A stretch of 64,000 nucleotides of DNA from Thermococcus barophilus MP (GTDB taxonomy: Archaea > Methanobacteriota_B > Thermococci > Thermococcales > Thermococcaceae). Shown here piece by piece: positions 1 through 64,000 of the stretch (the stretch's first letter is position 1; each line of letters begins with the position of its first letter). Below the pieces are notes generated by a model. That model did not search any database. It saw only the letters and a list, made by a program, of their open reading frames with translations, and was not told the origin of the DNA. The DNA is taken from assembly GCF_000151105.2 (NCBI RefSeq), contig NC_014804.1:62001-126000 (forward strand), read 5' to 3'. The translations under genes and the position numbers were made by a program.

Positions 1-369
1 TACGTGGCCGTTGACTTCGCTCTCCCCGGATGCCCTTATGATAAGATGGAGATTTATCAGCTTCTCCTCGATCTTGCAAAGGGTGTGGAGCCAATAAAGA
101 AAGACTATCCAGTGTGTATTGAATGCAAGCTCAATGAATACGAATGTGTCTTGGTAAAAAAGGGACTCCCATGCTTGGGTCCAATCACAGTGGGTGGATG
201 CAATGCTATATGTGTTAAATCGAAACTCGGATGCATAGGGTGCAGGGGGCCTTTGCCAAAGGAAGCAAATCCTGCTGGAGAGTTTGAGATACTGAAGAAT
301 CTTGGCTATGATGAAGAGTATCTGCGCAGGAAGTTCAAGACATTTGCAAGGGGTGAGCTGAGATGGTGA
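1..369 (+). CDS. hydD: NiFe sulfhydrogenase delta (small) subunit, 5'-truncated
   Basis: This is the C-terminal part (about 122 residues) of the electron-transfer small subunit of a cytosolic NiFe hydrogenase. The frame is open at the left window edge, so the N-terminus is missing. The cysteine pattern, CIEC...C, then CLGP, GGCNAIC and CIGCRGP, fits the medial and distal [4Fe-4S] clusters of the NADH:ubiquinone oxidoreductase 20-kDa family. The stop overlaps the start of the large-subunit gene by 7 bp. The order delta then alpha matches the end of the Pyrococcus/Thermococcus hydBGDA operon. The role is inferred: passing electrons between the NAD(P) module and the NiFe site. Confidence 0.88.
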   Translation, partial: YVAVDFALPGCPYDKMEIYQLLLDLAKGVEPIKKDYPVCIECKLNEYECVLVKKGLPCLGPITVGGCNAICVKSKLGCIGCRGPLPKEANPAGEFEILKNLGYDEEYLRRKFKTFARGELRW

Positions 370-1613
370 TCCTTGAACTTGGGGAATTCACGAGGGTTGA
401 GGGAAACGGAAAGGCGGAAGTTATCATTGAAAACGGGGAAGTCAAAGAAGCGAGGGTGAAAATAGTTGAGGGTCCAAGATTCTTTGAATTGCTGACACTC
501 GGCAGGTATTATTGGGATGTTCCAGATTTGGAAGCAAGAATTTGTGCAATCTGCTATCTGGCGCATTCGTTTGCCTCGGTGCTTGGGATAGAGAATGCCT
601 TCGGAGTTAAAGTCCCGGAGGAGATTCAGCTTTTGAGGGAGCTTGGTTTGATTGGAGAAATTCTTGAGAGCCACAGCCTTCATCTCTATCTTCTGGTCGC
701 CCCCGATTTGTTCGGCTATCCAGATGCTATCAGAATGGCAAGCAAACATGGGGAGATAGTGAGAGAGGGACTCGCACTCAAGGCATTTGGTAACTACATC
801 AGGGAAGTGATAGGGGGAAGAGAAATTCATGGAATAAATGTTAAGCCCGGAGGATTCGGGAGGTATCCTACAGAGGATGAGCTTGAAAAAATTGATAAAA
901 GCTGTGATGCACTTTTAAGGTTTGCAAAAAGGGCAGTTAACATCTTTGCAACTCAAGAAGTTTTTGGGGCGGTTCCTGAATACCATGTTGCTACGGATGG
1001 TTACCTCTACGGAGAAAAGCTGATTGCATCTGATGGAGAAAGGTTCGATTATTTCGAGCATATCGAAGAAAAATCTCTGCCCTACAGCTTTGCAAAGCAG
1101 AGCCATTATAAGGGAAGTGTCTTCATGACTGGAGCCCTCTCAAGGTTAATGGTTAAATCTGACAGGCTAACACCGATTGCAAAGGAGCTGTTTGAACAGC
1201 ATAAGGAAAAGTTATCTCGGGGGTATGTTAGCCTAAACAACTTAGCACAGGCAATTGAGCTTGTATATTCACTTGAGAGAGCTAAGGAGATTGTGAGTAC
1301 TCTCTTGGATCATGGGATCAAAGGGGAAAATGTTCCAATAGAGCCTAAAGAGGGGGAGGGAATAGGATACGTTGAGGCTCCCAGAGGGGTTCTCATTCAT
1401 CACTACAGAATTGACGAAAATGGAAACATCACTTATTCGAACATAATAACCCCCACTGCATTAAACCATGCATTGATGGAGCTGAGCCTTTATGAGGAAG
1501 CAAGAAAACAGTATGGCACTGTAGATGAAAACTTTCTGAAGCACAAGCTTGAAGAAACTGTCAGAGCCTTTGACCCATGTATCTCCTGTTCGGTACATTT
1601 TGTTAGGCTTTAG
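363..1613 (+). CDS. hydA: NiFe sulfhydrogenase alpha (catalytic large) subunit
   Basis: Catalytic subunit of a soluble NiFe hydrogenase of 416 aa, close to the usual length for Thermococcales HydA. The proximal nickel motif RICAIC is at residues 59-64 (C61, C64) and the distal motif DPCISC at 404-409. The sequence ends CSVHFVRL. The maturation protease of this family cuts after the His that follows the last Cys, so a four-residue peptide (FVRL) should be removed. The start has GGTGA 6 nt upstream and overlaps hydD. It acts in the cytoplasm, making or using H2 with NAD(P)(H). Nothing follows in the operon: the next gene begins after a T-rich gap with its own TATA-like box. Confidence 0.95.
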   Translation: MVILELGEFTRVEGNGKAEVIIENGEVKEARVKIVEGPRFFELLTLGRYYWDVPDLEARICAICYLAHSFASVLGIENAFGVKVPEEIQLLRELGLIGEILESHSLHLYLLVAPDLFGYPDAIRMASKHGEIVREGLALKAFGNYIREVIGGREIHGINVKPGGFGRYPTEDELEKIDKSCDALLRFAKRAVNIFATQEVFGAVPEYHVATDGYLYGEKLIASDGERFDYFEHIEEKSLPYSFAKQSHYKGSVFMTGALSRLMVKSDRLTPIAKELFEQHKEKLSRGYVSLNNLAQAIELVYSLERAKEIVSTLLDHGIKGENVPIEPKEGEGIGYVEAPRGVLIHHYRIDENGNITYSNIITPTALNHALMELSLYEEARKQYGTVDENFLKHKLEETVRAFDPCISCSVHFVRL

Positions 1614-1660
1614 CCGTCTATTCAAAATTTCTCTATCTATTTTTGTTAAATCAAAATCAT

Positions 1661-1670
1661 TATAAAATTT
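1661..1670 (+). promoter_or_regulatory. TATA-like box upstream of the DUF257 gene
   Basis: TATAAAATTT lies about 30 bp before the ATG at 1700 in an 86-bp gap after hydA. The expected start of transcription is near 1690, giving a very short leader. It separates the hydrogenase operon from the next genes. Confidence 0.5.
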
Positions 1671-1699
1671 AAGGGATTTGATATAATTGGGGACACATT

Positions 1700-2377
1700 A
1701 TGAGAAGAGCATTTGAAGCTGTAACCCGAATTATGGACTCCCTGAAAATGGGTGAGACTGTACTGTTAATATATGATGAATCATTAATTCCCGAATTTTC
1801 ATTTTTGTTTTTTGTTGAGTATGCATCTCAGAAGGGTGTTCCAGTTATTGTAGATGATATTCTCGACTCACTTTATGTTATTAAACAGCACTTGGAGTTC
1901 ATTGGGATAGATACTAAGTTTTTTGAAAACATCACCGTTATCAAAGTTGGAGGCACAAACATAGTTGGAAACGTTCGCCAGCACATACCATTGGAAGGTG
2001 CTTATAGGGAGAAGTACCGCCTGGCGGTTAGAGAAGTTTACAAGGAGAAGAGTAATGCCATAAATCTCGTACTGGGAATTGAAAACCTTTTTTACTTATC
2101 AACAAAACCCAGTGATGTCATGGATGTAATCTCCGAATTGATATCTTTCTTAGGCGAAAAAAGTCGCATAGCAGTATATATAATTAACAAAAATATCACG
2201 GAAAAAGCACCAGTGAATCCTCTTCCTTTCTTTGAGAGGATTGCAAGTACTGTTATATATACAGAATCCCATCCAAGAAAAGCAGTATTAAGGATTGGGA
2301 AATGCTCATCTCTTGAGTTGGTTGGAAAGTCTCTCGTAATAGAACTTGATGATCTACTCCAGTACTGGGGACGGTGA
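1700..2377 (+). CDS. DUF257 family protein
   Basis: A 225-aa soluble protein that I assign to DUF257, a family restricted to Thermococcales and of unknown function. The alternating hydrophobic strands (ETVLLIYDES, VPVIVDDI, NLVLGIENLFYLS, SRIAVYIIN) suggest a RecA/KaiC-like alpha/beta fold, but no intact Walker A GKT/S is visible, so ATP binding is not supported. The start ATG follows GGGGA by a few nt and a TATA-like box about 30 bp upstream. The end abuts the next small gene, suggesting a two-gene unit. Confidence 0.65.
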   Translation: MRRAFEAVTRIMDSLKMGETVLLIYDESLIPEFSFLFFVEYASQKGVPVIVDDILDSLYVIKQHLEFIGIDTKFFENITVIKVGGTNIVGNVRQHIPLEGAYREKYRLAVREVYKEKSNAINLVLGIENLFYLSTKPSDVMDVISELISFLGEKSRIAVYIINKNITEKAPVNPLPFFERIASTVIYTESHPRKAVLRIGKCSSLELVGKSLVIELDDLLQYWGR

Positions 2378-2379
2378 AA

Positions 2380-2700
2380 ATGGGCATTTTTAGAAGGATC
2401 TTTAAAAAACCCAAAAGAGAAGTCAACAAAATTGAAATAGTTTCAAGAAAGCCAGTTGGAAGGTTTAGAGTCCTTCAGGTTTTTAATATTTTTGGGAAGC
2501 AGGTACTTGCTGGTGAGGTAATTGATGGGATTATATATCCGGGATACAAGCTGAAAGGGAGAGACGTTGGAATAGTGAGGAATATTGAGAAAAACCGCAA
2601 AAAGGTTGATTTTGCAGTTTCTGGAGATGTTGTTGCTTTAATGCTCGAGAACAAAATGGATGTTAATGATGGAGAACTTCTTGAAGTTTACCAATCATGA
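2380..2700 (+). CDS. small beta-barrel protein, EF-Tu domain 2-like (Pbp11-like)
   Basis: A 106-aa basic protein. After a Lys/Arg-rich N-terminus (RRIFKKPKRE), the core reads like translation-factor domain 2: FRVLQVFNIFGKQVLAGEV, then YPGYKLKG, a reach to VGIVRNIEKN and a closing SGDVVALMLENK. Thermococcales genomes annotate similar small proteins as tRNA-binding Pbp11; that link is from memory of the family. The start at 2380 is preferred over 2374 because it gives MGIF and sits next to the DUF257 stop. Binding to tRNA or the ribosome is inference only. Confidence 0.55.
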   Translation: MGIFRRIFKKPKREVNKIEIVSRKPVGRFRVLQVFNIFGKQVLAGEVIDGIIYPGYKLKGRDVGIVRNIEKNRKKVDFAVSGDVVALMLENKMDVNDGELLEVYQS

Positions 2701-2746
2701 CTTAAGGCTTAAAAGTCCATAAGCTTAGCTCTTTTTGGTGACAAAA

Positions 2747-3592
2747 ATGATAATATTCGACAATCATTTTCACGTTGATCCCTTTAAGGGGCTCTTTCTT
2801 GAGGCAGTAAAGCAGTTCCACAGAGCAGGCGGGACACATCTTGCTGTTGTGTATAAAACAGCTCACGATTACGGCTTTGCTGGGATGAAAGCAGAGGACT
2901 TCATAGAGGCTATGGATTTCCACATAAAACTCGTTGAGAAAATAAACAAAGAGACTCCAGTGAAGGCTTTTGCAGTTGTTGGTGTTCATCCAGCTGAGTT
3001 TGTGTATTTGGCTGAAAAGAAGAGCTTAGAATATGCTAAGGATGAGGTCATGAAAGCCCTGGAATATGCTCAAAAGCTGTGCCTTGAGGGTAAAGCAATA
3101 GCCATCGGAGAAATTGGCAGACCTCATTTTGAGGTTAGCGGAGAAATATGGAGAGCAAGCATTGAGCTGATGAAGTATGGAATGGCTCTGGCTAAAGAAG
3201 CTGATTGTGCTGTTCAACTGCATACAGAGAGTTTCACGGAAGAGAAGTTCAGAGAGCTTGGAAAAATAGTTAAGGAAGTCGGAATAAAACCGTACAGAGT
3301 CGTCAAACACTATTCCCCACCTCTCGTGAAAATTGCAGAAGAAGTTGGGGTTTTTCCCTCAATTTTGGCGAGCAAAAAAGCTATGATGGAGGCTATAATG
3401 CAGGGGAACAGGTTTTTCATGGAGACCGATTACATTGATGATAAAAGAAGACCTGGAGCAGTGTTGGGACCAAAGACAGTGCCAAAGAGAACGAAAGCTT
3501 TCCTCCAGCAGAGAATCTTCACCGAGGAGGACGTTTACAAAATCCATGTTGAGAATCCAGAAAAGGTTTATGGGGTGGAGATGGAGGAGTAG
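2747..3592 (+). CDS. TatD-family metal-dependent hydrolase
   Basis: Amidohydrolase-fold protein of 281 aa. The metal-binding HFH appears early (FDNHFHVDPF), with GVHPAEF, AIGEIGRPH, a central QLHTES, VKHYSPP and a late METDYIDD carrying the conserved Asp. This fits the archaeal branch of TatD-like hydrolases (nuclease or phosphoesterase candidates). The start at 2747 has GGTGA with 5-nt spacing; upstream in-frame TTG and GTG codons lie inside that signal. A TATA-like cttaaaagt lies near 2707. The substrate is unknown. Confidence 0.8.
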   Translation: MIIFDNHFHVDPFKGLFLEAVKQFHRAGGTHLAVVYKTAHDYGFAGMKAEDFIEAMDFHIKLVEKINKETPVKAFAVVGVHPAEFVYLAEKKSLEYAKDEVMKALEYAQKLCLEGKAIAIGEIGRPHFEVSGEIWRASIELMKYGMALAKEADCAVQLHTESFTEEKFRELGKIVKEVGIKPYRVVKHYSPPLVKIAEEVGVFPSILASKKAMMEAIMQGNRFFMETDYIDDKRRPGAVLGPKTVPKRTKAFLQQRIFTEEDVYKIHVENPEKVYGVEMEE

Positions 3593-3597
3593 TAACT

Positions 3598-5824
<2,227 letters not shown>

Positions 5825-5875
5825 ATCTCTCTACCTTTTAGATTCTTTGTTCCTTTGGATTTATAGCATTTTTTA

Positions 5876-6388
5876 CTAAAGGCTCATAAACCCAAGGGGT
5901 TCTTCTGTGTCAAGGTTAATTATCTTCACTTCTCTTTTCTTTGTGTCAAGAAATGCAACGCTTTTAATCCCCGTAACATATCCACACACTTCTCCAGGAT
6001 TCACAAGTATGCTCCTCCCCGTTTCTCTAATCTCATATCTGTGAGTATGGCCCCGAATAATAACGTCGTACAGCTGACTCTTTGCAAAGGCATCAACTAC
6101 CTTTTCATTTGTCCCATGGAGAACAATTATTTTCATACCGTCTGCTTTAACTTCAAGTATATCTTCCGAGATTCCCAGTGCCTTATTTAGACCCTTTTTC
6201 TCTCCGTCATTATTTCCGAAGACACCTTTTAATGGTGCCCTTAGCTTTAGGAGCTCTCTTCTGACGAACGGGGCAACGTAATCTCCTGCATGGATTACAA
6301 GATCAACACCTTCTCTGTTAAAAAGCTCAACGGCTTTTGCTATAGCAGATAGATTGTCATGAGTATCGCTCATTATTCCAATTAACAT
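5876..6388 (-). CDS. YfcE/MJ0936-type metallophosphoesterase
   Basis: Calcineurin-like phosphodiesterase of 170 aa. The metal-ligand motifs are in order: SDTHDN (D8, H10), HAGDY, GNND, VLHG and RGHTHR. This is the compact YfcE/MJ0936 form, a manganese- or nickel-dependent phosphodiesterase with unknown physiological substrate. The start at 6388 is supported by GGTGA with 5-nt spacing; codons further upstream fall within that signal. It is transcribed away from the Gins23-mcm operon. Confidence 0.88.
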   Translation of the reverse strand: MLIGIMSDTHDNLSAIAKAVELFNREGVDLVIHAGDYVAPFVRRELLKLRAPLKGVFGNNDGEKKGLNKALGISEDILEVKADGMKIIVLHGTNEKVVDAFAKSQLYDVIIRGHTHRYEIRETGRSILVNPGEVCGYVTGIKSVAFLDTKKREVKIINLDTEEPLGFMSL

Positions 6389-6510
6389 AAGCATCACCTT
6401 AGCTTTCTTTTTCTTTATGGGTTTATAGAGTTTCCTCCAATAATGCTGTTCATGTGGGAAAGTTTAAGAAATATTGGCATCCACATAATAGATGACATTG
6501 GGTGATGATT

Positions 6511-7005
6511 ATGTTTGCGGGCAGAACTTTAATTGCTGTAAAACTGCTCAAATCCTTTGGCGACTGGAAAGCTGGTGATATGGTGCTAATTGAAGATTGG
6601 AAAGCCAAAGAGCTCTGGGAGAGCGGGATAGTTGAAATAATTGATGAGGCTGAAAAAGTTATAGGGGAGCTTGATAGGGTTATTGCTGAGGAAAAAGAAA
6701 ATGAGCCCATAACCCCGATTCCAGAAGGATTGTACGAGAGGGCAGAATTTTACATCTATTATCTGGAGAATTTTATAAAGGAAAATTTTGAGGGAAATGT
6801 TGATGTGCTTAACGTAAAAATGACGAGACTGGCAAATTTGAAGAAGAAATACTACTATCTTAAAAAGCTTCGCTTTAACAAAATTCTTAATGCAATAATG
6901 TTCCGTCCGAACAGCTTAGAAGTTCTTTCAAGATTGTCTCCCGAGGAAAGGAGAGTTTACCTCCAGATATCAAAGATAAGAAATGAATGGCTGGGTGAGA
7001 AATGA
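6511..7005 (+). CDS. gins23: GINS complex subunit Gins23
   Basis: Subunit of the archaeal GINS complex, which joins MCM and GAN/Cdc45 in the replicative CMG-type helicase. The 164-aa protein begins with a small beta domain (AGRTLIAVKLLKSFGDWKAG, then LWESGIVEII) followed by the large helical domain, the B-A order typical of Gins23 rather than Gins51. GGTGA lies 5 nt before the start. The stop overlaps the mcm start (AATGATG), and the Gins23-MCM pairing is the usual Thermococcales order, which supports the call. Confidence 0.88.
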   Translation: MFAGRTLIAVKLLKSFGDWKAGDMVLIEDWKAKELWESGIVEIIDEAEKVIGELDRVIAEEKENEPITPIPEGLYERAEFYIYYLENFIKENFEGNVDVLNVKMTRLANLKKKYYYLKKLRFNKILNAIMFRPNSLEVLSRLSPEERRVYLQISKIRNEWLGEK

Positions 7006-10000
7006 TGGATAAGGAAGAGATGATCAGCCGTTTTGTAAATTTTCTTAGAGAGTACTCTGACGATAAGGGCAGTAAGGTTTATCTTAACAAGATTAGTGAT
7101 ATCCTAACTGTCACTCCAAAGCGTTCAGTTTCGATAAACTGGGAGCATTTGAACGGGTTTGATCCTGAGTTAGCTCAGGAGCTTTTGGAGAATCCAGAGG
7201 AAACCTTGCTTGCGGCTGAAGATGCGCTCCAGATAATCCTTCAAGAAGAGTTCTTCAAAAAAGAACCTCTAAAGATTCATGCACGCTTTTACAATCTGCC
7301 AAAAACCCTCTTGGTTAAGGAGCTTGGCAGTGAGCATATAAATAAGCTCATCCAAGTTGAGGGCATTATAACAAGAATGAGCGAAGTCAAGCCATACGTT
7401 GCTAAGGCAGTTTTTGTGTGTAAAGACTGTGGAAATGAAATGATCCGTCTCCAAAAACCTTTTGCTCCATTAGTTAAACCGAATAAGTGTGACCAGTGTG
7501 GAAGCAAAAACCTTGAGCTTGATGTAGATAAGAGCAACTTCATCAATCTGCAGACGTTCAGACTGCAGGACAGACCAGAAAGTCTGAAAGGTGGGCAGAT
7601 GCCTCGTTTTGTCGATGCAATCCTCTTGGATGATTTAGTTGACACTGCCTTACCGGGTGATAGAGTTGTAATAACCGGCATTTTGAGGGTTATCTTAGAG
7701 CAGAGGGAGAAAAGACCAATATTCAAGAAGATACTCGAGGTCAACCACATAGAACAGATAAGCAAAGAAATTGAAGAGCTTGAGATAACCCCAGAGGATG
7801 AGCAGAAGATTAGAGAATTAGCGAAGAGAAAGGACATAGTTGACGCAATTGTAGATTCAATAGCTCCAGCCATTTACGGTTACCGCGAGGTCAAGAAGGG
7901 GATAGCATTGGCTCTGTTTGGTGGTGTTACGAGGCAATTACCAGATGGGACCAAGCTGAGAGGAGAGAGTCACGTTCTGCTCGTTGGTGATCCTGGGGTT
8001 GCGAAAAGCCAAATTTTACGCTATGTCGCTAATTTAGCCCCGAGAGCGATTTATACGAGTGGTAAGTCAAGTTCGGCAGCCGGCCTTACGGCCGCAGCCG
8101 TCCGCGACGAGTTCACAGGGTCTTGGGTCCTTGAAGCGGGTGTTTTGGTCTTAGCAGATGGTGGGATTGCCTGCCTTCATCCAGATACAAGGGTTCTCGT
8201 TGATGGAAAATACAAACGAATTGAAGAGCTTTTCGAGGTAGAGAACTCCTATAAAGCTAAATCTGGAGATGAAATAGTTGATATTGAGGAGAAAAAGCTG
8301 GAAGTCGTGGCTATTGATCTCAGCAAGATGAAAACAAAAAGAGCAATATCCACGGTAATACGGAGGAAACCTTGGAAAGGTGAACTGACTAAAATAAAGC
8401 TCCGTTCTGGTAATGAGATAACATTAACCCCGGATCATCTACTCATAGATGGAAGAACTCTCGAATGGAAAGAGGCAGGGAAGTTTAAGGTGGGGGACTT
8501 GATAGTAGCGCCGTTAAAACTGCCCAATGTCAGGGAAAAAGTCTACATTCTTGACATACTGCCTGATGAGTGGAAGGTCAAGCTTACCGACGAAGAAAAG
8601 ACGGAATTGAAGAGGGAAGTTCTCAAGAGATTTAGAAGTTTTGCAGAATTCAACCGATATTACGGTATTTCAAAGGATTTTCTTTCTGGGAAAGGCACTA
8701 TAACTGTTGGAAAGTTCAGAGAGATTCTTAAAGATTTTGGGATCTATGAAGATTGGAAGAAAAAACCATTAGCAGTTGGCCCGCACTCGAGGCGGGAGAG
8801 GCTTAAAGTGGCTTATATCACACCGGAGCTTGCTTATTTCTTGGGATTCCTTTACGGGGATGGCTGGATTAAAAGGAATGGTTCGAGAGTACAAGTGAGG
8901 ATAGTGCAGTCAAAAGTTCACAAAAAACAAATTGAAGCCATAAGAAATGTATTCCATGCGTTTTACGAGGGAGATCTTAGAGAGTACGAACGCGTAACGG
9001 AGAGCGAAGTGGCTGGAAATAAAATTTCAAGCAAAACGATAACGTTTCACATTAGTTCTCCCCTCATTGCATATATATATGAGTATTTAACCAAGAATGC
9101 TCTTGAAAACATCTTTGTTCTTGATGATGAAGCAGCGAAAGCCTTCATAGCAGGTGCCCTTGATTCAGATGGATGCGTCTCAATTAAAAAGAGCACAAAG
9201 GGTAGGGTAATCCATGTTGAGTTTCTCCTTTCAAACGACATTGAGAGTGACAGAGCATTTGCACTTTTGCTCAGGAGATTTGACGTCTATGCTCGGATAA
9301 TCCCGGATAAGGGCGTAAACAGAATTCGCATAGCAGGAAGGGAAGATGTTAAAAACCTTCTCATCGCAGTGCGGAAGTACAGTGTCAAGGTTAAGGAAAT
9401 CCCAGATATGAAACACCTTGTATCTTCAAGGAGTGATAAGGTCCCGGCTGAGCCTGTAAAGCAGATAGCAAGGAAAATAGTTGAGAGAGTTCCATCGACT
9501 GTTCTCCAAAAGAAGGGTCTGTGGAGCACCCTTTACGCCTACATGAAAGGGGGCTACCTCCCAAGTAGGGCACAGCTCAGAAAGATTCTTAAAAGACTTA
9601 ACGATTTTCTTGACGAAGAAACGAAGTTCAAACTTAACATTCTGATAACAAGAGATTACTTCCTTGATGAGATTGTTTCGATTGAGCGCATTCCTTATGA
9701 TGGCTATGTATATGATTTATACGTCCTAGATTTGCATAATTTTGTTGCGGGAGGAATAGTTGTGCACAACTGCATAGATGAATTCGACAAGATGAGTGAC
9801 AGAGATAGGAGTGCCATACACGAGGCGCTTGAGCAGCAGAGCTATCATAAGGATTTTGAGTTACTTCTTGCTGACGGTAGAAAGGTGAAAATTGGCGAAT
9901 TTGTGGATGAACTCATTGAGAGAAACCGCGATAAAGTTATTGTTGGAAAAGACACAGAAATACTGCCCGTTGATGATGTTTATCTTCTTGCCTATGATCT

Positions 10001-11876
10001 TGAGAGAATGAAAGTCATTAAGGTTAAGGCAGACAGGGTGAGCAGACATAAAGCTCCGGAGAAGTTCATACGGCTCCGTTTCTCCAACGGGAGAGAGATA
10101 ATCGTAACACCAGAACACCCTATAATGGTATGGGAAAACGGAAAAATAGTTGAAAAGAGAGCAGATGCTGTAGAGAAAGATGATCTTGTTGTTGGAGTTA
10201 AGGATTATCCCCTTCTTGGAGACTTAGAGGGTGCCAGAGATCTGGCACTGTCTCTGTTTACCAAAAGCTACAGATTCAAAAAGAGCGCAAGACTGCCTCC
10301 AGAAGTTTTCAAACTAAAAAGAGAAGAGCTTGAAGAATTTTTGAGAACGATATGGGAAATCCGTGGAAGTATAATTAATGGAAAGCCGTGCATAAGGTTT
10401 CCAAATAGGGGGCTTGCTGAGGATATACAGGATATCCTCCTAATGCTTGGCATAAGTTCTTCCATATATGAGAGTCCAACCACCATAACACTGATCGTTC
10501 ATGAAAAGGAAAGTGTAGAAAGGCTTATGAGGATAACCGGAAAGGCATTTGGAGTACAAAGGTCAAGTGAAATCATCCCGGGGGACTTAGCGAGGAGGTT
10601 CTTAGAAGTTTCAAAGCTTCTGCGCGTGTGGATTTCTCACAAAGATAGGGTTAAATTGTACAGAGACTACGTTCCAAGGGATGTCCTACTTAAGTATTAT
10701 AACAATGCAAAAGCTGAACTTGAAAGATTGAAACAGGTTATAGAAAAGCAAAACTATGAACCTCTTCTCAAGATAATATCAACGTACAGGATATACTCCA
10801 AGTATGGCATATCCCCTCTGTCTTTGAAGAATCTTCTGAGAAAGGGTGATAAGAGGGCACTTGAAATTGTTCTAAGTGAGGCTAAGAAAGTTGTAGAGCA
10901 TGCTGAGAATATCCTTGTTCAAATCGGGAAAATATTGAACTCAAATATCAAATTCATTAAAGTAATCAAAGTCGAGGAAGTTGAAAACAGGGATTCGGAA
11001 TGGGTCTATGATGTTACAGTTGAGCCATATAATCTCTTTGTTTCCCACGGACTGATACTGCACAATACGATCAGCATTTCAAAAGCTGGAATTACGGCAA
11101 CTTTAAACGCAAGAACAACAGTCATTGCAGCTGCGAATCCAAAACACGGAAGGTTCAACAAGATGAAGCCTCTTCCAGAGCAGCTTGATCTGCCACCAAC
11201 CCTGCTCAGCAGATTTGATCTCATATTTGTTCTCATAGATGAGCCAAATGAAAAACTTGATGCCGAAATTGCGTCACACATCTTAAAGGTCAGAAAAGGG
11301 GAGGCAGAGGCTATAACGCCGAAGATTCCATACGATCTGCTCAAAAAGTACATAGCCTACGCAAGAAAGAACATCCATCCCGTTCTCAGCAGGGAAGCGA
11401 TGGATGAAATCCTTCACTACTATGTCAAAATGAGAAAAGGTCTAAAAAGGACCACGGAGGCTGAGGGCGTTAAACCTATCCCAATTACTGCGAGGCAGCT
11501 TGAGGCATTGATAAGATTAGCTGAGGCACACGCCAGAATGCGCTTAAGCGAGATAGTTACAAGAGAAGATGCAAGGGAAGCAATAAAGCTGGTGGAATAC
11601 ACTTTAAGACAGATAGCCGTCGATGAAGAAGGGGTAATGGATATTTCGATCCTTGAGGTAGGGAAATCTGCAAGAAAGATAAATAAGGTTGATAAACTGT
11701 TGGAGATAATTGAGGCACTCCAAGACCAATCAGAATATGGAGCCCCAATAGATGATATAATCAAGGAGGCAATGAGGGCAGGAATTGACAAGAAAGAAGT
11801 TAGAAAGCTTATTGAAGACCTCAAGGCAAATTCAAGAATTTATGAGCCGAGGAATGGATATTATAAAGTGCTGTGA
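7002..11876 (+). CDS. mcm: MCM replicative helicase precursor with two inteins
   Basis: Precursor of the replicative DNA helicase, 1624 aa; removing inteins of 533 and 409 aa leaves 682 aa, a normal archaeal MCM length. Exteins carry an N-terminal zinc site (CKDCGNE, then CDQCGSK), an OB fold, Walker A GDPGVAKS with K335, Walker B rebuilt across the first intein as GGIA + CIDEFDKM, and the sensor and Arg-finger region AAANPKHGRF and LLSRFDLIF. A C-terminal winged helix follows. The start is ATG at 7002 or 7005; GGTGA at 6994 slightly favours 7005. It is translationally coupled to Gins23. Confidence 0.96.
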   Translation: MMDKEEMISRFVNFLREYSDDKGSKVYLNKISDILTVTPKRSVSINWEHLNGFDPELAQELLENPEETLLAAEDALQIILQEEFFKKEPLKIHARFYNLPKTLLVKELGSEHINKLIQVEGIITRMSEVKPYVAKAVFVCKDCGNEMIRLQKPFAPLVKPNKCDQCGSKNLELDVDKSNFINLQTFRLQDRPESLKGGQMPRFVDAILLDDLVDTALPGDRVVITGILRVILEQREKRPIFKKILEVNHIEQISKEIEELEITPEDEQKIRELAKRKDIVDAIVDSIAPAIYGYREVKKGIALALFGGVTRQLPDGTKLRGESHVLLVGDPGVAKSQILRYVANLAPRAIYTSGKSSSAAGLTAAAVRDEFTGSWVLEAGVLVLADGGIACLHPDTRVLVDGKYKRIEELFEVENSYKAKSGDEIVDIEEKKLEVVAIDLSKMKTKRAISTVIRRKPWKGELTKIKLRSGNEITLTPDHLLIDGRTLEWKEAGKFKVGDLIVAPLKLPNVREKVYILDILPDEWKVKLTDEEKTELKREVLKRFRSFAEFNRYYGISKDFLSGKGTITVGKFREILKDFGIYEDWKKKPLAVGPHSRRERLKVAYITPELAYFLGFLYGDGWIKRNGSRVQVRIVQSKVHKKQIEAIRNVFHAFYEGDLREYERVTESEVAGNKISSKTITFHISSPLIAYIYEYLTKNALENIFVLDDEAAKAFIAGALDSDGCVSIKKSTKGRVIHVEFLLSNDIESDRAFALLLRRFDVYARIIPDKGVNRIRIAGREDVKNLLIAVRKYSVKVKEIPDMKHLVSSRSDKVPAEPVKQIARKIVERVPSTVLQKKGLWSTLYAYMKGGYLPSRAQLRKILKRLNDFLDEETKFKLNILITRDYFLDEIVSIERIPYDGYVYDLYVLDLHNFVAGGIVVHNCIDEFDKMSDRDRSAIHEALEQQSYHKDFELLLADGRKVKIGEFVDELIERNRDKVIVGKDTEILPVDDVYLLAYDLERMKVIKVKADRVSRHKAPEKFIRLRFSNGREIIVTPEHPIMVWENGKIVEKRADAVEKDDLVVGVKDYPLLGDLEGARDLALSLFTKSYRFKKSARLPPEVFKLKREELEEFLRTIWEIRGSIINGKPCIRFPNRGLAEDIQDILLMLGISSSIYESPTTITLIVHEKESVERLMRITGKAFGVQRSSEIIPGDLARRFLEVSKLLRVWISHKDRVKLYRDYVPRDVLLKYYNNAKAELERLKQVIEKQNYEPLLKIISTYRIYSKYGISPLSLKNLLRKGDKRALEIVLSEAKKVVEHAENILVQIGKILNSNIKFIKVIKVEEVENRDSEWVYDVTVEPYNLFVSHGLILHNTISISKAGITATLNARTTVIAAANPKHGRFNKMKPLPEQLDLPPTLLSRFDLIFVLIDEPNEKLDAEIASHILKVRKGEAEAITPKIPYDLLKKYIAYARKNIHPVLSREAMDEILHYYVKMRKGLKRTTEAEGVKPIPITARQLEALIRLAEAHARMRLSEIVTREDAREAIKLVEYTLRQIAVDEEGVMDISILEVGKSARKINKVDKLLEIIEALQDQSEYGAPIDDIIKEAMRAGIDKKEVRKLIEDLKANSRIYEPRNGYYKVL
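8172..9770 (+). mobile_element. MCM intein 1 (Walker B site) with LAGLIDADG endonuclease
   Basis: In-frame protein intron spanning residues 391-923 (533 aa) of the MCM precursor. It starts with Cys (CLHPDTRVLVDG), has a block B TPDH, and ends VVHN before the +1 Cys of CIDEFDKM. It interrupts Walker B between GGIA and CIDEF. Both LAGLIDADG helices are present with their acidic residues: FLGFLYGDGW and FIAGALDSDG. The endonuclease therefore looks potentially active. The extein is non-functional until splicing. Confidence 0.93.
9840..11066 (+). mobile_element. MCM intein 2 with degenerate endonuclease domain
   Basis: Second intein, residues 947-1355 (409 aa). It starts with Ser (SYHKDFELLL), has block B VTPEHPIMV, block F YDVTVEPYNLFVSHG and ends LILHN before the +1 Thr of TISISKAG. 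The one recognisable endonuclease helix (EEFLRTIWEIRGS) has Arg where the catalytic acidic residue of a LAGLIDADG motif is expected, and no second motif is clear. Splicing residues look intact, so it should splice but probably no longer homes. Confidence 0.9.
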
Positions 11877-11878
11877 AA

Positions 11879-11890
11879 AGGTTATAAAGG
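11879..11890 (+). promoter_or_regulatory. TATA-like box for aIF2-beta
   Basis: The sequence ggttataaag lies about 35 bp before the aIF2-beta ATG and directly after the mcm stop. A strong GGAGGTG ribosome-binding site sits closer to the start. The gene may therefore have its own promoter despite its closeness to mcm. Confidence 0.4.
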
Positions 11891-11920
11891 GAAAGGAGTA
11901 GCATTTTTGGAGGTGTTGAA

Positions 11921-12367
11921 ATGGGCGAGAAAGGAATCGAAAAAGTTGAATATGATTATTACGATTATGAAAAGCTATTGGAGAAAGCCTACGATGAGTT
12001 GCCGGAGAACGTTAAGCACCACACATCAAGATTTGAGGTTCCAGTTGCCATAGTTACAATTGAGGGCAACAAAACAATTATAGAGAACTTCAAGGATATA
12101 GCTGAAGCTATGAATAGAGATCCAAATCACCTGCTTAAGTTCATTTTGAGAGAAGTGGCTACCGCAGGAACCCTTGAAGGAAGAAGAGTCATCCTCCAGG
12201 GTAGATTTACACCATATCTCATAGCAAACAAGATGAAAAAGTATCTCAAGGAGTACGTTATCTGTCCAGTGTGTGGTTCACCAGATACAAAGATCACCAA
12301 GAAGGGCAGGTTCCATTATCTCAAGTGTGAAGCATGTGGTGCAGAAACACCAATTGCCCACCTGTGA
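11921..12367 (+). CDS. translation initiation factor aIF2 beta subunit
   Basis: Beta subunit of archaeal initiation factor 2, which carries initiator Met-tRNA to the small subunit. The 148-aa protein has an acidic, Tyr-rich N-terminus, the conserved core ([11 protein letters not shown], then [20 protein letters not shown] and [16 protein letters not shown]) and the C-terminal zinc ribbon CPVCGSPDT...[10 protein letters not shown]. This is the full archaeal length. GGAGGTG lies upstream of the ATG. It stands close to mcm and ahead of a 205-bp gap that leads to the decarboxylase operon. Confidence 0.96.
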
Positions 12368-12519
12368 TTTAATTCACTCAATCCTTTATTTTTCTAATTT
12401 TGTTGTCGAGCGTTTCTGAGCAATTTCTGTGCAATAATTTTACAAAATTAAAAGAGAGGGGTTAGGTTTTGAGCGTTCAGCTGTAGGCATTTGTTCATTA
12501 TTTTGCAATCATAAAAACC

Positions 12520-12530
12520 CTTTTAAACTT
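12520..12530 (+). promoter_or_regulatory. TATA box of the methylmalonyl-CoA decarboxylase operon
   Basis: The box cttttaaactt is preceded by an A-rich BRE-like stretch (ataaaaacc). Transcription should begin near 12548, about 25 nt before the mmdA start. It is the only good promoter signal before the four co-directional genes that follow. Confidence 0.55.
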
Positions 12531-12572
12531 TACAAACTACAAAATTTAGACTAATGCTAACGGGGGATTTCT

Positions 12573-14141
12573 ATGAGCATGGAGGAAAAGGTGAACGAAC
12601 TGTATGAAAAGAAGAGGAAAATCTTGCAGATGGGTGGTGAGGCCAAGATTCAGAAGCAGCATGAGAAAGGTAAGCTTACGGCAAGAGAGAGGATTGAGAA
12701 ACTCCTTGATCCAGGAAGCTTTGTTGAGATCGGTATGTTCGTTAAGCACAGGAACACTGAATTTGGCCTCGACAAAATGGAACTGCCGGCGGATGGCGTT
12801 ATCACTGGATATGGAACAATCGATGGTAGGTTGGTTTTTGTATATGCCCAAGACTTCACAGTGATGGGGGGTTCATTAGGGGAAATGCATGCAATGAAGA
12901 TTAAACGCGTCATGGAACTTGCACTTGAGGCTGGAGCCCCAATAATTGGACTCAATGACTCTGGGGGAGCAAGAATCCAGGAGGGTGTAGATTCACTTAA
13001 AGGCTACGGGGAAATCTTTAAGATGAACACGATTTTAAGCGGCGTTGTTCCCCAGATTACAGCTATTATGGGCCCCTGTGCTGGTGGTGCAGTTTACAGT
13101 CCAGCAATTGGCGACTTCATCCTCATGGTTGACAACCCTGCCACATTCATGTTCATCACCGGGCCACAGGTTGTTAAGGCAGTTACTGGAGTTGAAGTTT
13201 CGCCAACTCAGCTCGGCGGAGCAATGGTTCACGCGCAAAAGAGCGGGCAAGCTCATTTAATTGGCAAGAGTGATGAGGAAGTCCTCATGCTCATCAGAAA
13301 GCTGTTAAGCTATTTGCCATCAAACAATATGGAGAAGCCTCCGAGGGTTAAAACAAATGACCCACCGTTTAGAAAGAGCGACAGGCTTTACGAAATCGTC
13401 CCAGATGATCCGAACAAGGGGTATGATGTTAGGCAGGTGATTTATGAGATCGTTGACAGAGATGCAAATGGAAACCCAGACTTTCTTGAAATACTCCCAT
13501 ATTATGCACCAAATGCTGTCGTTGGCTTTGGACGTTTTAATGGTCAGACAGTAGGAATTGTGGCTAATAACCCCATACACTTGGCTGGTGTCCTTGACAT
13601 TGACAGCTCGGATAAGATTGCGAGGTTCGTTAGAACTTGCGATGCGTTTAACATTCCAATTGTGACACTCGTTGATGTTCCAGGCTATCTACCCGGAGTC
13701 CAGCAGGAGTATGGGGGTATCATAAGGCACGGTGCTAAGGTTCTTTATGCCTATGCAGAAGCAACGGTTCCAATGGTAACTGTTATTTTAAGAAAAGCTT
13801 ACGGTGGAGCTTACTTAGCCATGGGGAGCAAGCATTTGGGAGCGGATTTCGTTTTCGCATGGCCTACTGCTGAGATTGCCGTTATGGGACCAGAGGGAGC
13901 TGCAAATATTATCTTCAGGAAAGAGATCGCAAAAGCAGAAAATCCGGAGGAGTTCAGGCAGCAGAAGATTAGAGAGTACAGGGAGAAGTTTGCCAACCCG
14001 TACGTTGCAGCTGGAAGAGGGTACATTGATGATGTCATTGATCCGGCAGAGACAAGAGGAAAGATCATTATGGCTCTTGAGGCTTTGGAGAGCAAGAGGG
14101 TTAAGCTTCCACCGAAGAAGCATGGAAACATTCCGTTGTGA
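12573..14141 (+). CDS. mmdA: methylmalonyl-CoA decarboxylase alpha subunit (carboxyltransferase)
   Basis: A 522-aa acyl-CoA carboxyltransferase of the PccB/MmdA family. It has both crotonase-like halves: GGSLGEMHAMKIKRVMELAL, NDSGGARIQEGVDSL and GPCAGGAVYSPA in the N-terminal half, and LVDVPGYLPG and AYGGAYLAMGSK in the C-terminal half. It moves the carboxyl group from (S)-methylmalonyl-CoA to biotin. Following genes encode an OadG-like subunit, a biotin carrier and a sodium-pump subunit, so decarboxylation coupled to Na+ export is the likely job. It starts ATG AGC with a GGGGGA signal. Use as an acyl-CoA carboxylase subunit cannot be excluded. Confidence 0.93.
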   Translation: MSMEEKVNELYEKKRKILQMGGEAKIQKQHEKGKLTARERIEKLLDPGSFVEIGMFVKHRNTEFGLDKMELPADGVITGYGTIDGRLVFVYAQDFTVMGGSLGEMHAMKIKRVMELALEAGAPIIGLNDSGGARIQEGVDSLKGYGEIFKMNTILSGVVPQITAIMGPCAGGAVYSPAIGDFILMVDNPATFMFITGPQVVKAVTGVEVSPTQLGGAMVHAQKSGQAHLIGKSDEEVLMLIRKLLSYLPSNNMEKPPRVKTNDPPFRKSDRLYEIVPDDPNKGYDVRQVIYEIVDRDANGNPDFLEILPYYAPNAVVGFGRFNGQTVGIVANNPIHLAGVLDIDSSDKIARFVRTCDAFNIPIVTLVDVPGYLPGVQQEYGGIIRHGAKVLYAYAEATVPMVTVILRKAYGGAYLAMGSKHLGADFVFAWPTAEIAVMGPEGAANIIFRKEIAKAENPEEFRQQKIREYREKFANPYVAAGRGYIDDVIDPAETRGKIIMALEALESKRVKLPPKKHGNIPL

Positions 14142-14151
14142 GGTGTTTTTA

Positions 14152-14532
14152 ATGCCGGCTGTTACCATGCAGGAATTCCTTGAAGGGCTTTACATAACAA
14201 TCCTTGGGGTTACAGTAGTCTTTACCGTCTTAACTATTTTAGCGATTGCAATGTATGCGATTGGTTACCTTGAGCGTAGGTTGGTTGAAAAGGAGAAAGC
14301 AAAGGAAGCACCTGTGATAAAGGAGGAAGCTAAAGTTGAAGAGAAACCTAAGATTGAACCTAAAAAGCTTGCTGTAATAACAGCTGCAATTTTAGCGTAT
14401 ATAGCTGAGAAAAATGCTCAGCTGAGACCTGTTCCGTTTAAAAGGAAACCTTCTGATACCTGGCGTTTGTATGGTTTACAAAGTCAAATGGAGGAAGTTG
14501 AGGATTTCAACTATGAGTTGGGGAAGTGGTGA
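14152..14532 (+). CDS. decarboxylase delta/gamma-type membrane subunit (OadG family)
   Basis: A 126-aa small subunit with one transmembrane helix at about residues 14-37 (LYITILGVTVVFTVLTILAI), a charged Glu/Lys-rich linker, and a second hydrophobic helix (LAVITAAILAYIAE) before a basic tail. This is the layout of OadG/MmdD subunits, which hold the peripheral carboxyltransferase on the membrane pump. GAGGTG lies 6 nt before the ATG. A longer frame runs upstream through mmdA but is only a shadow of it. Sequence similarity in this family is low, so the call leans on operon position. Confidence 0.8.
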   Translation: MPAVTMQEFLEGLYITILGVTVVFTVLTILAIAMYAIGYLERRLVEKEKAKEAPVIKEEAKVEEKPKIEPKKLAVITAAILAYIAEKNAQLRPVPFKRKPSDTWRLYGLQSQMEEVEDFNYELGKW

Positions 14533-14534
14533 AG

Positions 14535-14996
14535 ATGAAAGGCAAAGTTAAGGTCATCGTCGATGGTGTCACTTACGAGGTTGAAGTTGAGGAACTTGGC
14601 ACAGGCAAATTCAGAGTATCATTTGAAGGAGAGAGCTATGAAGTTGAAGCTAAGGACTTAGGGATTCCGTTGAGTGCAGTGGAGATGCCGGCTCAGGTGC
14701 AAGCTCCCTCAGCGCCGGCTCCAGCTCCGGTAACGGCCCCAAGTCCGGCGGTTTCGGCCCCGGTTCCAGCTCCAGTGACGGGTGGGGGTGTTGTTTCTGC
14801 GCCTATGCCTGGTAAGGTTTTGAGGATTCTTGTTAGGGAGGGGGATGAGGTTAAGGCTGGTCAGGGTTTGCTTGTGCTTGAGGCAATGAAAATGGAGAAC
14901 GAAATCCCAGCACCAAAAGACGGCATTGTAAAGAAAATCCTCATAAAAGAAGGCGACACCGTAGACACAGGACAACCACTAATAGAAATAGGGTGA
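14535..14996 (+). CDS. mmdC: biotin carboxyl carrier subunit of methylmalonyl-CoA decarboxylase
   Basis: Biotin carrier of about 153 aa. The N-terminal ~55 residues form a small beta domain (VIVDGVTYEVEVEE), then an Ala/Pro-rich flexible linker at about residues 55-85, then a biotinyl domain with the modification site EAMKMEN. The swinging biotin should shuttle CO2 from MmdA to MmdB. The GTG at 14526 is an alternative start; GGTGA at 14528-14532 lies only 2 nt before the ATG used here. The linker is GC-rich because of its Ala/Pro codons. Confidence 0.93.
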   Translation: MKGKVKVIVDGVTYEVEVEELGTGKFRVSFEGESYEVEAKDLGIPLSAVEMPAQVQAPSAPAPAPVTAPSPAVSAPVPAPVTGGGVVSAPMPGKVLRILVREGDEVKAGQGLLVLEAMKMENEIPAPKDGIVKKILIKEGDTVDTGQPLIEIG

Positions 14997-15002
14997 GGAA
15001 AC

Positions 15003-16127
15003 ATGGGATTAGAACAGGCAATAATAGACTTTTTTGCACACATGGGGTTGCTTAACCTAACTGTAGGCAACGTGGTTATGATACTTGTAGGGCTTACGCT
15101 TGTCTATTTGGCAGTTGTCAAAGGTATGGAGCCCCTGCTGTTGCTCCCAATCGGTATAAGTGCCGTGCTCGTGAATCTGCCGTTTACAGGAATAGCTGAT
15201 CCACCTCATGGGCTGTTCTATCTGATCCATCGATACTTAATCAGCACAGAAGTAGTTCCCCTGCTAATATTCTTTGGTCTTGGTGCAATGACTGATTTTG
15301 GTCCAATGATTGCTGATCCTAAGACGGCACTACTCGGTGCAGCTGCTCAGATTGGTGTCTTCATTGCGATGCTCACAGCAGTTGCTTTGGGCTTCACTCT
15401 TCAAGAGGCGGCTTCGATTGGCATTATTGGTGGTGCCGATGGCCCTACAACGATTTATTTGACGACAAAACTTGCACCACACCTCTTGGGCGCAACGGCT
15501 GTGGCAGCTTACAGCTACATGAGTTTAGTTCCGCTGATCCAGCCACCAGTTATTAAAGCCTTGACAACTCCGGAAGAGAGAAAGATAAGAATGGAGCAGT
15601 TAAGACCGGTCTCAAAGCGTGAAAAGATTCTCTTCCCAATTGCATCTATGTTAATTATCGGTCTGCTCGTTCCTTCAGCGGCTCCGTTAATTGGCATGCT
15701 CATGATAGGCAACCTCTTCAGAGAGAGCGGTGTCGTTGAAAGGCTCAGCAAAGCGGCAAGGGAAGAGCTTATGAATATCGTCACAATTTTCCTTGGGCTT
15801 GGTGTCGGTTCAACAATGAGGGCGGAATATTTCTTAACAGCGAAAACCTTAATGATTCTCGCCCTTGGCGTTATCGCATTTGCAACAGCAACGGCCGGTG
15901 GTGTCCTCTTAGGAAAGCTTATGATGAAGCTCAGTGGAGGAAAGATAAACCCGATGATAGGAGCGGCTGGAGTTTCAGCAGTGCCAATGTCAGCAAGAGT
16001 CGTTCAGAAATTAGCAGCTGAAGAGGATCCAGGTAACTTTATATTAATGCATGCGATGGGTCCAAACGTTGCTGGAGTTATAGGGACTGCTGTCGTCGCT
16101 GGAGTCTTGCTTTCAGCGCTTGGATGA
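15003..16127 (+). CDS. mmdB: sodium-pumping decarboxylase beta subunit
   Basis: Integral membrane subunit of 374 aa with roughly nine to ten hydrophobic segments. Family signatures include [35 protein letters not shown] and a late [20 protein letters not shown], where conserved Asp and Ser residues serve Na+ binding in OadB/MmdB/GcdB proteins. It decarboxylates carboxybiotin and exports Na+. It ends the operon, followed by a T-rich stretch. Coupling acid fermentation to a Na+ gradient fits the Na+-based energetics of Thermococcales. Confidence 0.94.
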
Positions 16128-16146
16128 CTTTCTCTTTTATTCTAAT
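16128..16146 (+). terminator. oligo-T termination region after mmdB
   Basis: Pyrimidine-rich ctttctcttttattc directly follows the mmdB stop, with no stem-loop, as is usual for archaeal intrinsic termination. The next gene has its own TATA-like sequence (agtttaaata, about 16204-16213). Confidence 0.4.
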
Positions 16147-16247
16147 CTTCAGACAATGTTTGAAAGCTATTTGGTCTGGTATTTGACGATTTGTCAATGA
16201 AAAGTTTAAATAGGAGTACGGCATTTTAGTTAAGACCGGTGGTAAAA

Positions 16248-17096
16248 GTGAAAGTTAAGAGCATAATGACGCCAGATCCTGTCGTTATTGAACTGCCTGC
16301 AACGAGGGGTTATGCCCTTGAGCTGTTTAAAAAACATAAAGTTAGGTCTTTTCCGGTAGTTAGGAGAGGAAATAAAGAGCTGGTTGGTATTGTGAGCATT
16401 AAGAGGGTCCTTGTGAATCCTGATGAGGATCAGTTAGCAATGCTCGTTAAGAGAGATGTCCCTGTAGTCAAACCGACCGATGACCTTAAGAAAGCTGTTC
16501 GTTTGATGCTCGACTATGACTATAGGAGGGTAATTGTTGTTAATGATGATGGCAAGGTTGTTGGGATCCTAACAGTTGGTGATATTATTAGGAGATATCT
16601 TGCAAAGAATGAGAAGTATAGAAATGTTGAAATTGAACCGTATTACCAGAGAAATGTCAGTGTTGTGTGGAAGGGAACCCCATTAAAAGCTGCTTTGAAG
16701 GCTTTACTCTTGTGCAATGCAATGGCAATTCCAGTGATTGATGATGATGGAAATTTAGTTGGAATAGTTGATGAGACAGATTTACTTAAGGACAGCGAAG
16801 TTGTCAGAGTCATGAAGAGTTCTGCTTTGGCGGTCTCAAGTGAAGAGGAGTGGATTCTTGAGAGTAATCCAATCCTGCTCTTTGAAAAGGCGGAGCTTCA
16901 GCTTCCCAAGAAACCAGTTGAAGACATTATGACGAAGAATCCAATAATAGCGACGCCTCACATGAGTGTTTACGATGTTGCAAACAAAATGGCTAAATAC
17001 AAGATTGAACAGCTTCCGGTCATTAAGGGAGAAGGGGACCTTGTAGGATTGATTAGAGACATGGACTTAATAAAGGTAATTGTGAACAGAAGATGA
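16248..17096 (+). CDS. protein with four CBS domains
   Basis: About 282 aa made almost wholly of four CBS repeats, forming two Bateman modules. Each begins with an IMTxxP- or VVxPT-like segment: SIMTPDPVVIELP, VPVVKPTDDLKKAV, VSVVWKGTPLKAAL and DIMTKNPIIATPHMS. CBS pairs usually sense adenine nucleotides or S-adenosylmethionine. The start GTG at 16248 follows GGTGG by 5 nt; GTG 16239 is an alternative. The stop overlaps the homoserine dehydrogenase start by 4 bp (ATGA), so the two are co-translated and the CBS protein might report nucleotide status to that pathway (inference). Confidence 0.85.
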   Translation: MKVKSIMTPDPVVIELPATRGYALELFKKHKVRSFPVVRRGNKELVGIVSIKRVLVNPDEDQLAMLVKRDVPVVKPTDDLKKAVRLMLDYDYRRVIVVNDDGKVVGILTVGDIIRRYLAKNEKYRNVEIEPYYQRNVSVVWKGTPLKAALKALLLCNAMAIPVIDDDGNLVGIVDETDLLKDSEVVRVMKSSALAVSSEEEWILESNPILLFEKAELQLPKKPVEDIMTKNPIIATPHMSVYDVANKMAKYKIEQLPVIKGEGDLVGLIRDMDLIKVIVNRR

Positions 17097-18094
17097 CCGA
17101 GGTTTTCCTTTCTTTTATAGGTTTTGGAAATGTGGGGAGAGGGGTTGCGAGAGTTCTAATTGAAAAAGCGGAGCAGTTTAGAATAAAGTATGGTTTGAAA
17201 TTTAGAATCGTCAGCATTTCTGATTCTAAGGCAACGATCTGGGATGAGAGCGGAGTAGACCTGAAAGATGCGTTAATGGTAAAGGAAACCTTTGGAAGTT
17301 TAGATAAATGGGGCAACGACTATGAGATTTATCAGATGTCCCCCATGGAGGTTGTAAAGGAAGTTGAAAGCGACGTTGTTGTTGATGTGACCAACGATGT
17401 AAATGCCTGGAAATGGCATATGGAAGCTTTCAGACATGGTAGGCATGTTGTAACTTCGAACAAACCACCTTTAGTTTTTCATTTCATGGAACTCACCCAG
17501 GAGGCGTATATGAGGAGAGTAAATTATCGCTTTGAAGCAACTGTGATGGCTGGAACTCCAATAATAACTCTTTTGCAGGAAAGCCTCTTGGGGGATGAAA
17601 TTCTGAGCATTCGGGGAGTTTTCAACGGGACAACAACTTTCATTTTGAGCCAGATGGAGAGAGGACTGAGCTTTGAAGAGGCATTAAAAAAAGCTCAAGA
17701 GCTCGGAATAGCTGAGAGAGATCCAAGCACAGATATCAAGGGGATAGACGCTGCTTATAAGGCCACAATTCTCCACAATGTTGCTTTCTATCCAATAAGC
17801 TTTGAAAAGTTAAAGATCAGGGGTATCGCTGAAATATCAATGAGGGAGATAGAGAGAGCTAAAAAAGAAGGCAAGGTCATAAGGTTGGTTGCTGAAGTTA
17901 AAAAAGGGGAAGTTTCTGTTGAGCCGAAAACTGTTCCAAAAGATTCGTCATTAGCTGTTTATGGAACACAGAATGTTGCGGTTATTGAAACGGATTTGCT
18001 GGGGAAGCTTATAGTTAAAGGTGCAGGTGCAGGGGTTAAAGAGACAGCTTCAGCCGTTGTGAGTGATATCATTAAAGCCGTGATAAGAGAATAA
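17093..18094 (+). CDS. hom: homoserine dehydrogenase
   Basis: A 333-aa NAD(P)-dependent oxidoreductase that makes homoserine from aspartate semialdehyde. The Rossmann motif is GFGNVGRGV near the N-terminus; TSNKPPLV matches the TANK-like loop, FEATVMAGTPI and FNGTTTFIL follow, and ERDPSTDIKGIDAAYKA holds the conserved catalytic Asp/Lys region. There is no ACT or aspartokinase domain, so it is the short archaeal form without feedback regulation by fusion. The ATGA overlap with the CBS gene indicates coupled translation. Confidence 0.93.
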   Translation: MTEVFLSFIGFGNVGRGVARVLIEKAEQFRIKYGLKFRIVSISDSKATIWDESGVDLKDALMVKETFGSLDKWGNDYEIYQMSPMEVVKEVESDVVVDVTNDVNAWKWHMEAFRHGRHVVTSNKPPLVFHFMELTQEAYMRRVNYRFEATVMAGTPIITLLQESLLGDEILSIRGVFNGTTTFILSQMERGLSFEEALKKAQELGIAERDPSTDIKGIDAAYKATILHNVAFYPISFEKLKIRGIAEISMREIERAKKEGKVIRLVAEVKKGEVSVEPKTVPKDSSLAVYGTQNVAVIETDLLGKLIVKGAGAGVKETASAVVSDIIKAVIRE

Positions 18095-18138
18095 CCAAAT
18101 CTTTATATTTCTATAGTCGAGCTTTCTTCGGTGAGAGC

Positions 18139-18666
18139 ATGGAGCATGTGATTGCACTTCATCAGGTATATGGCGAGCTTATATTCAGAGGGTTGAAGTC
18201 TCACGAAATTAGACGTTCGAGAGTTTTTAATGAAGGGGATATTGTCTTCCTTTACATAGCGAGAGGGAATTTATTCACCCTTAAGAGAACACTTGAGAAA
18301 CTCGGCTTAACTGAGGAGCAACTGTTAACTAAGAGGGGAACAATTGCGGGTGGTTTTGAGGTGGGAGAGGTCATAAAGGCTGATTTCGAGACCCTTTGGG
18401 AGCTTACAAAAGACACAAGCGGCTTAACCTTCGTTCACGGGGAAGAGCGGGGCAAGCGGTGGCTTAAGGAATATATCAAAAATTACGGCTACGCCTTTAC
18501 CATTGAGGAGCCATTCCTCTTCAAGGAGCCTATAAGCAGAGAAGAGATGAAAGAAAAGTACGGTGTCTTTGTGGAGGGTATTATTCACCTCTCAAGCAAG
18601 ACGAGACAACCTTGGGTTAGGGCTCTGCTTGAGGACTTAATGAGTAGGGAAACAGTTTTTATTTAG
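18139..18666 (+). CDS. ASCH/PUA-like protein, probable DUF365 family
   Basis: A 175-aa protein whose N-terminal part resembles the ASCH/PUA superfamily of RNA-binding beta-barrels: LIFRGLKSHEIRRSRVFNEG, then DIVFLYIARGNLFTL and GGFEVGEVI. The GLKSHEIRR segment corresponds to the typical K-x-x-E ligand-binding motif. I believe it belongs to DUF365, a small archaeal family. GGTGA precedes the ATG by 4 nt. The 3' end overlaps the convergent ZPR1 gene by 8 bp. Function is unknown. Confidence 0.6.
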   Translation: MEHVIALHQVYGELIFRGLKSHEIRRSRVFNEGDIVFLYIARGNLFTLKRTLEKLGLTEEQLLTKRGTIAGGFEVGEVIKADFETLWELTKDTSGLTFVHGEERGKRWLKEYIKNYGYAFTIEEPFLFKEPISREEMKEKYGVFVEGIIHLSSKTRQPWVRALLEDLMSRETVFI

Positions 18667-19288
18667 CATTTTCTTTCTCAAGTTCTTCTGGTTCAATTAC
18701 CACATAAGGTCCTGTGCTGAGCTTTTTAATTTCTTCCTTTGTCAAAAGTCTGCTCTTGACTTTTTCACCTATCAATGCGCTGTTTCCGAAGGGATCCATA
18801 ATTTTAACTGTTAATGACCTTCTACCTTCCTTAACATCTTCAATGTACTCCAAAAGCTCATCAATTCTATTAACTGCTTCTTTATCGTTTTCCTGTTCTT
18901 TAAAGTTCCTTGCCATCAGAAGAGTTTCTTTAACTCTCTCCAAAACACCTTCAACGTTGCTTACGAATCCCTGACTCGCTGGTCCGGGTTCGATCTTTAT
19001 GCCGAGTTCTTCCAGTTCAATTGTCCCGCTCTTGCTCCTCACAACCCTCGTAAACAAATCTTTTTCGTCTTCAACCTTCACTGTGTATAGCTTTGGTTCC
19101 TTTTCCTCCAATATCATCACATCTGCACTTCTGTAGCCGCATTTTTCACAGATGATCGTTGACTCCATGACCTTGCCGAAGTAGGGGATATCATGAATAT
19201 ATTGAATGGCTTTGAGGGTATCTTTTCCTCCACAGATTGGACAGTTCCCAAGTCTGATCTCTTGAATATTGGCTGTCTTTTCGTTCAT
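18659..19288 (-). CDS. ZPR1 zinc-finger domain protein
   Basis: A 209-aa single-module ZPR1 protein. The zinc ribbon is CPICGGKD...CEKCGYRSADV, followed by the ZPR1 beta-rich domain with KSGTIELEELGIKIEPGP and GFVSNVEGVLERV. Eukaryotic ZPR1, which has two modules, is a chaperone of elongation factor 1A; archaeal single-module forms are common next to translation genes and may do the same. The start at 19288 has GGTGA with 5-nt spacing. It is likely co-transcribed after sepF. Confidence 0.9.
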   Translation of the reverse strand: MNEKTANIQEIRLGNCPICGGKDTLKAIQYIHDIPYFGKVMESTIICEKCGYRSADVMILEEKEPKLYTVKVEDEKDLFTRVVRSKSGTIELEELGIKIEPGPASQGFVSNVEGVLERVKETLLMARNFKEQENDKEAVNRIDELLEYIEDVKEGRRSLTVKIMDPFGNSALIGEKVKSRLLTKEEIKKLSTGPYVVIEPEELEKENAK

Positions 19289-19354
19289 GAGAGTCACCAG
19301 TAGAAGAGTTCCAGGGGGGTTTATAAATTCATTGTTGAGGAAAGGAAAGAAAGG

Positions 19355-19756
19355 TTAGCCCCTGTATATCTTTATGTCTGGAGGTGTTACAATGAGCTTG
19401 ATTTCATACTTAGAAACTTTTGCAAGATCCCCACCAAGCCCATGTACCATACCTTTTATTTGCTCCGCAATCTTCTCCAGTATCTCCTGCTTTGACTCAA
19501 GGGGGGTTAAGTCAACTATGACAATATTTCCTTCCTGAATTTCTTCGGAAATCTTTTCCAGATCAGTGTAGCTGGTGACAACGATTTTTTTGATGTATCT
19601 AATTTCGGGCTTTGCAATTTCCTTTGCAAGCTCATCTTCCTCCATGGGAATAACATCAATATCTGCCCTTACTTTCCCTTCAAGTTCCTTCCTTGAAAAT
19701 TTTAGGGGCTTTCTTTTTGGCTCTTCTTTCTTAATAATTTTGTCAAACAGTCCCAT
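19355..19756 (-). CDS. sepF: SepF-like cell division protein
   Basis: A 133-aa homologue of archaeal SepF, the membrane anchor of FtsZ. It starts with a short amphipathic helix (MGLFDKIIKK), then a charged linker, then the SepF domain (YIKKIVVTSYTDLEKISEEI, NIVIVDLTPLESK, then a glycine turn GLGGDLAKV and IKLIVTPPDI). The start at 19756 follows GGAGGG; a GTG/ATG upstream would remove the clean membrane-targeting N-terminus. It lies upstream of ZPR1 with a 66-bp gap. Confidence 0.85.
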   Translation of the reverse strand: MGLFDKIIKKEEPKRKPLKFSRKELEGKVRADIDVIPMEEDELAKEIAKPEIRYIKKIVVTSYTDLEKISEEIQEGNIVIVDLTPLESKQEILEKIAEQIKGMVHGLGGDLAKVSKYEIKLIVTPPDIKIYRG

Positions 19757-19830
19757 TATTTTTCCCTCCATGAACCTTAGACTGAATTATTTTTGTGCAT
19801 TGGTGTTTATATTTCTTGTGGAAGGGCGAC

Positions 19831-20028
19831 AAGGGGCGAAGCCCCTTATCTCCCTTTACCCTCAATCCCTATCTTTCTCTATTGGGGAAACTACGTTTCC
19901 CACACCCTTCCTTTTTTCTTAGCTATCGGGGGAGCTATGCTCCCTTTGCCCCTCATATTTTTGAGTTCCAGAGATAAGACCTTCTCTTTACCTTCAATCT
20001 TATATTTATTAGGGAAACGCAGTTTTTT
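19831..20028. repeat. cluster of short triloop hairpins
   Basis: Four inverted repeats of the same design lie in pyrimidine-rich DNA: 19831-19847 (stem aaggggc, loop gaa), 19885-19901 (stem gggaaac, loop tac), 19930-19944 (stem gggagc, loop tat) and a decayed copy at about 20012-20028 (gggaaac, loop gca, gtttttt). Each has a 3-nt loop. Unit starts are 54, 45 and about 81 bp apart. They lie in a 580-bp gap between sepF and the ribosomal operon. The function is unknown. Confidence 0.6.
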
Positions 20029-20051
20029 CAAACTTTTCTGGAGTTAATTTA

Positions 20052-20189
20052 GTGTTGTCTCCAAAGCTTGTTCCTCTTTTTCTTTCAGCGTCCTTTGAGC
20101 GCTTACTTGAGTGGAACATCGATAAGGTGAGGTCATTAAGGGAAGTTTACTCAAAACAACAACCTTGTAGGATGACGTACGAACTTTGA
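20052..20189 (+). pseudogene. possible gene remnant in a gene-poor stretch
   Basis: A 45-codon frame from a GTG to a TGA reads like protein (LVPLFLSASFERLLEWNIDK, then VRSLREVYSK), with no ribosome-binding site and no recognisable family. The opposite strand also has a protein-like frame (about 20110 down to 20010). Either could be the end of a decayed gene. The 3' part runs into a hairpin at 20192-20213. The stretch 19772-20337 otherwise holds only the hairpin cluster and the promoter of the ribosomal operon. Confidence 0.25.
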
Positions 20190-20191
20190 TC

Positions 20192-20213
20192 AAACTTTGC
20201 CTTCGCAAAGTTT
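20192..20213. repeat. 9-bp stem-loop
   Basis: Perfect inverted repeat aaactttgc / gcaaagttt with loop cttc, followed by gctttgcaaaaattttt. It may end transcription arriving from the left or from the right. It precedes the superoperon promoter by about 60 bp. Confidence 0.5.
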
Positions 20214-20267
20214 GCTTTGCAAAAATTTTTCACACCTCAAAGACAGAAAAAGGGTGGAAGGGTTCGA

Positions 20268-20283
20268 AAGTCTTTTAAATACT
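20268..20283 (+). promoter_or_regulatory. promoter of the ribosomal protein superoperon
   Basis: A BRE-like cgaaag followed by TATA-like tcttttaaatac. Transcription should begin near 20305, about 30 nt before the SPOUT methyltransferase start, with GGATGA as ribosome-binding site. No other good TATA box is seen before the long co-directional run from 20338. Confidence 0.6.
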
Positions 20284-20337
20284 TTCCTTTTACTCCATCA
20301 CAGCTTCCCCATGTGTATAAGTGAAGGATGAGCAAAA

Positions 20338-21114
20338 ATGACATTACACATCTTCATTCCAGATTCGCTCCTTGAAGAGACAGCCGACCCGAAAATAAGG
20401 ACATACAAAGTTGGGCAGATAGCAAGGGCAGCTGCAATCTTCGGTGTTGAACACATATGGATTTACAAAGCCGGCGGCAAGGATGGAAAGTTCATAAAAC
20501 TGATCCTTGAATACGCAGAAACCCCCCAATACCTCCGCAAGACATTGTTCCCGATAAGGAAGGAGCTTAAATACGTTGGGGTGATTCCTCCTTTAAGAAC
20601 CCCACACCATAAGCTCAAGGGAAGACCCAAGCTGGGGGAAATTCGGGAGGGTGTAATCATTAAAAAGGGAAAGCGGCTTTACGCGGACATTGGCCTTGAT
20701 GAGCTGGCTCTCGTTGAAGGCTCTGGAGAAGGGCGAATGACGTTCAAAATAGTCTCAGTGAATCCCCTAAAGGTAGTTCCGGCAAAACCTGCTGAATATT
20801 GGGGATACAGGGTTCATCTCACGAACAAACCACTGGCAAAAACACTTAAAAAGGCAAGACTTGACTTAGCAATCGCAACCTCACGTAAAGGTGAGGATGT
20901 AAGGAAAGTTAAGCTCCCTCCGCTGGAGGGAGATATCGGATTCGTGTTCGGATCGCCGAGAAAAGGCGTGATGGAGATCCTGAGAGACTTCAATGAGGAT
21001 TATCCCTTTGATCTAATCCTCAATACGATTCCAAATCAAAAGACAAAAACGGTTAGAACCGAAGAAGCCGTGTTGGCGACTTTGGCGGTGTTTAATTTCA
21101 TAAGGAGGGATTGA
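20338..21114 (+). CDS. putative RNA uridine N3-methyltransferase (SPOUT, DUF171)
   Basis: A 258-aa SPOUT-superfamily enzyme related to the C9orf114/SPOUT1 group. Early residues carry the fold's first strands ([27 protein letters not shown]); an OB-like insert covers about residues 85-165 ([16 protein letters not shown]); and the knot region has [22 protein letters not shown] and a C-terminal [16 protein letters not shown], which matches the cofactor-binding loop. The family methylates rRNA uridine at N3; the archaeal site is inferred. It is the usual first gene before rpl3 in Thermococcales. Confidence 0.88.
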
Positions 21115-21115
21115 T

Positions 21116-22156
21116 ATGGGTAAGATTAGCAAGCCAAGAAGAGGTTCACTGGCGTATTCCCCAAGAAAAAGGGCCAAGAGCATAGTCCCAAGAATTAGGA
21201 AGTGGCCTCAAGAGGAGGAAGTGAGGTTACTCGGATTCGCTGGATACAAGGCAGGAATGACTCACATACTCATGATAGATGACAGACCAGGACTTACAAA
21301 GGGCAAAGAAATATTCATGCCGGTTACAATAGTTGAGACTCCACCAATGGTTGTCTTTGGAATCAGAGCATACAAACAGGGTTATCTTGGTCTTGAAACA
21401 GCAACAGAGGTCTGGATTCCAAATCTCAATCCAGACCTAAAGAGAAGGATCAAAACACTTCCAAAGAACTACGATGAAGGGGCATTCCAGCAGAAGCTTG
21501 GCGAGCTTGAAGACTTAGTTAAGAGCGGTGAAATTGTTGAAGTTAGGGCATTGGTTCACACTCAGCCAAGGCTCATCAAGCTCAAGAAGAAGCCGGAAGT
21601 TATGGAATACGCCGTTGGTGGAAAGAGTGTGGAGGACAAGTTTGCCTATCTAAAGGAAAAGCTTGGAAAAGAAATCAGGGCTAAGGAAGTCCTCAAGGAA
21701 GGTGAGCTTTTAGATGTTATAGCCGTCACAAAGGGTAAGGGAACTCAAGGTCCAGTTAAGAGATGGGGCATTAAGATTCAGTTCCACAAGGCTCAGAGAG
21801 CTGGAAAGGGAAGGCACGTTGGTAATCTCGGCCCATGGCATCCAGCAAGGGTTATGTGGACAGTTCCACAAGCCGGTCAGATGGGCTTCCACCACAGGAC
21901 AGAGTTCAACAAAAGGTTGATCGCTATTGGTGAGAACGGATTTCTTGAGCTCAATGGCAACAAGATCGAGATTACACCAAAGGGCGGCTTTCCACACTAT
22001 GGAATCGTTAGGAGTGACTTCCTCATGATTGCAGGTTCAGTGCCAGGTGCGATTAAGAGAATCGTCAGAGTCAGACCAGCAATCAGACCACCAGCTAAGA
22101 AGCCACCTGTTGAGAGGCCACAGATTACATACGTTAGTAGAGAATCAAAGCAGTGA
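21116..22156 (+). CDS. rpl3p: 50S ribosomal protein L3 (uL3)
   Basis: Full-length archaeal/eukaryotic-type L3 of 346 aa. The basic N-terminus ([19 protein letters not shown]) and the central signature [20 protein letters not shown], which reaches toward the peptidyl-transferase centre, are clear. It binds 23S rRNA near the sarcin-ricin loop. The gene begins 2 nt after the methyltransferase stop and leads the L3-L4-L23-L2 run. It starts MGKISKP. Confidence 0.98.
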
Positions 22157-22166
22157 GGTGAGTTAG

Positions 22167-22934
22167 ATGAAGGTTAAGGTATTTTCACTCAACGGCGAGC
22201 CAATTGAGGAAATTGAGCTGCCCAAGGTATTTGAAACTCCCTTCAGACCAGATTTGATTAGAAGAGCGGTCATCGCTTCATGGACACACAGAATTCAGCC
22301 CCAGGGTAGAGACCCAATGGCCGGTAAGAGAAGGGTCACAGAGAACATTGGTAAGGGTCACGGAATGGCAAGAGTTGAAAGAATAAAGACCGCTCCAAGG
22401 TTTGCTGCATTCGTCCCATTTGCAAGGGGAGGTAGAAGGGCTCATCCGCCAAAGGTCGAGAAGATAATCTGGGAGGATATCAACAGGAAAGAGAAAAAGC
22501 TTGCCCTCATGAGTGCAATTGCAGCAACAGCCAACTATGATTTGGTTAGAGCGAGAGGGCACATAATCGACAACGTTCCGCAAATTCCACTCATCGTTGA
22601 GGATGAGCTCGAGAAGATAGGTAAGACAAGGGAGACAAGGGAGATATTCAAGAAGCTCGGCATTTGGGATGATATTGAGAGAGCTAAGAAGAACACAAAG
22701 GTTAGAGCTGGAAAAGGTAAGATGAGAGGAAGGAGATACAAGAAGGCCAAAGGTCCACTCATCGTCGTTGCAAAGAATGAGGGAATAATCTTAGGCGCAA
22801 GGAACCACCCAGGTGTTGATGTTGTATTAGTAGATAACCTTGGAGTTGAGGTTTTAGCACCAGGTACACACCCAGGAAGATTGACAATCTGGACAAAGGG
22901 TGCAATTGAGAGATTGAGGGAGATTTACGGGTGA
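22167..22934 (+). CDS. rpl4p: 50S ribosomal protein L4 (uL4)
   Basis: A 255-aa archaeal L4/L1e that lines the peptide exit tunnel. It has [17 protein letters not shown] and the Gly/Arg-rich loop [12 protein letters not shown] followed by [11 protein letters not shown], which extends into the tunnel wall. The C-terminal half ends with [28 protein letters not shown] lies before the ATG at 22167. The spacing of 10 nt from rpl3 fits one transcript. Confidence 0.98.
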
Positions 22935-22940
22935 TGGAAG

Positions 22941-23201
22941 ATGGATCCGTACAAGGTTATTATTAGACCTGTTGTTACAGAAAAGGCAGTTTCATTGATT
23001 GAGAAAGAAAACAAGCTCACATTCATCGTTGACAGAAGAGCCACAAAGCAAGATATCAAGAGAGCAGTAGAGGAGATCTACAATGTTAAAGTTGAAAAAG
23101 TGAATACACTTATTACAATGAAGGGCGAGAAGAAGGCATATGTTAAGCTCAAGCCTGAATACAGTGCAAGTGAAATCGCTGCCAGGATAGGATTGTTCTG
23201 A
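22941..23201 (+). CDS. rpl23p: 50S ribosomal protein L23 (uL23)
   Basis: An 86-aa L23 located at the exit tunnel mouth, where it helps dock SRP and the translocon. The family signature [16 protein letters not shown] opens the protein, and [13 protein letters not shown] and KKAYVKLKP follow. It has the short archaeal length without N-terminal extension. It lies 6 nt after rpl4. Confidence 0.98.
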
Positions 23202-23212
23202 GGTGGGTGAGA

Positions 23213-23932
23213 ATGGGTAAGAGTTTGATTCAACAGAGGAGAGGTAAAGGAAGTCCAACCTTTAGGGCCCCGTCTCACAGGTATAGGGGAGCTGTGAGGT
23301 ATATACCCCTTAACCTGACAAAGGAAAAGACAATCGTTGGTAAGGTCGTTGAAATCCTCCACGATCCTGGAAGAACCGCACCAGTTGCAAGGGTTAAGTT
23401 TGAAAACGGTCTTGAAAAGCTCATTATAGCCCCAGAGGGACTCTTGGTTGGAGATGAGATAGCAATTGGACCAAACGCACCAATCAAGATAGGCAACACA
23501 CTTCCATTAGCTATGATCCCTGAGGGAACTTACATCTATGACATTGAGGCAGTTCCAGGTGATGGAGGAAAGTTCGTAAGAGCCGGCGGTAGCTATGCAT
23601 TAGTTGTCAGCAGAGAAAAAGACAAGGTCATTGTTCAACTGCCGAGCGGTGAGCTTAAAGCATTCAACCCAATGTGCAGGGCAACAATTGGTGTTGTCGC
23701 CGGTGGTGGAAGGTTGGAGAAGCCATTAGTTAAGGCGGGTAAGGCATACTATGTCATGAAAGCAAGGAACAGGTTCTGGCCGAAGCCAAGAGGTGTCAAG
23801 ATGAACGCTGTGAACCACCCACACGGTGGTAAAGAGCACCACATCGGCAGACCAAGCACCGTCTCTCGTAGAGCTCCACCCGGAAGAAAGGTTGGTCATA
23901 TTGCTGCGAGAAGAACGGGTAGGAGGAAGTGA
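23213..23932 (+). CDS. rpl2p: 50S ribosomal protein L2 (uL2)
   Basis: A 239-aa L2, essential for subunit association and the peptidyl-transferase centre. The OB/SH3 core is followed by the conserved C-terminal [20 protein letters not shown] with the functional His, and a basic tail. The ATG at 23213 (MGKSLIQQ) is preceded by AGGTGGGTGA; a GTG at 23207 lies inside that signal and was not used. Confidence 0.97.
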
Positions 23933-23942
23933 GGTGATTTGA

Positions 23943-24341
23943 ATGGCAAGAAAAGAGTTTAGATATCGCGGTTACACCCTTGAAGAGCTCTTAAACATGC
24001 CTCTTGATAAGGTAGCTGAGCTTTTCCCTGCAAGACAGAGGAGAAGCTTGAAGAGAGGCTTTAGTCCAGAGCAGAAGAAGCTCTTGAGGAAGATTAGGCT
24101 GGCTAAGAAGGGCAAATACAAGAAGCCCATCAGAACACACTGCAGGGACATGGTAATCCTCCCAGAGATGGTTGGTATAACCATCTACGTCCACAATGGA
24201 AAAGAGTTCGTGCCCGTTGAAATAAAGCCAGAGATGATAGGACACTACTTGGGTGAGTTTGCATTAACAAGAAAGAGAGTCCAGCACGGTTCACCTGGTG
24301 TTGGTGCAACAAGATCATCAATGTTCGTTGCAATCAAGTGA
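23943..24341 (+). CDS. rps19p: 30S ribosomal protein S19 (uS19)
   Basis: A 132-aa S19 of the small-subunit head. It contains the archaeal N-terminal helix ([18 protein letters not shown]) and the conserved core [28 protein letters not shown] and [17 protein letters not shown]. The length matches the archaeal/eukaryotic S15e-type protein. It starts 11 nt after the L2 stop with GAGGTGA upstream. Confidence 0.97.
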
Positions 24342-24351
24342 GGTGGTATGA

Positions 24352-24822
24352 ATGTCCAGAGGAAGATTTGGCTACTCTTTCCAAAATTTTGATCCAGAAA
24401 GGATGGCGAGAGCAAGTGGAAGGGACTTAAGAATCTCACCAAAGTTTTCCGTCGAGATATGCAGAGAGATTAGGGGAATGATGCTTAACGATGCAATAAA
24501 ATTCCTTGATGATGTAATTGCAATGAGGAGACCAGTTCCATTGAGAAGATTCAACGACTCACAGGGACACAAGAGAGGAAAGGGCTTTGGTCCAGGTAGG
24601 TATCCAGTCAAGGTTGCAAAGGCAATAAAGAAAGTTCTCCTGAATGCAAAGAACAACGCAGAGCAGAAGGGACTTGATCCAGACAAGCTTAAGATCATCC
24701 ATGCAGCAGCCCACAGGGGCCCAGTGCTCAGGGGGTACATCCCAAGGGCTTTTGGAAGGGCTACACCATTCAACGAGGAGACAACGCACATTGAGATAGT
24801 TGTTGAAGAGGTAAGGAGGTGA
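24352..24822 (+). CDS. rpl22p: 50S ribosomal protein L22 (uL22)
   Basis: A 156-aa L22 of the exit-tunnel constriction. Features are [20 protein letters not shown] at the N-terminus, the beta-hairpin region around [13 protein letters not shown], and [19 protein letters not shown] near the tunnel. It starts ATG TCC with GAGGTGG upstream. It keeps the conserved order S19-L22-S3. Confidence 0.97.
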
Positions 24823-24826
24823 GCTC

Positions 24827-25450
24827 ATGGCTATTGAGAGATACTTCATTAGAGAAGCAGTTAAAGAAATGCTCATCGATGAATATCTGGAAAAGGAATT
24901 AAGGAGAGCAGGTTACGGTGGACTGGACATTAAGAAAACACCTCTTGGAACAAAAGTTATAATTTTTGCAGCGAATCCTGGTTATGTTATAGGTAGAGGT
25001 GGGAGAAGAATCAGGGAGCTCACAAGGATTCTTGAGAGGCAGTTCGGATTGGAAAATCCACAGATTGAAGTTGAGGAAATTAAGAACCCTTATCTAAACG
25101 CAAAGGTTCAGGCAGTTAGGCTTGCCCAAGCTTTAGAAAGGGGCGTTCACTTCAGAAGGGCAGCTTATGCGGCAATTAGGGCAATTATGAGGAATGGTGC
25201 AAGAGGCGTCGAGATTCGCTTAAGCGGAAAGCTTACAGGTGAGAGAGCAAAGAGCATTAGATTTTACCAGGGCTACCTTGCAAAAGTCGGAAACCCTGCC
25301 GAAACCTTAGTCAGCAAGGGATATGCACAGGCTTTGCTTAAGCTTGGTGTTATTGGTGTTAAAGTCGCGATAATGCCGCCAGAGGCAAGGCTTCCAGATG
25401 AAATTGAGATTATTGAGAAGCCACTTGAAGAAGAGGTGAGCGAAGGATGA
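24827..25450 (+). CDS. rps3p: 30S ribosomal protein S3 (uS3)
   Basis: A 207-aa S3 at the mRNA entry channel. The N-terminal KH domain is clear ([20 protein letters not shown], with the GxxG loop at GRGG), and the C-terminal domain has [19 protein letters not shown]. An acidic tail ([11 protein letters not shown]) follows. It starts 5 nt after L22 and its stop overlaps the L29 start by 4 bp. Confidence 0.98.
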
Positions 25451-25647
25451 AGCCCAGTGAAATTAGGGAGATGAGCTTGGAAGAGATTGAGCAGAAAATC
25501 AGAGAGCTTAGGCTTGAGCTTGCTAAGGAAAGGGGAATGCTCACGATGGGAACGTCTTTGGAGAACCCAATGGTTATTAGGAATCTTAGACGGGATATAG
25601 CCCGTTTGTTAACAATTAAAAGGGAGAAGTTGAGAGAAAGAAGGTGA
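25447..25647 (+). CDS. rpl29p: 50S ribosomal protein L29 (uL29)
   Basis: A 66-aa all-helical L29 near the tunnel exit, with the typical [20 protein letters not shown] start, the [18 protein letters not shown] hairpin and a basic end. The ATGA overlap with rps3 indicates coupled translation. It is followed at once by the SUI1 gene, the usual archaeal order. Confidence 0.96.
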
Positions 25648-25653
25648 TGTTTG

Positions 25654-25950
25654 GTGCCAAGGATAGTAAACCCTCTGGATGAGATGTTGTTTAAAGAGGT
25701 ATTGAAAGAACAGCAGAGGATTAAGGTCTATATTGAACGTGCAAGGTATGGAAAGCTGAAGACAATAATTGAAGGTATAGACGAGAAGGAATTTGACCTT
25801 GAGGAAATAGCAAAAAAACTGAAGGCGAAGCTGGCATGCGGAGGAACAGTAAAGAAGGGAAGAATCGAGCTTCAAGGGGATCACAGAGAAAAGGTCAAGC
25901 AATTGTTGGCAGAGTATGGATTTTCAGAGGACTTAATAGAAATCGAGTGA
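25654..25950 (+). CDS. translation initiation factor aIF1 (SUI1)
   Basis: A 98-aa SUI1/eIF1 homologue that checks start-codon recognition on the 30S subunit. Conserved residues include [13 protein letters not shown]-like [18 protein letters not shown], then [15 protein letters not shown] and [18 protein letters not shown] at 25654 lies 6 nt after GGTGA; TTG at 25651 is the alternative. The 3' part (from 25836) overlaps a possible N-terminal extension of the RNase P gene that follows. Confidence 0.93.
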
Positions 25951-26213
25951 ACAAGAAAACATTAATATGGCACGAGCTAATAGGGCTGAAGGTGAGAATC
26001 AGGAAGAGCTCTCATCCAGAGCTGGTTGGCATTGAGGGTTATGTAATAGACGAGACCAGAAATACGCTTACAATCGTCGGGGAAAAGGTTTGGATAATCC
26101 CCAAGAACGTTGTTGAATTTGAGTTTGAAGTTGGCAATAAGAAAATCGTGATCGATGGAAAGGAACTGATTGGAAGACCCGAGATGAGATTGAAGAAGAG
26201 GTGGAAAAAATGA
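25947..26213 (+). CDS. rnp1: ribonuclease P protein component 1 (Rpp29/POP4)
   Basis: Protein subunit of archaeal RNase P, which trims tRNA 5' leaders. The core barrel is present: [49 protein letters not shown] and a C-terminal [12 protein letters not shown]. The start is uncertain. GTG 25947 overlaps the SUI1 stop by 4 nt (88 aa), but the same frame is open back to ATG 25836 (125 aa, MRRNSKEG...), close to the length annotated for the Pyrococcus protein. Neither start has a strong ribosome-binding site. S17 follows with a 4-bp overlap. Confidence 0.9.
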
Positions 26214-26545
26214 GAGACATTGGGTTGAGAATTCAACCTCCCGCTGAAAAATGTGATGATCCAAAGTGCCCCTGGCATGGGCACTTGAAGATCCACGGTA
26301 GGGTATTTGAAGGAATAGTTGTCAGTGACAAGCCAAGAAGAACAGTTACAGTTGAAAGGCAGTACTACCACTACCTTAGAAAGTACGAGAGATACGAGCT
26401 CAGAAGGAGCAAAATACATGCACACAATCCGCCATGCATCAATGCCAAAGCCGGTGATAGAGTGTTGATTGCCGAGACAAGGCCGTTAAGCAAGACAAAA
26501 CACTTTGTCGTCGTTGCAGTTTTGCAGAAAGCTGGTAAGAGGTGA
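26210..26545 (+). CDS. rps17p: 30S ribosomal protein S17 (uS17)
   Basis: A 111-aa archaeal S17 (S11e-type). Its OB fold carries [20 protein letters not shown] and [17 protein letters not shown], and the N-terminus holds a Cys pair (CDDPKC) seen in hyperthermophile versions. The ATG at 26210 overlaps the rnp1 stop (ATGA) and follows GGTGG by a few bases. Confidence 0.97.
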
Positions 26546-26550
26546 TTGCG

Positions 26551-26985
26551 ATGGCAAAGAGAGGAAAGAAAGGTGCTGGTGCAACCAGAGGTGTTTCCCC
26601 TGTAAGGCCTACAAGGGCTTTACCCGTTGGTGCTTACCTTAAAGTTGCTGATAACAGCGGTGCGAAGGTAATCCAGATCATTGGTGTCGTTGAATACCAT
26701 GGCGTTAGAAGAAGGCTGGCAAGTGCAGGCGTTGGTGATATGGTAGTTGCGACGGTTAAAAAGGGAAGACCAGACATGAGGCACCAAGTCGTTAGGGCAG
26801 TCATTGTTAGACAGAGAAAAGAATACAGAAGATTGGATGGTATGAGGGTTAAGTTTGAGGACAATGCAGCTGTTATTACAACAGAAGATGGTGTTCCGAG
26901 AGGAACTGAAATCAGGGGACCAATCGCAAGAGAAGCAGCTGAGAAGTGGGTTAGATTGGGTGGTATTGCGAGCATAGTATTGTGA
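26551..26985 (+). CDS. rpl14p: 50S ribosomal protein L14 (uL14)
   Basis: A 144-aa L14 at the subunit interface, with the hallmark [20 protein letters not shown] and the later [12 protein letters not shown] and [25 protein letters not shown] stands 5 nt before ATG 26551, giving MAKRGKKG. The previous stop lies inside that signal, so translation is coupled. Confidence 0.98.
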
Positions 26986-26995
26986 GGTGAGAGAG

Positions 26996-27358
26996 ATGAG
27001 ACTTAAGAGTAAGCAACCAAGAAAGCAGAGGAAGTTTTTATATAACGCTCCTCTCCACTTAAGGCACAAGATAATGAGTGCCACACTATCACCAGAGCTC
27101 AGGGAGAAATACGGCGTAAGGAACCTGCCAATAAGGACTGGTGATAAGGTTAGAATTATGCGCGGAGATTACAAGGGTATTGAGGGTAAAGTTGTTGAAG
27201 TTGACTTAAAGAGATACAGGATTTACGTTGAGGGAGTCACACTTAAGAAGGTCAATGGAACTGAAGTGTTCTACCCAATACATCCCTCAAACGTTATGAT
27301 TGTTGAGCTTAACCTTGACGATGAGAGAAGGAAGAAGATAATTGAGAGGAGGGCTTGA
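26996..27358 (+). CDS. rpl24p: 50S ribosomal protein L24 (uL24)
   Basis: A 120-aa archaeal L24 (L26e-type) with a KOW motif ([19 protein letters not shown]). It is an assembly-initiator protein near the tunnel exit. ATG 26996 has GGTGA with 5-nt spacing. The stop lies next to the S4e start. Confidence 0.97.
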
Positions 27359-27360
27359 AT

Positions 27361-28107
27361 ATGGCAAGGAAAGGTGCTAAGAGGCATTTAAAGAGGCTTG
27401 CAGCTCCAACTCAATGGTATATTGAGAGAAAAGCCTATAAGTGGGCTGTGAGACCAAGGCCAGGACCGCACAACATGAGAACATCAATTCCACTTCTCTA
27501 CATTGTTAGAGATTACCTTGGCTATGCAAAGACGGCAAGAGAAGCAAGAAAGATACTCAACGAAGGCAAAATCCTCGTAGACGGCAAGGCAAGAAAAGAC
27601 TACAAGTTTCCAGTTGGAATTATGGATGTTGTTTCAATCCCCGAGACTGGTGAGCATTACAGGGTTCTACCAAACAGAATTGGCAAGCTCATCCTCCATC
27701 CAATAAGCGAGGAAGAGGCTAAGATAAAGCCGCTTAGAATTACCAGGAAGGTCATGGTCAAGGGAGGAAACCTTCAGATTGGCTTCCATGATGGGACTAA
27801 CTATCTCGTAAAGCTCAGCTCACTCACAGATGAAGTTAAAGACCGCTTCAAGACATCATACACGGTCTTCATGAAGATGCCGGAGAGAGAAATCACTGAG
27901 ATACTTCCGTTTGAAATCGGTGCATACGTCTTCGTCACACAGGGTAAGAACGTTGCAAGAATCGGTAAGATAGTTGAGGTCAGACACTTCCCAGCGGGCT
28001 GGCCAGATGTTGTTACAATTGAAGATCAAGAAGGCGAACTCTTCGACACACTCAAAGAGTATGCCTTTGTTATTGGAAAGGACAAGCCAGGGATTTCACT
28101 GCCATGA
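27361..28107 (+). CDS. rps4e: 30S ribosomal protein S4e (eS4)
   Basis: A 248-aa S4e, found only in archaea and eukaryotes. It holds the N-terminal [14 protein letters not shown], an S4 RNA-binding domain ([20 protein letters not shown]), a central barrel and a KOW-like C-terminus. ATG 27361 is preceded by GGAGGG. It lies between L24 and L5, as in other archaea. Confidence 0.98.
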
Positions 28108-28118
28108 GGTGAATTGAA

Positions 28119-28670
28119 ATGATAGCAAATAGAGAGGCAATCTTAGCGGATTGGGAAGCTCATCCAATGAGGAGACCGAGGATAGCTAAGGTTACAATCA
28201 ACATTGGTGTTGGCGGGAGCGGAGAAAGGCTAACCAAAGCAGAGACAATGCTCCAGCAGCTTGTTGGACAGAAGCCAATTAGGAGAAGGGCAAAGAAAAC
28301 AAACAGGGATTTTGGAATTAGAAGAGGAGAGCCAATAGCTGTAAAAGTTACACTCAGAGGAAAGAAAGCCTATGAAATGCTCAAGAGACTTTTAGCAGCA
28401 GTTGACAACAAGCTCAAGGCATCAAGTTTTGATGAACACGGAAACGTCTGCTTTGGAATTGATGAGCATATCAATATCCCGGGAGTTGAATACGACCCAG
28501 AGATCGGTATCTTCGGTATGGATGTCTGTGTCACCCTTGAGAGACCAGGATTTAGAGTTGCAAGAAGGAGGAGAAAGAGAACAAAGATACCCACAAGACA
28601 CAAACTGACAAAAGAAGAAGGTATGGTTTTCATGCAAGAGGAGTTTGGCGTTGAGATTGTGGAGGGATGA
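28119..28670 (+). CDS. rpl5p: 50S ribosomal protein L5 (uL5)
   Basis: A 183-aa L5 that binds 5S rRNA and contacts the small-subunit head. Signatures are [37 protein letters not shown] and [20 protein letters not shown] lies 6 nt before the ATG. Confidence 0.98.
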
Positions 28671-28673
28671 TTA

Positions 28674-28844
28674 ATGGCGAAGGCAGACTACAACAGGAGA
28701 AAACCGAGAAGGTTTGGTAAGGGTGCGAGAAGGTGCATTCGTTGCGGACAGTATGGGCCGATCATCAGAATCCACGGACTTATGTTGTGCAGGCACTGCT
28801 TTAGAGAGATGGCTCCAAAGTTAGGATTTAGGAAATACGAGTGA
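28674..28844 (+). CDS. rps14p: 30S ribosomal protein S14 (uS14), zinc type
   Basis: A 56-aa gene, easily missed because of its size, sits 3 nt after the L5 stop. It starts ATG GCG AAG ([17 protein letters not shown]) and holds the zinc site CIRC...CRHC, with [14 protein letters not shown] at the end. This is the short zinc-binding S14/S29e of the small-subunit head. GGAGGGA precedes the start. The order L5-S14-S8 is universal. Confidence 0.97.
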
Positions 28845-28855
28845 GGTGAGAGAAA

Positions 28856-29248
28856 ATGACTTTGCTTGATCCGCTGGCAAATGCCCTGTCTCATATCACA
28901 AACAGTGAGAAGGTTGGGAAGAAAGAGGTTTACATAAAGCCAGCCTCAAAGCTCATTGGGGAAGTTTTGAGGGTCATGCAGGAAAACGGTTACATCGGTG
29001 AATTCGAGTTCATCGACGACGGAAGGGCTGGAATTTATAGGGTTCAGCTCATAGGCAAGATAAACAAAGCTGGGGCAATAAAGCCAAGATTCCCTGTCAA
29101 GGCGAGAGACTATGAGTACTGGGAGAAGAGGTTCCTCCCAGCATTCGAGTTTGGAATACTGATAGTCTCAACATCCCAAGGAGTAATGACCCACAAAGAA
29201 GCAAGAGATAGGGGAATTGGTGGAAGGCTGATAGCCTACGTCTACTGA
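28856..29248 (+). CDS. rps8p: 30S ribosomal protein S8 (uS8)
   Basis: A 130-aa archaeal S8 binding central-domain 16S rRNA. It has [19 protein letters not shown], then [18 protein letters not shown] and the C-terminal [17 protein letters not shown] with the RNA-binding STSxG motif. GGTGAG lies upstream of ATG 28856. Confidence 0.98.
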
Positions 29249-29258
29249 GGTGAGAGAA

Positions 29259-29813
29259 ATGCCAATTGATGCGTGGGTAAGGGAAGAAGTTGAAATTCCA
29301 GAGGGAGTTGAAGTCACCGTTGAAAATAACCTTGTTAAAGTAAAGGGGCCAAAAGGTGAGCTTGAAAGAGAGCTGAAGTATCCAGGAGTTAAGATATTCA
29401 CAGAAGATGGCAAGGTTGTGATTTACAAGGACTTTCCAAGGAGAAAGGACATAGCAATTGCAAGAACATTCAAGGCACACATAAACAACATGATTAAGGG
29501 TGTAACAGAGGGCTTCACATACAAGCTTAAGGTTGTTTACAGTCACTTCCCAGTTACTGTTAAGGTTCAGGGAGATAAAGTTATCATCGAGAACTTCCTT
29601 GGTGAAAAAGCTCCAAGAATAGCTCAAATATTGCCGGGAGTCAAGGTCAAAGTTCAAGGACAGGAAATCATTGTTGAAGGAATCGATAAAGAAAAAGTAG
29701 GACAAACAGCTGCAAATATTGAGCAGGCAACGAGGATTACAAAGTGGGATAGAAGAGTGTTCCAAGATGGAATTTACATTGTTGAGAAGGCTGGCAAGCC
29801 TATAAAATTCTGA
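29259..29813 (+). CDS. rpl6p: 50S ribosomal protein L6 (uL6)
   Basis: A 184-aa L6 near the factor-binding site, with two related alpha/beta domains: [20 protein letters not shown] in the first and [20 protein letters not shown] in the second. ATG 29259 (MPIDAWVRE) has GGTGA with 5-nt spacing; an upstream GTG is inside that signal. Confidence 0.98.
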
Positions 29814-29823
29814 GGTGTGAGAA

Positions 29824-30204
29824 ATGAATGAGAAAGCGAGACTCTTAAGAATTAGGGCAAAGCTCAAGAGGAAAAAGCCCAAGTTCCTCAGGCAGGAGTG
29901 GTGGCGCTTTCCAAAGTTCAAGAACGATCCAAAGTGGAGAAGGCCAAAGGGAATTGACAGCAAGATGAGACTCAAGAAAAAGGGTAAGCCAAGGTCACCA
30001 AGCATTGGATGGAGCTCACCCAAACTTGTTAGAGGATTACATCCAAGTGGGTATGAGGAAGTGTTAGTGCACAACGTCAAGGAGCTTGAGGCACTTGACC
30101 CGGCAAGACAGGCAGCAAGGATTGCAAGAACCGTCGGAAAGAAGAAGAGGATTATGATAGTTGAGAGAGCCAGAGAACTGGGTATTAAGGTGCTCAACGG
30201 GTGA
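29824..30204 (+). CDS. rpl32e: 50S ribosomal protein L32e (eL32)
   Basis: A 126-aa archaeal/eukaryotic L32e with [36 protein letters not shown] and the [14 protein letters not shown] end. Its last bases overlap the ribosome-binding site of L19e. Confidence 0.97.
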
Positions 30205-30209
30205 TAATC

Positions 30210-30653
30210 ATGAGAATGCAGAGAAGAATTGCTGCTGAGATTTTGAAATGTGGTGAGAACAGAATCTGGATTGACCCTGAGAGAATTGAGGATGTCAAAT
30301 CCGCAATCACAAGGGAAGATATCAAGCGTTTGATAAAAGAGGGAGTTATTAAGAAAAAGCCAGTCAAGGGACAGAGCACTTACAGAGCTAAAATAAGGCA
30401 CGAGCAGAGGAAGAAAGGAAGACACAGGGGGCCAGGAAGCAGAAAGGGCAAGAAGACAGCGAGAATGGGCAAGAAAGAGAGATGGATTATGACCATCAGG
30501 GCATTGAGAAAAGAACTTAGAAAACTCAAGGCAGAGAAGAAGATAGATGTTCACACCTACAGGAGATTGTACATAAGAGCAAAAGGTGGACAGTTCAAGA
30601 ACAAGCACCAGCTCTACCTGTTCCTTGAGGAGAAGGGAATATTGAAGAGGTGA
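30210..30653 (+). CDS. rpl19e: 50S ribosomal protein L19e (eL19)
   Basis: A 147-aa L19e, a long helical protein that forms an intersubunit bridge. It carries [20 protein letters not shown], the basic [17 protein letters not shown] stretch and [21 protein letters not shown] 30210 has GGTGA with 5-nt spacing; the L32e stop lies within that signal. Confidence 0.97.
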
Positions 30654-30658
30654 TATAA

Positions 30659-31264
30659 ATGGCACACGGACCAAGATATAGGGTTCCATTCAGGAGAAGG
30701 AGAGAAGGTAAGACTAACTATCACAAGAGGCTTAAGCTCCTCAAGTCGGGCAAGCCAAGGTTAGTTGTTAGAAAAACATTAAACCATCACATTGCCCAAA
30801 TCATCGTTTACGATCCAAAAGGAGACAGAACTTTGGTTTCAGCTCATACAAGGGAATTGATGAGAGACTTTGGCTGGAAGGGACACGGTGGAAACACTCC
30901 AAGTGCTTATCTGCTTGGTCTGCTCATCGGTTACAAGGCGTTGCAGAAGGGAATAAGCGAAGCCATCCTTGATATAGGCTTACACCCACCAACAAGAGGT
31001 TCGAGCATCTTTGCTGTCCTCAAAGGTGCAGTTGATGCTGGTTTAAACGTTCCACACAGCGAGGAAATTTACCCAGAGGATTATAGGATCAGGGGAGAAC
31101 ATATAGCCGAATATGCTAAGATGCTCAAAGAGGAAGATGAGGAGAGGTACAGAAGACAGTTTGGCGGTTATCTCCTTAAGGGTCTCGAACCTGAAAAGCT
31201 CCCAGAGCACTTTGATGAGGTCAAAGCGAGAATAATTGAAAAGTTTGAGGAGGCGAGAGAATGA
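30659..31264 (+). CDS. rpl18p: 50S ribosomal protein L18 (uL18)
   Basis: A 201-aa archaeal L18 (L5e-type) that binds 5S rRNA. Motifs include [36 protein letters not shown] and [20 protein letters not shown]. The longer length and acidic C-terminal region are typical of archaea. The stop overlaps the S5 start by 4 bp. Confidence 0.98.
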
Positions 31265-31968
31265 GCCAAGACTGGAGGGAATACGCTCAAAGGGTATTGG
31301 AGGAGTGGCAGCCCAGGACTAAGTTAGGCATGCTCGTTAAAGAAGGACAAATTACCGACATTCATGAAGTGTTCAGAAAGGGGTACCAGATTAAGGAGCC
31401 GGAGATTGTTGACGTTTTACTGCCAGAGGTCAACGCAAGGGAAAACCAGCAAGTTCTTGACATTGCCCTGACAGTTAGAATGACTGACAGCGGTAGAAGG
31501 GTAAGATTCAGGGTCTTGGCTGCAGTTGGCAACAGAGATGGCTATGTTGGACTGGGCATTGGTCACGGAAAGGAAGTGGGAATTGCAATTAGAAAGGCAA
31601 TAAACTATGCCAAGATGAACATCATTGAAATTAAGAGGGGCTGTGGTTCATGGGAGTGCAGATGCAAGAGACCGCACTCAGTCCCATTTGCAGTTGAAGG
31701 GAAAGAGGGAAGCGTTAGGGTTAAGCTCATGCCTGGACCAAGAGGTCTTGGTCTCGTCATAGGTGATGTGGGCAAGAAAATACTAACATTGGCGGGAGTT
31801 AAAGACGTCTGGAGCCAGAGCTTTGGTGAAACAAGAACAACAGTTAACTTCGCAAAGGCAGTGTTCGATGCACTCTACAACACTAACAGGGTTGCCATTA
31901 AACCAGAAATGATTGAGAAGTACGGTATAGTCGTTGGTAGAGAGATGCCCCAGAGCTTTGAACTGTGA
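31261..31968 (+). CDS. rps5p: 30S ribosomal protein S5 (uS5)
   Basis: A 235-aa archaeal S5 (S2e-type), which takes part in decoding fidelity. It holds the dsRBD-like N-terminal domain ([38 protein letters not shown]) and the C-terminal fold ([20 protein letters not shown]). A Cys pair CGSWECRC lies in the middle, usual for archaeal S5. Coupled to L18 by ATGA. Confidence 0.98.
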
Positions 31969-31979
31969 GGTGAGCAAAG

Positions 31980-32447
31980 ATGGCAAAAATAGCAATAATT
32001 AGGGTTAGAGGAAGGGTTGGAGTTAAGAGACCAGTGAAGGATACACTTGCGATGCTCAGACTTCATAAGGTTAACCATCTCGTTATAGTTGATGACACGC
32101 CAAGCTACAAGGGAATGATTCAGAAGGCAAAGGACTACATTACATGGGGTGAAATTAATGCAGAAACACTTGCAAAGCTCATAAGAAAGAGGGGCAGGCT
32201 AATTGGAAACAAGAGAGTTACAGATGAGTATGTTCAGGAGAAACTTGGGATGACAATTGAAGAGTTCGCCGAAAAGGTCATCAGCGGAGAAATGAAGCTC
32301 AGCGACTTGCCAAATCTCAAGCCAGTCTTTAGGCTCCATCCACCAAGGGGTGGCTTCAAGGGAAGCAAGAAGAGGACATTCAAAGAGGGAGGAGCTTTGG
32401 GCTACAGAGGCGAGAAGATTAATGAGCTTATAGAAAGAATGCTGTGA
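31980..32447 (+). CDS. rpl30p: 50S ribosomal protein L30 (uL30)
   Basis: A 155-aa archaeal L30 (L7e-type). It starts [20 protein letters not shown] with [15 protein letters not shown] and the C-terminal extension [26 protein letters not shown] lies before ATG 31980. Confidence 0.98.
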
Positions 32448-32457
32448 GGTGCTTATG

Positions 32458-32901
32458 ATGATTAGGAGAAGGAAGAAAGTGAGAAAGCTTCGTGGTTCCC
32501 ACACTCATGGCTGGGGATGCAAGAAAAAGCACAGGGGTGGAGGTCACAAAGGCGGTAGAGGAATGGCAGGAACTGGAAAGAGGAAGAAGACAAAGTGGAC
32601 TTGGGTTATTAAGTACATGCCTGATCATCTCGGTAAGAGAGGATTCAGCAGACCAAAAGCTGTCCAGAGAGAAATCGTTGCTGTTAACTTGAAGTTCATT
32701 GATGAGCACTTGGACGAGCTCATGCAGATGGGAGTTGCATATGAAGAGAATGGAAAGATCATCGTTGATACAACCCAGTTCGCCGACAAAGTCTTAGGAA
32801 CTGGAAAGCTTACAAAGCCTTTGGTCATTAAAGCTTATGCATTCTCCCCCAAGGCTCAGGAAAAGATTAGAGAAGCAGGGGGAGAGGCTGTCCTTGCTTG
32901 A
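32458..32901 (+). CDS. rpl15p: 50S ribosomal protein L15 (uL15)
   Basis: A 147-aa archaeal L15 (L27a-type), recognised by [18 protein letters not shown], the glycine-rich [18 protein letters not shown] and VTLGKGKL-like [18 protein letters not shown] 32458 is preferred over 32455 because GGTG then lies 6 nt upstream and the protein has the usual length. A T-rich gap of 33 nt separates it from secY. Confidence 0.97.
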
Positions 32902-32934
32902 TCTTTTTATTTTAACTTTTGGCAGGTGTTAATC

Positions 32935-34323
32935 ATGGGCGTAAGAGATGTAGTATATGCATTGGAAAGATGGTTTCCAGAAATCGAAAGACCAAAACGA
33001 CATGTCCCCTTGAAAGAAAAGTTTGCTTGGACGGGTATTGTGTTGTTGTTATACTTTATACTCTCAGAAATACCCCTATTTGGCATGCCTCCAACTGTTC
33101 AGGATTATTTTCAAACTTTGAGAGTTGTTCTTGCGGGTAGAAGTGGAAGCATTCTAACTCTGGGTATTGGGCCTATAGTCACAGCCGGAATTATCATGCA
33201 GCTTTTAGTCGGTTCTGAAATTATTAAGCTTGATTTATCTGATCATGAGGATAGAAGGTTTTATCAGGCACTGCAGAGAGTATTCGCAGTGTTCATGTGC
33301 TTCTTTGAGGCAGCTATATATGTATTCGCTGGAGCATTTGGAAATCCTGCAACCAGTATTAAAATACTCCTGATGCTACAGCTGGCTATGGGCGGAATAC
33401 TGCTCATCATAATGGATGAACTTGTGAGCAAATGGGGAATTGGGAGTGGTATAAGCCTTTTCATTGCGGCTGGTGTTTCCCAGACTATAATTACAAGAGC
33501 GTTCAATCCACTAACCACAACTCAAGTGATTGATCCCCTCACTGGAAAACCTGCTATAATTGGTGCGATTCCTGCGTTTATCCAGCATTTAATCAACGGT
33601 GATTTGACAGGTGGATTTTATAGAGGGAACCTGCCAGACATGAGCAATGTGCTTGCAACATTTGTTGTCTTCCTCATAGTGGTTTACTTAGAAAGCATGC
33701 GTGTTGAAATTCCACTCAGCTACGGAAGGGTCACGGTTAGGGGGAGGTATCCAATAAGGTTTATGTACGTTTCAAACATTCCAATTATCCTGACCTTTGC
33801 ACTTTATGCAAATATTCAGCTCTGGGCAAGACTGCTACAGAGACTTGGCCATCCAATTTTGGGGCAGTTTGATCCAGAAACAGGTGCAGCGATTTCTGGA
33901 TTTGTCAGATATACGATTCCTCCAAGGGACATTTTCCACGTTACTGCAGACCCAGTAAGGGCATTGATCTATGCTATCATGACAATATTCTTTTCCCTGA
34001 TGTTCGGATTCCTCTGGGTTGAGCTAACTGGATTGGATGCAAAAAGTATAGCGAGACAACTGCAAAGAGCAGGGCTCCAGATTCCGGGATTCAGGAGAGA
34101 TCCGAGAATACTTGAGAGGGTCCTCCAGAGGTATATTCCATATGTTACTTTCTGGGGTTCATTTACACTGGCAGTGGTTGCAATACTGGCAGATTTCCTT
34201 GGGGCATTAGGAACTGGGACTGGAATACTGCTGACTGTTGGTATACTCTACAGGTTCTATGAAGAGATAGCCAGAGAGCAAGTAAGCGAAATGTTCCCAA
34301 TGCTTCGCAGGTTCTTTGGTTGA
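32935..34323 (+). CDS. secY: Sec translocon subunit SecY
   Basis: Main channel subunit of the archaeal Sec translocon, 462 aa, with about ten transmembrane helices. Early residues form the amphipathic helix ([20 protein letters not shown]), followed by TM1, a plug-like segment ([20 protein letters not shown]), a lateral gate, and the cytosolic loop with [25 protein letters not shown] stands 6 nt before ATG 32935. It follows L15, then Adk and an EMC3-type insertase, the usual archaeal order. Confidence 0.98.
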
Positions 34324-34421
34324 CATTTCTTTTTCCAAAAAATCTTTAAACCCCCACTTCTTTTATCCCTTTGACAGCAAATCTCATTGAACTTAATCTC
34401 AGATTCATTAAGGTGATATCG

Positions 34422-35012
34422 ATGCCGTTTGTGGTCATGATAACTGGTATTCCTGGGGTGGGTAAGAGTACTATAACAAGATTAGCTTTAAGAAGAACCC
34501 GGGCTAAATTCAGGCTCATCAACTTTGGAGACTTAATGTTTGAGGAAGCTGTAAAGTTGGGCTGGGTTAGGCACAGGGATGAGATGAGAAAACTGGATCT
34601 GCCAAAGCAGAGAATTCTTCAGCAGAAGGCAGCAGAAAAAATTGCAGAGATAGCAAAAAAAGAACCCGTCTTGTTGGATACCCATGCAACGATCAGAACT
34701 CCTCTTGGCTATCTGCTTGGATTTCCCCGGAAAGTTATTGAGACAATAAACCCGACTTTCATTGTAATAATAGAAGCAACTCCAAGCGAGATCCTCGGAA
34801 GAAGATTGAGGGATCTCAAAAGAGATAGAGATGTTGAAACTGAAGAGCAGATTCAAAGACATCAAGATTTAAATAGGGCTGCTGCGATAAGCTATGCAAT
34901 GCATTCCAATGCACTTATAAAGATAATTGAAAACCATGAAGATAAAGGTCTTGAAGAGGCTGTTAATGAGTTGGTAAAAATACTTGATTTGGCGGTGGAG
35001 GAATATGCTTGA
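34422..35012 (+). CDS. adkA: archaeal adenylate kinase
   Basis: Archaeal-type adenylate kinase of 196 aa, which balances AMP, ADP and ATP. The P-loop GIPGVGKST is near the N-terminus, with FGDLMFEEA, a DTHATIRTP substrate segment, [11 protein letters not shown] and [14 protein letters not shown] in the lid. This trimeric family differs from bacterial Adk. ATG 34422 has GGTGA with 5-nt spacing. A TATA-like ctttaaac near 34341 suggests an internal promoter after secY. The stop overlaps the EMC3 start. Confidence 0.95.
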
Positions 35013-35526
35013 GCCTATATATGCTGTACTGGATAAGGTATTTGGACCGTTGCTGGTCTCAACTCATCCATTATGGGTAGTGACAATTTCAGGAATACTC
35101 TTGGGTGCATTCTTTACGTTGGTAAATTATTTCTTAGTTGACCAGGAAAAGATGAAGAGACTTCAGAAACTCAGCAAAGAGTTTCAAAAGGAATGGAATG
35201 AAGCAAAGAAGTCGGGAGATGAAAAGAAACTTAGAAAACTTCAGCAGAAACAGATGGAGCTTTTAAAGCTCCAGAATGAAGTTATGAAGGATACGTTCTT
35301 TAAACCAATGCTCGTGACAATGCCAATATTCTGGATATTCTTTGGATGGATGAGGAGATGGTACACCGAAGTTGTTGTTGTAAAGCTGCCATTCAACTTT
35401 TTCCTTGCTGACTTTTTCCACAAGTCATCGGCTCTCCATGCAAATGAGCTCGGCTACATTGGATGGTACATCCTGACTTCAATGGTAGTAGGACAGGTTT
35501 TAAGAAAGCTGCTTGACATGGCTTAG
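35005..35526 (+). CDS. EMC3/TMCO1-family membrane insertase (DUF106, Ylp1-like)
   Basis: A 173-aa membrane protein with three hydrophobic segments: residues about 20-42 ([20 protein letters not shown]), about 98-115 ([18 protein letters not shown]) and near the end ([16 protein letters not shown]). A long Lys/Glu/Gln coiled-coil-like stretch lies between TM1 and TM2, characteristic of the archaeal Oxa1/YidC-superfamily proteins. The position after secY suggests membrane-protein insertion together with the translocon. The start overlaps the adk stop. Confidence 0.9.
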
Positions 35527-35572
35527 TTAAGTTTAAAAATGCTGAACAAAAATGCTAAGCGAGGTGGAGAAA

Positions 35573-35842
35573 ATGAAACCAATGTATAGATCAAGGTCAT
35601 GGAGGAGGAAATACGTTAGAACCCCTGGAGGAAGGACTGTCATACACTTTGAGAGAAGGAAGCCAAAGATAGCCCACTGTGCAATGTGTGGAAGGCCACT
35701 TAACGGCATTCCAAGAGGAAGACCAAGTGAACTGAGGAAGTTGCCAAAGACCAAGAAAAGACCAGAGAGACCAATGCCACACCTCTGTCCAAGCTGCATG
35801 CGCAAGGTTATGAAGGCTCAGGTTAGAGCTCAAATTTCCTGA
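35573..35842 (+). CDS. rpl34e: 50S ribosomal protein L34e (eL34)
   Basis: An 89-aa L34e with [20 protein letters not shown] and a zinc-binding pair [19 protein letters not shown]...CPSCMRK. ATG 35573 (MKPMYRSR) is placed 6 nt after GGTGG. A TATA-like taagtttaaaaa lies at about 35527-35538, so it may also be transcribed from its own promoter. Confidence 0.97.
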
Positions 35843-35870
35843 TTTTTTAAAACTTTTATAAGTGGTTGAG

Positions 35871-36440
35871 ATGCCAAAAGGTTGCTTAGTGATAACAGTA
35901 AGCGGTTTAGCTGGTTCAGGCACAACGACGCTCTGCAGGAACATCGCCAGGCACTACGGATTTAAGCACATATATGCCGGCTTAATTTTCAGACAGATGG
36001 CAAGGGAAATGGGAATGACCCTGCAAGAGTTTCAAAAATACGCTGAGCTCCACCCAGAGATCGACAGGGAAGTAGATCGGAGGCAAGTTGAGGCTGCAAA
36101 GGAGTGCAACGTCGTGATTGAGGGTCGTTTAGCTGGTTGGATGGTTAGGAATGCTGACCTTAAAATATGGCTTGATGCCCCAATTAAAGTTAGAGCTGAA
36201 AGGGTTGCGAGAAGAGAGGGCATTAGTGTTGAAGAGGCATTCATGCAGATTGCCGAGAGGGAAAAGCAAAATAGGAAAAGATATTTAAACCTTTATGGCA
36301 TTGACATCAACGACCTTTCGATTTATGATTTGGTTATAAACACTTCGAAATGGTCGCCCGATGGGGTCTTCGCTATTGTGAAGGCCGCCATCGACCACCT
36401 GTACCCCGATGGCGACACGGGGTTTAGAAAGAAAAAATGA
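35871..36440 (+). CDS. cmk: cytidylate kinase
   Basis: A 189-aa (d)CMP kinase. The P-loop GLAGSGTTTL, the FRQMAREMGMTLQEFQKYAE substrate region, VIEGRLAGWM and RVARREGISVEEAF in the lid match the archaeal Cmk family. The start at ATG 35871 gives MPKGCLVITVSG; the ribosome-binding site is weak (GGTTGA). Its place among ribosomal genes is conserved in archaea. Confidence 0.94.
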   Translation: MPKGCLVITVSGLAGSGTTTLCRNIARHYGFKHIYAGLIFRQMAREMGMTLQEFQKYAELHPEIDREVDRRQVEAAKECNVVIEGRLAGWMVRNADLKIWLDAPIKVRAERVARREGISVEEAFMQIAEREKQNRKRYLNLYGIDINDLSIYDLVINTSKWSPDGVFAIVKAAIDHLYPDGDTGFRKKK

Positions 36441-36453
36441 GGAGGTGGGATGA

Positions 36454-36726
36454 ATGCCAGCAATTGATATAGGGAGAATAGCTGTTGTTATTGCCGGAAG
36501 AAGAGCTGGACAAAAGGTTGTTGTGGTTGATATAATTGACAAGAACTTCGTCCTCGTTACCGGAGCTGGTTTGAACAAGGTTAAGAGAAGAAGGATGAAC
36601 ATAAAGCACATTGAGCCGCTTCCGGAGAAGATTAACATCCCGAGAGGAGCAAGCGACGAGGAAGTTAAGGCTGCTTTGGGAGCAGGCTGGAATCAGCTTG
36701 GCTTAGTTTCAAGCCAAGCTTTTTGA
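36454..36726 (+). CDS. rpl14e: 50S ribosomal protein L14e (eL14)
   Basis: A 90-aa L14e with a KOW-like barrel: [40 protein letters not shown] and [13 protein letters not shown]. It starts 13 nt after cmk with GAGGTGGG upstream. The C-terminus is slightly longer than in some relatives. Confidence 0.95.
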
Positions 36727-36759
36727 CTTCTCTTTTCTATTCTTACCTGGGTGAGATTT

Positions 36760-37464
36760 ATGAAAAATGCACTTGTTACTGGAGCTTCCGGTGGAATTGG
36801 AAAGTTAATTGTAAAGAAGTTGATTGAAGAGGGTTATTTTGTTATTGGAGTTGGCAGGAATGAAAAAGCCCTGAGAGAGCTTAGCACACTCGAAAATTTT
36901 GACTACATTATTATGGATTTAAGTGAAAAGGAAGCGGCAAAAAGGATTAGAAAGGCGCTGGAACAAAGGAGTATTGGGAGGCTTGACCTTCTCATCAACA
37001 ACGCGGGCTTTGCTATAGCTAAACCCCTTCTTGAGCAGGATGAAGATGAGCTTGAGAGGCTTTTCAGGGTAAATGCAATAGCCCCAATTGCGCTTACGAA
37101 GGAGCTTCTGGACATGATTCCAAAAGGTGGGAAAGTAGTTTTTGTAATTAGTGGTGTTGCTTTTATAAATTCTGTGGATTTACCGGCTTATGGTGCATCA
37201 AAGGCAGCCCTCCACTATCTTGCAATGAATCTTGAAAAAGAGCTTAAAAATAGGGGCATTAGTGCCATTCGGATTTACCCAAAACAGGTTGCTACCCCTT
37301 TCTGGAAGAGAGTACCAAAGGGAGCAATCCCAGCAGAAAAAGTTGCTGATGCCATTATTGAAGCAATTCACAAAAACAAAAGTGAGGTTTTTGTTCCCTT
37401 TTACATCAGGATGGCGAAGTACTTCCCGGGATGGCCCGCATTTGATTATAAGTTCAAATTCTGA
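36760..37464 (+). CDS. short-chain dehydrogenase/reductase
   Basis: A 234-aa classical SDR. The NAD(P) motif TGASGGIG is at residues about 7-14, LINNAGFA and the catalytic Ser and YGASK follow in order. The C-terminus is Phe/Tyr/Pro-rich (FYIRMAKYFPGWPAF). The substrate is unknown. ATG 36760 has GGTGA with 5-nt spacing. It lies between L14e and the HicBA pair within the ribosomal cluster. Confidence 0.9.
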   Translation: MKNALVTGASGGIGKLIVKKLIEEGYFVIGVGRNEKALRELSTLENFDYIIMDLSEKEAAKRIRKALEQRSIGRLDLLINNAGFAIAKPLLEQDEDELERLFRVNAIAPIALTKELLDMIPKGGKVVFVISGVAFINSVDLPAYGASKAALHYLAMNLEKELKNRGISAIRIYPKQVATPFWKRVPKGAIPAEKVADAIIEAIHKNKSEVFVPFYIRMAKYFPGWPAFDYKFKF

Positions 37465-37471
37465 GGGCAGA

Positions 37472-37480
37472 TTTATAAAG
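37472..37480 (+). promoter_or_regulatory. TATA box of hicBA
   Basis: tttataaag about 32-39 bp before the hicB start indicates independent transcription of the toxin-antitoxin pair inside the ribosomal cluster. Confidence 0.5.
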
Positions 37481-37510
37481 CAAAATACTAAATTTTAATG
37501 AGGTGAGAAA

Positions 37511-37735
37511 ATGCTAACTCTTCACGCAGTGATATGGGAAGAAGAGGGAGTGTACGTGGTTAAGGAGGTCTTTACAGGAGTAACTACCCAAGGTGAAACT
37601 ATTGAAGAAGCACTTGAAAATTTAAAAGAAGCTGTAGAGTTGTATTTGGAGGAGTTTCCGGAACTAAAAGAGGAACTTAGGAAAATAAAGCTTATTGGGG
37701 ATTTCAATGTCCAGATTGCCAAAGCTCTCGGGTGA
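37511..37735 (+). CDS. hicB: HicB-like antitoxin
   Basis: A 74-aa HicB with the partial RNase-H-like fold: TLHAVIWEEEGVYVVKEV, then GVTTQGETIEEALENLKEAV and a C-terminal helical part. It lacks a clear extra DNA-binding helix-turn-helix, so it belongs to the short HicB type. GGTGA precedes the ATG by a few nt. It overlaps hicA by 29 nt, an order (antitoxin first) opposite to the classical hicAB. Confidence 0.88.
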   Translation: MLTLHAVIWEEEGVYVVKEVFTGVTTQGETIEEALENLKEAVELYLEEFPELKEELRKIKLIGDFNVQIAKALG

Positions 37736-37946
37736 GGAAGTTATCAAAGTTCTCGTTAGGAAGTTTGGGTTCAAAGTTTCAAGACAAAAAGGAAGCCATG
37801 TAGTACTGGTTAAATATATTGATGGCAGAAAAATAGGTACTGTTGTTCCCTTGCATGAGGAGTTAAAACTTGGAACACTTTTAGGAATTCTTAAATTAGC
37901 TGGCGTAGATAAAGATGAATTTATTGAAGTTTTAAATGATCCATAG
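37707..37946 (+). CDS. hicA: HicA-like mRNA interferase toxin
   Basis: A 79-aa HicA with the dsRBD-like fold: SRLPKLSGEEVIKVLVRKFG, then FKVSRQKGSHVVLVK, where the His of GSH is the usual catalytic residue, and VVPLHEELKLGTLLGILKLA. It is predicted to cleave mRNA when not held by HicB. ATG 37707 is chosen over further-upstream codons because it begins at the conserved MSRLPKLSG. The overlap with hicB couples their translation. Confidence 0.9.
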   Translation: MSRLPKLSGEEVIKVLVRKFGFKVSRQKGSHVVLVKYIDGRKIGTVVPLHEELKLGTLLGILKLAGVDKDEFIEVLNDP

Positions 37947-37955
37947 GTGATGCTC

Positions 37956-38960
37956 ATGGCGAGAGATGAGGTTAGGAGAATCCTTCCTGCAGACATCAAG
38001 AGGGAAGTGTTAATCAAAGATGAAAAAGCTGAAACTAACCCAAAATGGGGCTTTCCTCCAGAAAAAAGACCAATAGAAATGCACATGCAGTTTGGTATAA
38101 TCAACTTAGACAAGCCTCCAGGGCCGACAAGTCACGAGGTTGTTGCGTGGATTAAAAGGCTCTTTAACTTAAAGAAAGCTGGTCATGGGGGAACACTTGA
38201 TCCAAAGGTCAGCGGAGTTTTGCCTGTCGCCCTTGAGAAAGCAACCCGTGTTGTTCAGGCCCTTCTACCTGCTGGAAAGGAGTATGTGGCTTTAATGCAT
38301 CTTCACGGTGATGTTCCAGAGGATAAAATCTACAAAGTCATGAAGGAGTTTGAGGGGGAAATCATCCAGAGACCACCGCTTAGGAGTGCTGTTAAAAGAA
38401 GATTGAGAACAAGAAAAGTTTACTACATCGAGATTTTGGAGATTGACGGCAAGGATGTGCTCTTCAGAGTCGGTGTTGAAGCTGGAACCTACATACGTTC
38501 ACTAATTCACCACATAGGACTGGCTTTGGGAGTCGGTGCTCACATGGCCGAGCTGAGAAGAACGAGAAGCGGGCCGTTTAAGGAGGATGAAACATTAGTG
38601 ACTTTGCACGATCTTGTAGATTACTATCACTTTTGGAAGGAAGATGGAATTGAAGAATACTTCCGCAAAGCAATCCAGCCGATGGAAAAGGCTGTGGAAC
38701 ATCTGCCAAAGGTCTGGATTAGGGATTCAGCGGTTGCTGCCGTGACTTATGGAGCTGATTTGGCAGTTCCTGGGATTGTTAAGCTTCATGCTGGCATAAA
38801 GAGGGGGGATTTGGTTGCTATAATGACGCTCAAAGATGAGCTTGTTGCGTTAGGAAAAGCTATGATGACGAGTCAAGAGATGCTCAACAAGAGCAAGGGA
38901 ATAGCTGTTGATGTTGAAAAAGTCTTCATGCCAAGGGACTGGTATCCAAAGATGTGGTGA
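37956..38960 (+). CDS. cbf5: tRNA/rRNA pseudouridine synthase Cbf5
   Basis: A 334-aa dyskerin homologue, catalytic part of H/ACA ribonucleoproteins that also makes psi55 in tRNA. The catalytic domain has INLDKPPGPTSHEV, then GHGGTLDPKVSGVLPV with the active Asp, and RRTRSGPF. The C-terminal PUA domain runs from about residue 245 (VWIRDSAVAAVTYGADLAVP). ATG 37956 has GGTGA with 5-nt spacing, starting in the hicA stop region. Confidence 0.97.
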   Translation: MARDEVRRILPADIKREVLIKDEKAETNPKWGFPPEKRPIEMHMQFGIINLDKPPGPTSHEVVAWIKRLFNLKKAGHGGTLDPKVSGVLPVALEKATRVVQALLPAGKEYVALMHLHGDVPEDKIYKVMKEFEGEIIQRPPLRSAVKRRLRTRKVYYIEILEIDGKDVLFRVGVEAGTYIRSLIHHIGLALGVGAHMAELRRTRSGPFKEDETLVTLHDLVDYYHFWKEDGIEEYFRKAIQPMEKAVEHLPKVWIRDSAVAAVTYGADLAVPGIVKLHAGIKRGDLVAIMTLKDELVALGKAMMTSQEMLNKSKGIAVDVEKVFMPRDWYPKMW

Positions 38961-38981
38961 TTGTGGGGTTTTCATAGACTT

Positions 38982-38999
38982 CTTTTTTCCACTGTTGCA
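38982..38999 (+). repeat. direct repeat, left copy
   Basis: An 18-bp sequence, cttttttccactgttgca, starts 21 bp after the cbf5 stop and recurs exactly at 39486-39503. The 20 bp before it also resemble the bases before the right copy (ggggttttcat against ggggtaatcat). The two copies bracket the small membrane-protein gene at 39159-39425. Confidence 0.7.
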
Positions 39000-39106
39000 C
39001 TCATTTGGATATCACTTTACTCCCTCTAAATAGGCTAGTGAAACTATAGCTGGAATACCTCAATTCCACAAAAAAGCGGAAATAATGACGTTTGGTAAAA
39101 GGAAAG

Positions 39107-39116
39107 GTTATAAGGA
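39107..39116 (+). promoter_or_regulatory. TATA-like box for the small membrane protein gene
   Basis: ggttataagg about 45-50 bp before the ATG at 39159, inside the segment bounded by the direct repeats. Transcription should begin near 39135. Confidence 0.35.
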
Positions 39117-39158
39117 ATTGAACATTAATTTGAGTGACCACTATGGAGATGTGGTAAT

Positions 39159-39425
39159 ATGATGTCATGGGACAAACTAGGAGTCTATGCTGGTATGTTT
39201 ATTGGCTCATTGTATTTTCTTTTCCTTTTAGTGTATCGGAAAAGGATAGGTAGAGAAGGCTGGCTCTTAAATATTGAAATAGCGTTGTTTGTTTTGTCCA
39301 TAAGCATTGCAAATTATATGTCTCTTCGAGGATATACAGGGGCAACTGTTCCTGGAGCCCTGTCTTGGGCATGGTTAATCATCATAGCTTTGACCACACT
39401 GTATGTAGTTAAATCCGGACATTGA
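39159..39425 (+). CDS. small membrane protein, unrecognised
   Basis: An 88-aa hydrophobic protein with three predicted membrane segments: about residues 8-25 (VYAGMFIGSLYFLFLLVY), 37-54 (LNIEIALFVLSISIANYM) and 65-84 (PGALSWAWLIIIALTTLYVV). I do not recognise a family. The start may be 39159 or 39162, with a weak ribosome-binding site (GTGGTAAT). It lies between two copies of an 18-bp direct repeat, so it may be a recent arrival between cbf5 and the methyltransferase gene. Confidence 0.55.
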   Translation: MMSWDKLGVYAGMFIGSLYFLFLLVYRKRIGREGWLLNIEIALFVLSISIANYMSLRGYTGATVPGALSWAWLIIIALTTLYVVKSGH

Positions 39426-39485
39426 CAGGGTGATAACTTCATGTCTCTCAAAAATCTCTCCCTCATAGATTGGGGTAATCATTAG

Positions 39486-39503
39486 CTTTTTTCCACTGTT
39501 GCA
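39486..39503 (+). repeat. direct repeat, right copy
   Basis: Exact copy of cttttttccactgttgca found at 38982-38999. It lies 28-45 bp before the TATA-like box of the methyltransferase gene. Distance between copies is 504 bp. Confidence 0.7.
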
Positions 39504-39527
39504 TAACACATTGTCTCATAGAGCCAT

Positions 39528-39538
39528 CTTTTTAAACC
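39528..39538 (+). promoter_or_regulatory. TATA box of a probably leaderless methyltransferase mRNA
   Basis: The box tttttaaaccc lies 20-30 bp before the ATG at 39558, the distance expected between a TATA box and the transcription start. No GGTGA-type ribosome-binding site precedes this ATG (tcttcaaccATG), so the mRNA is probably leaderless. Confidence 0.5.
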
Positions 39539-39557
39539 CTCCAACAAATCTTCAACC

Positions 39558-40145
39558 ATGAGCCACTACTATTCCAAAAATCCCAATGTTCCACTAAAAA
39601 CCAAGACAATTAAGGTATTTATTAGAGGACAGTATTTTAAGTTCATTACAGCGAGCGGAGTCTTCTCCTTTGGTAAATATGATGAAGGCACTCGGTTATT
39701 GGTTGAAAATGCTATTCTCGAAAAAGACTGGCGTGTTTTGGATTTGGGCTGTGGGTATGGTGCAATTGGCATTGTGATATCTAAATTCGTTGATTACGTT
39801 GTCATGACTGACATTAACAGGAGAGCAGTAAGCATAGCAAAGAAAAACTTAAAAATCAACAATGTGAAGAATGCCGAGGTTAGGTGGGGCAATCTTTATG
39901 AACCCATCAAAGGAGAAAAGTTTCACAGCATAATTACAAACCCTCCGGTGCATGCTGGCAAGGAAGTTTTGAGGGAAATAGTTATAAATGCTCCCAAGCA
40001 TCTCTACGATGGAGGTCTGCTCCAGCTGGTGATAAGAACTAATCAGGGCGCAAAGTTTATTAAAGCCCTAATGGAGCAAACCTTTAATGATGTAAGAGAA
40101 TTAGCTAAAGGGAGTGGTTATAGGGTATATGCCGGGATCGCCTAG
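39558..40145 (+). CDS. class I SAM-dependent methyltransferase (RsmC-like)
   Basis: A 195-aa methyltransferase. Motif I is LDLGCGYGAIGI at about residues 57-68, followed by TDINRRAVSIAKKNL and the nucleic-acid/amino-methylating motif NPPVHAG. The RsmC/RlmG-like family methylates guanine in rRNA, so an RNA target is likely. The last five codons and stop (GCC GGG ATC GCC TAG) are also the first 15 bases of tRNA-Ser. No ribosome-binding site is seen; a TATA box about 25 bp upstream suggests a leaderless transcript. Confidence 0.88.
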   Translation: MSHYYSKNPNVPLKTKTIKVFIRGQYFKFITASGVFSFGKYDEGTRLLVENAILEKDWRVLDLGCGYGAIGIVISKFVDYVVMTDINRRAVSIAKKNLKINNVKNAEVRWGNLYEPIKGEKFHSIITNPPVHAGKEVLREIVINAPKHLYDGGLLQLVIRTNQGAKFIKALMEQTFNDVRELAKGSGYRVYAGIA

Positions 40146-40217
40146 CCTGGGATGGCGCGGGCCTTGAGAGCCCGTGGGCGTTTGCCCGCCGGGGTTCAAA
40201 TCCCCGTCCCGGCGCCA
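40131..40217 (+). tRNA. tRNA-Ser (UGA)
   Basis: The acceptor stem pairs GCCGGGA with TCCCGGC; the anticodon stem CGGGC/GCCCG frames loop CTTGAGA with anticodon TGA; a long variable arm (tgggcgtttgcccgcc) marks a class II tRNA; the T arm is CGGGG-TTCAAAT-CCCCG; and CCA is encoded at the end. The first 15 bases overlap the methyltransferase coding sequence, so the tRNA and mRNA must be processed apart. Confidence 0.96.
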
Positions 40218-40257
40218 AAATCCTCTTTGAAGGATTGAAGCTGGAGGTGTAGTTATA

Positions 40258-40704
40258 ATGGCAGATTTCAGACACATCGTTCGTGTTGCGGGAGTCGATT
40301 TGGATGGGAATAAGCAACTTAGATGGGCGCTCACAGGAATAAAAGGGATAGGCATAAACTTTGCCACGATGGTGTGCAGAGTTGCTGGATTAGATCCATT
40401 TCAGAAGGCAGGTTATCTAACAGACGAGCAGGTTAAGCTCATTGAGGAAATCCTTGAGGATCCAGTTAAACATGGAATCCCACCCTGGGCAGTAAACAGA
40501 CCAAAGGACTACGAGACTGGAAGGGACATGCACCTCATTGGTGCAAAGCTTGTCATGGCATGGCGTGAGGACATCAACAGGCTCAGGAGAATTAGGGCAT
40601 ACAGAGGCATTAGGCACGAGCTTGGCTTGCCATTGAGAGGACAGAGAACAAGATCAAACTTCAGAAGAGGAACAACAGTCGGTGTAAGGAGAAAGAAGAA
40701 GTGA
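40258..40704 (+). CDS. rps13p: 30S ribosomal protein S13 (uS13)
   Basis: A 148-aa archaeal S13 (S18e-type) of the head, contacting the P-site tRNA. It has [20 protein letters not shown], a helix-hairpin-helix ([20 protein letters not shown]) and the basic [20 protein letters not shown] tail. It opens the S13-S4-S11-RpoD operon, 40 nt after tRNA-Ser; GGAGGTG lies upstream. Confidence 0.98.
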
Positions 40705-40714
40705 GGTGATATAA

Positions 40715-41260
40715 ATGGGAGACCCTAAGAGACAAAGGAAGAAGTACGAAACTCCCTCTCATCCATGGATTAAGGAAAGGCTTGACAGAGAAAGAGTTTT
40801 GATGAAGAAGTATGCTCTCAAAAACAAGAAAGAGCTTTGGAAGCACGAGACTCAGCTTAAGGAGTTCAGAAGAAGAGCAAGAAGACTTCTTGCGGCAAGA
40901 GGGAAGCAGGCAGAGATTGAGAGACAGCAGCTCCTTCAGAGATTAACAAGGCTTGGGCTTCTTCCAGAAAATGCAGTATTGGATGATGTTCTCTCACTTA
41001 CAATTGAAGACATCTTGGAGAGAAGACTTCAGACACTTGTTTATAAGAAGGGACTTGCAAGGACAATTAAACAGGCAAGACAGCTCATTGTTCACGGGCA
41101 CATAGAGGTCAACGGGCAAATAATCAGGTCACCAAGCTACCTCGTTCTCAGAGAAGAAGAAGATGGCATAACCTATGCAAAGACCTCGCCTTTTGCTAAG
41201 GAGTCACACCCCGAGAGGGTTGTTATTGAGCAGGCTAAGCAGGCGGGTGAGGCTCAATGA
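40715..41260 (+). CDS. rps4p: 30S ribosomal protein S4 (uS4)
   Basis: A 181-aa archaeal S4 (S9e-type) that nucleates small-subunit assembly. The N-terminal part is basic ([20 protein letters not shown]), and an S4 domain is clear ([20 protein letters not shown], then [20 protein letters not shown]). The stop overlaps the S11 start by 4 bp. Confidence 0.98.
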
Positions 41261-41667
41261 GTGAGGAGGTAAATATTAAGAAGAAGGAGAAATGGGGAGT
41301 TGCTCACATTTACTCCTCATACAACAACACCATAATTCACATAACTGACCTCACAGGTGCAGAGACAATTTCAAGATGGAGCGGTGGTATGGTTGTTAAG
41401 GCAGACAGAGATGAGCCATCTCCGTATGCAGCAATGATCGCTGCCAAGAGGGCAGCTGAAGAGGCTTTGGAGAAGGGTATTGTTGGTGTTCACATTAAAG
41501 TTAGAGCCCCCGGAGGAAGTAAGAGCAAAACACCTGGACCTGGTGCTCAGGCGGCAATTAGAGCTTTAGCCAGGGCTGGTCTCAAAATCGGTCGCGTTGA
41601 GGACGTAACACCAATACCTCATGATGGTACAAGACCCAAGGGCGGTCGTAGGGGTAGAAGAGTTTAG
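41257..41667 (+). CDS. rps11p: 30S ribosomal protein S11 (uS11)
   Basis: A 136-aa S11 of the platform. Signatures are [39 protein letters not shown], then [20 protein letters not shown] and [20 protein letters not shown]. The ATGA overlap couples it to S4, and rpoD follows, the universal archaeal order. Confidence 0.98.
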
Positions 41668-41700
41668 CTTTCTTTACAACTTCTTTTTTGGTGAGAAAAA

Positions 41701-42477
41701 ATGAAAATCAAAGTTCTTGAAAAAAGGGAAGATGCAATTCGCTTTATCTTAGAGGGCGTTGATGCAGCTTTCGCAAATGCACTGAGAAGGGTGATAATCG
41801 GAGAGGTCCCGACTTTTGCAGTTGATGAGGTTGAGTTCTATGAGAACGATTCAGCCCTTTTCGATGAGATTATAGCCCATCGCTTGGCTATGATACCCCT
41901 TACCACTCCATATGACAGGTTTGAGCTTGATGCTCTTGAGCTTGATGAATATACTGTCACTTTAAGCTTAGAGGCTGAAGGACCGGGTGTAGTGTACTCA
42001 GGTGATTTAAAGAGTGATGACCCTGATGTTAAGCCTGTGACACCAAACATACCGATTGTAAAGCTGGCTGAAGGTCAAAAATTGACTCTAAACGCCTATG
42101 CCAAGCTTGGAAGAGGAAAAGATCATGCGAAGTGGCAGCCGGGCTTTGCTTATTACAAATACCTCACAGAGATTCATGTCAGCAAAGAAGTTCCAGAGTG
42201 GGAGAAAATAAAGAAGCTGGCAAAGAAAAGAAAGCTACCTACCGAAGAAACCGAAGAGGAGCTGGTAATAAAGACAATAACCGCTTTCTATCTTCCAAGA
42301 GAATTTGAGCAGTACATTGGCACTCTGATTAAAGAAGAAATTGTGCCGGATACATTCGTGTTTACAGTAGAAAGCAACGGAGAACTGCCAGTTGAGGAAA
42401 TAGTGAGCATAGCGCTCAAGATTTTAATGAGAAAGAGCGATAAATTTATAAACGAGCTTCATAAATTAGCCGAATAG
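41701..42477 (+). CDS. rpoD: DNA-directed RNA polymerase subunit D (Rpo3)
   Basis: A 258-aa alpha-like subunit that forms the D/L platform for RNA polymerase assembly. It carries the dimerisation motif [40 protein letters not shown] and a C-terminal NELHKLAE. The central domain is without the Cys-rich ferredoxin-like cluster seen in some archaea. GGTGAG lies a few bases before the ATG. tRNA-Leu begins 7 nt after the stop. Confidence 0.97.
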
Positions 42478-42484
42478 CCGTAGT

Positions 42485-42572
42485 GCGGGGGTTGCCGAGC
42501 CTGGTCAAAGGCGCGGGATTCAGGGTCCCGTCCCGCAGGGGTTCCGGGGTTCAAATCCCCGCCCCCGCACCA
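42485..42572 (+). tRNA. tRNA-Leu (CAG)
   Basis: The acceptor stem pairs GCGGGGG with CCCCCGC; the anticodon stem CGGGA/TCCCG encloses loop TTCAGGG with anticodon CAG; a long variable arm is present; the T arm is CGGGG-TTCAAAT-CCCCG; and ACCA is encoded. It sits between rpoD and rpl18e on the same strand and is probably cut from their common transcript. Confidence 0.96.
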
Positions 42573-42622
42573 TAATGATCACCCCGTCCCTCGCTGCGAG
42601 AAGGAATTGAGGAGGAATGCTC

Positions 42623-42985
42623 ATGAAGAGAACTGGTCCAACTGATATTAATTTGAGAAGGCTTATAAGATATTTAAGGAAGAAGTCAAACGAGGAAGGA
42701 GTAAAGATATGGAAGGACATAGCTTGGCGTCTTGAAAGACCAAGAAGGCAGAGAGCTGAGGTAAACGTCAGCAAAATTAACAGATACACAAAGGAAGGGG
42801 ACGTTGTTATAGTCCCAGGAAGCGTTCTTGGTGCAGGAAACCTTGACCATAAGGTTATTGTCGCCGCGTGGAAGTTCAGCGAAAAAGCTAAAGAAAAGAT
42901 TATCAACGCTGGTGGAGAGGCAATAACAATTGAAGAATTAATCGAGAGAAATCCAAAAGGTAGTGGAGTAATCATAATGGAGTGA
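42623..42985 (+). CDS. rpl18e: 50S ribosomal protein L18e (eL18)
   Basis: A 120-aa L18e (L15-like fold), with [20 protein letters not shown], then [20 protein letters not shown] and [23 protein letters not shown] 42623 follows GGAGGA by 6 nt; ATG 42617 lies too close to that signal. It begins the L18e-L13-S9-RpoN-RpoK set. Confidence 0.97.
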
Positions 42986-42991
42986 TGGGCT

Positions 42992-43420
42992 ATGAGAATT
43001 ATTAACGCTGAAGGTCTCATATTGGGAAGACTTGCATCAAAAGTCGCCAAGATGCTCCTTGAAGGTGAAGAGGTTATTATTGTCAACGCTGAAAAAGCTA
43101 TAATCACTGGAAACAGAGAGGACATCTTTGCAAAGTATAAGCAGAGGACAGAGCTTAGAACAAGGACAAATCCAAGAAGAGGTCCGTTCTATCCAAAGAG
43201 AAGTGACGAGATCGTCAGAAGGACAATCAGAGGGATGCTTCCATGGAAGACCGACAGAGGCAGGAAGGCTTTCAAGAGACTCAAGGTTTACGCCGGTGTT
43301 CCAAAGGAGTTTGAAGGAAGAGAGTTTGAGACAATAATGGAAGCACATATGTCAAGGCTTAAGACACCTAAGTATGTGACGGTTGGGGAAGTTGCAAAGT
43401 ATTTGGGTGGAAAATTCTGA
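42992..43420 (+). CDS. rpl13p: 50S ribosomal protein L13 (uL13)
   Basis: A 142-aa L13, an early assembly protein. Motifs include [60 protein letters not shown] and [15 protein letters not shown]. It lies 6 nt after L18e and is followed by S9. Confidence 0.98.
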
Positions 43421-43430
43421 GGTGATAATA

Positions 43431-43838
43431 ATGAGGATCATTCAAACGGCCGGAAAGAGAAAGACCGCAATTGCAAGGGCAACGATTAGAGAGGGTAAGG
43501 GCAGGATAAGGATCAACAACAAGCCCGTTGAAATCATTGAGCCGGAAATCGCAAGATTCACAATCCTTGAGCCGCTTATCTTAGCTGGTGAAGAAATCGT
43601 CAGCAAAGTTGACATTGACGTCAAAGTACAGGGTGGAGGATTCATGGGGCAGGCTGAGGCTGCAAGAGTCGCAATTGCAAGGGCTTTAGTAGAGTGGACG
43701 GGAGACATGAATCTCAAGGAGAAGTTCATGAAGTACGACAGAACAATGCTTGTCGGTGACAGCAGAAGAACTGAGCCACACAAGCCAAACAGGTCAACAA
43801 AAGGTCCAAGAGCAAAGAGGCAAAAGAGCTATCGTTGA
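43431..43838 (+). CDS. rps9p: 30S ribosomal protein S9 (uS9)
   Basis: A 135-aa archaeal S9 (S16e-type) with [40 protein letters not shown] and the C-terminal [20 protein letters not shown] tail that touches P-site tRNA. ATG 43431 has GGTGA with 5-nt spacing; the longer open frame upstream shadows L13. Confidence 0.98.
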
Positions 43839-43891
43839 ATTGGTTTGCTTTCCTTTAACACTTTAGGTGAAAACGTTAAAAGGTGATTTGG

Positions 43892-44089
43892 TTGATAGTT
43901 CCCGTGAGATGCTTTACATGTGGAAAGGTCATAGGTGATAAATACTACATCTTTAAAGAGCGCGTTGAGAATGGTGAAGACCCTGAGAAAGTGCTTGACG
44001 ACCTTGGATTGGAGAGATACTGCTGCAGGAGAATGCTGCTCACTCATGTTGAGTTGATTGATGACATAATGCAGTATAGAGTGTATTGA
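43892..44089 (+). CDS. rpoN: DNA-directed RNA polymerase subunit N (Rpo10)
   Basis: A 65-aa zinc subunit with the Rpb10 signature: [16 protein letters not shown] at the N-terminus and [19 protein letters not shown], giving the CX2C...CC site. The start is a TTG at 43892, chosen because GGTGA lies 5 nt upstream and the product then has the normal 65-aa length; a GTG at 43883 lies inside that signal. Confidence 0.95.
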
Positions 44090-44110
44090 AAAAACCACAT
44101 TTCTTTAGGT

Positions 44111-44188
44111 GGGGCCGTGGGGTAGCTTGGTCCATCCTCTCGGCCTGGGGCGCCGGAGACCCGGGTTCAAATCCCGGCGGCCCCACCA
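44111..44188 (+). tRNA. tRNA-Pro (GGG)
   Basis: The acceptor stem pairs GGGGCCG with CGGCCCC; the anticodon stem TCGGC/GCCGG frames loop CTGGGGC with anticodon GGG; the T arm is CCGGG-TTCAAAT-CCCGG; ACCA is encoded. It lies between rpoN and rpoK, co-directional with both. Confidence 0.96.
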
Positions 44189-44209
44189 AAATTGGCATAT
44201 GTGATAAAC

Positions 44210-44383
44210 ATGTTCAAGTACACGAGATTTGAAAAGGCGAGAATCATTGGAGCAAGGGCACTGCAGATAGCAATGGGAGCTCCCGTCTTGATTGACGTTC
44301 CAGAGGGCATAACCCCGTTGGATGCTGCAATATTGGAGTTTGAAAAGGGTATAATACCAATAACCGTTATAAGGCCGAGCTGA
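44210..44383 (+). CDS. rpoK: DNA-directed RNA polymerase subunit K (Rpo6)
   Basis: A 57-aa omega/Rpb6-like subunit that clamps the largest subunit. It has [20 protein letters not shown] and [13 protein letters not shown]. The start ATG 44210 gives the usual archaeal length; a GTGAT signal is 4 nt upstream. It begins 22 nt after tRNA-Pro, which probably defines the mature 5' end of its mRNA. Confidence 0.95.
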
Positions 44384-44389
44384 TGAAAG

Positions 44390-45415
44390 ATGACGATAAT
44401 AGAGAACGTTGTGGGTAGGGTTACAATCCTCAGAGGTGGCAAATATTCGATTGAAGTTGATGTTATAACCAGCTCTGGCTTTGGGAGATTTGCAGCTCCC
44501 GTTGACGAGAACCCTTCCCTATACATTGTTGAAGCCCACAGAGCTGTTAGCGAAGTAGATGAGATTATAGGCCCTGAATTAATTGGGTTTGATGCTCAAG
44601 AACAGGAGCTCATTGACAGTTATCTCTGGGAGATTGATGGGACGGACAATTTGAGCCATATAGGTGCCAACACTGCATTGGCTGTTTCAGTAGCTGTCGC
44701 AAAAGCTGCAGCTAACGTCAAGAAGATGCCTCTTTACAGCTACATCGGAGGGACATTTACAACGGAACTTCCAGTGCCGCTCATCGGCTTTGCAAGTGAT
44801 GAGGCTTTTGAGTACTACGTTATGGTCAGAGATTTGATGGAGATAACAGATGTTGTTGATGCGATGGTCAAGATTGAAGAACACGCAGAAAAAACAAGTG
44901 TTGAGGAGCTTTCAAAGGCTTCAGAAGCCGCAAGTGATGAACTTGGATTGGATATTGCAATAGGGATTGTTCAAAAAAGACCTCTTGAGCTTGAAGAAGT
45001 TCTCAGGACGGTAGAGGACAACAACATAGCCTATATAAAGCCGCTTGGAGGGGAAGAGCTTTTCCTTGAGCTCATTGCCAGCACACATGGAGTTTTTGTT
45101 GATGGTGAATACCTCTTTAAGGAGAAGGATATAATTGATAGGAGGTACTACAACGCGCTTTCAATAAAGCCTATAAACTTCGGCACACTTACCGACTTAT
45201 ACAACCTTGTGAATGATGCGAAATCCGAGAGGATTACGCCCATATTGGCTGAGGCAAAGTTTGAATCAGCTGATGAGGCTTTGCCTCATATGGCTGTTGG
45301 GCTCAAATGCCCAGCTATAATGCTTTACAAAGATTCGCTCGTTAAAATAAACGAACTGATTAGGATAGCCGAAGATTTGGGTGAAAGAGGAAGGATAATA
45401 ACATTTGAGGGGTGA
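44390..45415 (+). CDS. enolase-like paralogue, probably not an active enolase
   Basis: A 341-aa protein, much shorter than true enolase (about 430 aa). It keeps the general enolase layout ([20 protein letters not shown], then [18 protein letters not shown] and MPLYSYIGG), and [15 protein letters not shown] matches the KxNQIGTLTE segment. The SHRSGE motif is replaced by [11 protein letters not shown], and the DD-containing metal segment reads DGEYLF, so key residues are missing. Archaea keep this gene between rpoK and rps2, which suggests a non-glycolytic, perhaps ribosome-linked, role (inference). Confidence 0.85.
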
Positions 45416-45420
45416 AAGGA

Positions 45421-46026
45421 ATGGATGAGTATTTGGTTCCACTTGACCAATATTTGGCGGCTGGAGTTCACATCGGAACACAGCAGAAAACTAAGGATAT
45501 GAAGAAGTTCATATATAGGGTCAGGCAAGATGGTCTCTACGTTTTGGATGTTAGGAAGACGGATGAAAGGCTCCGCATTGCTGGTAAGTTCCTTGCAAAG
45601 TTTGAGCCAGACAAGGTCTTAGCGGTCAGCGTTAGACTCTACGGTCAGAAGCCTGTTAAAAAGTTCGGTGAAGTTACAGGGGCGAGGGCAATTCCGGGGA
45701 GATTCCTTCCAGGGACAATGACAAATCCAGCAGTCAAAAACTTCTTTGAGCCAGATGTTTTGATTGTCACAGACCCGAGGGCTGACCACCAGGCACTCAA
45801 GGAAGCTGTTGAAGTTGGAATTCCCATCGTAGCCTTAGTTGATACCGAGAACTTGCTCAGCTATGTTGACTTGGCAATTCCAACAAACAACAAAGGTAGA
45901 AAGGCTCTGGCCTTGATTTACTGGATACTTGCAAGGGAGATCCTCTACAACCGCAAAGAAATCGAGAACAGGGAGGACTTCAAGGTTCCAGTCGAGGACT
46001 TTGAGATGAGGATTATTAGGACTTAA
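45421..46026 (+). CDS. rps2p: 30S ribosomal protein S2 (uS2)
   Basis: A 201-aa archaeal S2 (SA-type). Hallmarks are [60 protein letters not shown] and [23 protein letters not shown] 45421 has GGTGA with 5-nt spacing and overlaps no other gene. It closes the ribosomal cluster. Confidence 0.98.
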
Positions 46027-46109
46027 GCTTTCTTTTCTTCATTCTTAGCTTAATGATTTTAACCAAAATGCTATAAGTTCTTCTGCGTAACTTATTTTGG
46101 GTGGTAGTG

Positions 46110-46988
46110 ATGATTAGGTATCCTGCCGTAGCAGGCAGCTTTTATCCCACTGGCGAAGAGCTTGTGATAATGCTTGAACGCTTTTTCAGTGACTTGGGTG
46201 AGCTTGGCAGTGAGAGAAAGATAACAGCAGGCGTTGCACCTCATGCCGGCTATGTTTTCTCTGGTTATACGGCTTCAAGAACATACAAAGCTATTTATGA
46301 AGACGGTCTTCCAGAGACATTCGTCATAATAGGACCAAATCACACTGGCTTAGGCTCACCTGTTGCCGTATATCCAGAAGGAGAATGGATCACTCCGTTA
46401 GGAGGGGTTGAAGTGGATGCCGAGTTAGCCAAAGCAATTGTCAAGAATTCCAGCATTGCTGACTTGGATGAGCTGGCTCACAAGTATGAGCATTCCATAG
46501 AGGTTCAGCTACCATTTATACAGTACATAGCTGATAAAGCTGGCAGGAAAATCAAAATAGTGCCGATAACTCTTGGGCTTCAAGATGAGGAGGTTGCTGA
46601 GGACTTAGGAAAAGCAATTTTTGAAGCATCTCAAGAGCTTGGCAGAGATGTTGTTGTGATTGCAAGCACTGACATGATGCACTATGGCTACATGTACGGC
46701 TACATTCCCTTCAGGGCGAGAGGAGAAGACTTGCTCGGCAGGATTAAGGAGTGGGATTTCAGGGTTATTCAGAGAATCCTGGAGTTTGACTACAAAGGTA
46801 TGTTCGATGAGATAAGGAAAATGGATCACACAATGTGCGGTCCAGGTGGAGTTGCCGCTGGGATAGTGTTTTCAAGGTTAGCTGATGCTAATGAAGCAGA
46901 ACTTTTACACTACACTACAAGCTTTGAAGTCAGCAGAAGTACAGATGCAATAGTTGGCTATGCGTCAGTTGTGATGAGAAAGACGTGA
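46110..46988 (+). CDS. MEMO1-family protein (AmmeMemoRadiSam system B)
   Basis: A 292-aa Memo protein, a dioxygenase-like fold related to LigB. Conserved residues include [68 protein letters not shown] and [10 protein letters not shown]. The family co-occurs with AMMECR1 and radical SAM proteins and may act in a redox or modification pathway; the reaction is not settled. ATG 46110 follows GGTGGT. It lies after rps2, the common archaeal neighbour. Confidence 0.92.
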
Positions 46989-47013
46989 AAAAGCCAAAAA
47001 GAGTGTTAACGAT

Positions 47014-47466
47014 ATGGCAGTTGATGGCATGACCCAAAAATTGCTTAAAGGCGTGGGCTTTCTCCTTTTTATACTTGCTGTTATCTACCTGCTGGAATTT
47101 CTGCTTAACATGGATACTCCTTATTTTAATGACTCAGATGCTGTGGAGCTTATCTTGAAGTCTGCCGTGTATTTCTTTTTAGTTGGTGGAATGCTGATAT
47201 TATTTGCTGTAGCCTACTCTGAAATCAACAACTCATGTGTAAAAGCTTTAGGTGGAACAGTTCTTTTAGGGTTAGCTGCACTACCCGGATATAGTGTTAG
47301 TGTAAAGTATCTAACAAGGAAATGCTGTTCTTCCTGCAGTACATTTAAGATGCATTGGATTGTTGATGTTATAGGTTTGTTCATTTTTACATTTGCCGTT
47401 GGAGGTATAATCCTTCTATGGTTTCAATATCTAAGAGTCCTGTGTGAACAACCAAAAGGAAAATAA
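47014..47466 (+). CDS. membrane protein, unrecognised
   Basis: A 150-aa protein with about four hydrophobic segments: residues near 11-30 (LKGVGFLLFILAVIYLLEF), 48-66 (SAVYFFLVGGMLILFAVAYS), 76-92 and 113-138 (IVDVIGLFIFTFAVGGIILL). A Cys cluster (RKCCSSC) lies before the last segment, and the tail is CEQPKGK. No family is recognised. It has only a poor ribosome-binding site before the ATG. It lies between MEMO1 and the nucleotidyltransferase module. Confidence 0.5.
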   Translation: MAVDGMTQKLLKGVGFLLFILAVIYLLEFLLNMDTPYFNDSDAVELILKSAVYFFLVGGMLILFAVAYSEINNSCVKALGGTVLLGLAALPGYSVSVKYLTRKCCSSCSTFKMHWIVDVIGLFIFTFAVGGIILLWFQYLRVLCEQPKGK

Positions 47467-47489
47467 ATTCGATGGATGTACTTTAAACC

Positions 47490-47867
47490 ATGAAGATTGA
47501 AGATGCAGTAAGAAGAATCCTCGATCTTGACAAAGAGGGAAAAGTTAAATTCATAATTCTGTACGGCTCTCATGCGAGAGGAGAAGCTCGAAAGGATAGC
47601 GATGTTGATTTATGCATTTACTATGACGGCACAAAGAGAGAGGCTTTTGAATTCAGGATGAAGATCCTTGGGGAACTTCCAGATAATTACGATGTGCAAA
47701 TCTTCAACTTGTTGCCAATCTTTCTCAGAAGGGAATGCCTAAAGGGTGTTGTGCTGTTTTGCAGGGATTGGGGATTTTTGTATGACATCGCATACAAGAC
47801 CATTGAAGAGTTCGAAGATTTCAAGCGGTATTACTATGACTACATTGGTTTGGAGGCGATAGAATGA
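47490..47867 (+). CDS. minimal nucleotidyltransferase, MNT type
   Basis: A 125-aa protein of the DNA polymerase-beta-like nucleotidyltransferase superfamily. The motif GSHARGEARKDSDVD fits GS-x10-DxD. It differs in length and sequence from the MntA domain just downstream and ends in a Tyr-rich helix. Its stop overlaps the next start by 4 bp (ATGA), so three parts (two nucleotidyltransferases and one HEPN toxin) form one unit. It may be an additional AMP-transferring antitoxin (inference). Confidence 0.8.
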   Translation: MKIEDAVRRILDLDKEGKVKFIILYGSHARGEARKDSDVDLCIYYDGTKREAFEFRMKILGELPDNYDVQIFNLLPIFLRRECLKGVVLFCRDWGFLYDIAYKTIEEFEDFKRYYYDYIGLEAIE

Positions 47868-48523
47868 GAACCCTTGAAGAGATACAAAAGATACTCCAGA
47901 CTCATAAAGAAGAACTCTACAAAAAATTTGGAGTTAAGAGGATTGGGATCTTCGGGTCTTATTCAAGAGGGGAGCAAAAGGAAACAAGTGATATTGACAT
48001 TTTAGTTGAATTTGGCAGACCTATTGGATTTATTGAGTTCATTAAGCTTCAAGAATATCTCGAGAGTCTACTTGGAGTTAAAGTTGATTTAACTACAAAA
48101 AAAGCATTGAAGAAACCAATTAGAAAGCAAAATTCTCCAAGAGGTGAAATACATATGAGAAATCCATATCTGTATATTGGAGATATCCTTAGGTCAATTG
48201 AAAAAATAAAACGTTACACCGCCGGCATGTCTTTTGGAGATTTCATGAGAGATGAAAAAACTATCGACGCAGTCTTAAGAAACTTGGAAGTTATAGGAGA
48301 AGCTGCCAAAAATGTCCCAGAAGAAATCAAGCAAAAATACCCTCAAATCCCTTGGAAGGAAATTGCTGGAATGAGAGACAGGCTTATTCATGCTTATTTT
48401 GGAGTTGATTTAGAGATCGTCTGGCAGACTATAATCTCAGATTTGCCAAGCTGGAATTTGAATTATTTAAAATTATCAAGAAGGAGGGTCAGAAATGAGA
48501 GTTCTCGCTTCAGCTCCAGCTAA
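47864..48523 (+). CDS. MntA-HepT toxin-antitoxin, read as a single fused frame
   Basis: Residues 1-~90 are an MntA nucleotidyltransferase ([17 protein letters not shown]-x10-DxD), and residues from 98 ([17 protein letters not shown]) are a HepT HEPN domain with the RX4HXY motif in [10 protein letters not shown]. MntA AMPylates HepT to silence its RNase activity. These are normally two genes. One extra A in the AAAA run at 48129-48132 would explain the fusion: without it MntA ends ILQEVKYI-stop overlapping the HepT ATG at 48155, which has its own GGTGA. A second indel near 48448 probably changes the HepT tail. Confidence 0.85.
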
Positions 48524-49496
48524 AATTATTCTCTTTGGTGAGCACAGCGTTGTTTATGGAAAACCTGCCATAGCAGCCGCTATTGATTTGAGAACTTATG
48601 TCTGGGCTGAGTTCAACAAGAACGGGAGAATTAGAATTGAGGCAAAGGATATTAAAATCCCCGGGTTAACCGTGTCTTTTTCGGAAAGTGAAATTTACTT
48701 TGAAACCGACTACGGAAAAGCAGCTGAGGTTTTGAGCTACGTAAGAGAAGCCATAAACCTTGTTTTAGAAGAAGCAGGAAAGCAAAAGGGAGTTACAGTA
48801 TCTATAACGTCACAAATTCCTGTTGGTGCTGGTTTGGGTTCATCAGCAGCTGTGGCAGTTGCAACAATCGGTGCAGTTTCAAAGCTTTTAGGCTTGGAGC
48901 TCACAAAGGAAGAAGTTGCAAAGCTCGGACATAAAACTGAGCTTTTAGTCCAGGGAGCTTCGAGCGGAATTGATCCAACAGTTTCGGCAATTGGTGGTTT
49001 CCTTTACTATGAGAAGGGTACGTTTGAGGAGTTACCAGCAATAGAACTGCCGATCGTTGTCGGATACACTGGTTCAAGCGGCAGCACAAAGGAGTTGGTT
49101 GCAAAAGTGAGAAGGAGCTTTGAGGAGATGCCCGATATTATCACTCCAATCCTGAACTCAATGGGCAAGGTCGTTGAGAAAGCCAAGGAGGTTATTCTGG
49201 CGGATTATGATAAAGAAATTAAATTCCAGCTTCTTGGACAACTCATGAACATAAATCATGGTTTGCTTGACGCTCTTGGAGTCTCAACAAAGAGCTTAAG
49301 TGATTTGGTATATGCTTCGAGGGAGGCTGGCGCTTTAGGGGCAAAAATTACGGGCGCCGGTGGTGGGGGGTGTATGTACGCCTTAGCTCCAGGAAAGCAG
49401 AGTGAAGTGGCAACAGCAATAAAGATTGCCGGTGGAATGCCTATGATAACAAAGATCAGCAGGGAGGGTCTTAGAATAGAGGAGGTTGAGGAATGA
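48495..49496 (+). CDS. mvk: mevalonate kinase
   Basis: A 333-aa GHMP kinase that phosphorylates mevalonate for isoprenoid lipids. Motifs are [40 protein letters not shown] (ATP-binding motif 2) and [14 protein letters not shown] near the C-terminus. The stop overlaps the next gene by 4 bp. The ribosome-binding site is AAGGAGGG, inside the HepT tail. Confidence 0.96.
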
Positions 49497-50293
49497 TAAT
49501 CATCAAACTTGGTGGAAGTGTAATAAGTGACAAAGAGAAGGAATACTCGTTTCACAAGTACATAGTAGAGCAGATAGCTGAAGAAATTGCCCAGTTTTAT
49601 CCAGAAGAGAACTTCATATTGGTTCACGGTGGCGGGAGCTTTGGGCATCCAAATGCAAAGGAATACAAAATCCCAGAAGGGCTTGTTGGAAATGTTGATA
49701 GAAAGAGAATTGGTTTTTCAAAAACGCATCAGGCAATGCTCAGGCTTAATGACTTGATAGTTCAAACTTTCTTAGAGAAAGGCTTGCCCGCTTATTCTGT
49801 ATCTTCCTCATCGATTTTTCTGATTGAAAATAAAGAGATAGTTTATGCTGAGCTTGAGATTTTGAGAAAGCTTCTCGAGCTTAAGTTTATCCCCATTCTG
49901 TTTGGGGACACGGCAATAGCTCTCGATAAGGGCATAGGCATTCTTTCGGGAGATCAGATAGTAAGCTATTTAGCAAAGATGCTTAAGCCGAACAAAGTCA
50001 TCTTTTTGATGGACGTTGATGGAATTTACAACAAAAATCCAAGGGAAAGAGATGCAAAGCTGATTGAAGAGCTCAATGCTGAAGAAATTAGGCATTTGCT
50101 GGAAAGTTCAGAGTCAGCTGGAATTGATGTAACTGGAGGAATTGGAAACAAGCTGAGAGAGGCTTTAAAGATAGCAGAGCACAGTGAAGTTTATTTCATA
50201 AACGGGAAAGTTAGAGGAAATCTGGGCAAGGCCATCAAAGGTCAAAGAGTTGGCACAAGGCTTAGAAAACTTGAGCATCCAAAAATCTCTTAA
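49493..50293 (+). CDS. ipk: isopentenyl phosphate kinase
   Basis: A 266-aa amino-acid-kinase-family enzyme that makes isopentenyl diphosphate from isopentenyl phosphate, the archaeal variation of the mevalonate pathway. It has [31 protein letters not shown] with the conserved His, [14 protein letters not shown]-like [15 protein letters not shown] and [14 protein letters not shown]. The ATGA overlap with mvk couples the two steps; the decarboxylase that lies between them in the pathway is not in this window. Confidence 0.95.
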
Positions 50294-50328
50294 CCTATTC
50301 TTGCACTTTTCATTTAGGAGGTGCTTTT

Positions 50329-51450
50329 ATGGGCAAGGAGGAGCTCACGATAATTAGGAAGTTTGAACATATTGAGCACTGCCTAAAGCGGCAAGTTGAG
50401 GCTCATGTAACCAATCAATTCGAAAATATTCACTTTGTCCACACCTCTCTCCCGGAAATTGATAAAGATGAAATTGACTTGAGCGTTGAGTTTCTTGGAA
50501 GGAAATTTGACTATCCTATAATGATTGCTGGAATGACAGGTGGAACAAAGGGCTCTCAGCTCGCTGGAAGGATAAACAAAACCTTAGCTAAGGCTGCCCA
50601 AGAGCTGAACATTCCAATGGGGGTTGGAAGTCAGAGGGCGATGATTAGAAATCCAGAGACATGGGAGAGCTACTACGTTAGGGATGTTGCACCCGATATC
50701 TTTCTTATTGGAAACTTAGGTGCTCCCCAATTCGCTGAGACCATGCCAGATCGTTATGGTATTGAAGAGGCACTAAAGGCTGTCGAGACGATTCAAGCCG
50801 ATGCTTTAGCTATCCACATGAATCCCCTCCAAGAGAGTGTCCAGCCTGAAGGGGATACTCAATACAGGGGGATTCTTAAAGCGTTGGCTGAACTTAAGAG
50901 TGAGTTCCCATATCCAATAATAGCCAAAGAAACAGGCGCTGGAGTTTCAATGGAGGTTGCGATAAAGCTTGAGAGCATTGGCATTGATGCGGTTGACGTT
51001 GGTGGTCTTGGAGGCACGAGCTGGAGCGGTGTTGAGTATTACAGAGCAAAGGACGAGAGGAGCAGAAATCTGGCTCTGAAATTCTGGGACTGGGGAATTC
51101 CCACAGCAATTAGTGTTGTGGAAGTTAAATATGCAACCGACTTGCCGATAATAGCAACTGGCGGAATTAGAGATGGTATAATGATTGCAAAAGCCTTAGC
51201 CCTTGGAGCAAACTTGGCTGGAGTTGCGTTGCCTCTGCTGAAACCTGCGGTTAAGGGCGATGTTGAAGGAGTCATTAGGGTTCTCCAGAGGTACATTGAC
51301 GAGCTTAGAAATGCCATGTTTCTTGTTGGAGCGAGAGATGTGGAAGAGCTTAGAAAAGTTCCGCTGGTGATTACAGGCTTTGCAAAAGAGTGGCTGGAGC
51401 AGAGAATCGATTTGGCTGAGTTTCTCAGAGTAAGGCGGAGAAAAGCTTAG
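50329..51450 (+). CDS. fni: type 2 isopentenyl-diphosphate Delta-isomerase
   Basis: A 373-aa FMN/NAD(P)H-dependent isomerase of IPP and DMAPP. Features are [44 protein letters not shown] with the catalytic Gln, [29 protein letters not shown] and [20 protein letters not shown] for the phosphate-binding barrel. GGAGGTG precedes the ATG. It follows ipk and completes the supply of allylic primer for GGPP synthase. Confidence 0.96.
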
Positions 51451-51461
51451 CTTTTTAAACC
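51451..51461 (+). promoter_or_regulatory. TATA box of the RNase J transcript
   Basis: ctttttaaacc directly after the fni stop. The expected start of transcription, about 25 bp downstream, falls at 51480-51485, so a hairpin at 51484-51516 would be the very 5' end of the mRNA. Confidence 0.5.
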
Positions 51462-51483
51462 CTACCTTCAATTATTACTTAGC

Positions 51484-51516
51484 TTGACCTTATGCTCGTG
51501 AGAGCTTAGAGGTCAA
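51484..51516 (+). promoter_or_regulatory. 5' terminal stem-loop in the RNase J leader
   Basis: The outer stem TTGACCT / AGGTCAA (7 bp) and inner stem GCTC / GAGC with a GTGA loop are separated by small internal loops (TAT and TTAG). The GGGAGGA ribosome-binding site begins 5 nt after the stem. A structured 5' end in front of a 5'-3' exonuclease gene suggests autoregulation. Confidence 0.55.
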
Positions 51517-51533
51517 ACACGGGAGGAAAAGAC

Positions 51534-52859
51534 ATGATAAATATTTACACTTTAGGCGGTTATGAGGAAGTAGGTAAGAACATGACGGCTGTTGAATACA
51601 ACGGGGAAGTTGTGATAATAGACATGGGCATTCGCTTGGATAGGGTTCTCATTCATGAAGATGTTGAATTTCAGAAAATGCCTTCAAAGGAGCTGAGAAA
51701 AATAGGTGCAATTCCTGATGACACTCCAATTAGAAATAAGAAAGTCGTTGCAATTGCCTTTTCTCACGGTCATCTCGACCATATCGGTGCGATAGCAAAG
51801 TTGGCCCCTCACTATCCAGACGTTCCAATTTACGGAACTTCATACACCATAAAGCTTGCAAAGAGCGAAGTTAAAAGTGAGCAGTATTTTGAAGTTAAAA
51901 ACCCAATGTATGAAACTCAGTATGGTGAAATTGTCCAAGTTAGTGAAAATTTGGCAATTGAATTTGTTCAAATCACTCATTCAATCCCTCATTCTTCAAT
52001 AGTTGTTGTCCACACTCCAGAAGGTGCTGTGGTTTATGCATGCGATTACAAATTTGACAACAACAGTCCTCTTGGGGAAAAACCTGACTATAAGAGACTT
52101 AAAGAAATTGGCAAAGAGGGAGTTAAGGTTTTAATAGCAGAATCAACGCGTGTTGCTGAGCAGACAAAGACTCCAAGTGAAGCGGTTGCAAAAATGCTCC
52201 TTGAAGACTTTTTCTACTACGACGGAATGGATGAAAAAGGGTTGATAGCGACAACTTTTGCTTCTCATATAGCCCGCCTTCAGGAGCTTATAGAGATAGC
52301 CAACAACATAGGACGGCAAGCTATTTTGGTTGGCCGTTCTTTGGCAAAGTACACCGGCATAGCTAAACAATTGGGGTTAATAAAAATGAAAGGATCGAGA
52401 GTTCTCAGGAGTCCAAATGCAGTTCAAAAAGTTCTCAGAGAAGTCTCTCAGGCGAGGGAAAATTATCTCTTAATTGTAACTGGACATCAAGGAGAACCAG
52501 GGGCGGTTTTAACAAGAATGGCAAATGGGGAGCTTTACAATATAGGAAAGGATGATACCGTTGTTTTCTCCGCGGGGGTTATTCCAAACCCTCTAAACAT
52601 AGCTCAGAGGTATGCGCTGGAAACCAAATTGAAGATGAAAGGTGTTAGAATGGTAAAGAATCTTCACGTTTCTGGTCATGCCTCAAGAGAGGATCACCGT
52701 TATCTGATTAAGATGCTCAACCCTGAAAACATCGTTCCGGCTCATGGAGAGTTTAGAATGCTCACTCATTACGCTGAACTTGCAGAAGAGGAAGGATACC
52801 TAATTGGTAGAGATGTGTTTGTCTCAAGAAATGGATATAAAGTTGAAATTTCGAGGTGA
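51534..52859 (+). CDS. rnj: archaeal RNase J (beta-CASP metallo-beta-lactamase nuclease)
   Basis: A 441-aa ribonuclease with the metallo-beta-lactamase motif FSHGHLDHIGAIAKL and the beta-CASP region, including ATTFASHIARLQELIEIA, ILVGRSLAKYTGIA and late HVSGHASREDHRYL and VPAHGEFRM. No KH domain is present, so it is the archaeal RNase J type rather than CPSF. Family members degrade RNA 5' to 3'. The leader has a hairpin (51484-51516). It is followed closely by GGPP synthase. Confidence 0.93.
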   Translation: MINIYTLGGYEEVGKNMTAVEYNGEVVIIDMGIRLDRVLIHEDVEFQKMPSKELRKIGAIPDDTPIRNKKVVAIAFSHGHLDHIGAIAKLAPHYPDVPIYGTSYTIKLAKSEVKSEQYFEVKNPMYETQYGEIVQVSENLAIEFVQITHSIPHSSIVVVHTPEGAVVYACDYKFDNNSPLGEKPDYKRLKEIGKEGVKVLIAESTRVAEQTKTPSEAVAKMLLEDFFYYDGMDEKGLIATTFASHIARLQELIEIANNIGRQAILVGRSLAKYTGIAKQLGLIKMKGSRVLRSPNAVQKVLREVSQARENYLLIVTGHQGEPGAVLTRMANGELYNIGKDDTVVFSAGVIPNPLNIAQRYALETKLKMKGVRMVKNLHVSGHASREDHRYLIKMLNPENIVPAHGEFRMLTHYAELAEEEGYLIGRDVFVSRNGYKVEISR

Positions 52860-52863
52860 TACT

Positions 52864-53892
52864 ATGAGCAAGTTTGACGCACTCTTCAGGTCAATAAAAG
52901 AAAAAGCAAAAGTCGTTGATGATGTCATCTTTGAGCTTTTACCTGAAAAAGAGCCAGAAGAATTATATGAGGCAACCAGACACTACCCATTAGCTGGAGG
53001 GAAAAGAGTTAGACCTTTCGTCGTTCTAACTGCCGCAGAAGCTGTTGGGGGAGACTGGAGAAAAGCCCTCTATCCAGCGGCGGCAATAGAAATTCTCCAC
53101 ACTTATACGTTAATCCATGATGACATCATGGATATGGATGAGACAAGGAGAGGAAGAGCAACAGTTCACAAAGTATGGGGTATTAACATGGCGATTCTTG
53201 CTGGAGATTTAATGTACTCTGTTGTCTTTGATGCGGCAACAAAAGCTCCAGTCAGTGCAGAAAAGATTGTTGAAATTGTCAGGGCGATAGCAAGAGCGGG
53301 CATTGAGATATGTGAGGGGCAGGCTCTTGACCTTGAATTCGAGACAAGAGATACAGTCACAATTGAGGAGTATCTGAAGATGATTGATGGTAAAACTGCA
53401 GCCCTCTTTGATGCATCGGCAAAGATAGGCGGCATAATTGGAACAGACAACCAAGAGTACATACAGGCTCTGTCAAAGTATGGAAGAAACGTTGGGATGG
53501 CATTTCAGATTTGGGATGATGTCCTTGACTTAATTGCCGATGAGAAAAAGCTCGGAAAGCCCGTTGGGAGTGACATAAGGAAAGGCAAGAAGACGCTTAT
53601 AGTTGCTCACTTCTTCCAGCATGCGAGCGAGGAAGATAAAGCCGAATTCTTGAAGGTGTTCGGCAAATACGCTGGAGATGTTAAGGGAAAGGGAATAATT
53701 GAGGAAGACATCAGAGAGGAGGTTGCAAAAGTAATTGAGTTGCTCAAGAAGTACGGAAGCATTGATTATGCCTCAAGATTTGCCAAAAACTTAGTGAAGG
53801 AAGCCAAAGAAGCCTTGAAAGTTCTTCCAGAAAGTGAAGCAAGGAAGAATCTTGAGTTATTAGCTGATTTCATAGTGGAGAGGGAGTATTAG
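52864..53892 (+). CDS. geranylgeranyl diphosphate synthase
   Basis: A 342-aa polyprenyl synthetase that elongates allylic diphosphates for archaeal membrane lipids. The first Asp-rich motif is DDIMDMDETRRG and the second is DDVLDLIADEKKLGKPVGSD, with GKRVRPFVVLTAAEA at the N-terminus. The residues ahead of the first motif (LHTYTLIHDD) have small/aromatic side chains as in C20-C25 enzymes. ATG 52864 follows GGTGA. The chain length is inferred. Confidence 0.93.
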   Translation: MSKFDALFRSIKEKAKVVDDVIFELLPEKEPEELYEATRHYPLAGGKRVRPFVVLTAAEAVGGDWRKALYPAAAIEILHTYTLIHDDIMDMDETRRGRATVHKVWGINMAILAGDLMYSVVFDAATKAPVSAEKIVEIVRAIARAGIEICEGQALDLEFETRDTVTIEEYLKMIDGKTAALFDASAKIGGIIGTDNQEYIQALSKYGRNVGMAFQIWDDVLDLIADEKKLGKPVGSDIRKGKKTLIVAHFFQHASEEDKAEFLKVFGKYAGDVKGKGIIEEDIREEVAKVIELLKKYGSIDYASRFAKNLVKEAKEALKVLPESEARKNLELLADFIVEREY

Positions 53893-54512
53893 TGGATGCT
53901 CCCTACTCCCTTCGCTTGAATGATTACGAGGGGGAAATAATTTCGCTGGCTTTCATTTTATTTGTTTTATCTGGTTTAGTTTTGAGTCCGCTGGATTTCA
54001 GCATTAACTTTGCATCTTTTTGGAGTGTTTTACACTATTTGCTCCTTCCGTTAATATTTGTTGTTCTGACTCATGAAGGACTTCATGCCCTGACTGCAAG
54101 GCTCTTTGGAGCTAAGGTCGAGTTTGGAATTTCAGTTTTTGGAAAAATAAATTTGGCTCCATATACTGCCGTGAGGACTCCTCTAAGAAAGAAGAAATGG
54201 ATGTACATTATAATTGCTCCTGTTTTGCTGTCTATCATAGCTTATGTTCTCGCCTTCACCTTGCAAAGCCCATGGTGGGGAATTGTTTTTGTTTTTAACA
54301 CTTCTGGTTTAGCTGGTGATTTGTTAATCTTGATGATTCTCGGCAAAATGCCTGATGACGCTTTGATTGCGGATGAAGGAGTCGTGATGAAGTCCACACA
54401 TGGATTCCCAGGAATTTCGAGGAGAGTTTCCATGATTATCAAGATCATTGCTTTAGCTTTGCTGCTCTATATCATTTTGAACTTTAAGGTTGAGGTTGTT
54501 GTGGAGAAGTGA
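53892..54512 (+). CDS. DUF3267-like membrane metalloprotease candidate
   Basis: A 206-aa membrane protein with about five hydrophobic segments and an HExxH motif at residues 61-65 (HEGLH), like the M50-related DUF3267 zincins. A third ligand may be the Asp in GDLL near residue 143. It starts GTG at 53892, overlapping the GGPP synthase stop (TAGTG), so translation is coupled. There is no recognised substrate. It could act on membrane proteins or be an inactive relative. Confidence 0.7.
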   Translation: MDAPYSLRLNDYEGEIISLAFILFVLSGLVLSPLDFSINFASFWSVLHYLLLPLIFVVLTHEGLHALTARLFGAKVEFGISVFGKINLAPYTAVRTPLRKKKWMYIIIAPVLLSIIAYVLAFTLQSPWWGIVFVFNTSGLAGDLLILMILGKMPDDALIADEGVVMKSTHGFPGISRRVSMIIKIIALALLLYIILNFKVEVVVEK

Positions 54513-55860
54513 AGTCACTAAGGTCAAACACCAAATAGCCTTTCTCCCTAAGTTCTTCTTTCCTATCGGCATGTTTTGCAATCAATCCGTAATGCTCTGC
54601 TTTTGTGTTTATTTTAATGCTTTTGCGCTTTTCTTTTAGTTCCTTTAAGATTTTTATTGCATCTTTGTACGAAAGTTCCTTCCATTTGACCTCAAAGAAA
54701 CCCGCTTCGTGCGTGATGCTATTAATAATCACCAAGTCAATCTCTTTTTCTTTGTCCCACCATCTGCCAATTTTTGTGAACTTGAAGGGAAGTTTGCTTT
54801 CAATATTCAGTTTAATCAGAAATTGCCTTGCAACTATTTCAAAAACTTCTCCAAGATATTTATTGAAATCCTCTCTAAAATCTTCAAAGCTTATTGCTCC
54901 AATCTCTATGTCATCTTTGTAGGGATAAACAAAGCGAAGCCAAAAACGATAGTAAAAGTCTTTTACTCGGTAAACTCCAAACTTTCTGCGCTCTCTTTGT
55001 GTTATCGGAAACTCTTTGTAGACTAAGTCGAGTGTTTCAAGTGTTTTCAGGTATTTTGGTAGGTTTGTTATTGCAATCTTGGTTTCGTTGGCTATCTCCG
55101 TGAGCTTTGTTTTTCCTTCATTGATGGCTTTTAGAATATTTAGATAGTCTATTGGTTCTCTAAGTTCATCTTTTAGAAGTCTCTCGGCATCCTCATAAAG
55201 GATGCTCACCTTGTTGTAAAAATTGCGTTCGATGTTTTCTTCAACGCTCAGCGAGTTGTCAAAGTGCTGGAAATATGCGGGAATTCCATCGATGCATCCG
55301 TAAACTTTCACGAGCTCATCCCATGAGTAGCGGGGAAAAACTTCTTTTAAGTGGAAGAACCCAATAGGTGAGAGCTTTAGCTGAGCGGTTCTCCTTCCGT
55401 AAAGGGGGTTTTTGTAGCTCATCAAGCTTTCCATTGTGGAAATTGAAGATCCGAGAAGAATGAGCATAATCTGTGAGTCTTTTAAAATTTCATCCCATAT
55501 GTACTGAAAAACTGAAGGAATTGATTTGTCCTCCTCCACCCAGTATGGAAACTCATCAATGACAAAGACAAGCCTTCCAAAATCTTTAACTTTTTCAAAG
55601 AACTCCTCCAAGCTGTGGGCTTCAATGAAGACGTTGAACTTTCTGTTAAAATTCTGGATTAGACGATTAAGCTCAAGTTCTATTGGCTGTTTTCTCGCTA
55701 AGAAATAAAAGCTCGGCTTGTCTTTTATGAACTGCTTTATTAGCTCAGTTTTTCCAATTCTTCTACGTCCATAGATTAGGATAAGGTGCGCTCTATTTTG
55801 AATGTAAAGCTCCTCGAGGGCTTTGAGTTCTCCTTCTCTATTGATGAATTTTAGTATCAT
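54484..55860 (-). CDS. AAA ATPase with DUF234 nuclease-like C-terminus
   Basis: A 458-aa archaeal ATPase (PF01637 type). Walker A is YGRRRIGKTELI near residue 30, Walker B is VFVIDEFPYW, and a sensor region follows (IMLILLGSSISTMES). A winged helix (LTEIANETKIAITNLPKYLK) precedes a DUF234 domain with EIDLVIINSI...FFEVKW, the pattern of PD-(D/E)XK nucleases. Its C-terminus overlaps the convergent DUF3267 gene by 29 bp. ATG 55860 is chosen; a GTG at 55875 is possible. Probably part of an accessory module with the divergent gene. Confidence 0.85.
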   Translation of the reverse strand: MILKFINREGELKALEELYIQNRAHLILIYGRRRIGKTELIKQFIKDKPSFYFLARKQPIELELNRLIQNFNRKFNVFIEAHSLEEFFEKVKDFGRLVFVIDEFPYWVEEDKSIPSVFQYIWDEILKDSQIMLILLGSSISTMESLMSYKNPLYGRRTAQLKLSPIGFFHLKEVFPRYSWDELVKVYGCIDGIPAYFQHFDNSLSVEENIERNFYNKVSILYEDAERLLKDELREPIDYLNILKAINEGKTKLTEIANETKIAITNLPKYLKTLETLDLVYKEFPITQRERRKFGVYRVKDFYYRFWLRFVYPYKDDIEIGAISFEDFREDFNKYLGEVFEIVARQFLIKLNIESKLPFKFTKIGRWWDKEKEIDLVIINSITHEAGFFEVKWKELSYKDAIKILKELKEKRKSIKINTKAEHYGLIAKHADRKEELREKGYLVFDLSDFTSPQQPQP

Positions 55861-55948
55861 GATATTTAATATCACGTTATTAAATTTAAGAATTTCGGTT
55901 GTGACTCTCTCGGAGAATATTTTTAATCAAGATGTTGAATATTTAAAT

Positions 55949-56884
55949 ATGGAGCAAACTATGAGCAAAGACAACCTAAAATATTGTTGGGAGGAGTACT
56001 ATTATATTGGACTGCAAGAATTAAATTCATCGAAGTGTTTATTTGAGCACGATTTTTATCCTCAGGCATTATTTCATCTTCAACAAAGTGTAGAAAAGCT
56101 TGTTAAGACTGTATTCTTCATGACCATTTGGGGATTGTATTCCAGTAATTTTTCTTTGTTCAAAAAAGCACTAGAGGACTGCAATATTCTCAGAAAAAGC
56201 CAAATAGGGAAATTAACATTAGAAAATTTCTGTATTGAGTTACCAAGAATGTTTGGCCACAATCCCACCAAAAAATACTTGGAATTCCTCGTTTGCGTGG
56301 CTACTAAATACTATGAACAGGGTCCCCAGGTTGTGAGTGACAACAAGAAGGAGAAGGTGGACAATATGATAAAGGATCTCAGAGAGTTCTTAGGAAAACC
56401 TGGAAAAGTTATAAGGGGATTTACTCCAACCCTTGTCCTAGAAAAGGTAGCAGAAATAGAGCATATCAAAATGGATCCCGATGAAATGCGTTCTTATTTA
56501 GATGAGCATATTGATAGCATCTCCTCAGAAAATGATCGAATTCCATCTGAAACGTTTAAATATTTTTATAAGGAATTTTTACCTCTTTTCATAGGTTGGT
56601 TTAATGCATTTTTGGATATATTTGAGATAGTATGGCTTGGAATACTTTTTGAAGCAGATAATGTCCATAGTTGGACTAGGTATCCTACTGAAAGCATGAC
56701 TCCCTTAGAACTTACAGAAGAGAAAATGAAAGAATTCAAGTTTCTTGAGTTACTGGATACTGTGGGTAGACTTTACACCTTGCCAGAGCAGATACTTCAA
56801 ATGAAGACTAGTTTTGAGGAGAAAAAGCCTTTATTCAAGAAATTTTTTAAGCAACTTGTCCAAACTCAGGAAAAAAGAATATAA
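55949..56884 (+). CDS. HEPN-like domain protein, otherwise unrecognised
   Basis: A 311-aa protein transcribed away from the ATPase gene. The first ~60 residues resemble HEPN (EYYYIGLQELNSSKCLFEHD, then YPQALFHLQQSVEKLVKTVF). The rest is helical, acidic and unrecognised, with no clear membrane segment. No catalytic RX4-6H motif is placed as expected, so RNase activity is uncertain. Start ATG 55949 lies inside the palindrome atatttaaatat region; ATG 55961 is an alternative. Codon use is AT-rich compared with neighbours. Confidence 0.6.
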   Translation: MEQTMSKDNLKYCWEEYYYIGLQELNSSKCLFEHDFYPQALFHLQQSVEKLVKTVFFMTIWGLYSSNFSLFKKALEDCNILRKSQIGKLTLENFCIELPRMFGHNPTKKYLEFLVCVATKYYEQGPQVVSDNKKEKVDNMIKDLREFLGKPGKVIRGFTPTLVLEKVAEIEHIKMDPDEMRSYLDEHIDSISSENDRIPSETFKYFYKEFLPLFIGWFNAFLDIFEIVWLGILFEADNVHSWTRYPTESMTPLELTEEKMKEFKFLELLDTVGRLYTLPEQILQMKTSFEEKKPLFKKFFKQLVQTQEKRI

Positions 56885-56922
56885 TGTTATATAAAATAAA
56901 GAATAAGGGTTAAGATTTGGAA

Positions 56923-59799
56923 TTACTCAATAAACACCGCAGGCTTCATCGGCATTGCCTGTTTAGCTTTTCCACCCTTGTCCTCCTCTGGATTAATGAT
57001 TATTTCTAAGCCAAGCTCTTTCTCAATGAAGTCTTTTGCTTCTTTCAATGCTTTTTCCTCATCAATGCGCTTTATCTCAAAAGCCCTCTCCTTAATCAGC
57101 TTGTTCACCAAGCTTGCAACTTCTTTGCCCTTCTTTCTCATCTCTGGATCCTTCATGACTTCGCTCATCACGGCTTTAAAGTCTCTCTTCTCTGCGACAA
57201 TCTCAGCAACCTTCCACTTCCACTCTGGGGCAGTGTAGATGTAAGCCCTCTTTGCATCTTCCAGCTTTGCAACCCTTATGATTTCCTTAATGTCCTCAAT
57301 CAGCGACTTAATGTAATTTTCTTCCAGCTCTATTGTTTCGTTCCACCACTCTGGATTTGGCTCAGGCCACTTAGCCAGACTGACAAATCCATCTCCGCCC
57401 AACTTTTCCCACAGCTCCTCACAGATATGCGGTGTAAACGGTGCCATCAGGCGAACCCATACATCTGCCAGTGTTCTCAAGACATAGCGCTTTGCTTCGT
57501 CGTCTCTGCCTTCAGTTCTCCTCATGTACCATCTCAAGTCGTTCAATATGCTGTAGAATGCCCACTGGACAGCAGTCCTTGTTCTGAATTCTTCCAAGGC
57601 TTTAGTTGCTCCCTCAATTGCCTTATTTATGCGGTGCAGCATCCACTTGTCAATGTCTTTCAGCTCGGCTGGCTTCGCATCATATTCTGCAAATTCGCTT
57701 ATCAGCTCATAGAACCTCTCCAGCTGTCCTTTCAGCTTTGATACCTCTTTGCTCCTCCAGTCAAAGTCGCTGTCATGCTCAGCCAGGCTCATTATGTACA
57801 GCCTCACAACATCGGCTCCGTTCTCATTTATTGCATCAATGAAGTTCAGCACGTTTCCTTTGCTCTTGCTCATCTTTTTGCCTTCCAGCGTTCCGTAGCC
57901 GTTGACGGCTATTCCCTTTGGCCAGTACTTCTTGTCAAAGATTGCTACATGGTTGAAGACGAAGAACGTCAGGTGGTTTGGGATTAGGTCCTTAGCGGAA
58001 CATCTCCAGTCCAGCGGATACCAGTACTCAAATTCCTCCTTCATTTCCTTGATTACCTCTGCTGGGATTCCAGTCTTGTTACTCAGTTCCTTCTCTTTCT
58101 CTCCGCTCCTCTCTTCCAAGAAAATGTAATCGAACAGCTCTGGAATCAGTTGCTCCCCTTTGATGCCGTACTTGTTAATAGCTCTTGAGATTGTATAGTA
58201 AGCCATGTAAATCGTCGAATCGCTCAAGCTCTCAATCACCCATTCTGGATCCCAAGGTAGCGGGGTCCCCAGTCCAATCTTTCTGGCACATGCCTTCTTC
58301 TCTATCCAATCAAACACCGCTCTAAACTGGGCTCTCCTTGACTCTGGAATTATTTTCATCTGCTCCAAGCACTCAAAAGCCTTAGCTTTCCACTCTGGGT
58401 TTCCATAGTCAATGAACCACTGGTCGTGGATTATCTTAACCACAGCTCTGTTTCCAAATCTTGAAATAACATTCTTATCTGCGAACTCGTACATAATATC
58501 GGCGATTCCTTTCTTCTTCATGTCTTCGGCAACTAAGTCCTTGACTTTGCTGACTGGAATGCCCTTGTACGGCTCAATCTTGAAGATGCCCTTATGGTAT
58601 TCAGCCTTGTATATTGTTTTTGTTGCCTGCTCCAGCTTTTCTTTATCCTCTTGACTTTTTACTCCCAATTTTTCTGCTTCCTCAACTGCTGGGAACTCGC
58701 CGTAGCCTTCCAGCTCAATCAGCGAGATGTATGTGATGTTTTCGACGATTCTTGGGTCAATATCGTATTTCAGCAGAATCTCTGTGTTTCTCTTTAAATC
58801 TTCTAAGGCGGCATGATCAAATGGAGCATGCGCTGGAACGCTCATAACGACACCTGTTGCATTATCTGGATCTACGAAATCTGCTGGTAGAATTATTACC
58901 TCATCTCCAGTGACGGGATTCTTAACCCACTTGCCTATCAGCTTCTCCCCCTTGAACTCCTCCAAGACTTCAATCTCTTTATCTTGGAAGCTCAGCTTAT
59001 ATGCTGCCTCTTTGCTGACTATCCACGTCTCTTCCTTCCCTTTGTATTTCACTTTAGCTTTGACATATGTGGCATTGGGATTCAGCCACATGTTGGTTAC
59101 TCCGTAAACTGTCTCTGGCCTCAGTGTTGCAGCTGGTAAGTAGATAATCTCACCATTCTCCTCCAAGATGAACTTAATCAGGATGTACTCCAAAATTGGA
59201 ACATCTTCTCCATCCATTAAATCGTGGTCACCGAGCGGAGTGCCGACTACGGGATCCCACCTAACCCTGTGGGCTCCCTTGACTATCAGTCCTTTCTCTT
59301 TCAGCCTCAAGAACTGCCAAGTTATGAAGGCGTTAAACTGTGGATGCAGAGAAGTTGTGTGAAACTCTCTACTCCAGTCAACGCTGAATCCAGCCCTAAT
59401 GAATGTCTCTTTTGCTGCTTTCATGAAGTATTTGACGATGTTTATTGGGTCTTCAAACGTCCACAGAATTTCTTCCGGTACTTTGTAAACGTCTCTGTAA
59501 ACGAAAATCGTCTGAGGATCGCGGTGCTTTATTCTTTCAGCAATTCCAACTATTGGAGAACCTGTGATGTGCCATGCCATTGGGAACAGGACATTGTAGC
59601 CCTGCATTCTCTTGAATCTCGCTATAACATCTGGGATTGTGTACGTCCTTGCGTGCCCAACGTGCAGATGCCCTGATAGGTATGGGAAAGCAACTGTAAT
59701 GTAGAACTTTGGCTTATTTCTATCTATCTTTGGCTCAAAGATTTTCTCTTCGTTCCACTTCTTCTGCCACTTCTCCTCAATAGCCCTAAAATCTACCAT
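56923..59799 (-). CDS. leuS: leucyl-tRNA synthetase
   Basis: A 958-aa archaeal/eukaryotic-type LeuRS. The HIGH-type motif is [18 protein letters not shown] near residue 40; the CP1 editing domain has the Thr-rich [30 protein letters not shown] holds KMSKS; and a C-terminal helical tRNA-binding domain follows, ending in [16 protein letters not shown] lies 7 nt upstream of the ATG on this strand, an unusually full Shine-Dalgarno site. It is divergent from rpl15e. Confidence 0.97.
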
Positions 59800-60008
59800 A
59801 GTCTGACCTCCTTATGGTTGTTTGAACATCAAAAAGAATTGACGAGAATTTTTGAGAATGCCAAATAGGGGGATTATCGAAGAAATACTCAGCCTTGATA
59901 GTTGAGAACGCACTCCCCCCTCATTGGCATCGCCATAGATTTTGAATTGGAGTATTTAAAAGTTGTGGTTGTTTGAGTATCTTTGGAATTTTGATAGGAA
60001 AAATCGCA

Positions 60009-60019
60009 ACTTTTAAAAA
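60009..60019 (+). promoter_or_regulatory. TATA box of rpl15e
   Basis: acttttaaaaa, about 25 bp upstream of the first base of the GC-rich leader element, so transcription should start near 60035-60042. Confidence 0.55.
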
Positions 60020-60034
60020 CTCAGACTCTAAACT

Positions 60035-60107
60035 CACCTCGACCAGGCGGGGGAAACCCGCGGGATGTTCCGCTCTGCGGAGAACCACAAACAGCGAAAG
60101 CGAGGTG
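60035..60107 (+). promoter_or_regulatory. GC-rich structured leader of rpl15e
   Basis: A 73-nt island, much richer in G+C than its surroundings. CACCTCG (60035-60041) is complementary to CGAGGTG (60101-60107), which is the ribosome-binding site of rpl15e. Inside are a GCGGG-ggaaa-CCCGC hairpin, a TCCGC-tct-GCGGA hairpin and a GCGAAAGC tetraloop. It may be an autoregulatory leader or a small RNA. The rest of 59815-60034 holds only promoter signals. Confidence 0.6.
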
Positions 60108-60113
60108 GAAGGA

Positions 60114-60698
60114 ATGGGAATGTACAAATACATTAGGGAAGCTTGGAAGAGCCCAAAGAAAAGCTATGTTGGACAGCTTTTGAAGGTTAGAATGATTAAG
60201 TGGAGAAGGGAGCCAAGCGTTGTTAGGATTGAGAGACCAACAAGGCTTGACAGAGCAAGGAGCTTAGGCTATCAGGCAAAGCAGGGTTATGTGATCGTTA
60301 GGGTTAGAGTTAGGAGAGGAGGAAGAAAGAGGCCCAGGTGGAGGGGCGGTAGAAAGCCAAGCAAGATGGGTATGGTAAAGTACTCACCAAAGAAGTCTTT
60401 GCAATGGATTGCCGAGGAAAAGGCAGCAAGAAAGTTCCCCAACCTTGAGGTGCTCAACTCCTACTGGGTTGGCGAGGATGGAATGTACAAGTGGTTTGAG
60501 GTTATAATGGTCGATCCGCACCACCCAGTCATTAAGTCTGATCCTAAGATAGCTTGGATTGCAATGAAGGTTCACAAGGGCAGAGTCTTTAGAGGCCTCA
60601 CAAGTGCGGGTAAGAAGTCAAGAGGACTTAGAAACAAGGGCAAGGGTGCTGAGAAAGTCAGACCAAGCATTAGAGCAAATAAGGGTAAGGGCAAGTGA
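60114..60698 (+). CDS. rpl15e: 50S ribosomal protein L15e (eL15)
   Basis: A 194-aa L15e with [20 protein letters not shown], then [40 protein letters not shown] and [20 protein letters not shown]. It binds 23S rRNA. It is the first gene of the archaeal exosome superoperon in many genomes. ATG 60114 is preceded by GAGGTGGAAGGA; the longer frame upstream runs through the structured leader and is not coding. Confidence 0.97.
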
Positions 60699-60700
60699 AG

Positions 60701-60730
60701 CTTTTAGCTTTTTCTTGTTCTCTTTTCTGT
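60701..60730 (+). terminator. oligo-T termination region after rpl15e
   Basis: cttttagctttttcttgttctcttttctgt follows the rpl15e stop by 2 nt, four T-rich tracts without a stem-loop. It would end transcription before the secreted-protein locus. The stretch 60731-60926 holds no gene that I can support. Confidence 0.5.
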
Positions 60731-60926
60731 TAGATTTTATGCACTGTTCTAATCTCTAATTTATGAATCAATGTTTTGAATAGCTTTGGTATGTGTATTA
60801 TTTGTGATTTTAGGTGGTTAAACTAAACCTGAATAGCAGGGTAAAATTTCATTAATGCTAATATGAGTGTTAAAAAGTCAGAAAATTTAAATAGTCATAA
60901 TAAGAACTATGGGTTGAAGTGATGTC

Positions 60927-61016
60927 ATGGCAACATATGGATTGTGGTATTTTAAAGCATAAGATGGAAATTACTACAGTGCTAATATAAACAATGTTGA
61001 TGAAGTGAGGAATTAA
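60927..61016 (+). pseudogene. tiny frame interrupted by TAA, overlapping the next start
   Basis: A 29-residue reading frame with one TAA at codon 12 (60960-60962): MATYGLWYFKA, stop, then DGNYYSANINNVDEVRN. GAAGTGATG lies a few bases upstream. Its final TAA overlaps the ATG of the following gene (TAATG), as in coupled operons. It might be a decayed small gene. An alternative frame from 60924 codes for 22 aa; neither has a known family. Confidence 0.3.
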
Positions 61017-61729
61017 TGTCCAGAGTGGTAGATCCCAAAAAATTACTGACTTTGTTTTTTGTTCTACTCTTATTTATAACTTCCCTATCTATCTCCTTAG
61101 CTCAGGATGTGGAAATTTTTAACGTCTATTCCTTTGGAGATAAAGCAGCTTTTATCGTTGTGAATACAACTACCTTTGAATCGTATGCTTTAATTTACAA
61201 CGGAAGTTTTGTTGAAATATATCCTCTCAACTTCAGTCTTAGATACACACCCGTGCATTGGAACGGCAAATACTGGCTCCTCCAAAAGGGAAGGAGAGGA
61301 ACTGTTGAGCTTTATATTTACAACGGCACCTTTAAACACATTAAAACCTTTAAGAACGGCAGTCTCTGTGTGGATAATGACCTAAAGATTAAGTGGAATA
61401 GCAAAGAGTACTTTCTAACCTTTATAGGAGCGAGTCCTTACGACAATCCCAACACTGGAGAGTGTATTCTCAAATTTAAGCACTTTCTCCTAAAAGATGG
61501 GAATCTAATTCCCATAAATGTCTCAGGATCACCTTACTGGATTCCACCCCTTAACGTTTGGCTCGTGGGGACTTCTTTTGTGGATGAGGATGGGAATATA
61601 ACTCACCTTAACATTGTTAATGCAAGTCTGTACAGCGAGGGAGTTGCATATAACGATACTCATGTGTGGCTTATCATAGCATGGAACTCTGATACATACA
61701 CAAATGTCGTGATATACAGGCTAAATTGA
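61016..61729 (+). pseudogene. secreted protein, N-terminal part before an in-frame TGA
   Basis: A 237-codon frame with a signal peptide at residues about 8-29 (KLLTLFFVLLLFITSLSISL, then AQ). The exported part is beta-rich with many N-glycosylation sequons (NTT, NGS, NFS, NGT, NVS, NIT) and aromatic repeats such as VHWNGKYWLLQKG. It ends at TGA 61727-61729, but the same frame stays open afterwards to 62512, so this is half of a longer protein. GTGAGG is the ribosome-binding site. The family is not recognised. Confidence 0.65.
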
Positions 61730-62512
61730 TTTGCTCTCGTTAAAGTGTACTCCGCAAAACTCGAGGGTTATGCTTATCCTCCAGATTTCTGGAGGGGTAA
61801 CCCAATTCTAATTCAAAGAACTACCACATCAAAAGGCTCCAATATGTCTGTTTTATTGTTCAATGGAAGCGCACTTTTGAAAATACACACCTGGGATGAA
61901 TGCAGTATGCTCTATCCTGTTCCAGTTGGAGGAAGAATTTTTACTCTTTGTTTATCAAAAAGCAAGGCAAAATATACCTCTAATATATTAGAGCTCTTTG
62001 AAGTCAAAAACAAAAATAAGAAAGCTGAGCTTCTCAACATCTTCAGAACGAAGGGATATATCTATGTGTATGATGTTGATGATTTTAAAGGTTTTCCTGC
62101 CTTCAAATTATGGAAACACTCGAGCTTAATAATTTACACCAACGAGTCTATTTTTCTTTTCAACTCTACTCATGTCCTAAATCTGCTGACAAACGAGAGA
62201 ATAGAGCTTTCCGAGGGTTTGAAGAATATGGAATACTATGTAGCCTATTGTTGCAATGGATGGATTCTTTTTACTAAAAGTGGAGCTTACAGCCTTAAGA
62301 ATGATAAATTTGAAAACCTAACTCCAAAGCTCATAACTTTTCTTGAAAATGTCTCACTTGATTATTCTAAAGAATCTGTAAAATTGCCATCAACACTAGA
62401 AAATATAAAAAATGGTAGCATTTTCTTTCCCATAAACAAGATCTTCACAGTGATAATCATTGGAATTACTACAGTACTTATTATAATGATATTGCGGAGA
62501 AATCGCCGATGA
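61730..62512 (+). pseudogene. secreted protein, C-terminal part after the in-frame TGA
   Basis: Continuation of the same frame: FALVK, then KVYSAKLEGYAYPPDFW. It carries the same beta-rich, sequon-rich composition (NMS, NGS, NES, NST, NGS) and a C-terminal membrane anchor (FTVIIIGITTVLIIMI) followed by RRNRR. An isolated product could start at GTG 61745 but would lack a signal peptide and a good ribosome-binding site. Together the halves make a type I membrane-anchored surface protein of about 498 codons with one stop. Confidence 0.65.
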
Positions 62513-62738
62513 CCTTTTTAGAGGTTTTTGGTAGTTAAAAGCTTTTAAACCTTAACTCCACCCAATCTTTAAGTTAGTGGCAAAACTTTAAGCTTGCTGT
62601 GCTGTTAGTGCAAAATTATGCCTACCTTGCCTATGTTTCGATTTAGGGAGTGTTTTACAGCCGTTTTTTAGAAATGCTTAAATTTCATGAGCGACATATT
62701 TTAAAGTGAGAGAGTGAAAAGTGTTTGAGGTGAGAGCT

Positions 62739-63194
62739 ATGGCAAAGCTTCAAGCTCATAGTGTAAAAATTAGAACGTTCATTCATGCAACTGAAGACCC
62801 TGAGAAAGTGCTGGAGGCTTTGGAAACTCTATTTCCGGAGGATTTGTCACCTCAAGATGTAGACTTCGAGATAATTGAAACAGAGGGTTACTTTGGAAAC
62901 CCGATCCTCGTCATGGATGCAGAAATTAGGAAAAGCAAAAATGTAAGAAGATTCCTTGAAAACCTCAAAGCGCTGCTCAGTGAGGAGGACAAAGCCTACC
63001 TCATGGAGCATGCTGAAGAGAAAGTTGACGAGACTGGAACCCTTTACATTCGCTTTGATAAGCAGAGAGCATACTTAGGGGAGGTTAAAGTAACTGAGGG
63101 AGAAGATGTAATACATGTGAGAATTAAGGTCAAAGCTTTTCCAATGAAGAAGGAAAGCGTTGTAAAATCAGTTAAGGAGTGGCTGAGCGAATGA
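62739..63194 (+). CDS. RNA-binding protein, exosome-subunit-like (COG1325)
   Basis: A 151-aa archaeal protein predicted to be linked with the exosome. Strands and helices alternate: [40 protein letters not shown], then [20 protein letters not shown] and [11 protein letters not shown]. No catalytic motif is visible. ATG 62739 has GGTGA with 5-nt spacing. It overlaps rnp3 by 4 bp; this pair plus L15e is the start of the archaeal exosome superoperon. The 226 bp before it hold only AT-rich DNA with a TATA-like gcttttaaacc near 62540. Confidence 0.85.
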
Positions 63195-63826
63195 AGTTCA
63201 TTGAGATGGATATCAGGGACGAGAAAGCTTACGAATTAGCTGAGGAATGGTATGATGAGGTTGTCTTTACAAAAAAGCTCCCATTAAACGGCAGTCCAGA
63301 CTATGAAAAACTGAAAGAAGAAATCAGAGAGCTCAAGAAAAAATACGGCAAAGTTGCTCTTCTCGTGATTACAAATAAACCCTCACTAATTAGAGAACTT
63401 AAAAACCGTAATCTTAGGGCTTTAATTTATGTCCAGGGGGGCAATATGAAAGTTAACCGCTTTGCTCTTGAGATTGGTGTTGATGCCCTCATAAGTCCGG
63501 AATTTGGGAGAAAAGATAACGGATTTGATCATGTTCTTGCGAAAATTGCCGCTAAGAATGATGTTGCAATTGGCTTTTCTATATCCCAGCTTTTGAAGGC
63601 AAATCCATATGGGAGGGCTAATATTTTGAAGTTTATGATGAAGAACTGGCAGCTCGTTGAGAAGTACAAAGTGCCAAGATTCATTACATCCTCGGCAGAG
63701 AGTAAATGGGAAGTTAGGGCTCCAAGGGATTTAATGAGCCTTGGAGTTGCTATAGGGATGGAGATTTCTCAAGCAAAGGCTTCAGTTGGTTTTTATCCCG
63801 AAAAAATTGTAAAAAGAGCATATTAA
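63191..63826 (+). CDS. rnp3: ribonuclease P protein component 3 (Rpp30)
   Basis: A 211-aa TIM-barrel subunit of RNase P. It has [60 protein letters not shown], then [20 protein letters not shown] and [23 protein letters not shown] 63191 overlaps the COG1325 stop (ATGA). The 3' end overlaps the convergent trpB2-like gene by 4 bp. Together with Rpp29 at 25.9 kb, two RNase P proteins are in this window. Confidence 0.95.
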
Positions 63827-64000
63827 GAGCCTTCTAAAATTGGAAACTCCTTGGGTTCGTAGTCATTAAGTCTTCCTTCAAGGAAGTCCTCGTATCCTTT
63901 AAGGTCAAGCAATCCATGTCCGCTTAGATTGAATAGGATAACTTTCTTCTCTCCATTTTCTTTTGCTTTTAATGCTAAGTCAATTACGCCTTTCACCGCA
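63823..64000 (-). CDS. trpB2: tryptophan synthase beta chain, TrpB2 type, 3' end only
   Basis: The C-terminal ~59 residues of a PLP enzyme run off the right edge. [20 protein letters not shown], then [20 protein letters not shown] matches the conserved SGHG-D-L end of TrpB/TrpB2. The TrpB2 type is preferred because of LLDLKGYE, but TrpB1 cannot be excluded from this part. The stop TAA overlaps the convergent rnp3 by 4 bp. Confidence 0.8.

Follow-up and report, generated by a model that had tools for sequence, protein, structure and literature searches.

A probable autoregulatory leader of the eL15 gene in Thermococcus barophilus and its strand-swapped likeness to 23S rRNA

The DNA directly upstream of rpl15e, the gene for ribosomal protein eL15, in the 64,000-nucleotide stretch of Thermococcus barophilus analysed here (the window) contains a homologue of the eL15-Euryarchaeota ribosomal protein leader (Rfam RF03144), an already published kind of RNA. 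It is read, with a probability of roughly 0.8, as a cis-regulatory leader of the eL15 gene in an mRNA starting at G60041, in which surplus eL15 would bind a loop resembling one in 23S rRNA and block the ribosome-binding site. Homology to the known leader, a structure kept by compensatory changes, tight linkage to rpl15e and a sequence match to 23S rRNA are all observed. To our knowledge, archaea have few known regulators that act at the RNA level. What is new here is modest, namely the strand-swapped 23S match, an archaeal spread below the Rfam threshold and a Pyrococcus variant lacking the first hairpin. The pairing of the leader with its own ribosome-binding site, which was the new claim of the preliminary description of this region, is probably wrong.

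Genomic context of the rpl15e leader

The T. barophilus genome (Thermococcales) comprises 2,064,237 bases in two contigs. In the window, rpl15e (60114..60698, plus strand) encodes a protein of 194 amino acids followed by a stop codon and matches Pfam PF00827 Ribosomal_L15e (302 bits, E 1.6e-90). Between rpl15e and a divergent minus-strand open reading frame (56923-59799), which we take to encode leucyl-tRNA synthetase, lies an AT-rich intergenic region whose final 80 bases form a GC island. This island has a G+C content of 64%, whereas the window as a whole has 42.7% and the intergenic DNA leading up to the island 37%. Of eight such islands in the window, the rpl15e leader island is the sole one outside open reading frames and tRNA genes, and it is real and functional. 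A separate observation from the same window is a tRNA-Leu (CAG) at 42485-42572, detected by ARAGORN and missed by the default Rfam scan.

GC islands often mark non-coding RNA genes in AT-rich hyperthermophiles, and an ACA trinucleotide follows the core of the element described below. Both would suit an independent small RNA, of the H/ACA, HGC or another type, that overlaps the rpl15e promoter region by chance, and an H/ACA or HGC small RNA had indeed been proposed. No snoRNA or HGC family was matched at E <= 10 in a sensitive Rfam scan, however, only one promoter is apparent, and the element is always found just 5' of rpl15e, tied to it in cis across the family. An independent small RNA is therefore extremely improbable, and the proposal is set aside in favour of a leader of rpl15e itself.

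Relationship to RF03144

RF03144 was published in 2020 by Eckert and Weinberg, with eL15 as the proposed ligand, in a paper whose consulted portions describe none of its archaeal ribosomal leaders as experimentally tested there (PMC7247131). In the sensitive scan the family is matched at 60047-60091 on the plus strand, directly 5' of rpl15e and on the same strand, over the full length of the model (positions 1-48 of 48), with 33.2 bits and E 1.7e-4. This score misses the RF03144 gathering cut-off of 33.7 bits by 0.5 bits, which is why the window copy is absent from the default Rfam scan; the cut-off is the curators' reporting threshold and not a biological feature. The window leader is thus an RF03144 homologue on features other than score, and not a formal Rfam hit. 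These features, common to both, are the location upstream of rpl15e, the two hairpins, the GAUGU/GAA core, the proposed eL15 ligand and the idea of rRNA imitation. The window copy differs from its RF03144 sister copies in a P1 loop one nucleotide longer than in most of its genus.

Near-identical leaders (L002, L005 and L006) score 35.7 bits, and scores of 34-43 bits are reached at the equivalent site in sister genomes. RF03144 is found above the cut-off in 13 of 20 loci from the first relatives. Most of the Thermococcaceae genomes examined have it at the equivalent position relative to rpl15e. Across the phylum it is detected in 86 of 115 genomes at E <= 0.1, 81 of them above the cut-off, all in Thermococcaceae. 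The control genomes with RF03144 are those of Haloferax and Methanosarcina. A lower threshold or a rebuilt Rfam model would recover leaders that are now missed, the window copy included.

Promoter and predicted transcription start

The promoter map of P. furiosus places a TATA box of the form WTTTAAAW at -30 to -23 and a pyrimidine-purine step at -1/+1 (PMC6640164), and the rpl15e TATA box TTTTAAAA (60011..60018, plus strand) fits this consensus. With that spacing the predicted transcription start is the G of CGAC at 60041 (plus strand), where a pyrimidine-purine step falls exactly at +1. The AAA at 60030-60032, around -10, agrees with the A-rich element reported at -10 in T. onnurineus (PMC5316973). 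In 59 of 64 leaders the conserved GAC lies 25-26 nt from the centre of the TATA box. No measured rpl15e start was found in the papers searched, and by promoter geometry G60041 is the most likely first nucleotide of the mRNA, giving a predicted 5' untranslated region of 73 nt (60041..60113, plus strand). The GC island had been described as beginning where transcription begins; P. furiosus spacing instead puts the predicted +1 6 nt downstream of its described start at 60035.

Since promoter spacing places +1 at G60041, the six nucleotides CACCTC (60035..60040, plus strand) should be promoter DNA and not RNA. They had been proposed as part of an arm pairing with the ribosome-binding site and are most likely positions -6 to -1 of the promoter, a reading also backed by the negative within-clade swap test given next.

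Pairing between the island's 5' end and the ribosome-binding site

CACCTCG (60035-60041) and CGAGGTG (60101-60107, plus strand), the latter including the ribosome-binding site and lying 6 nt 5' of the ATG at 60114 and 14 nt 3' of the core, are exact 7-nt complements in the DNA. A complement as long occurs in 3.2% of shuffled 5' segments. The complementarity noted in the preliminary description therefore stands at the DNA level, while the RNA helix drawn from it probably does not, given a 5' arm that is predicted to be untranscribed and the lack of within-clade covariation.

An RNA beginning at 60035 or earlier could form CACCUCG:CGAGGUG and hide the ribosome-binding site until the helix is opened. 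Such an anti-ribosome-binding-site switch would draw on the exact 7-bp complement, on modelling in which the site, if the arm is transcribed, is predominantly paired at 37 C and roughly half so at 85 C, on 5' segments of the CGAGGTG group that pair better than composition-shuffled ones (-11.6 vs -7.0 kcal/mol), and on outer-helix covariation in the pooled leader set that is mildly above shuffles. With +1 predicted at G60041, however, only one of the seven arm nucleotides would be in the RNA and the other six would be untranscribed. The covariation signal is also gone within clades, where swapped 5' and 3' segments are as good as true pairs in 372 of 1000 swaps for the CGAGGTG group and 371 of 1000 for the remaining leaders, so that the pooled excess reflects differences between clades. 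Among leaders with the CGAGGTG site the 5' arm is CACCTCG, CACCACG (with one A-A mismatch), CACCTTG or CACCCCC; as the 3' arm stays constant while the 5' arm varies, there is no compensation between the arms. Most Thermococcus and Pyrococcus relatives do not have the 7-bp version of the pairing. Three leaders (L026, L087 and L090) retain CACCACG next to a different ribosome-binding site, and the 5' sequence must then be kept for a reason other than pairing, probably promoter function or common descent. The switch is accordingly improbable, and the helix 60035-60041/60101-60107 probably never forms in RNA. It was rejected as a candidate structural element after the clade-restricted swaps and the promoter map had removed its positive pooled signal.

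Two hairpins and a conserved core

The 80-nt island folds with -30.9 kcal/mol (z = -2.3; 5 of 200 shuffles equally good), and both of the hairpins previously described between the arms are present. Hairpin P1, GCGGG-GGAAA-CCCGC (60047..60061, plus strand), is 100% paired in 40 aligned leaders, with a G-C pair replaced by U-A in seven of them. It is followed by the core, GG-GAUGU-(UCCGC UCU GCGGA)-GAA-CC (60062..60086, plus strand), which is likely the eL15-binding module. The P2 pairs show double changes among the same 40 leaders, and P1 and P2 together have 95% of cells paired (91% in shuffles) and a covariation score of 0.089 (0.025 in shuffles). The loop formed by 5'-GAUGU-3' and 5'-GAA-3' is invariant among the aligned Thermococcaceae leaders. 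Over 19 diverse archaeal leaders, covariation of the core reaches 0.58 vs 0.19 in shuffles, with none of 500 shuffles as good, and every slid register of the core pairs scores worse; the loop-closing pair in this set is GU, UA, CG, GC or AU. Compensatory changes thus underlie P1, P2 and the core, and within clades none were found for the outer arms.

In four leaders of the Pyrococcus group (L011, L015, L017 and L019) P1 is absent and the lower stem of the core is extended to CGUGG/CCACG or CCGG/CCGG; these leaders give no RF03144 match or one of only 26 bits. The lengthening of the lower stem where P1 is missing argues for genuine pairing of the lower GG/CC, with P1 probably serving mainly as a stacking partner. 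The GNRA tetraloop once listed as a feature, GC-GAAA-GC, has a stem of only 2 bp and is not conserved, the relatives having GCAAACGC, GCAAAAAC, GTGAAGGAC or GTAAAGAAC.

When the RNA is folded from the predicted +1 at 37 C, the lowest-energy structure joins CCAC (60085-60088), in the 3' part of the leader, to GUGG in the ribosome-binding site. This arrangement competes with the lower stem of the core, and eL15 binding would in that case open the site. At 85 C the model no longer forms the pairing, and the ribosome-binding sites of several relatives have no GUGG, which makes an opening role for eL15 very improbable.

A strand-swapped counterpart in 23S rRNA domain I

Domain I of T. barophilus 23S rRNA contains CAAACU-GAA-CCCUGGGUG-GAAA-CACCCAGGG-GAUGU-GGUGUUG (nt about 253-296), in which GAA and GAUGU face each other across an internal loop. 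Read in swapped strand order, ACU-GAA-CCC...GGG-GAUGU-GGU of the 23S rRNA carries the internal loop of the leader core, and because this loop is present in archaeal 23S domain I, rRNA mimicry is favoured. The likeness covers the GAA/GAUGU loop, the flanking GGG/CCC on one side and, opposite, the closing G-U pair that other archaeal leaders have. The two differ in that the terminal hairpin of the 23S rRNA lies on the CCC/GGG side, whereas that of the leader lies on the opposite one, and the window copy has U-A next to the loop instead of G-U.

Of six archaeal 23S genes examined, five contain this loop, and the sixth (L166) has lost the intervening stem. The long version of the match (GGGAUGUGG and CUGAACC within 60 nt) arises in 1 of 5000 dinucleotide-shuffled 23S sequences and the short-arm version in 16 of 5000, counts that are somewhat generous, as the arms were chosen from the Rfam-type consensus after the match had been seen. 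As to further mimicry, looking in 23S for GACUAGG, ACAAACAG or AUAAACAG letter for letter gave no convincing match.

Eckert and Weinberg mention a possible but unclear similarity of RF03144 to a bulged-G module present where eL15 binds rRNA; in the consulted portions of their paper this similarity is called partial, and the strand-swapped 23S match is absent from that text (PMC7247131). The match would turn a hedged published idea of rRNA mimicry into one that is testable at a handful of nucleotides. In yeast, eL15 reportedly joins domain I early (PMC12825303). The papers searched gave no description of eL15 contacts in archaeal ribosomes. Judged from the sequence comparison, the leader core appears to mimic the region where eL15 docks on rRNA.

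Proposed mode of regulation

In the proposed mechanism P1 would stack on the second hairpin, whose GAUGU/GAA internal loop would reproduce the domain I loop with its strands swapped. When eL15 is in excess of free 23S rRNA, it would bind this loop, and the bound protein would occlude the ribosome-binding site 14 nt downstream. This would lower the translation of eL15 itself, most likely as classical autogenous control. Such a scheme, in which a ribosomal protein binds an rRNA-like site within the mRNA that encodes it, is that of the bacterial autogenous leaders of L20 and S15, which are unrelated in sequence to the eL15 leader. We know of no bacterial counterpart of eL15, a protein of archaea and eukaryotes. 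The suggestion of an L15e autoregulatory leader mimicking 23S rRNA, made from the window alone, is very probably right in view of RF03144 and the strand-swapped core in domain I.

The core could alternatively be a kink-turn-like element bound by L7Ae and not by eL15, given that the internal loop of this Thermococcus leader is asymmetric and contains G and A residues and that T. kodakarensis transcripts with L7Ae-type sites have been reported (PMC4247193). By our reading, however, the loop does not have the tandem G-A pairs that a standard kink-turn would show; it matches the 23S domain I loop instead, and the core goes with the eL15 gene across archaeal lineages. L7Ae as the ligand is consequently quite improbable, and eL15 remains the preferred one.

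Distribution in other archaea

Of 57 eL15 loci from other archaea, 16 have the core and its flanking pairs in the 200 nt preceding the gene, against a mean of 0.2 in dinucleotide shuffles, and none has them on the reverse strand. A single-family RF03144 search of 18 genomes gave matches in 13 at E <= 1, only one of them above the cut-off. Such a single-family search was needed, as an all-family Rfam scan at E <= 0.01 of 20 mixed loci returned no RF03144.

The core adjoins the ribosome-binding site in most lineages, lying by our estimate from the sequences within about 20 nt of it. In the Methanothermococcus-type leaders (L108, L110, L111 and L116) it is found 77-83 nt before the start codon, and a simple steric block would for this reason fail there. 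A AATTTTTT tract after the core is seen in L108, L110 and L111, where control could be by transcription termination rather than by blocking of the ribosome-binding site.

Taken as a whole, the eL15 leader may be a circularly permuted, strand-swapped mimic of the GAA/GAUGU loop in 23S domain I that is older and more widespread than RF03144 reports, reaching the Methanococcales, Methanomassiliicoccales, Thermoplasmata and relatives, with some Pyrococcus having exchanged P1 for a longer lower stem; the odds on this broader reading are about even.

Two further observations concern individual genomes. The L026 leader (genome G011) is apparently chimeric, with promoter and P1 as in its own genus but a core hairpin and ribosome-binding site like those of other Thermococcus. 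In that genome a second eL15 fragment of 50 codons with 86% identity (G011:C1:692522-692671) lies ~9 kb downstream, which suggests that the gene was replaced and that the fragment is what is left of the old eL15 copy. The nanohaloarchaeal loci L134, L136 and L137 have CCCAGGAUGUGGCGC...GCGCUGAACGG right before the ribosome-binding site, with a related but rearranged lower stem, and the genomes of L134 and L137 give weak partial RF03144 matches (E about 0.4).
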